Source of the DNA: Entophlyctis helioformis
Taxonomy: Eukaryota > Chytridiomycota > Chytridiomycetes > Chytridiales > Chytriomycetaceae
Assembly (NCBI GenBank): GCA_025526915.1
Contig: JAHLKH010000127.1
Coordinates: 1 to 64,000 of the forward strand
Direction: 5' to 3'
Length of the DNA stretch: 64,000 bases
Shown: positions 1 to 64,000 of the stretch, one piece after another
Layout: each line of letters starts with the position of its first letter
Position numbering within the stretch: the stretch's first letter is position 1
The notes under the pieces: generated by a model
Seen by the model: only the letters and a program-made list of their open reading frames with translations
What the model was told of the DNA's origin: nothing
Database searches by the model: none
Position numbers and translations under genes: made by a program

Positions 1-1013
1 GTGGAGACGACGCGAGCCGGATGGCAGGCAATGATATCGACGATAGACTGCGACAGGCGAAGCTGGGCCAGACGAGCCTGCTGCAGCGAGTCCAGCGTGG
101 CCACGACAATGTCGCCGTGTGCAGGGAAAATGAGGCTTGGAACCAGCCGCTCGAGTTTCGTGAGCGATGCCAGATAGTCGGGCAGGCTCTCGAAAATGGC
201 GTGTGCCGATGGCGGCTGCAACGGGGTTCCCGGCAGAGGCGGCCGAGACAGGATGGCATCGCCCGAAAACAGGATGCCGTCCGAGTCCAGCCAGAAGCAG
301 GCATGATCGGCGGCATGGCCAGGCGTGTGCACTGTCCGAAGACGCACGGATCCGTCGAGGGTGGACACGATGTCGCCGTCCTTGATGAACTTGATCTTGT
401 CGAGTCCGGCCTTGTCGCTGCCGGGCGACTTGACCTTTGAGACGGTGAATGTGGTGTGGTTGTAGCGCTGGAAGATGCGGATGAGGCCCGAGGCGTGGTT
501 GCCGTGCGAGTGGGTGAGGAGCACGGTGCTCAGCTTTGCGTTCTGTGCACGCAGATGCAGCACAAGCGTGTCGATGAAGTCGGTGTGGCCGGTGCCGGTG
601 TCGATGAGGATGCGGTCAGGGCCGGTGCCAATGAGGTAAGCGTGGCAGTCTGTCCGAGGGCGTGCGCCGGTCAGCAGGTGGCGGCATGTGCAGGCAGGCA
701 GACAGGCAGGCAGGCAGACAGGGCAGATAGGACAGGCGGGCATGTTGGGGACCGACCTTGCGTCGAGTACGGGCCCGCGGGCGGCGATGTGATGCGGGCG
801 ACGGAGCGAGTCAGGCTGGTGACGGCTGGCGCCTTGGCGGGCAGGGTCAGCGGGGGGCGTGCTGCAGCAGACACTCGCAGACACGCAGATGCACACGCAG
901 ACACGCGGGCAGCCGCACTCACACAGGTCGGACGTCGACAGCCAGCGCAGCCCGAGGGCGGCACGGGCGGGCCCTCTCGTGGCGCTCGTTGCCGCAGCCG
1001 CCGTGCGAAGCAT
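1..1013 (-). CDS. LACTB2-like metallo-beta-lactamase-fold hydrolase, C-terminus cut by window edge
   Basis: Three exons are visible: 1013-923, 861-757 and 649 to the window edge, with introns of 61 and 107 bp. The start ATG at 1013 opens an Arg/Ala-rich, acid-free N-terminus (MLRTAAAATSATRGP) that looks like a mitochondrial presequence. The body aligns by eye with LACTB2, the metal-dependent endoribonuclease-like MBL protein of the mitochondrial matrix: YLIGTG, ILIDTGTG, the metal motif, TPGHAADH, LFSGDAIL and IFPAHGDIV appear in family order. The first metal motif reads HSHGNH, so the Asp of the usual HxHxDH is Asn here; the other metal-ligand regions look intact. The last residues lie outside the window. 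The family is clear from motif order; whether the protein is catalytically active is open because of the Asp-to-Asn change. Confidence 0.85.
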   Translation of the reverse strand, partial: MLRTAAAATSATRGPARAALGLRWLSTSDLCECGCPRVCVCICVSASVCCSTPPADPARQGASRHQPDSLRRPHHIAARGPVLDARSVPNMPACPICPVCLPACLPACTCRHLLTGARPRTDCHAYLIGTGPDRILIDTGTGHTDFIDTLVLHLRAQNAKLSTVLLTHSHGNHASGLIRIFQRYNHTTFTVSKVKSPGSDKAGLDKIKFIKDGDIVSTLDGSVRLRTVHTPGHAADHACFWLDSDGILFSGDAILSRPPLPGTPLQPPSAHAIFESLPDYLASLTKLERLVPSLIFPAHGDIVVATLDSLQQARLAQLRLSQSIVDIIACHPARVVS

Positions 1014-1273
1014 CGTCGTTGCAGGTGAAGCCACAACGCGTCGCTCTTTCCAACATGGCCAGTCACGTGCCGTCCCACGTGACCCGAGTCCACCTCGCGA
1101 CGCATCGACGCTTACAACCATCGCCGTCACAGTCGCACTCAAGTCGCCGTACTTTCTGCACGTTGGTGGCACCTGCGCTTGTGCATCGCCGCCTGCCTGC
1201 CTGCCTGCCTGCCTGCCTGCCCGCTCGTCGATGCACGCTGCTGACCCTGACCCTCCCGCTGCCGCACAGGCCC

Positions 1274-3289
1274 ATGTGGAGCACTCGAACCGCTTCGCAC
1301 GCCGCTGCCTGCCGCACCAGCCACCGCCGGCTGCCCTTGCTGGCACCGCACATCCAACGCTTGAGCAGCAGCTCCGCAAGCTCCGCAACCAGCAGCACCG
1401 CAACAAGCAGCAGCAGCCAGCAGGCCGCCCCGCATGCCCGATCACCGGCCCACGCCCTCGCCCTCGGCCTCGGCATGGGCGTCGGCCTCGGCGTCTCGCT
1501 CTCTGCACTCTCCCTCGCCTTCCCGTCTGCACCATCACCGACCCCGTCATCCACGACCCGCCATTTGAATCCGCCCGCCACCGATGCGCCTTCGCGCCGC
1601 CCGCCCCAAGATCTGAATCTGCAGGCAGTTGCGCTGACGTCGCTGCTGCCGGGCCGCGCCTCGGCTGCCCCGTCATCCACCGCAACATCGGCATCGACAT
1701 CGACATCAACATCGACATCGACGGCGCTGGCGGGCGACGAGGGCCAGTCCAAGGCCGGCCGTGGCTGGCTGATGCGCGGCACGAAACCGTCTGCCACGGC
1801 ATCGGCACATGCGAAGCAGTCGGCGAGCTTCATCGCAGATGCCGTCGAGCAGGTCCTGGACTCTGTCGTCAACATCTGCGTCGAGACCGGTGAGCCTGCT
1901 CTCTGCGTGTCCCTTGTATTACTCTGTGCGACACCGCTGGAGGCTGATTGTGAGGGGCTGACTCGCCTGCACAGACACTTCGACGCTGTTTGAGCGCAAG
2001 ACGATCGTGTCGTCTGGATCGGGCTTCTTCATCTCGACCGACGGCATGATCCTCACCAACGCGCATGTCGTGGCGGACATGTCCGAGTCCAGTACGGTGA
2101 GTTGCCATGCCGCCCCTGCCCCTGTACGCATGCCGTACCTTGTACTCACACTGCTGCGCAGCTGTCCATTACCGTGGCTGATGGAACCGTGTATGCCGGT
2201 ACGGTGCACTCCATGGACACGCTCAGCGACCTTGCCGTCATCAAGCTATCCCCGCCCACACCGTCCACCCGTCGTCGCCGTCCTCGCCACCCGTCGCATG
2301 GCCGGCCGTCAAATTCGGCTCCAACTCGAACCTCCGGTTAGGCGACTGGGTCATGGCCATTGGCTCGCCGCTCGGCCTGCAGAACACGGTCACGGCCGGC
2401 ATCGTCTCGTCGCGCGCGCGCAAGAGCGCCGAGATTGGCGCGATGCGCGATTCCCGTGTCGAGTATATCCAGACAGACTGTGTCGTGCACTCGGGCTCGT
2501 CCGGCGGCCCCCTCATCAACCTGGACGGCGAAGTCATTGGTGCGTTTGTCTGCTATTGTTCAACCCCCAAACCCCCCCCTCGTGTCTGCCCCAACGCACC
2601 GCACTGGACCTAACAGCGACTGAAACGACTTGTAACGACACACCCGCACAGGCATCAACACCACACGCGCCGAGTCCGAGGGCATCACGTTTGCCATCCG
2701 CATCGACAACGCGCTCGACATGATCCGCCAGCTCGTGCACCAGGGCCGCGTCACCCGGCCATGGCTCGGCATCCACATGGTCACCCTCTCCCCCTACGTG
2801 TGGTCGCAGATCACTGCCGAGGCCGCCTCCGCCGCGCGGACCACGCCATCCACCACACGCTCGTCCATCCCCCACGTGCAGGCCGGCGTCCTCGTCACCC
2901 ACGTCGACCCGCGCTCCCCTGCCTCGCTCGCCGGCCTCCTCCAAGGCGACGTCATTGTCGCCGTCAACAACGTCCCCGTCCTCTCCTCCCAACAGATGCT
3001 CAAAGAAATCGGCCTGCGTGTCGGCGAAGAGTTTAGCGTCCGTGTTCGTCGCTGTGTGGGCGTCGAGTTCGACTGGGATGGCCGCCACGTGCGCACCGAG
3101 GAAGAGGACCGCGTTATCAAGGTCGTCGCTGGTGAGCTGGACGTGTTTGTCCATGGCAGTGGTGGCAGTGGGCCTGTCAATGGCGGTGCGGGTGGCGCTG
3201 CGAGCGGTGGCGCGAGTGGTGGTGGGAGGGCCGGCTCGGTTGCTGCTTTACCTGGTGTGTCGTCGTCCGTCGACCGACATGTGCTCTAA
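1274..3289 (+). CDS. HtrA/Omi-type mitochondrial serine protease with PDZ domain
   Basis: Exons are 1274-1889, 1975-2096, 2162-2539 and 2652-3289. The chosen ATG at 1274 gives an Arg/Ser/Ala-rich leader followed by a hydrophobic segment ([19 protein letters not shown]), the layout of HTRA2/Omi, which is anchored in the inner mitochondrial membrane facing the intermembrane space. The trypsin-like domain carries all three catalytic residues: His in TNAHVV, Asp in LSDLAVI and Ser in GSSGGPL. A PDZ domain follows ([18 protein letters not shown]), then a Gly/Ser-rich tail. The product would be about 584 residues. Right after LAVIK (AAG at 2243-2245) the frame must shift by one missing base to reach AVKFGSNSN and [12 protein letters not shown]. 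No AG acceptor lies in the following stretch, so an intron does not explain it. Between residues 130 and 160 there is a Thr/Ser repeat. Confidence 0.9.
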
Positions 3290-3646
3290 AACGCAAAAAT
3301 ACACAATACCCACAAGTTGTACCCGCGTTGTGTTGCTTTGTATCTCGCTGCCTATGGATTTGCTTCTCTCCTTTGTGCTCAGCGTGGAGCAGAGGCTACC
3401 CAACGACTCGCACAGCACTCTTGCGCTGAATCCTCGTAATGATAACCATAAGGAATAGCTTCATTGGTGAGCGAGACTGGCACTCCAGACCGTGCGAAAG
3501 GAAGAAACAAAAGAAAGGATGGGGAAGGGAGGGAAAGAGCATAGCGATAGATAAGAAAGGGAACACGACGGGATCTACACACAACATCATCATCAACAAC
3601 ATCAACATCAACAAAAAGGGGGGGACACACTATAGACAGACGGGCC
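3290..3646. other. Convergent intergenic region, HtrA / kinase
   Basis: 357 bp between two stop codons. It holds a purine-rich stretch (about 3500-3560) and a short CATCAACAA repeat (about 3585-3615). No gene or clear AATAAA is seen. Confidence 0.6.
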
Positions 3647-5783
3647 TCAGTTGCCAGCAACAACGCCATCGGCGGCAGGTTCTGGCTCGCCACGCCCGTC
3701 GGCACCATCATCCATCTCGGCCGACACGCCAAGCGGCGATCCGCCGTTGCAAGTGCCAGCGACAGGTGTCTGCGGGCTGTCAAGGTTGGGTATGGCTGTG
3801 TTGCCGCCGCCGGACACGGGCGACGCGCTCATTTCGCCCTTTTTGGTGCGACGACGCAGAAGCAGCGAGCTGGTCGACATGTCCAGCTGCAGCCCACGGC
3901 GCGGCGGCGTGTCCACAGCGCCAAACGGTTTGATGATGCGCGGACGCGAGCCGATGTTGTTGCCCGACACGATGCCGGATGGCCCTGGCTGTGCCATGTA
4001 CGACGAGTGTGGAGCGCCAACCATGCCACCCACTTGGCCAGTGTAGCGACGGTCTGGCCCGCCTGTGCTGCCGTTGCCTTGCTGCTCGCGTTTGAGGTGG
4101 TCGAGACGCGAGAACAGCGACGTGGCGGACACGACATTGGGCGGTGTGCCTGACAGGGATGCCAAAAGGGGCGACGACACTGCCGGCGATGACGACGACG
4201 AAGACGATGCATTGGCGAGTTTGATGCGTGCAGGGACGCCGACCGGCATCGGGGGTGCACTGGCCAGAGCAAAGCCGTCGTATGAAAAGTACTGGCTAGG
4301 TGTGGTGTACGGCGTTGCAATGCGAGGCGACGGGTGTGGCGCATGCGGCGGCAGCATGCTCATGGGCGACTTGAGATCCGACCAGTTACCCCACATGTCG
4401 GTCTCATCGCCACTGGCATTGCGGCTGCGGAACGCGTGGTCGGTGCGACTGCCATGGTCGTCGCCGTCGTCGAAACAGTCTTGGTAGATCTGAATGGGTG
4501 CATTGGCGGACTGCTTCGTGAGAGCAGGCGGTGGTGTGGGAGGCAGCGACGAGTCTCCAGGTGGCTGCTGCGGCTCGCTCGTTGATCCATTTCCTGCCGC
4601 TGCGGCTGCGACGACCGCCGGGTCTGGGATCATGTGTGCCTCCTGGATAATAGGCGTTGATACGGCGGAGGATGCGGCAGATGCCGATGCCGACGCAGAG
4701 GCAGAGGCAGAGACTGTCGCTGACCCGGCCACGGATCCAGACGACGAGACTGTGCGGCTAGCCGGCGACGCGGATGTGGCGAGGGTGAGAGAGGCGGCGG
4801 CGGCAGAAGCGAGCGATCCTTGCACTATTGTGGCGAACGAAGTGCCATGGGAGCTTGTGGACGGCGTGTTGTTGGGCGGCGGTGGCATGTGCGACGCGTT
4901 TGGGCGATTGCTGGGCACGGATCGGATGTTGCAGCTGGCAGAGATGGACGCAGCAAGGCTTGTCATCTCGGGCGATGACGAGTAGACAACCGGTGTTGAA
5001 ACGCTCGAGTTGTTTGCGGAAGCAGACGCCGATGTGGATCGCGACACGGACGGGGTCGCCGACGCGCTCGACGATCGAGACGGCATTGAACTGTTCCAGT
5101 TGAGCAGCGACTGGATACCAACACTGCGATCCGTGGAGACTGGTCTGGGAGACGGCATGTCGACTGCAGTCGAGGCGGTGCTGCTGTTGTTTTCCAGCGA
5201 CTGTGATACCATCATTGGTACTGGGAAGGGGAAGGGTGACGAGGCACCAACACTGGCGACATGGGCAGAGGCGTGCGAAGCATCATGCTCTCCAACCCAA
5301 ACGCGGGAGATGCCTCGAGTGGCGTCGCCAGCCGGTGTCCGTCGAGGTCTGGCCAGGCGTCGTCGGAAGCAGGAGCGGCGTAGGGCATGGCTGAACCGCC
5401 AGTAGGCGTTGCACTTCCAGCCATGGGCATGCTGCTCGTCGCCTTGCTAGCGTAGCCATTTGGCGTGGCCCCGTTTGCAGGCTGAAGTGCAGACATGGAA
5501 TACGCGCTGCTGCCGCCATGGATGGTGCTGCTTGCAGTGTCGCTTGTCGTGCTGCAGATGATGCGGTTTGGGGGCAGTCGACGACGCGAGAATGGCTGAG
5601 CCACGGCAGAGGCAGGCGGCAGCATGTTGGCAGGGAGAGAGTCGCGGTCCTCGAGCGAGCGCGACAAGAGTGCCGGCGACGCAGCAGACGGTGATCCGAT
5701 AGGATGGTCGGACGCAGGTTGCGATTGCATTCCAGCAGGCAGCGCGCTGTGGCGCGGAGTTGGGTTTGCAGATGCATTGTGGC

Positions 5784-5824
<41 letters not shown>

Positions 5825-7390
5825 GCATGCTGGTGGTTCTGGCTGGAGGGATGAGGAGGCGGATGGGGAGGCACGCAGTACGGCTGATAGGCATGGTTGC
5901 CGCGAGACTGATGGGCAGGGGCTGGAGCAGAATAGTAGTGCGTTGCAGGCATGGGCATCTGCATCTGCATCTGCATCTGCATCTGCATCTGGTGCACAGG
6001 CACAGGCATGGACGCAAACGGCATCGAGGGAATGGGCATGGTTGTGCCAAGGACCCAAGGGTGACGCTGGAACTCGCGGATGTCGAGACGACGCTTGGGA
6101 TCGACTTCGAGCAGACGGCAGACGAGGTCCTTTGCTTCGTAGGAGATGGGGTCCCACCACGGGCTCAGGAACTGGAAGCGGCCGTGACGGACCTTTGCGG
6201 CGAGCACGGCGACGTTCTCGCCGTAAAAGGGCGGGAAGCCGCAGAGGAGCGTGTACAGCACGCAGCCGAGAGCCCACATGTCGACGCTCTTTGAGTAGAA
6301 CTCGTCGCGGAAGATCTCTGGGGCCGAGTACTCAAAGGTGCCGCAGGGAGTCTGGGTAGCGGTGTCGAAGACGACCTTTGCCTGGAGGGGGGAAGAGAGG
6401 GGAAGAGAGAGAGAGTGTGAGAGAGAGGGGAAGAGAGAGAGTGAGAGAGAGTGTGTGTCTGTAAGCAAGATGAGCGTTGCGACGCGACGCACGCGACAGA
6501 CAGCCGACGCACCAGGCCAAAGTCAGCAATCTTGACGCAGGCGATGCCGCAGCCGGACGGGTCCAGGTCGGTCTCTGAGCCGCAGCCGTGGAGAGGCAGG
6601 CCGGGGGCGGGCTCGCAGGGGACAAAGAGCAGGTTTTCGAGCTTGATGTCGCGGTGCACGATGCCGCGCTCGAGGTGCAGGTACTTGAGGCCGTCTGTGA
6701 CGTGGGCGATGACGAAGCGGGCCGAGTGCTCGGACATGGCGCCCATGGCGACCAGCTTGTGGAACAGCTCGCCGCCGGTGATGAGCTCGGTGACGATGAC
6801 GAGAAAGGCCGGCGTGTCGTGGTAGTCGATGAGGCGGACGATGTTTGGGTGGTTGAGGCTGCCGAGGAGGAGCGTCTCGCGGAGGATGGCGGTTTGCTGG
6901 CGGTTGTTTGTGGTCGTTGTGCGTGGTGGGTGTGAGTGGTGCGTGTGTGTGTGTGAGTGAGTGAGTGTGTGAGTGGTGCGTGCGTAAGCATGTGCGGTTG
7001 AACGACAGTCGGAGATGGTTGGATGCGTGAGACAGACAGAGTGGTTGGATGCGTGAGACAGACAGAGACAGAGTGGCACGCGTGTGCAGCATCGTGTCGC
7101 TTGTCGCTTGTCTCTTGTCTCTCTGTCTCTTCCCTCTGTCTCTTGTCTCTCTGTCTCTTGTCTCCTGCCTCAGTGCCCACTCCCCGACTCTGCCCCTGTC
7201 TCTTGTCTCTTGTCTCACGCCCCGACTCTGCCCCTCTGTCTCTTGTCTCTTGTCTCACTGCCCCCTTCCCTCTGTCTCACCTGCTTCTGCGTCAGCGACT
7301 TCTTGTCAATCAGCTTGACCGCCACCTGGCCGCCCGTGGCGTGGCTCGTGGCCTGGTACACCGTGCTGAACGCCCCGCTTGCTCCCGCGC

Positions 7391-7421
<31 letters not shown>

Positions 7422-7664
7422 GTCGCGTCAGCGAGTGCCGTGTCCGTGTCAGTGACATCGAGAGTGTCAGATGCATGTCCATGTCCATAGTCAGATGCAT
7501 GTCCATAGTCAGATGCATAGTCATGAGACAGCCACAGACAGCCAGTCTGTGAGACAGACAGCCAGACAGACAGTCGCTCCGAGCACGCCTCACCGTCCGA
7601 GTGCCGCGTGGATGGTGTAGTCGGCAATGTCGGGCAGCGGCAGGGTCTGCAGAGAGTCGGGCAT
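3647..7664 (-). CDS. CAMK-family kinase of the fungal Rck2/Srk1 (MAPKAP) type
   Basis: Exons are 7664-7594, 7377-7281, 6896-6513 and 6381 onward. The start at 7664 gives DYTIHAALGRGAFSTVY across the first splice, a complete Gly loop. Seen next are VAVKLID (Lys), HRDIKLENLLF, DFGLAKVV, SAPEIF and the FLSPWWDPIS segment typical of Srk1/Rck2 kinases, which in yeasts act downstream of stress MAP kinases. The kinase frame reaches TGA at 5212 after 573 codons. A Ser/Pro-rich frame (5215-3647, 522 codons) overlaps that stop by four bases and contains LQLDMSTSSLLLRRRTKK, resembling the conserved basic C-terminal motif of these kinases. I therefore treat both as one gene joined by a missed base or by an intron ending in the pyrimidine-rich acceptor just before 5220. 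PolyQ, Met-Gln and Ser-Ala repeats fill the tail. Introns 1 and 2 (216 and 384 bp) are long because of low-complexity repeats. Confidence 0.85.
5786..5823 (-). repeat. (CAG)n polyglutamine tract in the kinase tail
   Basis: Thirteen CAG codons on the coding strand. A similar tract is in the PEX22-like gene (about 12467-12502). Confidence 0.95.
7090..7280. repeat. Pyrimidine-rich TCTCTTGTCTC minisatellite in kinase intron
   Basis: Repeated GTCTCTTGTCTC and CCCCGACTCTGCCCCT units fill most of the 384-bp second intron of the Rck2-like kinase gene. The strand bias (almost pure pyrimidine on the plus strand) could allow triplex formation. Confidence 0.8.
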
Positions 7665-8289
7665 CTCGGCTGTGTGTGTGTCTTGCGTGTGTCTCTTGTG
7701 TCTCTTGTGTCTTTCTTGCTGTCCCTTGCTGCCGCTGTGTGTGCCTCGGGCTGTATCTGCCAGTCTGTGCAGGCTGTCGAGTATCCAAGAGTATCCAAGA
7801 GTGGCCAAGTCGCCGAGTGCAAGTTGTTGGGCAAGACCGCCCTGCCTGCTGCCTGCTGTGTGCCCTGCCCAACGCTGCACTGCTGTGCCACCCAGCCGTC
7901 GTCGGTCGGCAGAAACGGGTCGGAGTATGCCCAGACGACGCGCGCGTGTGCCACACACACGCACACGCACACGCACACACACACGCACACGCACACGCAC
8001 ATAACCACCACAACCACCACCCACCCACTCGCTGCATACGCAACTCCGACTGCATCGCCTACTGCCTCTGACTAGACAATGCAGTGCAGTGCAACACAAT
8101 CCAATGCGGCAAGCCGCAACTGGCCGCGACCGCGACGGTCGTCGGAGTGGCTGCGTCACCCACCGCTGCCCCCGATACCATCACGGTGGCTTGGCTGAAC
8201 GTGGCTTGGCACCACTGCATCAAAACGCCGTCTTCAAACACAGGCAAGATTCATTCCATGAGACTGAGGATTGGGGGTTGGGCTTGGCA

Positions 8290-8339
<50 letters not shown>

Positions 8340-8384
8340 AGAGAGAGAGAGATGGAAATGAAAGAAAGACAGGCATGATGCGGA
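7665..8384. other. Intergenic region upstream of the kinase
   Basis: 720 bp between the kinase start and the RanBP1 stop, same strand. It contains (CA)n at about 7954-8000 and (GT)n at 8293-8337. On the minus strand about 7790-7960 has protein-like text (VWAYSDPFLPTDDGWVAQ) that could be an upstream exon of the kinase gene, but no splice path to the kinase frame was found. Confidence 0.5.
8293..8337. repeat. (GT)n microsatellite
   Basis: About 22 GT units followed by a short GA run, in the 3' region of RanBP1. Confidence 0.95.
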
Positions 8385-10506
8385 TCACTCCTTGTGCTCC
8401 TCCTTGTGCTCCTCCTTGTGCTCTTCCTTGTGCTCCTCGGCAGCTGGAGCATCGTGCTTCTCCTCATGCTTCTCCTCGTGTGCGTGCTCGGCCGGTGCGG
8501 CTTCCGTGGCAGCAACATCGTGGTGAGACGCGTGCGCAGCAGGTGCAGCAGCCTCCTCGTGCTTCTCCTCATGCTTCTCCTCATGCTTCTCCTCGTGCTT
8601 CTCTTCGTGCTTCTCCTCGTGGTGCTCCGGGGCAGCTGCAGGTGCATCGTGGTGAGCCTCCTCCGTCTTGTGCTCCTCAGCAGCAGCAGCCTCCGCGTGG
8701 TGGGCTGCAGCCGGAGCCTCCTCCTTGGCTGCAATCTCCACGTGGGCGACTGCAGTGGCGAGCTCGGCGACATCGGCATCCACAGCCTTGGGTGCCACTG
8801 CGTGCGCATCCTCGGCGGGCTTCTCCTCGTGGGCAGGGGCGGGGGCAGCAGCAGGTGCAGGTGCAGCCGCAGCAGGCGCGGGTGCAGATGCAGCAGTCGT
8901 GTCGATCGACGCGTTGGACGCCTTGGCCTCGTCAAACTGCTCCTTGAACTTGTTGGCATCTACAGGGATGATTACAGCATCGACCGTCAGACCATCAATG
9001 AATGCATGGCCTTGATGGCGAGAGAACACGGGCACCACTACCACGACTTACTCTCAGAGTTGGCAAAGCGAATGGCAAGGAGCTCCGGACGAGACTCGCC
9101 ATCGGAAAAGTCGGCCGCCACGCTGTACACCCATGACCGGTCCGAGCCAATGTTGGGGGTCAGGTTCATCTCGGACGAGACTGGTGGTGAAAGTGAGATG
9201 CACAGCGATACATGCACAGGCCGCGTCAGTCTCGCAACTCGGCAACTCTTCAACTCTGCAACGTGAGCGAGATGGAGCGAAATGGAGCGCGTACCAATGT
9301 GGTTGGCGCAGATCTTGTGCGTCTTCTCGCGGCGCATGAGCAGGCGGATCTTGCCCGTCACCTTGTGCTTGAGGAACTTGACGTCGCCAGTGCCGCGCTC
9401 CTTCCACTCGGACAGCGCCTTGTCGAAACGGAACATCTTTGCACGCCTGGCCAACGCACAGTCACAGAGTGCCGAGCAGGCGTTGAGTAGACAGTCAGTC
9501 AGTCAGTCAGTCAGTCAGTCAGTCAGTCAGTCAGTCAGTCAGTCAGTCAGTCAGTCAGGAGCAGACGAGCAGGCGCAGGGCATCACAACTCACATCTTGA
9601 AGAGCGTCTCCTCGTCCTCCTCGTACGTCTTGATCTCCTGGAGCTGCTCGAGCTTCATGACGGGCTCAAAGTGCACATCGGGCGACGGCTCAACCTCGTC
9701 CTCGCCGCCAGCACCAGTCTGCTCGGCCAGACAAGAGACAGCGCCAGCAGATGGATGCGTCAGTCCGGCCACATCCACAGCATGAAGGGGGGACACAGAA
9801 CAATGCGATCCAGCATTCCAGCGCAGGCCAGATCCATGGTGGTGGGTGGATGGGTTGGTGGAGCAGGCCCACGAGATAAGGCTGGCTGCTATCAGCCAGA
9901 CAAGGCAGGCAAGGCAGGCAGGCAGACTGGCAGGCATGCAACGAGGAGGGTGGCAATGCATGCAACGAGGAGGGCAACGCAAGCGTCGTTGCTGTGACTT
10001 CAGTGCAGTGCAGTCATCTGCGTCACGTCCGTCCGTTGAGCAGCAAGCAGAAGCGAGCCGTGTGCCTGGCCATGTGTCCAGAAAACGAGACAGACGCAGA
10101 CGCAGACGCAGACGGCTCGAGCGACCAGAGAGACGAGGGTGGACACGCAGACATGCAGGGCATGCAGGCCATCGCACAGCGGACACACGCAGCCGCACAA
10201 GCGCACACTGCACGGCCGCACCCGTCGCAGACTTGCTCGCCTGCTTGCTGGTCGCCAACGCCCCCCGAGATGATCGCGAGGCACACCGAGCACAAGCCTG
10301 CGTGCAGTGGCCAGTGTGCGCTTGGCATGCGGTGCTGTGCATCCCTCTGCAGCAGTCTGCTCCGACTGCCCAGCCAGCATCTCTTCCCGCCAGCACACCG
10401 TCCCAAACCCAGCACAACCCATGCGAGACACCCGCAGGCAAGCACAGCATCACCCTGGTCATCCACGCCTCCTCACCTGCTCGTGTGTGGGTTCCGTGTC
10501 AGCCAT
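8385..10506 (-). CDS. RANBP1: Ran-binding protein 1 (RanBD) with Lys/Glu/His repeat tail
   Basis: Five exons (10506-10477, 9718-9594, 9446-9295, 9180-9052, 8959-8385) sum to 1011 nt, 336 residues. The first exon encodes only ten residues ([10 protein letters not shown]) and is followed by a 758-bp intron. The RanBP1 fold is nearly complete and in order: [52 protein letters not shown] segment, [21 protein letters not shown] and LLAIRF. RanBP1/Yrb1 is the cytosolic co-factor that helps RanGAP release Ran-GTP from export complexes. About 160 residues C-terminal to the domain form an Ala-rich then EEK/H-repeat tail (repeated HEEK, then EEHK units), much longer and more repetitive than in animal RanBP1. 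The intron at 9447-9593 holds a pure tetranucleotide repeat. Confidence 0.93.
9492..9558. repeat. (CAGT)n microsatellite inside a RanBP1 intron
   Basis: Sixteen perfect tetranucleotide units occupy almost half of the 147-bp intron. Confidence 0.95.
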
Positions 10507-10640
10507 GTTTTTTCGTTGATGGATCTGAGGAGAAGCCTGGCAGTGGCCCATCCACTCCCGTCCCTTCCCGTCACCGATCCCCCGATCGCATGCTACATCT
10601 CATCAGGCTTTATTATGCGATTGAGCCATGGCCAGAGGCA

Positions 10641-12464
10641 TCACTTGACAAACTCCATAAGGCTGTCGACGATGCGCACATTGGCCAGATCTGCCAGCTC
10701 AGAGATGTCGCCGCCCATTGACGATGCCGATGCCGCTGACGACGACGATGAAGAGGCCACAGACAGACCGACCGAGCACGCGCCTTCAGAGCGAGTGGGA
10801 GACGGCATGCGCTGTGCCGTCGTCTGCGGGCTGGCATGAATGCGCGTGCGGCTGCCGCCACCAGCGATTGATGCGGTTGGTGCGCTATCTACAAGAATGG
10901 ACGATCCGGCCGGCGACGAAGAGGGCGAGGGAAGCGATGCAAGGGCAACGTGCGGCTGTGTGGACGGTGCAGACGAGGCGGACGGCGGGGATGTGGCGTG
11001 CATGGACCGCAGCGACGGCTGGCGCTTGAGCGACAATGCCGATGCTGATGCTGATGCTGATGCTGATGCCGAGTGGAGGATGTCGCCCGTGCTACCTGTC
11101 CGCGACGAGATGACGCCCGAGTCGCTGACGGTGAGCGTGCCGCCACGCTTGGATGCAGCCGGTGCAGGAGCCAGGGCAGGAGCAGGAGCAGAGAGCGACG
11201 CGACATGGGCCGTCACCGACATTGGCGTCTCTGCAGATGCAGGAGCAGATGCAGGTCCAGCCGCCGACGCAAAGGACAGCGACGGGTTGCGTGACAGGAT
11301 GGTGGGCGACGGGCTGGAGCTGCGGCGGTTGACCAGGACGACTTCGGGGACCCAGGGCGACAGCAGCTTGACGGCATCGACGCGCGACTCGATGTGGATC
11401 TGCGGCGACAGGTGGCGCACCATGTGCACGAGCCCCTTGTGCGTCTCGCAGAACAGGACGCGGCGCGCATCGATGCACTTGCCGCCGCTGCCGTTGGGCG
11501 AGACGAGGCCCGACGAGGACAGCAGGCCGCGCACCTGGGCCTCTTCGGCGTCGGACTGCACCAGGGTGATGAGCGTCACGTCCCAGGCGCCGCGCTTGAT
11601 CATGGACGCGAGGGTGGACAGCATCGACTCGCGGAATGCAAAGTTGGGTTCCTCTGGGTCGGGCGACGGGTTCCAGAAGAGCAGCTGTTGCGGACATGCA
11701 TGGTCAGCCAAGGGCAGCCGACTGCAGACACCGGGAGGGACACAAGGACAGACATAAGGACAGACAGACAGACAGACAGACAGACATGCCACGTACGTTG
11801 CGAGCGGCAATGGTCAGCGACTTGCGAGGGGCATTTCCGCCCGTGAGGGACCAGCCCGAGCGCTTCTTGGACGGCGACGCGGCCCGGCCAGCGGGCAGCG
11901 TGGGAATTGGCGTTGCGGTCACGGTTGTGGAAGCCGCAGATGCCGTCGCAGTCGTCACGGGCAAAGCTGCAGACACCGACGCCGACGCAGACGTGTGCTG
12001 GATGGCACCGGACATGCCATTGACGCGGTTGGCGCCGTTGTCGTCATCGCTTGCAGGGGCAGCGGGCGGCGAGGGCCGAGTGCGCGGCGAGCGGAGATGG
12101 GCGGCCAGCCAGGCGATCCACCGGCGGGGCTGCATGGCGAGCTGTTGTTGCAGCTGGTCGAGCCGCCGATGCAGCCGGCGCAGCGTCGGGCTTGGGCTTG
12201 CAGCGAGCAGCGGCCGGGCAGCGACAAGGGCAGCGACGGCGAGCAGGACGGCCGCCAGGAGCAGCAGGCGGGAGCGAGTTGAACGGGGGCCAGTCTGCAG
12301 CGATGGCAGCGATGGCAGCGATGGCAGCCACGACGGCCACAGCGAGCGAATGGACAGCAGCATGCCGGCTGTGGCTGCTGTTGCTGCTGCTGCTCCTCCT
12401 TGTGGTGGTTCTTGTGACGGGCCAAGACCCGCCGCAGCGGCTGCATTGGCCGGCCGACGCACGA

Positions 12465-12504
<40 letters not shown>

Positions 12505-12591
12505 GAGCCGCCGGGCCAGCGGGCCTAGCCGCGCGGGCTGTGCGTGTGCGTGGGCGAGTGCTGGGGATTGGCGGGTGCTGCTGCTGCTCAT
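10641..12591 (-). CDS. PEX22: PEX22-like peroxisomal membrane protein
   Basis: Two exons (12591-11797 and about 11684-10641) give 612 codons. After a polyQ stretch comes a hydrophobic anchor (LLLLAAVLLAVAALVAARPLL), then Ser/Ala/Thr-rich linker. The conserved core starts with KSLTIAARNLLFWNPSPDP across the intron, followed by RGLLSSSGL-like text, ARRVLFCETHKGLVHMVRHL and, at the very end, ANVRIVDSLMEF. This order matches PEX22-like proteins as I remember them; PEX22 anchors the ubiquitin-conjugating enzyme PEX4 at the peroxisome for receptor recycling. It is far longer than yeast PEX22 (about 180 residues) because of low-complexity inserts between the two core blocks. An upstream in-frame ATG at 12714 exists; 12591 was preferred because the extension has no recognisable content. 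An AATAAA lies 3' at 10609-10614 (reverse strand). Confidence 0.72.
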
Positions 12592-12862
12592 GTCTGTTGG
12601 TCTGACTGCAAGGATTGAGATTGAGCAAGAGCGACAAAGGCCTCTCAATCCAGCACGTGAAAAAGCGGCCAAGTCGCCCGCTGCTGCTGGGCACGTGTCG
12701 TTGCAATTCGTCATTTTGAAATCTGAATTTGCATTCCAAAATTTGAGTTGGAGTTCGGAATTATGAATTTTGAGTTCGACGCTTCAAGCTCAGATCCAGC
12801 CATCAGCCACCTGGCCCAGATCCACGTAGTGCACCAAGCACAACCTTCCCGTCCACAACAAC

Positions 12863-14539
12863 ATGCTCGGCGCCAATGCCTTTGCGGGCCGCTCGCCCGC
12901 TGACTCTGTGTCGGTCGCCTGCGTGTCGCTCAAGAGCGACGCCAGCGTACGTCTCATGTTCGGCCCGCCCGACTTTGCCATTGTGCTCCGCAAGGCTCTC
13001 GAGCCCATCAGCCCCATCGCCCTCGGCTCGGGCACCAGCGACATCGTAGGGTGGCTGCAGCCCTACGGCCTCGTCTCGGTCTCGTTCAAGCTGCTCATCA
13101 AGGTCTGGACTTCCAGCAACACCGACAGCGCCGCAAAGGCCCGCCAGCGCGCCGCTACCCTGGTGCACTCGCTCGCCGCCGAGGGCTGGTCGCTCAAGAC
13201 GTCCATCAGCCTGCCGTGCAGCACCGTTTCCTTTGACAACCTGTTCTTTGTGCGCGCCGAGCCCAACATCCTGCCCGTCATGACGCTGCACTTGCGCCAC
13301 TCGGGCAAGATCATCGCTGCCAGCGCGCAGCCCGTCAGCCACGCCACCATCGTCAGGATCCGCAACACCATCCTGAGCTCGTGGCCACTCGGCATCGCCT
13401 CTGAGCGCAGCCTTGACCCGTTCACTCGCAGCTTCAAGCTTGTGATGCCAACGCGCACGCTCTCTACCGCCGACCCTGCGCAGTCCCGTATCATGACCAT
13501 GTGTCTGATGCGGACCATGCACGATCTCGGCTACCGTCTGCTTGGCCCGAGCGCCGTCGATCCGTGGTCCCAGGTCAACACCAACAACGGCGACACGCTC
13601 TTTTTCCAGAAACGTCCGCTGTCCGAGCTGCATCACAGCAACTACGCCGCCAACCTCGCGCCGCCAGCCTACAACGATCTGTTTGGTGCTCAAGCTGGCG
13701 CCGTGTCTGGCAGCGGGTCGTCTGTTTCCCTCTCAGTCGCAACCATGCTCGCACCGCCATCACGGCGATCCTCGGTCTCGTCCGACACACCATCGACCGC
13801 AGCACGCGACCTCTCCAGCCTGTCGTGCATCCTGCTCGACGCGTCCCACTCCATCACCATCATCTCGCCGTCGGCGTACGACTCGCTCATCCCCATGACA
13901 CGACGAACCATCGCCCGCGCGTGGCCGCAAGGCACCGACGCCGAACGGTTCCACCTCACCTTTGGATTCCCTGTCACAGAGTTCAAGCTCAAAGGCGACC
14001 CCTTCTCAACCCACTATGGCACCATCCTCGTTCTCCAGCTGCTCTCGCACGCTGCCTTGGCCGGCTGGCGGCTGTCGGAAGCCATCAAGGACAAGGCGAC
14101 CGACGAGCTGCCGATGCTCGTGCTGACGCCTTCGGCGTCGCAGCCCGAGACCTGCGTCGTGCACTTTGCCATCGCGTTTGCTGCCGGTCATTCGCGACTC
14201 CGCCTCATCACCGTCAGCGACTCGGCGACGTCGTCGGCCGAGTCCCTCATGCCGCCATCCGACCTCGCTTCCCTGACGTCCATCATCAACCTGGCCACCA
14301 TCCAGGTCATTGGTCGCGTGTGTCCCGTGACCATGACCACGGGTCTCGCCGAATGGACCCTCTCCCGCGCGCAACACCGCGAGGACGTGTCTGGAGGCAC
14401 TTTGCGCAAGTGCCGCTTCCTTGTCGCGCTGCTCATGCACCGCTTCGAGGCCGCCGGATGGAAGTTCCTCGCCGCACCCCAGCTGACCAAGTCAGTGACA
14501 GATATTCAGACGGATACACTCGTGTTTGGCCGCCTATAA
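12863..14539 (+). CDS. FM1: four-module protein of unrecognised family, PPxY in linker
   Basis: A single exon of 558 codons with no recognised named domain. Visible by self-comparison are four copies of a module of about 110-130 residues. Each module starts with a short beta-like run (VRLMFGPPDFAIVLRKAL; TLHLRHSGKIIAAS; ILLDASHSITIISP; HFAIAFAAGHSRLRLI), then has an F-K-L core (VSFKLLIKVW, RSFKLVMP, TEFKLKGDPF), then a helical stretch ending G-W (AAEGWSL, AALAGWRL, EAAGWKF), and closes with a D-x-L-F-F/V-F strand (DNLFFVR, DTLFFQKR, DTLVFGR). Modules 2 and 3 are joined by a Ser/Thr-rich linker containing PPAY. No signal peptide or membrane segment is seen, so a cytosolic location is likely. 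DNA is nearly identical to FM2 over long stretches. Function is unknown. Confidence 0.85.
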   Translation: MLGANAFAGRSPADSVSVACVSLKSDASVRLMFGPPDFAIVLRKALEPISPIALGSGTSDIVGWLQPYGLVSVSFKLLIKVWTSSNTDSAAKARQRAATLVHSLAAEGWSLKTSISLPCSTVSFDNLFFVRAEPNILPVMTLHLRHSGKIIAASAQPVSHATIVRIRNTILSSWPLGIASERSLDPFTRSFKLVMPTRTLSTADPAQSRIMTMCLMRTMHDLGYRLLGPSAVDPWSQVNTNNGDTLFFQKRPLSELHHSNYAANLAPPAYNDLFGAQAGAVSGSGSSVSLSVATMLAPPSRRSSVSSDTPSTAARDLSSLSCILLDASHSITIISPSAYDSLIPMTRRTIARAWPQGTDAERFHLTFGFPVTEFKLKGDPFSTHYGTILVLQLLSHAALAGWRLSEAIKDKATDELPMLVLTPSASQPETCVVHFAIAFAAGHSRLRLITVSDSATSSAESLMPPSDLASLTSIINLATIQVIGRVCPVTMTTGLAEWTLSRAQHREDVSGGTLRKCRFLVALLMHRFEAAGWKFLAAPQLTKSVTDIQTDTLVFGRL

Positions 14540-14892
14540 CCCGTGGCCTTAATACTTTTGTAATCTTAGTAATGAAGAGGCTTTGTACTCAAAGGACGCC
14601 TCTCTGCCTGTCTGCCGCTCTGCCTGTCGTTCTGCTTGGCTGAGGACTCTCGAGCCAAGCACGTGAATTGCGGTATGGCCGCCATCCGGTGCTGGGCCAT
14701 CTGTTGCAGTGCACGTGCCCTAACCATTCGCTGACAATCGTCGCGCTGACGTTGGTCGTCGTTTTGAAAATTGCCACATAAAAGGTCGGCATTTCAACCC
14801 TGCCACGTCAACGGACGTTCCGCCAACTCAGATCCCCTCAGATCCGCCCAGATATCCGCCCAGATCCCGCCTGTGCACCAACCGACCAAGAC
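14540..14892. other. Spacer between FM1 and FM2
   Basis: 353 bp with a TATA-like element (about 14775) and the CAGATCC repeats near the FM2 start. No gene is seen. Confidence 0.6.
14828..14870 (+). promoter_or_regulatory. Tandem CAGATCC-type repeats upstream of FM2
   Basis: Four CAGAT(C/A)TC-like units about 10-12 bp apart end 23 bp before the FM2 start codon; FM1 has only two scattered copies (CAGATCCA) in its leader. They may bind a regulator or simply be a leader expansion. A TATA-like CATAAAAGG stands about 50 bp further upstream. Confidence 0.4.
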
Positions 14893-16818
14893 ATGCTCGG
14901 CTCCAGCTCTCCTGTCAGACCTCCCACGATCCTTGTCAGGGCTCCCACCGTCGCCAGCTCTGGTGCTGCCGCTGGCACCAACCCGCCCGTAGACAACCTG
15001 GCCGTCGCCTGCGTGTCGCTCAAGAGCGACGCCGGCGTGCGCCTCATGTTTGGCCCGCCCGACTTTGCCATTGTGCTCCGACAGGCTCTCGAGGCCATGG
15101 GCCCTGTCGCCACCAACCCTGGCAACGACGATGCGGCAGAGTGGCTGCGGCCGTACGGCCTCGTCTCGGTCTCGTTCAAGCTGCCGACCAAGGTCTGGAC
15201 TTCCAGCAACACCGACAGCGCCGGAGACTCCCGCTGGCGAGCCGCCACCCTGGTGCACTCGCTCGCCGCCGAGGGCTGGTCGCTCAAGGCGTCCATCAGC
15301 CTGCCGTGCAGCACCGTTTCCTTTGACAACCTGTTCTTTGTGCGCGCCGAGCCCAACATCCTGCCCGTCATGACGCTGCACTTGCGCCACTCGGGCAAGA
15401 TCATCGCTGCCAGCGCGCAGCCCGTCAGCCACACCACCATCGTCAGGATCCGCAACACCATCCTGAGCTCGTGGCCACTCGGCATCGCCTCTGAGCGCAG
15501 CCTGGACCTGTGCACCCGCAGCTTCAAGCTTGTGATGCCGACCCGCACGCTCTCTACCGCCGACCCTGCGCAGTCCCGTATCATGACCATGTGTCTGATG
15601 CGGACCATGCACGATCTCGGCTACCGTCTGCTTGGCCCGAGCGCCGTCGATCCGTGGTCCCAGGTCAACACCAACAACGGCGACACGCTCTTCTTCCAGA
15701 AACGTCCGCTGTCCGAGGTGATTAACGGCGACCTGGCCGCCGACTATGCGCCGCCAGCCTACGACGATCTGTTTGGTGCTCAAGCTGGCGCCGTGTCTGG
15801 CAGCGGGTCGTCTGTTTCCCTCTCAGTCGCAACCATGCTCGCACCGCCATCACGGCGATCCTCGGTCTCGTCCGACACACCATCGACCGCAGCACGCGAC
15901 CTGTCCAGCCTGTCGTGCATCCTGCTCGACGCGTCCCACTCCGTCACCATCGTCTCACCGACCGCGTACAACATGCTCATCCACATTACGCGCAAGACCA
16001 TCGCCCGCGCGTGGCCGCAAGGCACCGACGCCGAACGGCCCCACCTGACCTTTGGCTTCCCCATCACAGAGTTCAAGCTCAAAGGCGACCCCTTCTCAAC
16101 CCACTATGGCACCATCCTCGTTCTCCAGCTGCTCTCGCACGCTGCCTTGGCCGGCTGGCGGTTGTCGGAAGCCATCAAGGACAAGGCGACCGACGAGCTG
16201 CCCATGCTCGTGCTGACGCTGTCGCCGTCCTCGTCGCCATTATCGCCGACATTCCCATCGTTGCCAACATCGCCAATATTGCCGACATCGCCAACGTTGC
16301 TGTCAATGCTGACATCCCCGACGTCGCAAATGTCGCCAACATCGTCAATGCCCCCGGTATCCTCGACATCCTCAACATCCTCGACGCCCCCGACATCCCC
16401 AACTGCCCCATCGGCATCGCAGCCCGAGACCAGTGTCGTGCACTTTGCCATCGCGTTTGCTGCAGGCCATTCGCGACTGCGCCTCATCACCGTCAGCGAC
16501 CCAGAGACGTCGTCGGCCGAGTCCCTCATGCCGCCATCCGACCTCGCTTCCCTCAAGTCCATCATCAACCTGACCGCCTTCCAGGTCAGCGGCCACGTGT
16601 GTCCCGTGACCGTGTCCACCGGTCTCGCTGAATGGACCCTCTCCCACGCGCAACACCGCGACTCGCTCTCTGTCGACACTCTGCGCAAGTGCCGCTTCCT
16701 CGCCGCGCTCCTCATGCACCGCTTCGAGGCTGCCGGATGGAAGTTCCTCGCCGCACCCCATCTCATCAAGTCGAACGCTGATATTCAGACAGACACGCTC
16801 GTGTTTGGCCGTCAATAA
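14893..16818 (+). CDS. FM2: four-module protein, recent duplicate of FM1 with Ser/Thr/Pro insert
   Basis: A single exon of 641 codons with the same four modules as FM1; modules 1-2 and the PPAY linker are almost base-for-base the same as FM1. Differences are a different N-terminus (MLGSSSPVRPPTIL), altered residues just before PPAY, and about 70 extra residues between modules 3 and 4 (about 16217-16425) made of degenerate Ser-Pro-Thr units. The insert keeps the frame, and the text on either side (LVLT, then SASQPET) matches FM1. The stop lies only 45 bp from the stop of the convergent coiled-coil gene. Upstream is a short tandem array of CAGATCC units and a TATA-like ATAAAAGG. Function is unknown. 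Confidence 0.85.
   Translation: MLGSSSPVRPPTILVRAPTVASSGAAAGTNPPVDNLAVACVSLKSDAGVRLMFGPPDFAIVLRQALEAMGPVATNPGNDDAAEWLRPYGLVSVSFKLPTKVWTSSNTDSAGDSRWRAATLVHSLAAEGWSLKASISLPCSTVSFDNLFFVRAEPNILPVMTLHLRHSGKIIAASAQPVSHTTIVRIRNTILSSWPLGIASERSLDLCTRSFKLVMPTRTLSTADPAQSRIMTMCLMRTMHDLGYRLLGPSAVDPWSQVNTNNGDTLFFQKRPLSEVINGDLAADYAPPAYDDLFGAQAGAVSGSGSSVSLSVATMLAPPSRRSSVSSDTPSTAARDLSSLSCILLDASHSVTIVSPTAYNMLIHITRKTIARAWPQGTDAERPHLTFGFPITEFKLKGDPFSTHYGTILVLQLLSHAALAGWRLSEAIKDKATDELPMLVLTLSPSSSPLSPTFPSLPTSPILPTSPTLLSMLTSPTSQMSPTSSMPPVSSTSSTSSTPPTSPTAPSASQPETSVVHFAIAFAAGHSRLRLITVSDPETSSAESLMPPSDLASLKSIINLTAFQVSGHVCPVTVSTGLAEWTLSHAQHRDSLSVDTLRKCRFLAALLMHRFEAAGWKFLAAPHLIKSNADIQTDTLVFGRQ
16217..16425 (+). repeat. 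Degenerate Ser-Pro-Thr minisatellite inside FM2
   Basis: About 200 bp of imperfect 9-15-bp units (tcgccaac, attgccgac, ttgtcaatg variants) lie in frame between modules 3 and 4 of FM2. They are absent from FM1, where the two flanks meet directly, so the tract expanded after the duplication. Confidence 0.8.
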
Positions 16819-16863
16819 CCCGTGGCAGTATTATTTCTTTGTGAATGAATAGTATCAAGAAAC

Positions 16864-19800
16864 TCAGTACGCAAAGGACGTCTTGCGATCGTTTGGTCTA
16901 TATCCGGCATTTCCGTTGTTGCTGTTGTTTCCACCAGACTGATGCTGCTGCTGCTGCTGTTGTTGTTGCTGTTGTTGCTGTTGCTGCTGCGTGTACGTGC
17001 CCTGTGGCGCGGCGGTGCGCGACAACAGCCGCTCAACATCGTCGAAATCGTCAATGCCAACAATCTTGCGGCTGGCTTCGCGGTCGCCCGATCGCGGCAG
17101 TCCAGCGGCGCCAGTATTCGACGTTGAAGGGTACGCTGCATACGAACCACTGCCACTGCCACTGCCGCCTGTGTTGTTGTTGTTGGTGACAACTGGCCGT
17201 GCTGAGCCTCGCAAGCCAGACACGGCAAGCGCAGGTGCGTTGCCAGGTGCGGGCGAAAACGTCACGCCCATCGGGGTTGCGCTCGCGTTGCGGCTATGTC
17301 CACCGCCGCCGTTGATGCTGCCGCCACCAAACACCAGGTTCGATCCCAGATTGTCATTGTAGCTCCGTCCTGGCCGGCCGGCTGCCACCTCACCGCCGCC
17401 AACACCACCACTGGCCTTGCCGTCATAGTCACGGTCGAGCAGCAGATCCACCTGCGACTTGAGCCGCTTGGAAATTTCCTCCATGTTGCTCTGCAGCCGC
17501 ATAATCTCGCCGTCGCGAGCATGCATCGCCGACCCCGCCGTCATTGAGCCGTTGCGGTACGCGCTCATCTCGTCGTCCAGCCGGCGCATCTGGTCCACCA
17601 TCGCCTGGTGCTTGGCCACCAGCCGCGCGATCTCCTGGTTCTTCTGGTTGACCGCGAGCTGCAGGTTCGACACTTGCCGCTGGTACGACGCCTCGCCCGC
17701 CAGCAGCTCCGACACGCGCGCCTCGAGGGAGAAGCGGTCGGCCGACAGCTCCGAGAGCTCGACCTTGAGCTTGGACGCCTCGTCGGCCACGGACGTCAGC
17801 TGCGCGAGCTTGGCCGCGTGCTGGCTGCGCAGCGTCTGGATCTCCTGCTCCATCGCCGTCTTGGCGTGCGTGAACCGGTCCTGGATCGACAGGATCTCGT
17901 CGCGCTTCTTGGCCTTGTACGACTCGTAGTCTTGCTGGTCGCGCGTCACCTGGCCCTGCATGTCTGCCAGCTTGCTCTGCATCTCCACCAGCGTCGCGTT
18001 CTGCCCGCGGATCGTCTCCTCGCGCTGGCGGATCGTCTGCCGCAGCACCGACTCGTTCTCGCGCAGGTCTTGCAGCTGCAGCTGCGTGTCAGAGAGCGTC
18101 GACTGCAGGTCCGCGATCTTGGCCGACACGGACATGAGCTTGTCCTTGTTCTGCTGCCGGATCTCGCCGTTGGTCCGGATCTCCTGCTCGAGCCGCGACC
18201 CGACATCGTTGAGCTGCGCGTGCAGATCGTCGGCTTCGCGGTGCTTGGCGTCGCGGTCGGCCTCGAGAATCGACCGCTGCGCAAGCAGCGTCTCCTTCTC
18301 CGCCTTGAGCGTCTCGATGATCCCGCGGAACTGCGACAGGTCCTTGTCCATGGCCTGGTTGTCTGCACGCAGCTCGTGCAGCGCACCCTGCATCTCCGAC
18401 ACGTCGCGAAGCAGCCGGCCATTGTCGCTCTGGAACTGCCGCGCCTGTTTCTCGAGATCCATGAGATCCTGCGCCTGCTGCGCCGTCTTGCCCAGCGTCT
18501 GCTCCAGCTCCTGTCGCAGCTGCGCCTCGATCGTCTTGCTCATCTCGGCGTCCTGCAGTAGCGTGCTCTGCCGCGCATTCAGCCGCGAGATCTCGCTCAC
18601 GTATTTGCGCTGCTGCGCCGCAAGCTCTTCGACCTCGTTGAACAGCTTGCGCTCACGCGCCGTCACTTGCTCAATCTCGGCCAGGTAGTTCTTTTCGCGC
18701 CGTGACTGATCGTCTACCTCGCGCTTCGTCTCGTTGAGCACCGACCGCACCTTGGACAGCTCATCCACCTCGGCCTGCTTGCGCTCGATCGTGTCATGCA
18801 GCTGTCGGATCGCCGCGTCGCGCTCGCCGAGCGTCTCTTCCAGCTTGAGCGCCTTGACCTCCATCTTCATGCGCGTCTCCTTTTCGCGCATCCAGTCGCC
18901 CTCACGCTCGCGCAGCGCTTTGGCGTACTTGACCAGCTCCTGCTCGCGCGTGGCCACGCGCTCGGCCAGATCCTTGCGCAGCCGGCCCAGCTCCGCCACC
19001 TTTTTCTCGCGGTCCTGCAGCGTCGCGTCCGCCTCCTTCCACGCCTTTTCCGTCATCTCCACCTTGCTCAGCAGCAGCGTGCGTTCCTTGGTCAGCTCGC
19101 GCATGTCGCGCTCGTACCGTGCCTGCACGTTTGTAAGCTGGTTCGACAGCCCCACCGTCTCTTCCGACTTGAGCACCAGCGCCTTTTGCAGCGTCGTCGA
19201 CGCCGTGTGGAACCGCGACTCGGTGTTGCGGATATCCTGCAGATGCGACTGCTGCAGCTGCTGCACCTGCGTCAGCAGCTTGCTGTACGCTTCCTCGAGA
19301 TGGTTGTACCGCGCACGCTCTTCGTCGAGCATCGCCTTGTCAGACACGTGGTACTTGGCGCGGTGCTTGAGATCCTTGACGACCAGCTTGCCAAACGCGT
19401 CGGTCGACGTGGGCGACGAGCGGCGTTCGGACGACGATCGGTGTCGGCTGGATCCCGACGCGGCAGCCGCGGCAGCCACCGCCGCAGCCACCTCGCGCTC
19501 GCGTGCATGTTTCTCTGCCTTGAGCCGTGCCTTTTCCGCCTTGGCCAGCTCGACCAGCGACCGCGACAGCGACATGCTGTTGGACCCGCCCGCACCGCCC
19601 GATGCCGACAGCCCCGCATGGCCATACGCGGGCGCCTCCAGATCCACAAACGAGTGCTTGCCGTCTTTCGAGAGCCGGATCTTGCCGCGCAGGCCGCCCT
19701 GGTCCGTCGCGTAGCAGACATCGTCGCCCACCGAGCTGCCCGAATCGTCGGCATCTCGCCCATGGCCGCGGTGGATCGCCGGCTGGCTCTGGTGGTGCGG

Positions 19801-20262
19801 CTGCCGATGATGGCCGAGCGTCGGCGAATGCGCTTGCGGCAGTGGCAACGGCTGGTACGGCGGCTGCATCGGCATCTGCATCGGCTGCATCGGCTGTAGT
19901 GGTTGCTGCTGCTGGAACCCAAACGGCATCTGCTGCTGTGGCTGCTGCTGGAAATGCGACGGCTGGCCGTACGACGGAGAGTAGGGATCGCCCATGGGCG
20001 GGCCAGACAGGCCGGATCCGTTGGTGTTGGTGTTGGTGTTGGTGTTGGTGCGTCCGAAGCCCGCAGGATTCGATCCGTTGGAAAAGCCTCCGGCTGGCTG
20101 CTGCTGATAGTAGGGCGACTGCGGCATGCCGTAGTCCTGGTGCGGCTGTTGCTGTTGCTGCTGGCCATATGTGCCTGCAGACGGGCCGTTGCTGCTGCCA
20201 AAGGCGGTCGATATCAACGGCGGCCGCTGCTGCCCGCCATCCCAGGCGTGCTGGTAAGCCAT
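16864..20262 (-). CDS. Large coiled-coil protein, polyQ termini
   Basis: A single exon of 1132 codons. Residues 1-180 are Gln/Gly/Pro/Ser-rich. A short folded-looking patch follows (GLRGKIRLSKDGKHSFVDLE). From about residue 240 to 900 the protein is a near-continuous coiled coil rich in Glu, Lys, Gln and Leu heptads (KKVAELGRLRKDLAERV and similar). The last 200 residues are Gly/Ser-rich and end in a CAG/CAA-encoded polyQ before RPNDRKTSFAY. No family is recognised; long coiled coils of this size occur in centrosome/basal-body, Golgi-tether and cytoskeletal proteins, and sequence alone does not choose between them. It sits in reverse orientation between FM2 and FM3, so the array expanded around it or it was inserted. 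The start could lie further upstream, since an open Ala/Pro-rich frame continues past 20262. Confidence 0.8.
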   Translation of the reverse strand: MAYQHAWDGGQQRPPLISTAFGSSNGPSAGTYGQQQQQQPHQDYGMPQSPYYQQQPAGGFSNGSNPAGFGRTNTNTNTNTNGSGLSGPPMGDPYSPSYGQPSHFQQQPQQQMPFGFQQQQPLQPMQPMQMPMQPPYQPLPLPQAHSPTLGHHRQPHHQSQPAIHRGHGRDADDSGSSVGDDVCYATDQGGLRGKIRLSKDGKHSFVDLEAPAYGHAGLSASGGAGGSNSMSLSRSLVELAKAEKARLKAEKHAREREVAAAVAAAAAASGSSRHRSSSERRSSPTSTDAFGKLVVKDLKHRAKYHVSDKAMLDEERARYNHLEEAYSKLLTQVQQLQQSHLQDIRNTESRFHTASTTLQKALVLKSEETVGLSNQLTNVQARYERDMRELTKERTLLLSKVEMTEKAWKEADATLQDREKKVAELGRLRKDLAERVATREQELVKYAKALREREGDWMREKETRMKMEVKALKLEETLGERDAAIRQLHDTIERKQAEVDELSKVRSVLNETKREVDDQSRREKNYLAEIEQVTARERKLFNEVEELAAQQRKYVSEISRLNARQSTLLQDAEMSKTIEAQLRQELEQTLGKTAQQAQDLMDLEKQARQFQSDNGRLLRDVSEMQGALHELRADNQAMDKDLSQFRGIIETLKAEKETLLAQRSILEADRDAKHREADDLHAQLNDVGSRLEQEIRTNGEIRQQNKDKLMSVSAKIADLQSTLSDTQLQLQDLRENESVLRQTIRQREETIRGQNATLVEMQSKLADMQGQVTRDQQDYESYKAKKRDEILSIQDRFTHAKTAMEQEIQTLRSQHAAKLAQLTSVADEASKLKVELSELSADRFSLEARVSELLAGEASYQRQVSNLQLAVNQKNQEIARLVAKHQAMVDQMRRLDDEMSAYRNGSMTAGSAMHARDGEIMRLQSNMEEISKRLKSQVDLLLDRDYDGKASGGVGGGEVAAGRPGRSYNDNLGSNLVFGGGSINGGGGHSRNASATPMGVTFSPAPGNAPALAVSGLRGSARPVVTNNNNTGGSGSGSGSYAAYPSTSNTGAAGLPRSGDREASRKIVGIDDFDDVERLLSRTAAPQGTYTQQQQQQQQQQQQQQQHQSGGNNSNNGNAGYRPNDRKTSFAY

Positions 20263-20948
20263 CGCGCTGCTGCTGTGGCTCTTGCTATTGTTTGCGGCGG
20301 CGGCGGCGGCGGCGGGGTGCTGCTGGCTGGATCTGCTGTGGTGGGTGCGGTTGGTGTGGGTACGGCAGGCACGGCAGGCACGGCAAGCAGGCTCTTCTGG
20401 GCAAACAGGCGTCGCTCTCGCTCGAGTTCTCGCAGTCGCTCTTGGCGTGTCGCTGCTGGTGTCGCTGCAGATGCAGAGGCAGAACGGACAGATGCAGAAG
20501 GGCCGGAAAGAGCTGGCGCGGGCGCAGGCGCAGACGCACTCGCTGCGTGTGCGTTGTGCGAGTGCCGTGGAGCAGCAGAAGGAGCAGCGGCGGCGGCATT
20601 CGAAGGAGCAGCGACGTCATCTCCACGGCCGCCATCTCCACGGCCGGCGTCGTGGACACGCTGCGCTGCCGCCATGAATCGACCGGCGGCGTGCGATTGC
20701 CGATCTTGCGCAAAGGCCGGGCGGAGCTGCCCGCTGCCGCATGTGCACCAGCAAGACATGCCAGCCACATCGAGCCACAACCACAACTACAACCACAACT
20801 ACAACCACAACTACAACCACAACGAGCCAGCCACAACCAGCCACAACCAGCCACAACTACAACCACAACGACAACAACCACAAACACGCTTTCCCGCCAA
20901 CTGTTGTGCCGCATTCTCCCGCGGCTGCCACGACCAGATCTAACGACC
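20263..20948. other. Divergent region between the coiled-coil gene and FM3
   Basis: 686 bp. On the minus strand an Ala/Pro/Ser-rich open frame (20786 downward) includes RQERLRELERERRLFAQK, which looks coding and could be a 5' exon of the coiled-coil gene in another frame. The rest is the ACAACC repeat and the FM3 leader. Confidence 0.5.
20776..20880. repeat. ACAACCACAACT minisatellite upstream of FM3
   Basis: Repeats of 6 and 12 bp (CACAAC, ACTACAAC variants) lie within 70 bp of the FM3 start, in the leader or promoter. Confidence 0.85.
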
Positions 20949-22628
20949 ATGCTCGCTGCGCAAGAGCCACAGCTACAACCGCCGCCGCCAGCCTACGGCA
21001 GCAGCGCGCCGTCGATCAGCAACACCGCCTGCCTGTCGTTCCCGCTGACCGACAGCGTCCGCATCGTCTACGGCCCGCCCGAGACCGTCCTCCTCGTGCG
21101 CCAGGCCATCCGCGCATCGTGGCCCGCCGGCATCCGCCTCGAACGCACGCTGGTGGATAAATTCGCCAGCCAGGCCCGCAGCCTGAGCGACGCCTACGGC
21201 CTCGTCTCGCACAAGTTTGAGCTCAACGGGATCCCGTGGCAGACGGCCTTTTCCGTCGATGCCGCCGCCCGTGCCCGGCTCGTCTTTCTGTCGATCCTGC
21301 ACACCATGGCCACCAACGGCTGGCGGGTCGTTGCGTCCACGATGCTGGGCAAGACCGTCGACCGCTGCGACAATCTGTTCTTTGTGCGCGACGTGCCCAA
21401 CCCTTCGCCCATGGTCGCCGTCGGCTTGCGGCCCGTCGACACCCTCCTCGTCGTCGGCTGGCAGACGGCAAACGACCGTGCCGTGCAGGCGATCCGCGAG
21501 ACGCTGGCTGCCCATTGGCCGCGTGGGTTGCAGGCCGACAAGGTCATGGGTCCGGCTGCCCACCGCTTCCGGCTCCGCGGCAGGCCGTGGCTCCTCGACA
21601 AGGAAGACGCGGTCGAGGCTCGCTTGCTGGTCAAGGCCATGATCGAAAAGGTCGCCCTGCTCGGCTACGATCTCGTCTGCTGCAACATGGTCGAGCCGTG
21701 GACGTTCAATCCGCGTGCCCCCGTGTTCCTCCACTGCGACACGCTGTTCTTCCAGAAACGCAGCCCCGCCGCGCAGGACGCTGTGCAGGACGCCAGCGCC
21801 GCCATGCTCGATGAGCTGCCGCTGTATGAAACGGTGGCCAGCCCGCCTGCGTACGGCGGCATGGCGGGCATCTCTTCCCGCCAGCGCGACCATCTGGATC
21901 TGTCCAACCTGGCCTGCATGGCCCTCGAGTCCACCGAAAGCATCGTGCTGCTGTCGGACCCGGCCGGCGTCATGCCTTCTGCAGTGCAGGACGCCGTCGC
22001 GCTCGCATGGCCGCGCGGCATCCAGGGCTTCAGCGAGCAGCCAGGCAGCTCGCAAGGAACCAGCATCACCGTGCCCGAGATCAAGCTCAAGGGCAGCCCG
22101 TTTGGCAGCGCAGGCGACGACGCCGTCCTCGGCAAACGCTTCATTCTCACCCTCCTCTCGCAGATGGCCCTGCGTGGCTGGCGACTCGCCGAATCGCTCG
22201 ACATCAAAGCCACAGACGACCTGTCCATGCTCGTGTTTGCCCCCTCGGCCCCCGCGACACGCGCGGTGCATTTCGCTGTCGCGTTCAGCGTGCAGAACAA
22301 GGTGCGGCTCATTGGCTGCAACAGCACCGATCCGTGCAGCCTCTCGCCCGCCGAGTCCACCCAGGTCGCTGGCATCATCACGGATGCGCTCAACGAGATC
22401 ACGGCCAAGCCGACCCAAGACGTTTTTGCTGGCGCGATCGAGTGGACCGCCGCCGTCAAGGGCCTGGATCTGTACATTGACAAGGCGGAAGCCATGCGAC
22501 GCGTGCGCCTGTTTGTTGGGTTGGTCATGGTCAGACTGGAGGCTGCTGGATGGTCGCTGGTCGGCACGCCCAGTCTCAACAAGAAGACGCTGCAGTCGGA
22601 TGTTCTCGTCTTTGCTCGCTTCGAATGA
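20949..22628 (+). CDS. FM3: four-module protein, diverged paralogue
   Basis: A single exon of 559 codons with the same four-module plan as FM1/FM2 but clearly diverged. Module cores read LVSHKFELNGIPW, HRFRLRGRPWLL, PEIKLKGSPFG and, degenerate, IEWTAAVKG. Helix ends read TNGWRVVAS, LGYDLVCCN, LRGWRLAES and EAAGWSLVG, and closing strands read DNLFFVRD, DTLFFQKRS and DVLVFARFE. The linker between modules 2 and 3 again holds PPAY, and a second PPPPAY stands at the N-terminus (residues 9-14). The K/R-L-x-G-x-P-W/F signature is cleaner here than in FM1, which suggests FM3 is nearer the ancestral form. Only 54 bp separate its stop from the first ATG of FM4. Function is unknown. Confidence 0.85.
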   Translation: MLAAQEPQLQPPPPAYGSSAPSISNTACLSFPLTDSVRIVYGPPETVLLVRQAIRASWPAGIRLERTLVDKFASQARSLSDAYGLVSHKFELNGIPWQTAFSVDAAARARLVFLSILHTMATNGWRVVASTMLGKTVDRCDNLFFVRDVPNPSPMVAVGLRPVDTLLVVGWQTANDRAVQAIRETLAAHWPRGLQADKVMGPAAHRFRLRGRPWLLDKEDAVEARLLVKAMIEKVALLGYDLVCCNMVEPWTFNPRAPVFLHCDTLFFQKRSPAAQDAVQDASAAMLDELPLYETVASPPAYGGMAGISSRQRDHLDLSNLACMALESTESIVLLSDPAGVMPSAVQDAVALAWPRGIQGFSEQPGSSQGTSITVPEIKLKGSPFGSAGDDAVLGKRFILTLLSQMALRGWRLAESLDIKATDDLSMLVFAPSAPATRAVHFAVAFSVQNKVRLIGCNSTDPCSLSPAESTQVAGIITDALNEITAKPTQDVFAGAIEWTAAVKGLDLYIDKAEAMRRVRLFVGLVMVRLEAAGWSLVGTPSLNKKTLQSDVLVFARFE

Positions 22629-22682
22629 CGTTGTTGCTCTGGCCAGTAAAATGGCTGCAGCCAAGCATGTGGCTGTGGCGCA

Positions 22683-24315
22683 ATGAATCTTATGTGCCGC
22701 TTGGACTTGCCTCTGTGTGCACCGAACATGCCCGCCGACATCGCTTGTGTCTCGTTCGAGTACAGCGGCCTGCATCTGACATACGGCCCGCCAGAGGTCG
22801 TCCCACTGCTGCGTCAAGCCCTCAGTGCCTCGTGGACCAAGGGCATCGATAGCGAATGGAGCATCAATATCGAGCGTCCTCTTGAGGCCGCCTTCCTCTC
22901 GACCATTGCCGGCGGCCTCGTCTCGCACAAGTTTGGACTGAACGACTCCCCCTGGAATGCCACCTCGTCTGAGTCTGCAACACTCAACCGCTGGATGGTC
23001 GCAACCATCCTGCAGACCATGTCGGCTGCCGGCTGGCGGGTCATTGCGTCGCCCATGGTTGGCAAGACGATCAAGCGATGCGACGATCTGTTCTTTGTGC
23101 GCAGCGTTCCAAACCCCATGCCGTTCGTCTCTGTCGCCCTGTGGTCGTATGACAGCATTCTGTCGTCGCACCCACCACATTGGCCACCGGTCGTCGAGGC
23201 TGTCCGTGGATCGATCCCTCGCACCGGCCACAAGCATCCAGAGCAGAAGGCAACCGGAATCATGTCCAAGTTCAAGCTCAAGGATACCCGTGGCATATGA
23301 ACCAAGCGGACGCCGTCGACGCTCGTCTGCTGGTCAAGCCATTATCGAGGCGATGCATGCCGTTGGTTACGATCTGGTCACCTGCAACGCTGTCGAACCA
23401 TGGATCTACGAGAAGGACAAGAAGAACCCCCGTGCCGATACGATGTTCTTCCAGATGCGGTCTGATGGCCCACCGCTCGAATCATTGCCGCCAAGCTACG
23501 AGGAAGCAGTCGCTGAAACTAGTGGACCAACTGGATTCGGTGGCATGGCGGGATCGCCACAGCCGCTGGCGCCTTTCCCGCAGCCAGCCATCGATATGAG
23601 TGACCTCACGCTTCTGGCTCTCCACGATGCTGAATCCATCATCCTTGTCTCGAGCCAGTCGCAGATCCTCTCGCCTGCCGTCTTGCAGACCATCAACACA
23701 GTGTTGCCCAATGGTCTGAAGGAAGAACAGATCAAACAGGGCACCGTGTACGCTGTCCCCAGGTTCAAGCTGAAAGGCAACCCGTTCTGGTACGGTTATA
23801 CAGCCCCCGTCGCCAGTAAACGCCTGATCGTCACTCTCCTGGCTCGGTTTGCGAACTACGGTCTTCGAGTAGTGACGGACGTTTCCACGATGTCGACTTC
23901 CAAAGTGTCCACATTCGTCTTTGGCAACGCGCCGCCTGTCAGACGCGCTCCGCACTTTGGGCTCGCCTTCAGTGACGTCAACAAGATTCAGCTGATCGCA
24001 CTCAACAAGGGCGATCCCAACGCACTCACGGCGCTCGAAATGCTTTACGCAGAGTCGGTCATTGTCGAAACACTGCAAGAGATCACCGCTCGGGACTGCG
24101 TGCGCGACGATCTTGATGGTGTGATAGAGTGGACTGCTCCGCGTGAATCGTTTGACCTGCAAAGCAACGACTCCGACTCGATGCGCAGGACACGCCTGTT
24201 TGTCGGGTTGGTCATCGCCGGAATGGCCTCGCTTGGCTGGGCTGTAGTTAGCACCCCGTCATTGGGCGTCTATGGACAGCAATCGGATGTTGTTGTGTTT
24301 GCCCGCTTCGAGTGA
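22683..24315 (+). pseudogene. FM4: four-module paralogue with two frame breaks
   Basis: The sequence matches FM3 over its whole length but not in one frame. The frame from 22683 reads module 1 (GLVSHKFGLNDSPW, AAGWRVIASPMVGK, DDLFFVRSVP) and ends soon after MSKFKLK. The next stretch (GYPWHMNQADAVDARLLVK) is in a second frame, and from AIIEAMHAVGYDLVTCN to the stop (DVVVFARFE) a third frame is used. Both breaks need one G restored directly after AAG (23280-23282 and 23336-23338); with both the product would be about 544 residues. The linker motif is PPSYEEAV. Everything downstream of the breaks is well conserved, with no stop codons, so the damage is either very recent or a consensus error. 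An AATAAA follows at 24346-24351. The 54-bp gap to FM3 leaves little room for its own promoter. Confidence 0.7.
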
Positions 24316-24345
24316 CTGCCGGACTGAGATGCATTGTGAAAGTCC

Positions 24346-24351
24346 AATAAA
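24346..24351 (+). terminator. Poly(A) signal AATAAA after FM4
   Basis: AATAAA lies 31 bp past the FM4 stop and before the convergent thymidylate synthase stop at 24422. Confidence 0.7.
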
Positions 24352-24421
24352 CAGGCACTGGCATGTCCAAGCCGAGTCCATCTCACCATCGATGCCACGA
24401 TCCCTGCCACGATCCCTGCCA

Positions 24422-26044
<1,623 letters not shown>

Positions 26045-27000
26045 ATGAGTCGTCGGAAACGCTCATCGCCAGCGAGTCGGTGACGTCCATTTCAACATCG
26101 TCGTCGTCGTCGTCGTCTGCATCGGCATCTGCCCACCAGCTCGCAGCCGTGCGTGCCCAGCGTGTGCTCACCCGCAAGTTTGTCGCCGAGCTCGTCGGCA
26201 CGTACCTGCTTGTCCTGTTTGGCGTCGGCTCGGTGTTCTCGGCCGTGCTCACGGGTGCACTGCAGGGTCTGTGGCAGGCCGCCGTCGTGTGGGGCATCGG
26301 CCTCGCCATGGCCATCTACCTCACGGCGTCCGTCTCTGGCGCACACCTCAACCCGGCCGTGTCGCTGGCCATGGCCGTGTACGGCGAGTTCACGGGCTTT
26401 GGCTGGAGCGAGCTGCCCGCATACGTGGCCGGCCAGATGGCTGGCGCGATCCTTGGCGGTGCAACGCTGCTGGGCATCTGGGGGCCGTTCATTGCGCACT
26501 TTGAGACGCAGCACGGCATCGAGCGCAGTGTGCAGCCCGACTGTGTGCGCTCGGCCATGATCTTTGGCGAGTACTTCCCCAACCCGGGCGTCTTCCCGCC
26601 GCTGTCTGCGGGCGGCTCGCTGGCATCGCCGCTGCGTGCGCTGTGCGTCGAGGCCTTTGGCACGTTCGTCCTCGCCTTTGTGATCTTTGCGCTCACGGAC
26701 CGCACCAACAAGACCGTGCCTGCTGCCGCCGTGCCGGCCGCCATTGGCGCCACGGTCGCGGCCCTCATTGCCTGCTTCGCCCCCATCTCGCAGGCCGGCT
26801 GGAACCCTGCGCGCGACCTCGGCCCGCGCATCGTGGCGGCGCTGTCGGGTTGGGGCAGCTGTGCGATCCCCGGCCCCCACGGCGGCTTCTGGGTGTACAT
26901 TGTCGGCCCGTGCCTCGGCGCGGTTGCTGCCGGCGCCTTTTACTTTGGCGTTGTGCGTCCTCAGCCCGGCGACGTCTCCAAGGACGGCAAGGCCGAGTAG
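26045..27000 (+). CDS. Aquaglyceroporin (MIP family channel)
   Basis: A six-helix MIP channel. The first pore motif is SGAHLNPAVSLA. The second is GWNPARDLGPR, with the Asp after NPAR that marks glycerol-conducting members, and FWVYIVGP lies in the last helix. The clear reading frame begins before GTG 26080 but has no in-frame ATG upstream as far as the TATA box at 25901. The only ATG in that leader is 26045, one frame off; one missing base in the GG before TGACG (about 26080) would give MSRRKRSSPASRVTS as the N-terminus and a 319-codon gene. An upstream exon is the alternative. A short Ser/Ala repeat precedes the channel domain. An AATAAA follows at 27127-27132. Confidence 0.88.
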
Positions 27001-27126
27001 TCGAGCCATCGAGCAGTCGAGCAGTCGAGCAGTCGAGCAGTCGACACCAGGCACCATCCTCCTCATCCTCATCCTCACCACCGTTGTTCTTTCTGCAATC
27101 CCTGCCGCCCTCCAAGTTGGCCTCCC

Positions 27127-27132
27127 AATAAA
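27127..27132 (+). terminator. Poly(A) signal AATAAA after aquaglyceroporin
   Basis: AATAAA lies 127 bp past the stop, in the short gap before the convergent LRR gene. Confidence 0.7.
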
Positions 27133-27251
27133 CCGCTCGTGTCCTGACACGTGCCCGATCTGCCTGCCAGACAGAAGCGTCGCCTGCCTGCCTGCCTGCC
27201 TGCCTGCTCGCTGCCACTTGAACGCGAGCCGCACTTTGCCAAACACAGCTT

Positions 27252-30200
27252 TTACTTCTTGGCCAAGGCTTCGATATGCTCGCCAACGCTTTCAGACAGC
27301 GTTCCAAGGCGGTTCTGTCGCAGGTTAAAGTTCTTGAGCAACCGGAGTTGCGTGATGGATTCGGGCAGCGTCTCGAGCTCGTTCTGGCTCAGGATCCTGT
27401 CCAGACAAGTTGAGTATCGTGCGCCAATGTGCTGATCGGCGGAGACGGCTCTTACAGCTCGGTGAGTGCGGTGAGGTTGCCGATCGATTCTGGCAGTGCC
27501 TTGAGCTTGTTGTGGCGCAGGTTGCTGTGTTGCAGGCATGGATGAGATTGAGCATCGGGAGTGATGGCTGCGTTGCAGATTGGACTCACAGCTGCGTCAG
27601 ATGCGTCAGGTTGCAGATGCTGTCTGGCAGATGCGTGAGCTGGTTGTCGCTGAGTCCCCTGTATCCATGCAGTCAGTATGAGCGCGTCCGTCATCATGCC
27701 ATGCCACTTTGACGAACAGGAAAGTCAGCTTGGCGAGCTGGCCGATCGATGCGGGAAGCGACTCGAGTTTGTTTTCCTTGGTGTACCTGGCGCGTCACAG
27801 CATTCAGCATTCACGCTGCTCGAGCAGAGCACAGGCACGATCAGCAGAATGCGTACAATTCTTCGAGGCCCCTCATCCCGCCAATCGACTGCGGCAGCTC
27901 CTCGAGCATGTTTTGCGAGACATTGAGTTCCTGCACATGCACAAGCCTGCCAATTGATTCAGGCAGTCTCGTGATCTTGTTATCGCGGATGTTGCTGTCA
28001 TCCACATGTCAGCCATCGCGAACAATCAACAAGCAGCAAGAGGTGCACGCACAGCTTGAACATGTTGGTTAGGTCGCCAATGTTATCAGGCAGCTTGGTC
28101 AAGTGGTTCTCATCAAGGTACCTGGCAACGCAAGCATGTCAACAACTGCATCTCACAACACAGACTGCCACAAAATAAGCAACAAACAGCACGGTACTTA
28201 CAGGCGTGTCAGGTTGGAGAGGTTGCAGATCGAGTCGGGCACAGAGGTGAGCTGGCATTCACGGAACCCACTGGCAAGTACCCGTGTGAGTTGGCGAATC
28301 CAGCTGCAATGCACATGGCCAGAACCCACAGTCGCTTCAACGACGTCAGACTGCCAATGCTCTCGGGCAGTGTGCCGAGATTGTTGGTGCGCAAGGCCCT
28401 GTCCAGCGAATGAGCCTTTCTTGCCGAGTGTTTTGCATAGGTCCATCAACCATCTATCCACCCGTTCATCCATCAAAGCCACTCACAAGACCTCGAGACT
28501 CTTGAGGTCGCCAAACCGCTCTGGAAGGCACCTGAGCTTGTTTGTGCCGCCAACACTGCACAGAGACTAGAGTAAGCTCACTGCAGGCAAACACGGATCC
28601 ACGTCCAGAATGCAGACGTACAAGACACGAAGAGATGGGAGCCGGCAGAACGAGTCTGGAAGCGTCTCGAGATTGTTGTTTCGCAGCTCGCTGTTGCCGC
28701 CGAGATGCCAGCCAGTGTCAGTTCCCAAGGCAGCGCGTTTGGCAATGCAGAGCAGAGGCCGACACTGACAGGTAGGATAGGCTGGCCAAGTCTCCAAAAT
28801 TGTCTGGCAAGACCTCGATCGCATTGTTCTGCATCGTCCTGGAGGGTCAACTTAGGGTTAGATATCCTTCGCTCCGATCCGGCCGCAATTGCCGCATCAT
28901 GGATCTGGCATACATATTGTCCAGATTTACTAGCTTGCAGAGCGAGTCTGGTAGTCTGGTGATCTTGTTCGACGCCAGTCCGCTGTTCCATTGCGTCAGC
29001 ATGCAGAACGCCTGAGCATGAGCATGCCAATGCGACCCACAGTTCAACCAGGTTGGTCAAGTTGCCAATCTGGTCGGGCAGAGCCTCGATCTGGTTCTTG
29101 TCCGCTTTCCTGCACAGTACGGTTAGCAAAGGCATCGAGAATGGGAATCAGCACGAAGGGCAGGCTCACAGAATGGACAGGCTGTAAAGCTGGCAGATGG
29201 AGTCGGGCAGCGACGTGAGCTTGTTGTCGCCCGCATACCTGCAGGTATGGATTGAGCGTGAGTGCCGTGTGTTGATTGACACCGCACGCATCTGCTGTTC
29301 AAACACCCACAGCTCCTGCAGGCAGCTCAGATGGCCCATCTCTGGAATGCAGGTCAAGTTGTTCCGGCTCAACTCTCTGGAATGGCAGTCAGCGGCACGA
29401 CAAGTGCATCCCTGCAAAACATTGTCGCCGTTATGCACACACTTACAGCGTGTTGAGAAGGTACAGGCCGTTGAGTGACGGCACGCTATCCAGCTTGCAT
29501 CCACTCAGGTTCAAATGCGCCAAACGGCTGAGCGTCCAGATGCTCTCGGGCAGCTGGTGCGGCAGCTTGTTATCACGCAGGTCGAGCGTCTTGAGGTTGC
29601 GCAGATTGCCGATATTGGCGACATTCTCGAGACTCTTCCTGTCCCAGCGCGTGGCTGCCGAGCTGGAAACCACGATGGCAGTCAGTGCAACTGTAAACGG
29701 CGTCTGGGCGAGATCCGCGTGTACTCACAAGACTTCCAGCTTGGTCAGTTTCTCGAGGTTTGGAATATGCGTGATGTTGTTGGCAGCGATGTTGCTAGCG
29801 ACCCACACGTTGTGAGCGGGATGTCGTGCATGTGACAGGCATGCATTCATACGTCACGTAACACTTACAGAATCCGCAGATTGACACATTCAGAGAGAGT
29901 GGAAGATACCGTCTCAAACTGGTTCGAGTTGATGTCTCTGCAGACAACCTCGGTTGTGTCAGAACGCGTGCAGCCATGCACAGTGCCTCTTGAGCAGCTA
30001 TCGCGACTCACATTTCGTGCAGCTCGGTCAACATGGACAAGAGGTGCGGCACAGATCCAACCAGGTTGTTCTGCCCAAGGCGACTGCATCGCATGTGTCA
30101 GAAAATGAGACGGCTGGCCACACGCCTGCGATCCCAGCTCACAGCGAGGTCAGCTTGGTCAGCTTGCACAGCTCCATGGGGATCATGCCCTCAAAGTCGT

Positions 30201-32920
30201 TTTGATCGAGCCACAGCTCTCTGAGCTGCGTGAGCAGGCCGATATCCTTGGGGATGGCTCCGGACAGACCGCATCCCGTCAACCGCCTGTCGAACAATGC
30301 CCGCCCTAGCATCAGCATCCCGCCAAGGTCTCGGCAAACCAAGACGCCTCGACCTACAGCGCAACCAAGTTGTACGTGTCGTCCCACTCAATGCGCCACT
30401 TGGGGATGTTGCGCTTGGCGAGCCGGTCGTACATGTGCAGCATCTCGCCAGTGGGCAGATGCTCGGCATTGGCAGTGATCTCGCTGTCCTTGGCCCAATC
30501 GGGGAAGATGCTGCACAGCACCTCCAGATCCGACGCGCCGTCCGTGAGCTTGGTGCCTCCGTCTTGGCGTAATGCCATGCGGCGAGTCAGCTTACAATCC
30601 ATGCAATGAGCAACGGCCGGAATCGGCATACCGGCGTTGATGGGACTGACGGCCGATGCCAGGACATTGACAATCTCGTCAAAGTGAGGGCGGTACTTGA
30701 AGAACCCGAGACACTTGACCAGGCATTGCCACAGCTCATTGCTCACGTCTTCCGGCCGCTCGGCCGTCTCAATGTCGAGGTCTTGGATGGTCGAGCGCGT
30801 CAGGACAGCCATGGCAATGACGGCAAACGCATAAATGTCGAGCGACGGCTTGGGCGAGTAGTCCTTGACTGCAGCCTCTGGCGCCATGCACTTGGTCGCC
30901 TGCTGCGGCCCAGCCAGCGCACGGATCGACTGTATGCCGACACCAATCTTGACCTTGTTGCCCTTGGCATCTGTGTGTCGTTGATCCATGAGGAGGTGGG
31001 TGGAGCAGGTGAGCGGCCAGCCAAGCATCCTCTCCCACTGCCAATCCTAGCGAAACTGACCCAGCAGGATACGCCGCATGGTGATGCTGCCGTGGAGAAC
31101 AGGAGCTCCAGGTGCGTACACATGCAGGTACTTGATGCCACGTGCAACGCGAGATATAATGCGCAGACGGTCTTGGGTACTCAGATCGGGATACTTGGCC
31201 AGGTAAGTCTCGAGGTTGTACTCCATGAACGGCATGGCAATAAACGGCCGATGGGTGCTGCCCTTGGGGGTCTTGAGACAGATGCCCGTGATGGGCAGCA
31301 GGTTGGCGTGGCTGAGCTGGAACCACTTGCGGGTCTCGGTCAAGAAGTCCTCGCGCACCTTCTCATCGAGCTCCTTCTTGAACTCCTTGATAACGTAGTC
31401 GCTGCCGTCCATCTTTGCTTTGTAGACCAGGAATACGCCCTTGGAGTCTTCGGGTGCAGTCGAGACGAGAAAGTCGTCATGGCGGATGTGGAGAGTGCGA
31501 GGACGGATGAGTCTGTAGGTGGATCTGTCAGCGGGGCTGTTGAACGCAAGCATCTCAAAGATCCAGCGTACCCGAGGATCTTGTCTGTCTTGGTGTCGAT
31601 CAGGTTGAGTTTCTTGGCCGTGTGCATGAGCATGACAGCAGAGTCCACTTGCATGGCAAGCGAGATCAGCTGGTGGGTGGACAGAGTCAGTCAGCCAAGT
31701 GCACAGATCCATGAGAGCAAAGCGATCGTCACGCACCTCCTTGATCTTGGCAAGGCGTGCCCTGAACTCAGCAATCTGGGCTTCGACCTCTGCTTTCTTG
31801 GATCCCATGACAAGCATAAGCCAGTTTCTCCCGGGTCTCGTGGTCAAGATAACCGTGTCTTGCACATCCTCGAGCAGATCCACCAGCTCAGCGCACTTGC
31901 CGCGCACATCGGCAGAGAACCACTGGTTGGCCATCGGTGCAAGGATCGTCTTGAGCTCCTTGAGGTCGGCCAGGAAGCTCTTTAGACCACCAATGCTGTC
32001 CATGCCGTCCTTGATGTTGCTGAGGATGCTGTCGATGATGCCAATGGCGACGGCAATGCCTGGGATCGGCACAAACTGCGACGCGGCCTTGGCAGCAGAG
32101 ATGACGGTCGAGGCGACTTCGAGACCGTTGGTGGCGAGGAAGCGCGTGACGGCCTTGACGCTGCTGCCGTCGGTCTTCTTGGGAGCCTTGCGGATCATGT
32201 CGACAAACTCGACGACAGTGCTGCTGAGCGTGGCGATGCTGGAGATGGTGGCCGTGTCAAAGTCGGATGCATCCTGGCCGAGGCTGGCGAGGAACGAGTT
32301 GCAGGCCGTGATGGTCTGGCCTTGGTTCTCAAGGGTCGAGCGCAGAACACCCTTGAGCTCCTCAAAGGCGGCATCGGCTGTGGCCGACTTTGCTGCAACG
32401 GCCGCTTGCAGCTGTGCATCGTCGAGCACAGAGGCGGCAGGCGGGGTGGCTGACCGGCTCGTCTGGTAGATGAGCGCCTGCATGTCCAGGCAGCGGCCGA
32501 CAACGTCGTCAAAGGCCGTCTTGATGGACTCGGCCGCTGGATCGAGACTTTGGATGTGGTCTGCCGCCCTGTGCAGCATCGTCACAACATCCGCCTGCAG
32601 CTGTTGCACAGGGCAGCTGGATGGGTCAGTCGACAGCGGCAGGCAGCAGGCAGTGCGCAGCAGCAGCAGATGATGGGCAGCAGCCTCACTTTGGCAGCGT
32701 CGATTGGCGAGATGACGGGGGCGGCCCTTGGCGACGTTGTGCGGTCGTTGTCGCTGTCGTTGTCGCTGTCGTTGTCGTCAGCAGCCGCATCAGCCACTCC
32801 CCCGACGCCGCAGATGAGGCGGTCGTACAGCTTGCTCAGGCTGTCGTGGTGCACAGGCGTGGAGCGAGACGGCGGCTTGGCGGCGCCAGACTTGGACGTC
32901 GGCCTCTTGTCGACACCCAT
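27252..32920 (-). CDS. Helical domain - pseudokinase - leucine-rich-repeat protein (25 exons)
   Basis: Exons: 32920-32690, 32600-31737, 31669-31572, 31512-31061, 30970-30358, 30286-30143, 30083-30012, 29937-29869, 29794-29729, 29662-29447, 29376-29311, 29238-29170, 29109-29041, 28982-28914, 28838-28770, 28690-28622, 28555-28487, 28398-28330, 28270-28202, 28121-28053, 27994-27857, 27786-27718, 27658-27590, 27524-27456, 27396-27252. They sum to 4002 nt (1333 residues). Residues about 78-400 are all-helical with a hydrophobic FVPIPGIAVAIGIIDSIL stretch, resembling MLKL/HeLo-type bundles. A kinase fold follows: the beta-3 Lys is present (YVIKEF), but the HRD motif reads HGS and the DFG position reads GVG, so it should be catalytically dead. 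From residue about 750, LRRs of 23-24 residues (LPxSIxxLxxLxxLxLxxN type) run to the C-terminus. No signal peptide or membrane segment is seen, so the protein should be cytosolic. A signalling or surveillance role is inference. Confidence 0.88.
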
Positions 32921-33051
32921 GGGCAGCAGCGGTTGTCAGAAGGCAAACTCGGGCCGGATCGTTGCCGCTCCACTTTGCAGGAGAGGTGGTACTGCCACAC
33001 GTTGAACGCCACAATGAGCATGTATTTGGATGATCACTCGTTACGCAGGGT

Positions 33052-34781
33052 CTAGATTCGCTTTCTAGGCTGGGCCGCGACTGGCTTGACGCGGGCAGTG
33101 GCAGCAGCAGGGCTGGCTGCAGGGTTGGCAGCAGGGCTGGCAGCAAGCTCGGGCTCGCCAAGCAGCCCAAACTCGTCATAGTATCCAGTGCGAGCGGGCA
33201 CAGCACCGGAATGGTGAGTGTCATCGTCATCGTCGTCATTGTCGTCCACTGGTGCTTGAACGGCTGCTCGTCTGGCGCGTGTGGGCTGAGGCTGCGGCTC
33301 GGCTGCACGGCTGGCAACAGGGGCAGGGGTGCTGGCAGGCTGAGCAGCCTGCTGCGCGCGGACGGAAGGGCGACGGACAGGCGCAGGTTCGGCAGCGGCG
33401 GCAGCAACCTTGGATGACGCGACAACAGGAGCAGGCTTGGAGAGAGCGGCAGATGAGATCTTTGGGACGGCACTCGCGGCAGGAGCGACAGCAACAGGAG
33501 CAGGAGCAACAGGAGCAGGAGCAGCGCGAGGAGCGGCTTTGGCTGTCTTGACAGGCTTTGGCGTCGCGATCTCTTCAACAGGCTCATCCTTCTGTACGGC
33601 GGGCTTGGTCTTGTGTCTGGGAGTCGTCGTTGGCGCAACATACTCGACCTCCTCCTCGACAGGCTCGTCCTTTTGCACGACAGGCTTGGCCTTGCGTTTA
33701 GGAGTGGCGGCTGGCGCAACATCCTCGACCTCTTCTTCGGCGGCGGCATCGTCGTCAACAACCGCCTTGCTCTTCTTCTTGGTTGTGCGCGTTCCCGCAG
33801 CCTTCTTGGCAGTCTTCTTGCCAGACTTTGGTGCCTTGGGGAGGTCCTTTTCAGGAACTTGCGGCGACATCATCATCTTGCCAACACCAACCGCGGCAGC
33901 CGAGACCACCGCCGTCGTCATGGCAATCGCTGCTTCCTCCGACGTCTGCGGCGCAGCCTGTGCCTGAGGCTGTCTGGTGTTGGGGTCATCACCATTGTCC
34001 GTGCCTTTGATCTGGTTGTTGATGTCCTGCGCCGTCTTTGGGAGCTCCCCGATGCTCTTGCCGCAGGCCTCGCTCCACCAGCCCTGCTGCGTGCCGTACC
34101 AGCCGATGAAGCCAAAGATGACGAAAGCGCCAATGACTCCAGCCGAAGCGCCGGCTGCCGTGCCTGAGGATGACGTTGTCCGTCCAATGATGTTGACGGG
34201 AAGCCTGTTGCGATCATCGCAGCATTGGTCAGATCTTGTGTGCACTGCCTCTGCCGTGCACATGAGCCGTGCACACACAAGCAAGGAGTGAGCCGTGTGG
34301 CAAGACGGACTCACTTGGACGTTGTCGAGTCGTCAAGGAACTGGAACGACAGGGGGCAGCTGGCTTGTTGACCGGCCTGCTCGCCAGACTGCGGGCCAGT
34401 CTGCGGGTCCGCCTGCGACGCAGTGAACACCTTGGTACATGCCGCAGGCTGTGCACAGGCGACGGACGGGCAGGCAAAGGCGTCGAGCGTCTGATTGGTG
34501 GGCGAGAGCACATAGAACGACGATGACGGGTGCTGAGCAGCGGCGGCGTCGACAGCGGCAGAAGCAACGGCAGCAGCAGCAGCCGAAGCAGCAGCCGAGA
34601 TGGAGACGGTGCCGGGAAGGCACTGGATGGGTGCACCAGCCAGCGAGGCTTGGACGGTGCTGGACGAGAGCACGGCTGTGCACGACGGGCCGGCGAGCGC
34701 AGACACTTGGACGACGGCGGCCGAAGCCAGCGACGAGCACGAGACGAGCAGAGCGACGGCAGCGACAGACGAGCGGTGCAT
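33052..34781 (-). CDS. N: type I membrane protein with secreted domain and Lys/Ala/Pro-rich repeat tail
   Basis: Exons 34781-34315 and 34204-33052 give 539 residues. The N-terminus is a signal peptide (MHRSSVAAVALLVSCSSLAS). It is followed by a Cys-containing, Ala/Ser-rich ectodomain of about 135 residues with an N-glycosylation site (NQT) and a Gln-rich stalk. The intron falls just before LPVNIIGRT; then comes one membrane helix (GVIGAFVIFGFIGWY). The cytosolic tail is Lys/Pro/Ala-rich, with three imperfect repeats of the type EEEVE-VAPA-TPKRKAKP and a poly-Asp stretch. The family is not recognised. A near-copy of the whole gene lies in inverted orientation at 61783-63494; exon 1 is practically identical there, while the membrane helix differs. 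It lies directly 3' of FIGNL1 on the same strand. Confidence 0.8.
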
Positions 34782-34995
34782 GGTCGCTGGTGTTGGCTGT
34801 TGGCTACTGGCTGTTGGCTGTTGGCTGTTGCTGAAGAGTGGAGTGGAAGAGCACGAGAAAGAAAAGGGGCGGCGACGGCAGAGGCCGTGTGGCAGTGACG
34901 ATCTGGAGGCGGGCACGTGTGGCTGGCGAGTGGCTGGCGAGTGGCTGGCGAGTGGATGGGGGGATCGGCGGGCAAGGGCAGCAGTGCGGCAAGTG

Positions 34996-35001
34996 TTTAT
35001 T
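34996..35001 (-). terminator. Poly(A) signal of FIGNL1
   Basis: AATAAA on the minus strand, 7 bp after the FIGNL1 stop; duplicated at 61563-61568 on the plus strand in the inverted arm. Confidence 0.7.
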
Positions 35002-35007
35002 GGCGGC

Positions 35008-37670
35008 TCACGGCGCAGCGGCAGACGTGCTGGACTTGCTGCCGTACTCCTGGTCAAACGACAGGTAAAAGTCGAGGTCCTTGGCCGACACGCTCGCCCG
35101 CACCTGGCTGAGCGCCTCCATAAAGTCGCGATGTCCTATCGGCCGCACATCTGCTGCTGCAATGCTGGTGATGTCGCGGATGTCGCGGATCGGTCCTGCA
35201 GCGCCAGCCAAATGGCAGTGAGTCATCCGCATCCACACACATCCAGTGCATCGCAGGCACTCACCCAGAGCGGCCTCGCGAACAAGCCCGTCCATGTCCG
35301 ACCCGCTGTAGCCGTCTGTGCGTCTCACAATATCATCGACCTCCGCCTCGGTCAGGTTGTGCACCTGCTTGGACACCAGATTCATCACAATCGACTTGCG
35401 AGCACCAGCCTCGGGCAGCGGAATGTACAGCTTCTTCCTGAAGCGTCTGCGCGCGGCCTCGTCAATCTCCTGCGGGCGGTTGGTCGCGCCAATGAGGAGC
35501 ACACGGTCAGCCGCCGCCGTGCCTGCGCCGTCAAACTGCACAAGGAACTCGGTCTTGAGCCGGCGCGTGGCCTCGATCTCGCCTTCGGTGCGCTGCGTGA
35601 GGAGCGAGTCGATCTCGTCCACAAAGATGACGCTGGGTTGGTGCACGCGCGCAACGGCAAACAGCGCGCGCACCATCTTCTCGCCGTCGCCCACCCACTT
35701 GGATGTGAGCGACGACGACGAGATGTTGAAGAACGTCGCCTTGGACTGGCTGGCGATGCATTTGCCAATGAGCGTCTTGCCTGTGCCTGGCGGTCCAAAC
35801 AGCAGCAGTCCTATGGAAGGTGTTGGTTGAAAGTCAGCATCGTGTGTGTATGTGTCTGTGGATCACTCCAGTCACTCGAACCTTTGGGAGGGCCACGCAG
35901 TCCCGTAAAGATGTCTGGCCGCAGCATCGGCCACACCACAATCTCGCGGATCGTCGCCTTGGCATGCTCGAGCCCTGCAACATCGTCCCTGCACGCATCA
36001 GCCACCATCGATCGTGTCAGTCTGTTGCCGTGTGCTTGCTCAATCTCAAGCAAGCCACTCAGACGGCCACCACCCACCATTCAACCTGAGCGACATTGTC
36101 CATGATCTCGTTCTTGATCGTCTCGATCATCTCGGGATCAATGTTCTTGAGACGCTCGTCAATGGGCTCGGGTGCCGACGACGACGGCACCGGTCCAGCA
36201 GCACCACTCTGCTTGCCGTCGGTTGTGCCGTCGGTCTTGGCATTGCTGAACAGCGGCGACACAAACTTGGATCGCTTGGACAGTCCGCTGGGTCCAATGG
36301 GCCGTGACCGTGCCTGGTTCTGTGCCGCTGCTGTTGCTGCATCCATCTTGCCCGACTTGATCTGATCAGCAATCTGTCGAGCGTGGCACTCCTGTCAGCT
36401 GGACAATGGCCGAAGTTTGCATGGGGACATGGTGGATGGACTCGCCATTTTGGCCTTGGCACTCATAAAGTCGCCTGGCTTGTGGCTTTGTTGCTCTGCG
36501 TCTGGCACGGTCTGCGATGACGATTGGATGGGCGATCTGGGACGCTGCGATGGAAAGCACAAAGGGTCAGATCCAGCACGATGACGCTAGCAGAGTGTGG
36601 CAAGGCTACCTTGGCGCCATTAGAATAGGACTGCGATGGCGCACTTGCAGAGACATGTCGAGACGGATTGGATGGGCGTTGCTGCGGCTGTGGATTGTAG
36701 ATGCGGTTTGTGAGACCTGCGGTGCTGTTGGCATGACCGCGATTGGGCAGGGCTGCTGGCTGCTGCTGCTGCTGCTCGTGCAGTCGGCCATCGAATCCGT
36801 CTGCAAACACATCCTGCATCCAAGTCACGGCCGGATCCAGATGCTCGAGTGTGCCAATAGGCGTGGCTGGATCCAACGAGAACACAGGCTGCGATCAGGC
36901 GGTAGGTGAGCCTGCAGAAGCAGCATGCAGACGTGTTGGCGTGCAGACGCACCATGAACGCCAGAGTGTCGATGGACAGGCTGGTCGGTTTCCATTCTGC
37001 CATGCGTCCCGGTGCTGCACGGCCGGTGGCAGCAGCAGACGCGGTCTTTCTGGACGCAAGGATCCTGAGCACCTGCTGGTCGAGCTGCGCGTCTGCGCTG
37101 TTCAAGCGGCGACGTTGTGGTGGCGGGTGGGCGAGTCAGATCCGGTAGTTGCATGCAGCGGTGCTCTGGAAGGCGAGCAGGCAGACAGAGCGGACTCACG
37201 CAGACGAGCACAGCGCGGCCGCTTGGAGCTGCAGGTGCACAGCGCCGTGCCAGTCAGCCAATCCATCAGTCAGTCAGTCGGCCGGCCCCTCGCATGCAGC
37301 AGCCACTTGCCTCGCCGAGCAGACTGCCGAGCGTCGCGGCCGTTGCCGTGCGTCCGTGCGGCCCGCCAGCACCACCAGACGCCACGCCGCTAGTAGCAGC
37401 AGCAGCAGCAGCAGCAGCGTGTCCGGTCGTCGTCCGCCGAGTCTCGGACAAGTCCGCAAACAGCGGCGACTGCAGCCGCAGCAGCTCCATCTCAACCAGC
37501 GCCTGCCTGGCACTCGCACTGGCACTGGCACTGGCGCCTGCTCGTCCATCTGCCGTGCCGGCCTGCCGCGCCGCCTCGCCGTCAGCCCTGACTGCCAGCA
37601 GCGCACGCTGCACACACCGCAGCACCAGCATCTGCTGCTGTCGTCGATGCTGCTGCGCGACCTGCTCCAT
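35008..37670 (-). CDS. FIGNL1: Fidgetin-like 1 AAA ATPase
   Basis: The C-terminal half is unmistakable: [53 protein letters not shown], Walker [22 protein letters not shown], Walker B VIFVDEID, the arginine-finger region [18 protein letters not shown], and GPIRDIRDI leading to VRPI. FIGNL1 remodels RAD51 filaments in homologous recombination and is related to microtubule-severing spastin/katanin. The start at 37670 ([14 protein letters not shown]) opens an Ala/Ser-rich N-terminal region spread over several small exons. The exon around 36430-36600 is uncertain, since its end needs a non-canonical GC donor or a frame correction. Introns at about 35820-35885, 35990-36085 and 35215-35260 use clear GT-AG sites. 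AATAAA lies 3' (34996-35001, reverse strand). The last codons are duplicated at 61449-61556. Confidence 0.93.
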
Positions 37671-37748
37671 TCCTTTGATATCACAAAGGTGCGTTCAAAC
37701 AAAACAATGTATTTCAGAGGCGAGCAGACTAGGCTGGGCAAGGACATG

Positions 37749-40700
37749 TCACAGCAGCCGGCTGAACTTGTGGCACAGGTCGTCGAGACCCATGTCGGCC
37801 ACGACGACATCGAAAAACACCTCGATAAGGTCGTCGGGCGTTGCTCGCTTGAGCACCGCGTCCATCGCCGCCTGGTGATCCACATCTCCAGAAGCAGATG
37901 CAACAGAAGGAGTTGTTGTCGCGGGCAGCAGCCGCGTCTTGAGCTGCTGCACGGTGGAGAACCGCACGCCCTGCAGCACGCCCTTGATGGCCGCGAAGCG
38001 GGTCTCAATGTCGGACCGCGTCGGACGGCTGGACGGCAAACGTGACGGCGACGACTGCGGCGAGATTGTGCGCCGTGCCAGCGTGCTCGTGCTCGTGCTC
38101 GTGCTCGTGCCGGGCGTGGCTGGGGACAGCGAGACCATCGATCCCACCAGCGTGGATGGTGTCATGGACCCCGAGTCCGTGTCGCGAGTCCCACCACCAC
38201 CACTGCCACTACCACCACCACCAACACTGCCACTGCGACTCCGGGAACCCGGCGATGACACGGACGACGTGCCCGTGCGGAACAAGTCCGAGATCTGGGT
38301 CTTGAGCTTCGACCACGCGCTGTTGCGGCTCGTCCGACGCCGTCCAGCCGTTGCTGACCATGCCGGCCCACGCCGCCGCACCATCTCGCCATGCACGTGC
38401 TGCAAGAGCACCACCACCTCGGCAATCAGCCGCTGCACCTCGCCATGCGAATGGTCGCGTGACGCTGGCACGCCGAGTATCCGCGGTGAAGAGTACATCT
38501 CGAGAGACGACTGTTCTGAGCCAATGTCTGTCCCATCGTCACCCTCGCCATCGCTGTCGTTCAGACTGTGGTGGTGGTCGTGGTCGTGGTTGTTGATGCT
38601 GACGACATCCAGACGCCGGTCGCTCATGTAAATGGGGCCATGGTGGCTGACCGCCGGCTCGTCGACCCGGAGCGGCAGCGACAGAACAAGTGCTTCCCTG
38701 TGCCGCACAGATGCCGACGACTTGCTCGACGACGAGTGCGATGCGATCGTCAGGACCGTCATGTCGCCAACGCCTGCCGCCTCCATGCCGCGGCCACTGT
38801 CAGGCTCGCTGGCTGATGACGGCGATCGGATGCTTGCCGGTGCGTCGGGCATGTCGGCCGTGTTGTTGATGTCGGCCGTGTTGTTCGCGTCGGACGCGGC
38901 TGCCACGGCGTTGCCGGCATCCATCACGAGTCGTGATAGACGTGGGGATCCCGACCGCGACGGCAGATCCAGCTGCAGGTACGTTGTTGACGCAGATATG
39001 GGGCCAGGTGTCCGCGCCGCTGTCGTCGCCGATTTCGGCAGCGTGTACGTGCGGTACAACCCTCGTGTCACCACAGCAGGCGGCTGGGGTTGTGACGCAA
39101 CCAACGCCTGCGTCGTCTCGTCCTGTTCAAGTCCTGCCGGTTCGGCCTGATGCATGCCGGCCAGCGGTGAAGCGTGGACCGACAAACTGGGCGATACGGG
39201 CGAACTGGGCGATGCAGCAGCAGCTGATGAAACCCAGTCGGAGCTCGTCGATGAGCACGTGTCGGTGTTCAGATAAAAGGCCGTGGCGCGGTCGCCGTAC
39301 CGCTCTGATGCCAGTGTGACGGCACGCGTGTACGCTTGCATCGGCACACACCGTGACAATCGCCGGATCTTGCGTGCTGTGCGATCGTCTGTCGAGTTTG
39401 CCAGTGCGTGCATGTGAGTAGAGATGCACAGCGTGTGTGGGCATGCAGGGCGCAGACCTTGGTCTTGCGGCGTGTCGGCCAGACTGGCGCAGATAAACTC
39501 AAACAAGAGATCAGCGGCTGCGTGCACATCCTCGTCGTCCTCGTCCTCGTCCTCGTCCTCTTTATCTTCGCCCTCGACTTTGCCCTCCCCATCGAGTCCG
39601 TCTGCAGCACTACTCGCAGATTCACTGCCAACCACCACGACCTCGTTTCCGTCTCCGGCCTGTGTCTCGTCTGCCTTTGTCTCGGTGTCTTGCACACCAG
39701 CCAGCGCATCAGGCCGGTCATAGAACGCGAGCACCGACATGTCGCCGTAGCCGCCGTAGCCTCCACTGCGCGGGCTTGCAACTCTGCCACCAGCACTCGT
39801 CGGCCCATCGTCCAACACCGTACTCTGCTCCGTGTACACCGACTCCCTGTAGACCAGTTCAACGCGCGTCATCGGCACCGAGTTGCCTCTGTCATGCCAA
39901 CCACTACTACGCCCCGCTTCCATCGCACCACTAACACCGCCACCACCACCGTCAATACCAGTTGGCGATGACAAGCTCGCCACACGCGTCGCAGCATTGA
40001 ACGTGCCACCATGTGCACCCGACGGCGACGACGGCAGACTCGTCGATCGCGTGCTCAGCACAACCAGTGTCGGCCGCGCGAGTGACGGCAGCAACGGCGG
40101 CGGCGGGACAGGTGCCGACCCCTGCATGCGCGCAACCTGCCGCATGGTCGCGGCAGCAACGGACGCGGGGGTCGGGACGCCAGCGACAAACGACGGGCCA
40201 GCGGATCCGGCAGACGTCTTGGAGCCCGACCCGATCGGCCGAGCGCTCTGGCCCAGCAGAGACTTTGTGCGCGGCGGGGGCGTGTACGTGTGCGGCGAAG
40301 CGGCATGCGGTTGTTGGGCCGGACACAAGGGAAGAGGTGGAGGAGGAGGAATCGTCTGTGGCGAATCGGCTGCATGGACGGGCGGAGTTTGGGCGGTCGG
40401 AACGGACGGCCGGCGGGCGTGTGCGGCAAATGAACGGCTGGGCGACTCGGCTGGGCGGTCAGCAGACGCTGGCGTGTGTGGTGCTGGGGCATGCCGTTGT
40501 GTGTGTGCTGGCGTTGGTGCTGGTGTCTGGACAACAGTGTCGGCCGTGTCGGCTGCAGATACGGTTGTCGGACGTGTGCGTGGACGTGGTCGTGGTCGTG
40601 TGCGTGTTGGCACGGGCGGCGTGCAAGTGGAAGGCGAGCGGGTTGCACACCTCGGTCACGGCTGGCGACACAAGGCGTACGGGCAGCACCGACAAAAAGT

Positions 40701-40953
40701 CAAAGTCGTGCTGGTCAACGTTGTGCTGCTGGCCGTGGCTGTGGTTGTGGCCGTGGCCGTGCTCGGCATGTGGCTCAGCAGCAGCAGCCATGCTTGCCGA
40801 GTGAGCAGCAGGACGAGGGCCAGCAGCCGGTGCAGATGCAGATGCAGATGCAGATGCAGATGCAGAGTCCGTCGTTGCCATGGGCGACCCTCGAACAACA
40901 GCAGAAACGTCGAGACGAAGCAAGTCAGGTTCGGGCGGCGGAGGACGCAACAT
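37749..40953 (-). CDS. Large low-complexity protein, family not recognised
   Basis: About 1000 residues. The start at 40953 (MLRPPPEPDLLRL) is followed by a Ser-Ala repeat and a His-rich stretch (EHGHGHNHSHG). An intron at about 40527-40650 (donor after AVTE) joins the long open frame to the stop at 37749. A second, in-frame intron at about 39397-39465 (GT-AG, 69 nt, no stop inside) is optional. Most of the protein is Pro/Ser/Thr-rich. Possibly folded blocks are VELVYRESVYTEQS, ADLLFEFICASLADTP followed by VTLASERYGDRATAFYL, QRLIAEVVVLLQHVHGEMV and the C-terminus, where DDLIEVFFDVVVADMGLDD precedes LCHKFSRLL. An acidic run (GEDKEDEDEDEDDED) precedes the second block. I could not place it in a family. 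It ends 78 bp before the FIGNL1 start. Confidence 0.65.
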
Positions 40954-41151
40954 GAACGGGATCTCAGAACGCGCGTTTGTGCACAAGGGGCGGAGGCAGC
41001 CGATGAGCAGATGCGCACACAAGGGGCGGAGGGCGGTGACGGACAATGCAGAACGTTCATTCGCGGCCAGTGGGCAGACCGAATCGCAGACATGGGAATG
41101 GGGAACGGGAGTGGGAAATGAGGGTAGGGGCGACGAGTGTGCACACGGCAA

Positions 41152-44100
41152 TCAGAGCTTGGCGGGCGGCTTGACAGCGTCGCGCTCCTTGTACATGGCA
41201 TTGATCTGCTCGCGGTACACAATCTGTTGCACAGGCGTGTCAGCGCATCTCCGCCACCAGCCACAAACGGCAGCCACAAAGACAGCCACAAACGACAAGA
41301 GCGCACTCACCGCAGCCTCGTTACGCTTGAGCTTGAATGTCGGCGTGAGGAGCCCGGTCTCGATCGAGAACATGTTGGGCTCGAGGTGGATCGCCTTGAC
41401 AAACTCGAATCCAAGCAGCTTGTCCGCCTTACCAATCGCCGTCATGTCCGCCAGCACGGCGTCCTTGAACTCCTTCTTGGCGCAGATTTCGACGGTGGCT
41501 GGGTGCGGTGCCTGGCCGGGCTGGCGCACCACGTCGGCGAGCGGCGTGGACGCAGGGAGCAGACCCTTGGACACGCCCCACTTGACCGCCATCTCGGGGT
41601 CGGGCACCACCACCGCGACGAGCTCGCTCTGCAGCGAGTCGCCGTGCACGAAGATCTGGGCAACAAGCGCACTCTTGAGGTACGAGTTTTCAATCTGGGT
41701 GGTCGTCGACCAAGGTACGTGTGTCAGCGAGTGAGTGCTAGCCGATCACCGGCGAGAGGCAAGGCGGCAGAACAAGCAACACACGACTCACCTTTTCGGG
41801 GGCAATGTACTCGCCCTGGGCAAGCTTGAAAATGTTCTTCTTGCGGTCGACAATGGACACACGGCCACGGGCGTCAATCACACCAATGTCGCCCGTCATG
41901 AGCCAGCCGTCCTCGGTAATGGTCTCGCGGGTCTTTTTCTCGTCCTTTAGGTAGCCGCTGAACACGTTGGGTCCGCGCACCCAGATCTCGCCCTTGTTTT
42001 CCTTGGCGTGGTAGTTCATCTCGGGCACAGACACGAGCTTGACCTCGTTACTGTGACGCATGGGCGGCAGCCATCAGTATCGCCACAAAAGAAAGAAAGG
42101 TGGTATAGACGCCGCACAGGCGACGCGGCTCTTACCAGGGGAGACAGGGGCCAACGTTGCCACGGGCGTAGTCGCCAGCCCAGGTGGACGTGAGGCCACC
42201 CGTGGTCTCGGTCTGGCCGTACGCCTCCTGCACCTGGCAGGCAAACACGACGCGGAGGAACTCCATGACCTCGCCCGTGATGGGAGCCGAGGCAGACACA
42301 ATCAGACGCACGCGGCCGCCAAGGAGCGCCTGTGCCTTGGCAAAGACGAGCGGGTCCCAGATGGAGTGGGTGAGCGAGCCGTTGGTGCGCAGGTTGGCGA
42401 TTTTGGAGTCGAGCGCGCGCTGGAAGAGAGCGGCCTTGACCGCCGAGCCAGAGTGCAGGGCCTGCTGCGTAATGCGGTCGTAGATGCGGTTGAGCAGACG
42501 CGGCACGGAGGGGAAGAGGGTGGGGCGGAGCAGGCCCATGTCCTCAATCAGCAGCGCGACTGGGATCCGTGCAAGCGAGGGTCAGTCGTGGGTCAACGCG
42601 CATGGAATGGCATGGGCTGACATGGCATGGGCTGGCATGGCATGGGATGGCAGGACAGCAGACTCACCATCGCCGCGGAAGAAGCCAACGCTGCCGCCGA
42701 CACCGAGAACAGAGGTCATGACGACGCGCTCAAAGATGTGGGCAAGAGGCAGGTACGAGATGTGCACATCCGTATTGTTGATGCCGTATGCCATGTGAGT
42801 GGCACGCTGGACAGCCATCATGTTGGCGTGGGTGATGACAGCGCCCTTGGGGTTGCCAGTCGTGCCTGCCAGGTGGGATCGCAGAGACCCGTCAGCTATC
42901 GAGCCAGGCGGCCAGCAAGGGTTGCATTGCATGACTGCAATGACAAGCATGACAAGCATGTTGGCTCCCATACCCGACGTGTAGCAGAGACAGAAGGTGT
43001 CGTTGGGGGTGGGAGGACGGAAGGGGATGGGCTTCTTGGCACCGATCGCGAGCACGTCCTCAAAGGAGAAGAGGGCAATGCCCTTTTCGGCGGCCCACTG
43101 CTTGCACATCTGGAGCGGGTCCGCGACGCCGACCTTGAGCGCGCTGGTGGGCAGGGGGTTGATGGCGATGATGGACTTGAGCTTGGGGGTCTTTGCGGCG
43201 AGCGAGAGCAGCAGCGGCACCTTGTCGATGGTGGCGACGACAATGGGCACGTCGGCGTGGGTGAGGATGAACTCTGTGGTGTCTGCGCCGAGCGTGTCGT
43301 AGAGGGCGACGACGGGCACGCTGAAGGCCTGCGCGCCGAGATCAGCAATGATCCACTCGGCGCGGTTGATCTGGATCGTGGAAGAATGCCGTTAGCTTGC
43401 TGTGGCCATCGTCGTGGCGGGGATGGGCAGCTCCAGACGGCGGCTTACAGAGAAGAGGGCCAGGTGCCACTTTTCTGCCGGATCACCCTTGATGACGTTG
43501 TTGTAGATCTCCTGCAGACCGCAGCCAAAGTCTGTGCGCGACTTGAGGAGCTGGACACGAGACGGACGTGAGTATGCAAGGAGAGCAGAGAGGCAAGACA
43601 GGAGATGCGAGAGGGAGAGGGAGAGGGAGAGGGAGAAGAGGGTCGTACATCGGCGTAGGTGGAAAAGACAAAGGGGGTCCAGGTGACGGCGCCGGTGGTC
43701 GGGTTGATGATGGGCGTGCGGGTGCCCAGAGCCGGCGCGGCGAGGTTCTTTTTGGCGGTCGCGTCGATGAATTCATGCACGGTGGTGGCGGTCGGGAAGC
43801 CAGACACGAGCTCGTTGGGCGAGAGGACCGAGCGGTAGGCGGCTGGATGGGGCGAAGGAGAGTGTAAGTGCCAGAATAGAAGGAGGAGTAAAGGTTGAAG
43901 TAGGAGTAACAGTTGAAGTTGGAATGGCTGGCGAGAGTGGCACGTGGTTTGCACGGACGGATCATTGGAAGGCGAGCACGCGCCAGACGGGAGCGTGACC
44001 GGGCGGCAGCGAGCGGGGGAGCGAGCAGGACGGCGGCGGGGGAGCGAGCGGGCGTGGGGGAGAGCGGCGAGTGGCAGAGTGGCAGAGTGGCAGGTGCACA

Positions 44101-44482
44101 CGCACGGCCAAGTGCAGGCCAAGTGCAGGCCAAGGCCAAGGGCACGCTCGCTCAGTCGGTCGGTCGGTCGGTCGCTCGGTCGCCCGCCCGCCCGCTCAGT
44201 CGCCCAATAGCGTATCTGGCAGGCGACCACGCACGTCGGCGCATAACATGGACAGGCGGACGTATAGGCAGGCAGGCAGCAGGCAGGCAGACGTATAGGC
44301 AGGCAGCAGGCAGACGCATAGCACAGGCACGCACGGGTCTCGGTGTCTGCGGCGGCAGGGCCAAAGGGCACGGCCATGGTCTTGACGCCGTGCAGCGCGG
44401 TGCCTCTGTACACGGGCACGCCCATGTCCGACATGACGGCGCCGGGCAGCGGGCGGAGCTCGTTGCTCTTGGTCTTGGGCAT
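41152..44482 (-). CDS. Long-chain acyl-CoA synthetase (ACSL/FAA type)
   Basis: Nine exons (44482-44335, 43842-43649, 43550-43449, 43370-42974, 42865-42668, 42559-42136, 42050-41792, 41694-41311, 41223-41152) total 2178 nt, 725 residues, a normal length for fungal Faa/ACSL enzymes, which activate long-chain fatty acids to acyl-CoA with ATP. Motifs: the P-loop-like YTSGGTTGNPKGA (spliced inside the motif), YLPLAHIFER, VSASAPITGEVMEF, YGQTETTGG, the fatty-acyl signature DGWLMTGDIG, and DRKKNIFKLAQGEYIAPEK. The N-terminus has no predicted membrane helix or peroxisomal C-terminal signal (it ends PPAKL; a weak AKL-like end is notable). Intron 1 is long (492 bp) and full of CGGT and GGCAGGCAGCA tandem repeats. 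It is divergent from the lipase gene, with 146 bp between start codons. Confidence 0.95.
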
Positions 44483-44628
44483 TTGCTTGGTTGTTGGTTG
44501 GTTGTGGTGGAAGGTTGTTACTGGTGGTGGTGGAAGTTCGTGGTCAAAGGTGTTAAGGTTCCAAGGCTCACGCTTAAACGCCAACACCACAAACACCAAC
44601 AACGCCTGGAATCCACGCTTTAGTTGCA

Positions 44629-46791
44629 ATGGCCCCGTCCCGCTGCTGGCTGCTCGCGGCCGTGCTTGCGGCCGTGCTCGCGATCCTCGACGCTGCTGCC
44701 CCTGCCCTCGCTGCCCCTGCCTCTGCCTCGAGTGGTGGCTCCCCACAGCCGCGCTTCCGGCTGGCCAAGGTGCTGCATGCCGGCTGGAACATCCCGCCTG
44801 CTCAGACGCAGACAGCATCAGCAGCAGCACACGCAGCAGCAACAACAACCGCCGCTCGTGCCATTCCTGCTCGAGAACAGCAACGTCGGCTCGCTCAGGC
44901 ACCCGGCCAGCGACGAGCCGCTGCACGCTGCTGCCGCCCACCAGCCCGGCGGCCCCGCGCCACTCACCATCAAGACGCTGCAGCGCAGCATCCCGCAGTG
45001 GTCGCTGCTCTCGCCGCGCAGTCTGGCCCTGGCGTCGGCGTCGGCGTCGGCGTCGGCGTCTGCTCGCAGCGACCACGCCACCACCACCACAACGACCGAC
45101 AACGACTACAACAACAACGACGCTGCGGCCCCTGGCCCGCACCCCGGCACAGACACGGATCCAGAGTCGCCGGCCGCCAGCCACCGTCGCCGCCTGCACC
45201 AGCAGCCGCTCGGCTCGTTTGCCGATCCATCTCCGCTCGGCGTGAGTTTCGTCTCCGCTCGTGCACCGTCCGAGCCTTGCTGGCCCGGCATTCTCCGACA
45301 CCCACTCACCCATGTCCATCCACCCCCCATCCACGCTGCCAGGCCAAGCAGCAGCGCCTGCCCGTGTCGCCGCGCTTCAAGTCCATGCTCGTGCCCGACC
45401 ACACCGACCCAGAGACCGTGCTCAACTTTGCCCGCTTCACCTACGACGCCTACTACGAGCCCGACGACAAGGCCTGGACTCCCGTGCCCGGCTGGAACGT
45501 CGTACGTCTGCCTCGTCTGTCTGCCTGTCTCTGTTGGTGCACAGGTGGCTGACCCATCCCGATCTGCTGCGTGCCCTTGCCGTCGACAGACGGGCAGATT
45601 CGGCTGGCGCGATGGCGGCATTCGCGGCTACCTGTTCATCGACGAGACGGAAGAGATCCTCGTCATTGTCATCAAGGGCACGTCGCTGTCGACGCCCATC
45701 GGCAGCGGCCCGACGGCCAAGCTGGACAAGTTAAATGTGAGCATCTCTCTCTATCTGCCCCTCGCTTGGCGTTCGCACACCATCATCGCGTCTGACGGCT
45801 GTGTTGCCCGCGTTGGACAGGACAATATGATGTTCTCGTGCTGCTGCGCAAAGGCGGCTGGGAGTGGAAGGCCATCTGCGACTGCCCATGACGGGCAACC
45901 AGTGCAGCACCAGCTGTCTTCTCAGGGAATCCAACTTTGACGGCTCCTACTACAACCTTGCCCAGGTTCGTCGTGCCATGCCTGTCTCCTGTCCTGTCCA
46001 TCCATAAGCCCTTGGGTCTCACGGTTACCACAATCGCTTTCGCGGCAGACCATCTACCTCGCGGTCAAAGAGTGGTTCCCCAAACACACCAACATCTGGA
46101 TGGCCGGCCATTCCCTTGGCGGCGCACTGGCGGCCCTCGTGGCCCTCACAAACGACCTGCCGTCCTTTTCCTTCGAGTCGCCCGGCGATCTCCTGTTTGC
46201 CACGCGTCTGGGCCTGGTGCCCGACGTCGTTGACCCAACCGAGTTCCTGGGATCGCTGCCCATCTACCACTTTGGCAACGACGGCGACCCCATCTTCCTC
46301 GGCATCTGCACAGGCGTGACGTCGTCGTGCTACTGGCTCGAGTACGCCCTCGAGACAAAGTGCCACATTGGCCATGAATGTGAGTCCGTTGTCATGCTTT
46401 GTGCATTGCTGTGGCATTGCTGCTGTGTGTGTGTGCAGAGGCTGACACTGTCGCTGTGCTAGGCATGTACACGGAAAAGATGAGCAAGAAGATGTGGCCT
46501 TGGTCGGCCACGGCATCAGCATCAGCATCGGATCAGTCCAAGGCTGCGATCGGCCCTGCAGCCGTCCGAGACAGTGCGCGCTCACAGCTGCACAGACTCG
46601 GCAACCCCCACTCGCTACCATCCACTCACACGCTCAATGACGGCAAGGTCGATGCCGAGGGCAGCATCCAGTTCCATTCCATCGACTTTGTCATCAAGCG
46701 CTTCCTTGAGCCCGCAACCAGCGTGCCCAAATGCGTCACCAAGCCGCAGTGCCTCAAGAGCGAGTGCCCCACCTGGTCGTTTGTCGACTAG
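44629..46791 (+). CDS. ATG15: Atg15-type vacuolar/autophagic lipase (class 3)
   Basis: Exons are 44629-45241, 45343-45501, 45590-45736, 45821-45965, 46049-46379 and 46463-46791. A signal-anchor opens the protein (WLLAAVLAAVLAILDAAAPAL). Atg15 reaches the vacuole through the endosomal route and degrades membranes of autophagic bodies. Family blocks in order: LNFARFTYDAYYEPDD, FGWRDGGIRGYLFI, IVIKGTS, DNMMFSCCCAK, the nucleophile elbow GHSLGGALA, FESPGDLLFA and HFGNDGDPIFLG, then the Cys-rich CTGVTSSCYWLEYALETKC. Exon 4 needs one base added after AAG (45851-45853) and one C added in the CCC before ATGACGG (about 45892). Exon 1 changes frame once in the CAG-rich stretch near 44810-44840. With these the length is about 575 codons. 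The gene otherwise looks intact. Confidence 0.88.
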
Positions 46792-47134
46792 CCGTCCCGT
46801 TCGCTCCTTATCCCGCCACTTGCTGGCCCCCCACCATACCACTTCCCTTGTCCCACTATTTCGTTGACGTTTTTGCACATGATGCACAATGTATTGCTTC
46901 CCCCTTGGCGTTTATAGTCGTGGCGTTTATAGTCGTGGCGAGCAGCCGTTCAGACGTGTGGATCTGGACGCCATTGTCAGCCGCCGATCTGAAATCGCTG
47001 AAATTGCCTGCGATCGGAGGCGTCCATGCCCGTCAGTTCGCGGAGTAATAGTATAAGCACGATCTTATCACACGACGGGGCTTGCCGCTGTTCCCGAGTT
47101 AGCACTAAGCTAGCAAGCGAGTAACGAAGTACTC
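46792..47134. other. Spacer between ATG15 and P450
   Basis: 343 bp with a direct repeat of TATAGTCGTGGCG at about 46913-46940. No gene is recognised. Confidence 0.5.
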
Positions 47135-49831
47135 ATGCAGGATCCTGGCCACATACTCCACGCCGTATCTGCATCGGCATCCGCATCTGCGTCGGCATCT
47201 GCGTCGACATCCACTGCTGCTCTCAGCACAGCACTGGGCCATCTGTTTGGGCCGTCGGCGCTGTGGCTGGCCGGGTCGCCCCTGGCACTTGCCTGCACCA
47301 CAGCGATCGCCAGTATCCTCGTAACGTACCTTGCATACAGTCGTCGCCTCAAGCAGGCGCTGGGCTGGTCGGCTGGACAAGAGTATGCATCACGCCGCAT
47401 TCCCGGGCCGCGTGGGTACCCGCTCCTTGGCGTCGGGCTCGAGTTTGCAAAGTGAGTTGCTCGCGGGGGCCCTGGAACTTGTCTGCTGGAGGGCGGCTTG
47501 GGGGCGGTTTGGGGGCGGTTTGGGGGCGGCTTGGGGGCGGCTTGGGGCGGCTTGGCTTGATCTTGGGTGCAGGCGGCTGGCTCCGATTTGGTGCTGGCGG
47601 CGCTGCCGGATCGCGGAACCCCGTGTCTGAAAATTGCGCCTCCCGACCATGGTCTCGAGCGGCCGTCTGGCCAGTGAGTCTGCAGATTCCGGGGCTGGTC
47701 CTCGCGTGGCGTGGCGTGTCTCGCTATCGCGGCTTGGGCTCTCGCTCGAAGCTGGGCAGCAGACGCGTGGTGCCTCACTGCACCACCATGGATCTGGTCT
47801 CTCTCTCCCTCGTGCCCGCTCCTCTCGCTTGCCATAGCATGCCCTGTGGCACTCGTCGTTTTTCCGCAATCTGCTCGTCGCTGCTCGTTTCTGCTCGGCC
47901 CGCATGCATACTTGCTGCTGGCATCGGCTTGTTTGCCCGATCCCTTCCCGCACTATCGCGTCCGATCTCTCGTCGCATATGACACGCGCTCGCGGGCAAC
48001 GTCATGCCATGCAATAGATCGGCAGCTGCGGGCAAGATCCACGAGTTTATCGGCGGCATGCTGGCCACCTACGGACCGATCGTCTCTGTCCCCATTTTCG
48101 GCGCGTGAGTCCCGTTCCGCCCTGTCCCATGCACCTCTTGGTCGTTTGAACTGACAGCCAGACTGCCACGCTCTCGACAGCCGCATGGTGTTTGTGTCTG
48201 ACCCCGTCCTCATCCGGCGCTCGCTCACAGACACGCACACCTTCTCGAGAGGCGACCTCATGGCCGAACGTGTGCAACGGGCTGTTTGATGATGCGCTGT
48301 TTGCGCTCCCGGTGGTGACAAGTGGACCCGCCATCGCAAGCTGCTGCAGCCGAGTTTCGCTCCCCGTGCGTTGCGCCGCGCGGCTGCCGTCGCGTCCGAC
48401 CGGACGAGCAGCCTGGTCGCGTCGTGGAAATCCCGCGTCGTGGACTCTGCCGTGGATGTGCCCACGCACCGGGGACGAGTGTGTCGTGGACCTGTACCAG
48501 GTTTTCTCGGCCTTGACGCTGGATATCATGTAAGTAGCCACGCGCACGCGCGTGTGTGCGAGGCTCGACATACCCGCCTGACTGACGCTCTTGGTGCAGT
48601 GGCGCCACGGGCTTCTCGCACGAGTTCCGTGCCGTCGAGAGCCTTGACCATGGCGGCATCAACATTGGCCGTGCCATGATCGAAAACCTGATGCTCATTA
48701 TCCAGAAAGTGGGTCTGCCTGCGCATCATCGTCCATGCGTGCATCGCGACTCACACGCGCGTGCGGGGAGTGTAGAGGATCGGGCAGCCGTTTGCGTGGC
48801 GCTTTACGGGCATCTCCAACAGCAGTCCTCAGGTCATTGAGATCCGCTCGTACATTCGCGGCCTCATCCAAAACGTGATTGACGAAAAGCGTAAAGCGAT
48901 TGCTGATGGTCTTGTGCGCGGTCCAGACGAAATGGACGTGCTCGACCGTCTCCTGAGCACGCAGGCGGACAGTTTCAGCGACGAGGAAGTCATTGGCGAA
49001 GTGATTGCGTTTTTCATTGCCGGCCACGAGTGAGTGTCTGCATGGCTGTTCGAGCGTGCGTGCATGCGGCGGTGTGCGGCATGGCTGCTGGATGGTGGCG
49101 GCGGATGCTGACAGGCGTGGCAGGACAACGGCAAACACCATGACGTACGCCGCGCTTGAAATTGCGCGCAACCCTTGGGTCGTGGGCAAGCTGCGAGAAG
49201 AGATTGCCGCGGTCAAGAAGATGGGTGCCCTCACGGACCATCTGCATGAGCTCAAGTGCGTACGCCGTGCAGCTTTTCTTCACTGTGGCTGCGCGTGCAG
49301 CACACACCTGACCCACTGTCTGGCACACACAGGTACATGGACGCTGTCATTAAAGAGTCGCAGCGCCTGCACACAGTCGTTGGCGCGTTTCCCCGCGTCG
49401 TCACCAAGCCGCTTCAGCATGCCGGCTACGATTTTCCCGCGTCGACCGTCTGTCTCATCAGCATCGCCGACGCACACCGCGACCCTGCCCACTTTCCGCG
49501 TCCCGACGTGTTTGACCCTGACCGATGGATGGGCGACGTGCAGCCAACGGGGTTCCTGCCATTCGGCGACGGCCCCACCAAGTGCATCGGCTTCCGTCTC
49601 GCGCTGATCGAAGTCAAGGTAACAGCCGGTTGCACTTGGCCGTGGTCTAGCCTGACTTGCTTCAACATGATGCTAACCACACGCCTAAATGGTTTGCAGA
49701 TTGTGTTTGCAATGATTGTCGAGACGTTTGACATGTCCATCGAGGCTGGCCAGGTGCTCGAGGATGTCACGACTCTGAGCATGGGCCTCAAGAACGGGCT
49801 GCGCATGCGGCTGAATCTGCGCGCCGACTGA
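47135..49831 (+). CDS. Cytochrome P450 monooxygenase, three frame breaks in exon 3
   Basis: Exons are 47135-47451, 48018-48104, 48181-48529, 48600-48708, 48776-49029, 49124-49255, 49333-49618 and 49700-49831. After a Ser-Ala repeat comes an N-terminal membrane segment (LALACTTAIASILVTYLAY) and a Pro hinge (RRIPGPRGYPLLG), as in microsomal P450s. The C-helix KWTRHRKLLQP, the I-helix AFFIAGHETTANT, the K-helix KESQR (ExxR) and the haem loop FGDGPTKCIG are all intact. Exon 3 needs three corrections (near 48265, 48309 and 48462: one extra or two missing bases, one missing C in CTCCCGG, one extra G in CGGGG). With them the product is about 554 residues. The first intron is long (566 bp). The CYP family cannot be assigned by eye. 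Whether the breaks are real is unresolved; the catalytic half is undamaged. Confidence 0.82.
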
Positions 49832-50204
49832 TGCCGCGTGGCGTGTGCGGTGGCTAATAGAGCCGTCTGCGATGGCGTCACGAGCGAGCGTGGTGCTGCA
49901 CGGCGGTTGGCGGTGAAGTGTATGACGATGTAGTGTATGACGACGACTCAGGGCGGGGTGAGGATTTGCCGCAACAGAATGCCAGCAGACGGTCTCGACC
50001 CGCCTTGACGCGCACTGCAATAAAACAAATTAGACGCGCGCGTGCTTGAGCAGCCGTGTGTGGCACTTTCAGCCAGTGGCACTGGTGGCGCGCCTCTGTC
50101 GGTGCCATCCGACGGCCGCTGGTGCACAGCGAGCGTGGTGCACAACGAGCGTTTCCCCCCAAAGCAACTACTTTGCAACAGCAGTCGCCTCGCACTCGCG
50201 CACC
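49832..50204. other. Spacer between P450 and the membrane-protein gene
   Basis: 373 bp. An AATAAAAC at about 50021 may be the P450 poly(A) signal. No gene is seen. Confidence 0.5.
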
Positions 50205-52190
50205 ATGTCGTCGACGGCGAGACCCACTTCCCAGCCACCCCCACAACCGTCGCCGAGACTACAGCAGCCCGCACGGCAGCTGCTGCCGCCCGTCCTGGCC
50301 GTCGTGCCCGAGCCCGGCGTGTACCTCGGCCGCACCATCAGCGCATCCCTTCCCATCGCCCTCCTCTTTGCCGGCATCGCTCTGCGGCTCCTCTTCTCTG
50401 TCCTCTGTGCCCTGCATGTGTCGCCGCACTTTTCCAGACGCCTCGTGGTGCTCGCCGGTGTGACGGGCTTTGCCCTTGCTGCGGCCGCCGGCGGCGATGT
50501 CGCTGTGGCCGACTGGTTCGTGTCCACTTATGCCGTGGAGACGGGTTGGATGGACATGGTGTCGGCCATTGTGCACGCCGCACGAGGTGCTGGCGCTGCG
50601 GGTGTGTCTGTCCTCACGGTCGCTGCCCTGGGTCGCAAGGTCGAGGTATGCTTTCCTGCATGTCTGCCCCTCTGTCTGTCTGTCCCTCTGTCTGTCCCCT
50701 CTGTTTACGGTGGCCGTGCCCTGCTGCATTCATGCCGTCCCTTTGCGAGCCCGACCGCCCTGCTGTCCAATGACTCACGTGTGCACCAACACAACAGGGC
50801 CGCGCCAAAGCATTCACTGCATACGCCGTCCTCGGGGCGATGGCCGTCACGCTCATCGCCTCCAACGCCGCCATCTACACCTACACCATCATTGCCCGGT
50901 CGACGCTTCCGGCCCCTCCGCCCGGTGCCCACCGCGCCGCCGTCCAAAACACCGTGGTTCCAGTCCACGCTGTCGTCGGCCGACTCTGGCCTGCTGCTCC
51001 TCAACCTCGTGGCCGAATCCATAGCCGCGCTCTTTACCGTTGCTGCATTCGCTGCTTTGCACCGCCGGATGAGCGGGCTGCGGTACACGACCAACGAGGC
51101 GTCCGACGACGTCGACCGGCTCGGATCGTCCAAAGCCATCCCCGCACACCGCGTGCGCGAGACAACGGTGCACTACCTGTCCACATCCACGTTCCTGCTG
51201 CACACGCAGCTGGCCACGGCTGTCGTCGCCCGGCTCGTCTGCCTGGCCACCGTGGTCATCGTGTACATGCGCGGCAAGGATGCCTTTAGCTATGTCAGCA
51301 TCGGGCTCTTGTACACGCCCGTGTGGGCATCGGCGCTCGAGCTGAGGTCGTGGTGCAGTGCTGGCACGAGATTGGCGTCGCGGGCGAGCTGAGCCGCGCG
51401 CACCAAAAGGCTGCCCTGTTTATTGATAATCTGGACCCGACATTCAAGACAAGCTCGGCTGGTGGGTGGCGGTGGCGGTGGCGGCAAGGTGGGCGGTGGC
51501 GCGGTTGGGCCGGCTGCCGACTACGCGGCGTACCAGGCACAGTTGACGCAAAAGCTGAGCATGGGATCCTTGCTCACGGCCGTCAACCGCCCCTCCAACA
51601 CGTCGCTGGCATCGTCTGCTGCGGCCTCAGCCAGCATGCCGCCCACCGCCGTCCTCGTCGTCGCGTCGGCCATCGCAGTCCCAAGTGCCGTTCATGCCGC
51701 CCATGCCGCCCATGTCTCGCCAGCCGTCGTCCACTGCCCACAACCACCGCCCCGCGGCCACCAACAAACGCGCCGCCCGCAGCCACTGCCATGTACAATC
51801 AACCGTCGTCGGCCCAGGGATCGGCGGCCTCGATGCCGTCCAACGACCTCCAACTGCCCGTGTACCACATGTCGCAGCTGCCCTCGCAGTCGTCGCTCCA
51901 GTCGCTCATGAACCACCAGTTCCAGGCCATGTCGTCGTCGTCGTCTTCGACAGCTGCCGCTGCTGGGTCGCATGATTCTACGGGCTGCCCATGCCGCTAC
52001 CGTGCAGCAGCAGCCGTCGCAGACGTCCCTCGCGTCGCAGCAGCAGTACGACGAGTACCAGCAGCTGTACTACCAGTACGAGCAGGAGCTGGCCGAGCTG
52101 CAGAGACTGCAGATGCAGCAGATGCAGCAGATGCAGCAGGCACAGCAGACGCAGCCGACGCTGCAGGTGCACGCGCAGCAGGGTTCCTGA
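50205..52190 (+). pseudogene. Multi-pass membrane protein gene with several frame breaks
   Basis: The start at 50205 (MSSTARPTSQPPPQ) leads to several membrane helices (LPIALLFAGIALRLLFSVL, RLVVLAGVTGFALAAAA), an intron at about 50647-50797 and more helices (YAVLGAMAVTLIASNAAIY, LLLLNLVAESIAALFTVAA, LATAVVARLVCLATVVIVY). A cytosolic tail follows, with a Gly run and Ser/Pro-rich text, and Gln-rich coiled coil at the end (QLYYQYEQELAELQRLQMQQ). The fold plan suggests about seven helices; the family is not recognised. The coding text switches frame near 50920, 51347, 51467, 51650, 51750 and 51965, mostly beside G or C runs. That is more than any other gene here, so it is either a pseudogene or a badly resolved stretch. 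The stop at 52190 is the end of the last coherent frame. Confidence 0.55.
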
Positions 52191-52525
52191 GCAGCCTGCC
52201 GCCGCCGCCCTTGCACAGCCCGTCGACGTAGCGGAAACCGCCGCGTAGTCCGCGGTCCGTGATCCGTGGCTTGGTAGCTTGCTTACAGCGGCTTGTGGAT
52301 GTTGTGGGTTTGTTGTGGTTGTTGTGGATGTAGATGCACCCTCGCGATATGCGCATAATACACACGCTCTGTGCACGCCTCCGTTCCGCCTTTGATGCAG
52401 TGATCAGACTCCGCCGGCCGCACGGCTGCGCCTCCCGCACCGCGCGCGTTCTTGTGTGAACACACGAACACACGCAGCAGCGTCCTTGTGCGCGTGGCCT
52501 TTGTGCTTTGCCGGCAGATACGCAC
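52191..52525. other. Spacer upstream of the M28 peptidase
   Basis: 335 bp. A TTGTGG-rich stretch (about 52290-52335) lies in it. No gene is seen. Confidence 0.5.
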
Positions 52526-54666
52526 ATGGCCAAGGGCAAGACTTCTGCTGCTGCTGCTGCTGCTGCTGCTAGTGTGAACGAGACTGCGCCGCTGCTCGGC
52601 GCTGCGTCCAGCTCGACCGTCGTGGACGTGCCCACTGCTGCTGCCGAAGACGCCGCAGACGCTGCTGCAGGCGCCAACACCAGCGCCAGCGCTGCCGCCG
52701 CCACGCCCGCCGCCGCCACGCCATTCGCCCGCCCGTCGCTCAAGACGCTGCTGGCCGGCTCGCTCGCCGTCGCCGCCACGGTCGTGCTACTGTCCAGCGT
52801 CGCCGCGCCCGCCGCGCTGCCGTCCGTGCCGTCCACGCCGTCCAAGCCGTCCGGCCCGTCCACGCCGCAGCCCGTGTTCAAGCACCCGGCCTCGTACACG
52901 CCGGCGCCCCGCTTCGCGCCGTCGGCCGCCCGCGTCGTCGGCCACCTGCAGGCGCTCGAGCGGCTCGCCGACTCCAAGGGCGGCGGCTCGCGTTCCGTGG
53001 CGACCGGCCACCCGGCCAGCGTGGCCTACGTCGTCGAGCAGCTGCAGGCCATGAACAGCAGCCTGCGCGTGTGGACCGAGGACGTGGATCTGCTGGCCCA
53101 GGTCGACAAGCGCCCGCCCGTGCTGTCGCTCTTCAAGGTGGCCGCTCCGCGCGACTACGACGGCGGCGACGGCGACGCGAGCGGCTCCGACCACGACATC
53201 AACGACGACATCAGCGACGACGCGAGCGGCCGCGTCGACAGCGGCATCGACAGCCTGCGCAACACCGCCGGCAAGCGCACCGACGAGACCGTCTTTGCCC
53301 CGCGCATCGACGTCGCCGTCGCCGCCGGCTCGGGCCCGGGCTCGGTGCTCGAGGGCCGCCTGCGCCTGTACACCGAGTGCGCGCCGCCGCCCACCGCGCC
53401 GCCCGCCGCGCTCGGCCACAAGGACCGATCCGAAGACCCCGAGGAGTGGGTCGCCGTCATCGGCCCACGTCCAACGCCCGGCTGCACGCTCTGCGACCGC
53501 ATCACGTCGGCTGTGCGCGCCGGCGCGCGCGGCATCATCCTCTACGCCGTGCCGGGCGGCGAGCGTGGCTACCCTCACTCGCTGCCGCCGTCGCCGGGCT
53601 CGTGTGCCCGCAACCCCACCAACGCGCGCATCATGGGCCGTGTCCCGATCGTCTCGCTCTCGGACTCTGCCGCCTTCAAGCTGCTGGAACGCATGAGCGA
53701 CGTGCCCCCGCCGCCCCCGCCGCCTCCCGCACCCCCTGGCCGTCGTCCGTCGCCTCCGCGCCGCCGCCCGCTGCTGCCCCAGTGGCGCGTCGATCTCGAC
53801 GTGCACTCGGCCTACACGCGCATCGTGTCCAAGAACGTGCTTGCAGAGTCGCTCGCCGGCAAGGAGGATCCATTGTCATGTTTGGGTCGCACCTGGACTC
53901 TGTCCCTGCTGGCCCCGGATCAACGACGACGGCTCGGGCGCCATGGCCACCCTTGAGCTTGCCCAAGCGTTCCACGAATCGGATCTTGCCAAGAACACTG
54001 TGCAAAAGGTCCGCTTCGCATGGTGGACAGGCGAAGGTGAGCGATGCGTGTCTGGTGTGTGTCTGTGTGTGCGTCTGCGTGTGCTTCTGCGTGACGACGG
54101 CGCCAGTGTGCTGACAGTCCCTTGCAGAGATTGGTCTGCTCGGCTCCAAGTACTACGTCGCCAACCTGCAGGCCGCCGACTCGCTCCTCCTCTCTCGCCA
54201 CAAGCTCAACATTGACACGGACATGATCGCGTCGCCCAACTACGTGCGCGGCATCTGGGACGGCTCGGCCATCACCAACGCCACCCTTGCCCGCCGCTGC
54301 GCCTCGCTCTTTAATCTCTTCGCCTCGTGGTTCCTTGACCAGGACCTCCCCGTCATGCCGTTCCCCTTCAACGGCCGCTCGGACTTCCAGCCGTTCCTCG
54401 ACGCCGGCGTGCCCGCTGCCGGCGTCATCACCGGCGAAGACGAGATCAAAACCCCCGAGCAGGCTGCCCTGTTTGGCGGCGTGCCCGGTCTCGTTCTGGA
54501 CCCCTGCTACCACCAGGACTGCGACCGCGTCAAAATGGTCGAGCAGGGCCCTGCCAGAGTCATTCTCGAACAGAACGTTGCTGTGCTTGGCTACGTCCTC
54601 GATGTCGTTGCAAGCGCCAAGGATATCGACGACCTCCTTGACAATGGCCCTGCGGTCGCTGTTTGA
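52526..54666 (+). CDS. M28-family zinc aminopeptidase, membrane-anchored
   Basis: Exons are 52526-54036 and 54128-54666. A cytosolic Ala/Thr-rich head precedes one membrane anchor (LKTLLAGSLAVAATVVLLSS), giving a type II protein whose large domain faces the secretory lumen or vacuole. A PA-like insert (RAGARGIILYAVPGG, IVSLSDSAAFKLLERM) carries acidic and Pro-rich loops. All M28 metal and catalytic positions are present: GSHLDSVPAGPG (His, Asp), INDDGSGA (bridging Asp), TGEEIGLLGS (Glu pair), the Asp in the TDMIASPNYVRG segment, and DPCYHQDC (His). Two bases are missing just before and inside the metal site: one G after AAG (53861-53863) and one G in CCGGATCAAC (about 53919). With them the gene is 683 codons. 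Two corrections 60 bp apart inside a perfectly conserved active site favour consensus error over decay. Confidence 0.88.
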
Positions 54667-54794
54667 CTCTGATGGCTCCCTCTTCTTCACTTTCCTTCCC
54701 TCTCTTTCTCCCTTTCTCCTTTCGTCTGATCTTCATCGTATCTACTTTTTTGTCTGGTCGTGGCTGGCGAATACAATTCATTCGCGCCAGTCCT

Positions 54795-56182
54795 TCAGAG
54801 CCGCAATTCAAACGACGGGCGGACCGTCGTTGTAAAGCGGCTGCCTGGCAGGAACGCGACCGGCATCTTGGCGGTTGTGATGGTCGTGCCGTCGACGCGT
54901 ACATGGTCGCCCAGCGTCATCAGCTCGGCCAGGGCGAGTGCGCAGCCGTACGCGCGTGGCATGCCGTGTCCGCTGTATCCTGCGCACACATACTCGTTTT
55001 GTGTGCCTGGCACGCGGCCGACGATGGGGTTGCCGTCGCTCGTCCAGCCCATCACGCCAGCCCATTCTTCAGCGACAACAACCACACGCTACTGCTGCTG
55101 CTGTCTTGTTTGGGTCGGCGAGATCAAACGACTGCGGAATGTACCGGCGAGTGCTTGCGAGACGTTTGGGTCGAGGTTCGCGTCGTCTGACGTGCCCACC
55201 TCGCTGTTGACGCCCAGGTACCGCAGTCCGCCCAGCACGATGCGATGGTCGGGTCGCTGCGACATGTACTCGTAGCCATCATGTGCCGAGACGGCCGTAT
55301 GGCTGAACAGCCCAGCCCTCACAGGGTCCGTCACGACCACCTGGTTTCGTACGGGCGTGACGTCGATGGCCGGTAGCAGACTGGCCGTGTACGCGTTGGT
55401 GCAATACACCACACGGCGCGCGGCAATGTCGCCGTGCTGCGTGTGCACCGTGAGGCTTGGCCCGGATCGCGTCACGCTCTTGACGAGTGTGTGCGACGCG
55501 TAGCGCACGCGGCCCGTAGTCACGGCCGTCTGCAGCAGCGACTGCGCAAGCGATGCCGACCGCACCATGTACGCGACGCTGCTGTGCACGCCGCCAACCG
55601 CCTGCGTGCCGGGCACCACCTGCCGCACACGGTCGGCGTCCCAGACTTCCATGCCCGCCCCGCACCCGGCCGCGTGCATCAGCGCCACCTCTGCACGCCA
55701 TCGCGACAGCCGCTCCTCGCTCTCCACCAGATGCAGGCCGCCGCCCTGCAACGCTTGCACCACTTGCGCTGCTTGCCCATCGCCCAGGTGGCGGCGCGCG
55801 TACTCGACCACGGCCGCACACGTGGCGTGGTCAAAGGCTTCCATGCCACGCACGGCGGCCGCGCCGTGCTTGGATACAAGCGTCGACCAGCTGTCCGTGA
55901 GGCCCGGCCACAGCAGCCCGCCGTTGCGGCCCGTCGCACCACCGCCCACGTCCCGCGCATCGACGACGAGAATCTCGGGGCTGTGTCGGTCACCGTTGGT
56001 GGTGTTGATGTTGTTGAAGACGGCGCTGCTGGCTGGCGCGACAGGTGGTATGCGAGCGAGGCGCCTGTGATGCCTGCGCCTATCACCACCGTGTGTGCTG
56101 TGCGTGGCAGCGCGCTGGCTGCGACCGTGACGCCGTGCAGCCAGTACGCTGACGCTGTCGGCTTCTCGACCGGAAACGACAT
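54795..56182 (-). CDS. FAD-dependent amine/amino-acid oxidoreductase (DAO family) with in-frame TAG
   Basis: One exon of about 462 codons. The start at 56182 (MSFPVEKPTASAYW) is the usual proline-rich opening of fungal DAO-type oxidases. The FAD-binding motif is VVIGAGITGASLAYHLSR, followed by GGGATGRNGGLLWPG and, near the C-terminus, EWAGVMGWTSDGNPIVG with YSGHGMPRAYG. Enzymes of this kind oxidise amines or amino acids using FAD and oxygen; the substrate is not deducible. There are two defects. One base is missing at the end of the dinucleotide-fold segment (CAGCC-AGC, about 56035). A TAG at 55089-55091 ends a run of four CAG codons, with the family sequence resuming in the same frame directly after (RVVVVAEEWAG). 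It could be a recent pseudogene, a CAG-to-TAG call error, or a read-through site. It is divergent from Apa1 with 28 bp between start codons. Confidence 0.75.
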
Positions 56183-56210
56183 TCTCGTCGTTGCCTTCAG
56201 ATCTGCAACG

Positions 56211-56405
56211 ATGAGTCGCGGAAACCTCGATGCACGTATCGCCGCCGTGTTCGACGCGGCGCTGGCTGGCGGGCGGCTGCTCTGCGACGAAGGCGTGCTG
56301 CGCCGCTTGCCGTCTGGCGGCATCGACTTTGAGGTGCGGCTGGTCGAGTCGCTGGGTGCCAAGCCGGCCACCAAGCTCAGCGACCAGGTTCCCAGTGCGG
56401 CACCG

Positions 56406-56446
<41 letters not shown>

Positions 56447-57398
56447 GACCGCGGCCAAGGCGACGTTCAACCCGTTCCTGCCGCACGACCCGACGCTGTA
56501 CGTCGACGACCTCGGCTCGCATCTGCTGTTACTCAACAAGTACTGCGTGAGCCGCCACCACTGTCTGATCACGACCAAGGGTGAGTGCGCCGCTCGTGCG
56601 TCGGCGGGTCCGTCTGCAAGCCGTCTGGTGCTGATCGCCTGCGGCCAGAGTTCAAGAGCCAGCTGAGCCCGCTGTCCGTGCACGACTGGGCCGCTGCCCT
56701 CGCCTTTATGCGATCGGGCGGCACGCTGCGTCCGCACCTCGGCTTCTTCAACTGCGGATCGCTGTCCGGTGCGAGGTGTGTGTGTGCTTCGTCACGACCA
56801 TGGCGTCCTGCCTGTCTGTGTCTGTCGATCGCTGACATGCTGCCCAAGTGTGCTGCACAAGCACATGCAGATGCTGCCGCTGGATGGCGACGCGGCGAGC
56901 GCCCCGCCAGTGTCGGCTGCCATCCACCGCCACATGCGCCAGGCGACCGTCAAGGCAGCCACGCCGTTCTTGGTCGACGGACTGCCGTTTGCGCACGCGT
57001 GTGCGCTCATGCCGCCGCGTCTGTCGCCGGCCGTCGCACTGGACCTCAACACGGCAGCTGCCAACGCGACGACGCATCTCGAGGCTGCGCGGTCGCTGCA
57101 CGCCATCTACACGGCTGTCCTCACGGCCGCGATGCAGGCTGCCCGCGTCGATCCGGCACCCTCGCTCGGCGTCTCGGACGCCACCACCACGGAGCCCGCC
57201 GGCTTTGTCTCGCACTCGCTGCTGTTCACGGACGAGTGGATGATGGCCGTGCCGCGCCGTGCCGACAAGAGCGGGCCGATCAGCATCAACTCGGTCGGCT
57301 TTGCCGGCATGATACTCGCCAAGCGGCCGAGCGACGTCGAGTACATTACGTCACGCGGTGCCATGGCCATCCTGCAAGACGTCGCCTTCCCGCTGTGA
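56211..57398 (+). CDS. APA1: Diadenosine tetraphosphate phosphorylase (Apa1/Apa2 type)
   Basis: Exons 56211-56580, 56649-56775 and 56849-57398 total 1047 nt, 348 residues, close to yeast Apa1 (about 320). The enzyme splits Ap4A with phosphate to ATP and ADP through a nucleotidylated His. Signature blocks are NPFLPHDPTLYV, LLLLNKYCVSRHHCLITTKEF and, after an AAG acceptor, the HIT-like SVLHKHMQMLPL (HxHxQ). The C-terminal text SHSLLFTDEWMMAVPRR is followed by ISINSVGFAGMIL, typical of the family. A (CAACAG)n repeat inserts a Thr-Ala run at residues about 65-80. The start is the first ATG and lies 28 bp from the divergent oxidoreductase start, so the two genes share a very short promoter region. 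Confidence 0.93.
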
Positions 57399-57488
57399 CC
57401 TTGCCTGTCTTTATTCAATACCAGCCCTTGTTTCTTCCACTTTTCTTCATCTTGACCAGCCCTGGGGGGAACGCGAAACGAGCACATG

Positions 57489-58157
57489 CTACGACGGGTT
57501 GCACTGCACATCGCCGTCCTTGGCAACACCGTCGTTGCTGGACGCCATCCCGCGCCGCTCCTCCCGCTCGGCCTTTTCAATGTCCAGCACGGCCTGCGGC
57601 TTCTGGTACATGATCACAAGCGTGTTGGATCCCCAGTCGAACGCCATGCTCGCCGGGTTGAACGGCAGACCCAGCCTGTCCATGTCAGGGATACTGATCC
57701 GCGTGTAGTACCTTGCACCGCGAGTGAGTAGTCGACCAAAAAGACAATGCGGCGTGGAACAACAAACAACAGCAGCAGCAGCCAGCAATACCTACTTTTT
57801 GTTGGTCGTGCGCACCGTGATGCGGCGGTCCGCCACGTCCACGCTCACCTGGTACGTCTCGCGCGGCCACGGCACGTTGCGCACACGAAACACGAAATGC
57901 GACTTGGTGTCGCGACGCACGACCACGGGGCTTGTCCGGCTCTCGGCGATGAGCAGCCCTGTCCCTGCCGTCGACGTCGGGTCCGCCACTGCGGGTGCCT
58001 CGCCCACCTCGTACGTCCATTCCGTGTATGCACCGAGCGCCGTCTTGGACCGGTGCCGACGGACAACGAGGTCGTCGGTCTTGATGTCGTATTCTTCAAT
58101 GAGCTCTCGGCCGTCTGGATGCGTTGTGTGGATACGCTTCCTGCCGTTCTGTATCAT
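57489..58157 (-). CDS. DPCD: DPCD orthologue (cilium-associated protein)
   Basis: Exons 58157-57796 and 57711-57489 total 585 nt, 194 residues, against about 203 in human DPCD. The match runs the whole length: NGRKRIHTTHPDGRELIEEYD, LVVRRHRSKTALGA, SPVVVRRDTKSHFVFRVRN, VDVADRRITVRTTNKKYY (across the intron), SIPDMDRLGLP, VIMYQKPQAVL and the terminal SNDGVAKDGD. DPCD is known from vertebrates as a gene deleted in a primary ciliary dyskinesia model and is conserved mainly in organisms with motile cilia; it is thought to aid assembly of axonemal or chaperone complexes. The N-terminus lacks the roughly 20 residues before QNGRK; an extra upstream exon ending before AACGGC is possible, but no convincing donor was found. 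This is the best indicator that the organism makes flagellated cells. Confidence 0.94.
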
Positions 58158-58342
58158 GCATGTGCGTGTCGGTTTGGGTGCGCCTGCGTGCTGCTGGTGT
58201 GGCCGCTGGCTGGCAGTTGCCGGAGTAGCAGCAGCAGAGCAGTGGTATTGTGGTTGTTGCGCAGCATCGTTGCCGGATCTGGGCTAACCGCTTCGCGTTA
58301 AACCCAAAGCCGGCGACAACAACAACAACAACAGCGCCAACA

Positions 58343-59280
58343 ATGTTTGTGCAGGACGGAACGGCGCTGTTCCTGGTGGCGGCGGTCGGCCTGACGGTGC
58401 CGTCGCTCGTCTCGGCCAACGGAAACTGGCAGCGGCTCAACCTCGCCTCGCCGCCCGTCTCGCCGTCGTTCACCAAGCGCTTCTTCCTCTTCTCCTACAA
58501 GACCGAGCCGTCGCTCACGCTGCTCTCGGAGCGAGAGTCGCTCGTCATGTACATGTTCCACCACCTGGACGCATCGTAAGCCAGGCTGCTCTTGCCGGCC
58601 ATGAGCGGCAGCGACACCCACTCACGCCTGCTTGACAGACACTGGCTCGGCAACATGTGCTCGATTGCCGCATCGGCCGCGCTGCTCGACCTCGGCTTCT
58701 GGCGCACGTCGCTGCTGTTTGTTGGCGGCGGCATCTCTGGCGCGATCGCCCACGTCTGCGAGTGGAGCCTCATCCGCGACAACAAGGGCCACATCTCCAG
58801 CGATCCGCTCATCTCCCTGGTGCAGTCGGCGCACAAGGACTTGTCCAGTGGCTCCGCGGCACGCCCTACGAAGTGCCCGTCAAGGGCCTGTTCAGCGGCC
58901 TGTTCCCCACCACCTACTCGCTTGCTGGCGCCAGTGCCGGCGCGTTTGCGCTCACGGGTGCCGAGTTCTGGCTCATCTGCTCGGCGATGCGGTCGATCCT
59001 CACGGGCAGCCGCGGGTCCAACGACAAGGGCCGTCGGAGACGCAGCGCGCGTGTCGAGAGCCAGGACCCGAACCAGCGGCTCGCGGATCTGATTGTCATG
59101 GGTGCGACGCGCTTGGTTACCCTCGGGCTCCAGGTCGCGGCCGTCTTGGAGCCCGGCGCCGCTGACCTGGCGACGTCATGGCCGGGATCCCTTGCTCAGA
59201 ACGTCGGGCACTCTGCACATATCGGCGGGTTCCTGTTCGGCTTTGTTGCCATGGGCGTCTTGTCCCAGTTTCCTCAATAG
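58343..59280 (+). CDS. Rhomboid-family intramembrane serine protease
   Basis: Exons are 58343-58575 and 58639-59280. Rhomboid landmarks are HHLDASHWLGNM (loop-2 HxxxN), the nucleophile region AGASAGAFALTGAEFW and the catalytic His region VGHSAHIGGFLFGFV; helices lie between. Rhomboids cut membrane segments of other proteins. The reading frame breaks after SAHK: one G is missing following AAG at 58835-58837, after which GLVQWLRGTPYEVPVKGLF continues to the stop. With it the gene has 292 codons. A polybasic loop (KGRRRRSARVE) lies between the catalytic Ser and His helices. The serine motif is G-A-S-A-G rather than the commoner G-x-S-G, which is within family variation. Organelle targeting is unclear. 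The gene is divergent from DPCD and convergent with the reductase, with 24 bp between stops. Confidence 0.87.
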
Positions 59281-59304
59281 ACTAGAATCCAAATGTATTG
59301 GTGT

Positions 59305-60199
59305 CTACAGCAGCAGCGGGATCACTGCCTTGCGAGAGCGCGGGTAGTTGGGGAACGTGGCCTGGTACCATGCGTGCTGCTTGATCGCTCGCGGCACGAG
59401 GTTGCACGCTGTAAACAGGGCAAACGCCGTGCCGGCCCAGCTGCCCGTCGCGATCGCCCATCCAACCCATTCCAGGATCTCGCCCAGATAGTTGGGGCAC
59501 GACACCCACGAGTACAGCCCACCCAGTGGCACCGAGTAGCGCTCTCCGCCCGCATGGCGTCCACGGCGCAGACCAAACAGCACATTGTCTGCCCAGATGT
59601 TGATGACCATGCCCACCGCGAACACCGCTACGCCTGCCAAGAAGCGGGGCGAGGTCGCCACCGAGTCGGGCAGATCGCCAAAGTACCCAACGAAGCGTCC
59701 GTTGACGTAGCCGTTTGGCACGTTGAAGCAGATGGCACCCAGCACGGTGAACACGCTCATGGGTGCCATTCCAGGTGCACGCCAGGTGTACACGAGCGAT
59801 CTGTGAATGTAGTGCACCTCCCACAGGAGCACCAGCACGAGCTGGGTGCTCGACAGCGCTGCCAGCGAGCTCGATGCCGTGACGGCCAGGTAGAAGGCGA
59901 CGACGGGGATGGACTCGAAAAAGAGCCAGCCGAGCTTGCCGTTCACTGTGGGGCCGAAGCCTGGCCTGTTGAACTTGCCTGCCGAGCTCAGACGTCAGCT
60001 GGATGCCGGCCAGGGCGGTGTGCCGGCACTGCGTATGCTTACCGTACGGTGCGACAATGACGTTGAGGATCACAAGGAGCAGCGGCGCATGCAGCAGGAC
60101 GACTGCCAGTGTGCGGGCATAGAGCAGCGTCTCGGGGATGTCTGCCGGCGTTGGCGCTCTCGGCCGCAAGAACGCAATCGAGTCGTCGAGCCAGTCCAT
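59305..60199 (-). CDS. Steroid 5-alpha-reductase-family membrane protein (SRD5A/DET2 type)
   Basis: Exons 60199-60043 and 59978-59305 total 831 nt, 276 residues, normal for the family (about 260). The protein has several helices with the conserved YGKFNRPGFGPTVNGKLGW region after the first helix and the C-terminal NAD(P)H-binding part: VPLGGLYSWVSCPNYLGEIL, WVGWAIATGSWAGTAFALF and KQHAWYQATFPNYPRSRKAVIP. These enzymes reduce the 4,5 double bond of 3-oxo-steroids; in fungi the native substrate may be a sterol intermediate or an enoyl lipid, which cannot be told here. The very end (AVIPLLL) is typical of SRD5A1/DET2 rather than of the Tsc13 enoyl reductase. The exon arithmetic and lack of breaks support an intact gene. 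Confidence 0.9.
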
Positions 60200-60253
60200 G
60201 ACAGATCTGGGCGAAGTTGGAATAGAAGGAGATCGACAAGGAAACCAGCTGGC

Positions 60254-60259
60254 TTTATT
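60254..60259 (-). terminator. Poly(A) signal overlapping the stop codon of M
   Basis: The stop TAA of gene M is part of AATAAA (GAATAAAG on the minus strand), so the 3' untranslated region must be very short. The next gene (59305-60199) starts 56 bp downstream. Confidence 0.6.
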
Positions 60260-61398
60260 CGGTCTTGGTCTTCTTCTTGCCATGGACGGCGGCGGTGCGA
60301 GTCAGGCGAGCCTCGCGCTGCACGGCAAAGACGAACACGCCCGTGCCCGGTCCAAGGAGCGCACCGAGAGCAAGCACGGTCGCCACGCCACGGATCCCGT
60401 CTTCGGCCAGTGCCCACAGCACGAATCCTGTCACGCATCCCACCAGATCGACGAGCAAGAAGTATGCACCGTTATCCCTGCCCGCATGGACGTACACCAG
60501 ATCGCGGAACACCCGAACGGCGTCGTCGAACGAGCGCACGCCAAAGTACATGTAGAGCGAGTAGAACCAGTAGAGCGACGAGACAATGGCGACGGTCTTG
60601 TAGATGGCCGAGGCCGAGCGGGTGCCGGATGCGTGTGCGGTCGGGATCGACGCGACGGGGCCTTCAGCTGCATACAGCATGGCATGGATCGGGATCCACA
60701 GCAGCGGCGCGACGACCGGCGCAAAGTTGATGACCAGACAAGCCGGCGCAAAGAAGGCCATGTCGTCTGCCATCTCGGTCATGACGGCCATGACGACAAG
60801 CGACGAGATGGACGCGATGGCAATGACCCACACGAGCGACGAGCGCAGCGGGCCGTGTGCGCTGCCCTTGTGCGGCGCACCGAGCACCATGGACGGCACC
60901 CACAGCAGCGGGATCACGACGCCGATGCCGACGAGCTGGCCTAGCACGATGATGAGCGGGTACATCCACGCGAACCAGCGCACCGTCGGCCGAGTGCTCT
61001 CGAGCGCCGCAATGAGAACGGCCGCACCGCCCAGCGGGGTGAAGATGCGCACGACCAGGGAGCCGGCCGGCGACATGATGGCGTCGTGGAAGAAGGTCGT
61101 GATGAGGCACATGAACTGGTCGATGAGCAGGATGTTGGTGCGGTGGAACGGCGGCAGCGACGCCGGGTCCAGCGAGTGCAGGTCGGGCACCATGCACTGG
61201 GCGAGGAGCGGGTCGTAGTGCTTGATGGGGGGCTGCAGCGAGAGGTACGTGGCCACTCCCACGGCAGCGCTGTTGTGAGGCAGCGTGTGTGTACTGGTGA
61301 GCAAGCGAGTGTGCGTGTAGTTGCATGTCTGCCAGCCCAGCCCAGCCCAGCCCAGCCAGCGTGTCTTACCTTGCAGCAGCCAGGATCCAGCGCGACAT
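60255..61398 (-). CDS. M: multi-pass membrane protein, paralogue of M'
   Basis: Exon 1 (61398-61370) encodes MSRWILAAA, and exon 2 (61269-60255) brings the total to 1044 nt, 347 residues. At least seven hydrophobic segments are visible (LVVRIFTPLGGAAVLIAAL, WMYPLIIVLGQLVGIGVVI, SSLVWVIAIASISSLVVMAV, ACLVINFAPVVAPLLWIPI, TVAIVSSLYWFYSLYMYF, YFLLVDLVGCVTGFVLWAL, GVATVLALGALLGPGTGVFV), and it ends in KKKTKTE. The family is not recognised. The C-terminal 125 residues match those of the partial gene M' at 63618 almost residue for residue in pattern. The AATAAA signal overlaps the stop codon (60254-60259, reverse strand). The 100-bp intron carries a (CAGCC)n repeat. Confidence 0.8.
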
Positions 61399-61448
61399 GT
61401 TTGTTGTTGGCGGCCAAGGCGCGATCTGCGGATCTGGGCCTGGACACC

Positions 61449-61556
61449 GCGCTCAGCCAGGTGCGGGCGAGCGTGTCGGCCAAGGACCTCGACTTTTACC
61501 TGTCGTTTGACCACGAGTACGGCAGCAAGTCCAGCACGTCTGCCGCTGCGCCGTGA
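61449..61556 (+). pseudogene. FIGNL1 3'-end fragment in the inverted duplication
   Basis: This stretch encodes only the last ~35 codons of FIGNL1 ([18 protein letters not shown] to the stop, one Gln-to-His change), followed by the same AATAAA-containing 3' flank. It has no ATG and no upstream FIGNL1 sequence; homology to the functional gene stops sharply at 61449 (matching 35115). It marks one end of the duplicated block that carried gene N and is not a gene itself, though the 3'-end signal may still work. Confidence 0.9.
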
Positions 61557-61782
61557 GCCGCCAATAAACACTTGCCGCACTGCTGCCCTTGCCCGCCGAT
61601 CCGCTCATCCACTCGCCAGCCACTCGCCAGCCACTCGACCGCCACACGTGCCCGCCTCCAGATCGTCACTGCCACACGACCTCGGGCATCGCCGCCCCTT
61701 TTCTTTCTCGTGCTCTTCCACTCCACTCTTCAGCAACAGCCAACAGCCAACAGCCAGTAGCCAACAGCCAACACCAGCGACC

Positions 61783-63494
61783 ATGCACCGCTCGTCTGTC
61801 GCTGCCGTCGCTCTGCTCGTCTCGTGCTCGTCGCTGGCTTCGGCCGCCGTCGTCCAAGTGTCTGCGCTCGCCGGCCCGTCGTGCACAGCCGTGCTCTCGT
61901 CCAGCACCGTCCAAGCCTCGCTGGCTGGTGCACCCATCCAGTGCCTTCCCGGCACCGTCTCCATCTCGGCTGCTGCTTCGGCTGCTGCTGCTGCCGTTGC
62001 TTCTGCCGCTGTCGACGCCGCCGCTGCTCAGCACCCGTCATCGTCGTTCTATGTGCTCTCGCCCACCAATCAGACGCTCGACGCCTTTGCCTGCCCGTCC
62101 GTCGCCTGTGCACAGCCTGCGGCATGTACCAAGGTGTTCACTGCGTCGCAGGCGGACCCGCAGACTGGCCCGCAGTCTGGCGAGCAGGCCGGTCAACAAG
62201 CCAGCTGCCCCCTGTCGTTCCAGTTCCTTGATGACTCGACAACGTCCAAGTGAGTCCGTCTTGCCACACGGCCCACTCCTTGCTTGTGTGTGCACGGCTC
62301 ATGTGCACAGAAGAGGCAGTGCACACAAGATCTGACCAATGCTGCGATGATCGCAACAGGCTTCCCGTCAACATCATTGGACGGACGTCATTGACCAACA
62401 CGACGGTCAGCTCGGTTTTCGGAGTCATTGCCTTTATCTTTGTCTGCAGCTTCATCAGCTGGTTCAGCGTCAAGGAGAAGCTGTGCTGCAAGTCATGCCG
62501 TGACGACGACACAGAAGAGCTTCCAAAGACGACGCAGGACATCAACAACCGGGCCAAACACGCTGGAACGAGCACACATGTAAATGCCAGACAGCCCCAG
62601 GCGCAGGCTGCACCGCAGACGTCGGAGGTGGCGATCGCCATGTCGCAGCCACCGCCTGTTCCTGAAAAGGACCTCCCCAAGGCACCCAAGTCTGGCAAGA
62701 AGACTGTCAAGAAGGCTGCGGGAACGCGCACAACCAAGAAGAAGAGCAAGGCGGTTGTTGACGACGATGCCGCCGCCGAAGAAGAGGTCGAGGATGTTGC
62801 GCCAGCCGCCACTCCTAAACGCAAGGCCAAGCCTGTCGTGCAAAAGGACGAGCCTGCTGCAGAGATCGCGCCAACGACGACTCCCAGACGCAAGACCAAG
62901 CCCGCCGTGCAAGTGCACGATGCCGTCGAGGAGGAGGTCGAGTATGTTGCGCCAGCCGCCACTCCTAAACGCAAGACCAAGCCTGTCGTGCAGATGGACG
63001 AGCCTGCCGAAGAGATCGCGACGCCAAAGCCTATCAAGACAGCCAAAGCCGCTCCTCGTGCTGCTCCTGCCGCGAGTGCCGTCCCGACGATCTCGTCCCC
63101 CGCTCTCTCCAAGCCTGCTCCGGTTATCGTGTCGTCCAGGTTTGCTGCCGCCGCTGCCGAACCTGAGCATGCACCTGCACCTGCACCTGCACCTGCACCT
63201 TCGCCTGTGCCTGTGCCTGTTCGCTTCACTCCCGTCCGCATACAGCCGGCATCTCAGCCTGCCAGCATCCCTGCCCCTGTTAGCAGCAGGGCAGACGAAC
63301 CGCAGCCTCAGCCCACACGCGCCAGACGCGCAGCCGTCCAAGTACCGGTGGACGACAGTGACGACGATGATGATGACGACATTGTGCCTGCTCGCAGCGG
63401 ATACTATGACGAGTTTGGTCTGTTTGGCGCGGCTGAGTCTGCTGCCAGTGCCGGTGGCAAGCCAGTCGCCACCCAGCCCAAGGAGCGCATCTAG
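61783..63494 (+). CDS. N': inverted duplicate of gene N with a different membrane segment
   Basis: Exons 61783-62249 and 62360-63494 give 533 residues. Exon 1 has the same length (467 nt) as in gene N and encodes the same protein: signal peptide, ectodomain, stalk. The intron differs by only a few bases. After LPVNIIGRT the sequence changes completely: the membrane helix reads VFGVIAFIFVCSFISWF, and the juxtamembrane part is Cys/Lys/Asp-rich (KLCCKSCRDDD) instead of GTQQGWWSEACG. Similarity returns at QDINN and continues through the TPKRK repeats, an extra Ala-Pro run (HAPAPAPAPAPSP) and the C-terminus. N' therefore shares its outside with N but has its own membrane anchor. The family is not recognised. 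Confidence 0.82.
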
Positions 63495-63617
63495 ACCCTG
63501 TGTGACGAGCGATCGCCGCCGCTTGCAACCGCATTGTTCACGAATACATACACGTGTATACATTTCTTTCAGAAGGCTGTTGGACGACGTGTTCATTCAA
63601 TGGTAACGGACACGGAT

Positions 63618-64000
63618 CTACTCGGTTTTGGTCTTCTTGAGACCAGCAGCAGCCAGACGGCCAAGACGGCGCTCGCGACCAGCAGCAAAGAGGAACACAG
63701 CCGCACCCGGTCCAAGCAGCGATCCGAGACCCAACACGGTGAACAGGCCCGACAGCCCGCCCTCGGCAGCAGCCCACACGGCAAACCCAAACCAGCAGCC
63801 AAGCAGGTCCACAAACAGCACATAGCCGGCCGCGTCACGGCCCGCATGCACATTCACAAACGTGTTGAACTCGGCAACGGCAGCGGTGATGGCCTCGTTG
63901 CGCGTCGAAGCGTTCAGGAGCCCGCGCGGCTCTGCGTACATCCAGATCGTGTAGAACCAGTAGAGGGCCGACGCAAACGCCAAGAGACGGTACACGGTGC
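63618..64000 (-). CDS. M': partial paralogue of membrane gene M
   Basis: The open frame runs off the right edge. The visible 125 residues comprise helices FASALYWFYTIWMY, YVLFVDLLGCWFGFAVWAA and GLFTVLGLGSLLGPGAAVF, and the end LKKTKTE. They match the C-terminus of M (60255-61398) in order and spacing (VHAGRD, LLGPG, KKTKTE are shared). The two paralogues face the same way and flank gene N', so N' sits inside what looks like a former tandem pair. The family is unknown; the N-terminal half is outside the window. Confidence 0.75.
   Translation of the reverse strand, partial: TVYRLLAFASALYWFYTIWMYAEPRGLLNASTRNEAITAAVAEFNTFVNVHAGRDAAGYVLFVDLLGCWFGFAVWAAAEGGLSGLFTVLGLGSLLGPGAAVFLFAAGRERRLGRLAAAGLKKTKTE

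Follow-up and report, generated by a model that had tools for sequence, protein, structure and literature searches.

Leucine-Rich Repeats Joined to an MLKL-like Domain Order in a Chytrid Pseudokinase Family

A 26-exon gene and its domains

The window analyzed here, a stretch of 64,000 nucleotides of Entophlyctis helioformis DNA, carries on its minus strand a gene that was rebuilt first with a splice-aware script and afterwards manually (Table 1). The model has 26 exons and 25 introns of 58-90 nt, all GT..AG, with no internal stops, and it encodes about 1302 residues, or 1310 if exon 11 begins at its alternative AG acceptor. One more candidate acceptor for this exon was dropped as it is not AG, and another splice of the kinase exon was rejected on comparison with P0001 (BC831DRAFT_42442), the deposited model, whose 778 residues are identical to rebuilt residues 1-778. 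Reading through exons 2-4 gives an open frame of 576 amino acids. A sequence-only reading of this locus had counted 25 exons and 1333 residues, a model that differs from ours mainly by the 69-nt intron at 30563-30631. The domain order that it proposed, a helical N-terminus followed by a pseudokinase and ~24 leucine-rich repeats (LRRs), is the order found in both the rebuilt gene and deposited relatives. Because 18 further family proteins were found besides the window protein, this order is not a chance arrangement.

Table 1. Features of the rebuilt gene, in window coordinates
Feature	Position	Strand	Remarks
Whole gene	27252..32920	-	ATG at 32920, stop ends at 27252; N-extension, MLKL-like 4HB, brace helix, TKL pseudokinase, linker/LRR cap, ~24 LRRs
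Exon 1, low-complexity N-terminus	32690..32920	-	Residues 1-77
Exon 2 5' part, helical N-terminal extension	32157..32600	-	Residues 78-225
Exon 2 3' part, predicted four-helix-bundle core	31737..32069	-	Residues 255-365; bundle continues into exon 3
Hydrophobic helix	32022..32075	-	FVPIPGIAVAIGIIDSIL, residues 253-270
Intron 2	31670..31736	-	67 nt, within the apparently converted cassette
Exon 3, brace helix	31572..31669	-	ISLAMQVDSAVMLMHTAKKLNLIDTKTDKIL
Homogenized (apparently gene-converted) block	31580..32200	-	Divergent island ~31780-31880
Exon 4, pseudokinase N-lobe and catalytic-loop region	31061..31512	-	VIK kept; HGS at 31086-31094
Exon 5, pseudokinase C-lobe	30632..30970	-	GVG at 30936-30944, APE, alphaF Asp
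Linker and LRR cap	30369..30562	-	ASDLEVLCSIFPDWA...
LRR domain	27252..30368	-	~24 repeats, mostly one 69-nt exon each

The roughly two dozen LRRs of the initial description are borne out by a regular expression, which finds 23 units, and by eye (~24). Half of the exons (13/26) are exactly 69 nt long, and the LRR exons all enter in one phase. The cap motif (ASDLEVLCSIFPDWA...) is common to the window protein and to a sister family described below. Since the kinase here precedes the LRRs, the layout is not that of membrane LRR receptor kinases, in which LRRs, membrane span, and kinase follow in that order.

A pseudokinase family and its putative helical bundle

The kinase region of the window protein has HGS in place of HRD (residues 538-540) and GVG in place of DFG (558-560), and the lysine of its VIK motif is residue 440. 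With a kinase fold (Pfam PK_Tyr_Ser-Thr matches P0001 with an E value of 3.9e-16) and both catalytic Asp residues missing, it is a TKL pseudokinase. The loss, already noted from the letters of this one gene together with the kept VIK, proved to be family-wide: no readable member retains either catalytic aspartate, and the family keeps the lysine, the helix-C acid, and the brace. E. helioformis has ~20 loci of this family. In a kinase tree the 14 family kinases included form one branch (100/100), and the window kinase falls within a chytrid group (99/99) in the tree made without animal MLKL.

The same domain order also occurs in a sister family that has kept active kinases and is present in several chytrids. 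LRRs are supported in four of six sister loci, and one sister protein, P0020 of E. helioformis, has an active kinase and begins directly with the bundle, with no N-terminal extension. Another, P0033, belongs to Batrachochytrium dendrobatidis and scores above the MLKL_N cut-off; pseudokinase relatives were absent in this species among the matches of word-limited protein searches. Batrachochytrium and Homolaphlyctis belong to Rhizophydiales. Looking for the same order in other zoosporic fungi, as the sequence-only reading had proposed, brought pseudokinase relatives from Polyrhizophydium and, from several chytrids, active kinases of the sister family.

The MLKL-like character claimed for the helical domain held through relatives and did not hold for the window protein by direct profile match. 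None of the 15 family proteins scanned reaches the curated MLKL_N cut-off (27 bits), and by itself the window protein has no significant match, whereas four of the six sister proteins scanned pass. Likewise, the family N-terminus has no Pfam match above cut-off and against the PDB retrieves only flagellin, alpha-synuclein, and clusterin, with E values of 0.17 or worse. PF22215 matched the genome at two weak places, neither in the pseudokinase family nor in sister loci; one of them (L069, C111) is a gene for a kinase that has HGN/DMG. The link comes from the sister proteins, which the family helical core matches co-linearly in a profile comparison with controls (hhalign 94.6%) and in whose own PDB profile search MLKL comes first (1.7e-5) and fills seven of the first eight rows. 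A spectrin-like linker, named at the outset as a refuting alternative, is not what the profile and PDB searches bring back. An AF2 prediction of residues 78-402 from 12 family sequences was poor (pLDDT 55.7, pTM 0.31). A modest AlphaFold model has MLKL as its best VIA match (rows 1-3 and 5), with a superposition on MLKL residues 0-121 that starts at the hydrophobic helix FVPIPGIAVAIGIIDSIL; Foldseek gave E values above 0.6. The MLKL/HeLo bundle superfamily is thus the most likely home of the helical core (about residues 255-376), as judged by profile intermediates and less firmly by the model.

The segment FVPIPGIAVAIGIIDSIL falls within the most hydrophobic 19-mer of the window protein (mean 1.92), which is its first bundle helix, although this is not so in every family member. 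Because a helical extension of ~225 residues (AF2 pLDDT ~40-77) lies upstream, this helix is not at the extreme N-terminus. The brace helix ISLAMQVDSAVMLMHTAKKLNLIDTKTDKIL is among the best-conserved parts of the family. Given the bundle homology, on which this assignment depends, bundle, brace, and pseudokinase follow in MLKL-type order, and we file the window protein as working like MLKL rather than as MLKL proper.

A homogenized bundle-brace cassette

Among 17 paralogous loci compared, the bundle core, intron 2, and the brace exon are alike in 15. Intron 2 is 88-97% identical in these 15, the exceptions being C450 (58%) and C10 (47%), and the similarity of introns 3 and 4 is close to that expected by chance. 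Synonymous sites in the bundle core are also young, and the homogenized block is sharply bounded and contains a divergent island. When aligned sites were permuted, 16 of the 17 loci exceeded all 300 permutations and C10 did not, a result that is weak because permutation also destroys constraint; the argument for gene conversion rests on the intron comparison instead. On these sequence comparisons, the bundle-brace cassette appears to spread among paralogs by gene conversion, an observation that is new here.

Known systems, a proposed mechanism, and its rivals

MLKL is the executioner of animal necroptosis. The chytrid protein shares with it the succession of bundle, brace helix, and pseudokinase and the kept VAIK-type lysine, but adds an LRR domain with its cap and the ~225 residues before the bundle. 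The chytrid kinase differs too in that the nearest solved structures are SymRK, IRAK1, and RIPK2, and the protein belongs to a large gene family with a homogenized cassette and has relatives of the same order with intact kinases. Plant MLKLs and moss MLKL_N kinases (e.g., P0063 and P0064) also combine MLKL_N and a kinase in one protein by Pfam annotation; unlike the chytrid protein, they have no LRR domain in that annotation and their kinase lies outside the chytrid group. Fungal HeLo/HELL domains, basidiomycete MLKL-like N-termini, and HELL-kinase proteins would share the bundle superfamily of the chytrid core. The part consulted of a 2025 review places HELL domains in proteins with a kinase or pseudokinase (PMC12881547), and basidiomycete MLKL-likes are described, in the portion cited, as having one additional helix at the N-terminus and, between h3 and h4, a short one (PMC9815663); the predicted chytrid model likewise has a short helix at 120-129. 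An early-diverging fungi survey, in the section cited, reports MLKL homologs from Glomeromycotina alone, where they carry Sel1 repeats (PMC8778642).

NLR receptors resemble the chytrid protein in an N-terminal-side output, a regulatory middle, and a C-terminal LRR sensor, but the middle of the chytrid protein is a pseudokinase. Pfam scans of the window protein and family returned neither NB-ARC nor NACHT, which places the protein outside NLR/STAND and agrees with the NLR-like layout without an NB domain first suggested. Fungal NLRs are described, in the passage cited, as carrying WD, ANK, or TPR rather than LRR (PMC4986451). Four B. dendrobatidis genes with LRRs and a kinase and without a membrane span were listed in 2010, in an account whose cited part does not mention a helical domain (PMC2939053). 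We found no paper in the open-access literature joining chytrid, MLKL, and leucine-rich repeat.

We think it rather probable that the window protein works inside the cell as an LRR receptor that contains its own MLKL-type executioner. The C-terminal LRRs would act as sensor and the four-helix bundle as output, while the pseudokinase and brace helix would form a latch that keeps the bundle shut at rest. Ligand on the LRRs, perhaps together with phosphorylation of the pseudokinase by same-order sisters with intact kinases, would release the bundle, which may then oligomerize, act on a membrane, and kill or wall off the cell. Such a protein could serve as the self/non-self or damage-sensing switch envisaged from the sequence. 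Gene conversion would keep bundle and brace alike in ~15 paralogs while the rest diverges, so that any family receptor could join a common oligomer or engage a common partner.

The strongest rival, unlikely but not negligible, is a signaling scaffold in which the bundle oligomerizes or docks like the head of a plant coiled-coil NLR and the pseudokinase recruits active sister kinases, with no membrane pore. Against it stand the first rank of MLKL by both sister profile and model and the hydrophobicity of the first helix, though this is not extreme in every member. A second alternative takes the helical region for a coiled coil or spectrin-like spacer that has no relation to MLKL and resembles it by chance, as helical bundles may. 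The sub-threshold MLKL_N scores of the family, the poor AF2 confidence, and the Foldseek values speak for such a spacer; the controlled co-linear match, the sisters above the curated cut-off, and the MLKL rows in both the PDB profile and VIA lists make it quite improbable.

A functional RNA or DNA element might instead keep intron 2 and the brace exon alike, as identity in the intron (median 95%) exceeds that in the adjoining coding core (84%). Yet C450 and C10 do without the shared intron, core synonymous sites are young too, and the block is sharp-edged with its island, so we regard this element as improbable. Decay, with lost catalysis as the mark of a functionless pseudogene family, could draw on stops in the aligned stretch at C286, C96, and C68 and on kinase exons missing from C27 and C318 (these two looked like bundle-LRR fusions, a reading set aside as the splice phase was not clear). 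However, catalytic residues are missing in members of both species, most simply through one old loss, dN/dS is below 1 in 19/19 and 15/15 comparisons, the lysine, helix-C acid, and brace are kept, and the reading frame of the window gene stays open for 1302 codons; the chance of decay is slight. Slighter still is the chance that the kinase and the LRRs are transcribed separately and were fused by a modeling artifact. The deposited window-gene model does stop after two LRRs, but it already joins these to the kinase, paralog models in two species hold both parts (in E. helioformis P0013, P0014, P0015, and P0019, 1220-1438 aa), and the LRR exons are in phase.

The reading of an LRR receptor with its own executioner bears on fungi that are described, in the sources as cited, as without LRR pattern-recognition receptors (PMC2939053) and, for chytrids, as without NLRs (PMC4986451). 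The cited part of work on Podospora reports concerted evolution of sensor repeats (PMC1805685), whereas the homogenized part in the chytrid family is the putative output end. More tentatively, and with the balance against it, chytrids may have a necroptosis-like recognition system without NLRs, in which LRR receptors carry MLKL-type executioners, two linked classes of one architecture (active kinase and pseudokinase) parallel RIPK3 and MLKL, and a cassette made interchangeable by gene conversion lets different sensors assemble jointly into a single death complex. Two questions become testable: whether kinase/pseudokinase pairs of the RIPK3-MLKL type arose from one architecture more than once, and whether gene conversion of an output part keeps a receptor family co-assembling. 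With ~20 LRR proteins bearing an MLKL-type bundle and, in several chytrids, active kinases of the same order, early-diverging fungi would have a candidate recognition and cell-death system, and the family of ~20 genes with its apparently copied helix-bundle part suggests an unrecognized fungal defense or recognition system.

Gene model and pseudokinase domain

Rebuilt with a splice-aware script and compared with the deposited protein, the locus is a single minus-strand gene (27252-32920) of 26 exons and 1302 residues, or 1310 if the alternative AG acceptor of exon 11 is used; the sequence-only reading had also seen one gene, and its count of 25 exons and 1333 residues is revised here. All 25 introns are GT..AG and 58-90 nt long, there are no internal stops, and 13 of the 26 exons are exactly 69 nt. 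Residues 1-778 are identical to deposited BC831DRAFT_42442 (P0001, E. helioformis), which ends after two LRRs; the rebuilt model extends further. Exons 2-4 together with introns 2 and 3 read through as a single 576-codon open frame (31047-32777, minus strand), and a putative transcript retaining both introns would preserve the frame and alter the brace.

Segments of the window protein, in order
Segment	Residues
Low-complexity start	before 78
Helical extension	78-225
Bundle core	~255-376
Brace helix	367-397
Kinase-like domain	~405-660
Linker with FPDWA motif	~661-726
LRRs	727-1302

The kinase-like domain of P0001 matches PK_Tyr_Ser-Thr at 3.9e-16, and SymRK, IRAK1 and RIPK2 are the closest solved kinases. 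The loss of both catalytic aspartates with retention of the lysine, first noted for this one protein, extends across the family. The VxK lysine and an acidic helix C residue (E or D) are present in 19 of 19 proteins, the catalytic-loop aspartate is missing in all 17 having that stretch (P0012 and P0018 lack it), and no DFG aspartate was seen in the aligned family rows. The loop aspartate is also missing in all 15 readable loci of the E. helioformis genome, window included; C68 is unreadable, and C286, C318, C27 and C111a have no kinase exon in the stretch examined. A tree was built from 50 kinase domains (51 picked, P0029 dropped as too short); on it the 14 of 19 family members included form one branch (100/100), nested in a larger group (99/99) made up of chytrid kinases and P0081. 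Within the family branch, five Polyrhizophydium stewartii members cluster (98/92) and nine E. helioformis members cluster weakly (86/59). The simplest reading of these sequences is a single old loss of catalysis. NCBI places E. helioformis in Chytridiales, yet its kinases of this kind cluster with those of P. stewartii (Rhizophydiales); Entophlyctis luteolus P0061 sits elsewhere on the tree.

Sister family and distribution

Six sister loci (C153, C223, C36, C2, C64 and C56) have a helical N-terminus, kinase and cap motif; the N-termini were found with a C153 query at E 4.5e-9 to 0.12, weakly for C223 and C36. LRRs are present in C153, C2, C64 and C56 and were not seen for C223 and C36 within the stretch examined. 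The lysine, HGD and DFG are all kept in C153, C223 and C36; C2 and C64 read HGN, C2 has DFA, and C56 keeps HGD with no DFG. A protein search with C153 gave 62 matches at 1e-40. Among the best 26, precomputed Pfam annotation places LRR domains in 21, which come from P. stewartii, Homolaphlyctis, B. dendrobatidis, B. salamandrivorans and E. helioformis and mostly have HGD..DFG. The domain order, which the sequence-only reading had proposed seeking in other zoosporic fungi, occurs with LRRs in several chytrids. On this evidence the bundle-kinase-LRR layout seems to predate the pseudokinase branch, and two species carry it in both a kinase and a pseudokinase version. A further kinase gene (G000:C111:18926-22210) has a weak MLKL_N match (E 0.033), HGN and DMG motifs and a 1377-aa open frame.

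Relatives of the pseudokinase family itself came only from E. helioformis and P. stewartii (12/12 and 18/18 matches in two protein searches, each scoring ~8,000 word-sharing candidates inside a length range), with none from Batrachochytrium or Homolaphlyctis, whose proteins the database includes. The N-terminal query matches on 20 E. helioformis contigs, excluding two places at E 0.08. Measured against distance lines picked after the data were seen, 17 of the 20 loci are no more than 12 kb from a contig end (genome share at most 39%, p 3e-5) and 13 no more than 7 kb (genome share at most 23%, p 7e-5). Contig C29 terminates in TTAGGG repeats ~11 kb from its family locus. Perhaps the loci are subtelomeric, or perhaps repeats broke the assembly there. 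In the window, closely similar open frames at 33052-34332 (minus) and 62235-63494 (plus) lie ~28 kb apart, one adjoining the studied gene. Further open frames at 12830-14539, 14782-16818, ~21000-22628 and 22942-24315 (plus) appear by eye to be related members of a tandem family (example, VRLMFGPPDFAIVLR).

Probable exchange of the bundle-brace cassette

The window gene was compared with 17 of 19 paralogous loci, C286 and C111a being excluded because exon 3 lies outside the stretch examined. In 15 loci, identity is 88-97% for intron 2, 93-96% for the brace exon and 77-87% for the bundle core; it is 56-61% for the helical extension (14 loci). Introns 3 and 4 give 41-56% and 37-53%, and shuffled introns 46% (sd 6); the intron 3 and 4 values are meaningless for C318 and C27, which have no kinase exons, so 13 loci are usable there. 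Mean synonymous difference is 0.27 in the core versus 0.52 in kinase exon 4, the core being lower in 14 of 14 loci having both. C450 and C10 do not follow this pattern (intron 2, 58% and 47%), which argues against general constraint as its cause. Windows of 40 nt resolve two alike blocks, ~32200-31881 and 31760-31600, which a divergent island separates. The N-terminal domain of P0015 resembles that of P0014 (77%), and its kinase and cap resemble P0019 (78% and 95%); the P0014 and P0015 kinases share only 38%. This mosaic indicates that paralogues recombine at the N-terminal domain/kinase junction. Taken with the homogenised cassette, this suggests that bundle and brace are swapped as a unit among paralogues, seemingly by gene conversion.

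C27 and C318 run from the brace exon through a short gap to cap and LRR exons, with no kinase exons, and are either natural bundle-LRR fusions or pseudogenes. In P. stewartii P0018 (HK105_003092, 1965 aa) a single model, perhaps a gene-model fusion, combines the ANF_receptor and 7tm_3 domains of a class C GPCR with a pair of bundle-like cores, an eroded kinase and LRRs.

Novelty and proposed function

Bundle and kinase were already known together in MLKL, plant and moss proteins and HELL-kinase proteins. Proteins joining HELL domains with kinases are described in PMC12881547, and a survey of early-diverging fungi reported MLKL homologues from Glomeromycotina alone (PMC8778642). A 2010 paper lists LRR-kinase genes of B. 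dendrobatidis (PMC2939053), and chytrids are reported to lack NLRs (PMC4986451). Our exon-wise search of the E. helioformis genome gave no NB-ARC and one NACHT place, close to that last report. No paper joining chytrid, MLKL and LRR was found in the open-access literature; the bundle-pseudokinase-LRR combination appears to be new, as do the pseudokinase branch and the conversion of the cassette.

The strongest account of the window protein is a cytoplasmic LRR receptor carrying its own putative MLKL-type executioner. The brace would serve as a latch and, as such a role would predict, belongs to the family's least variable parts. What chiefly sets the protein apart from MLKL, HET-S and the E. 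helioformis sister protein P0020 is its N-extension, which could be a second latch or could be removed. Purely by analogy with RIPK3 and MLKL, active sister kinases might activate the pseudokinase receptors. Different receptors of the family may co-assemble through their common bundle and brace, which fits the sharing of these parts by many receptors.
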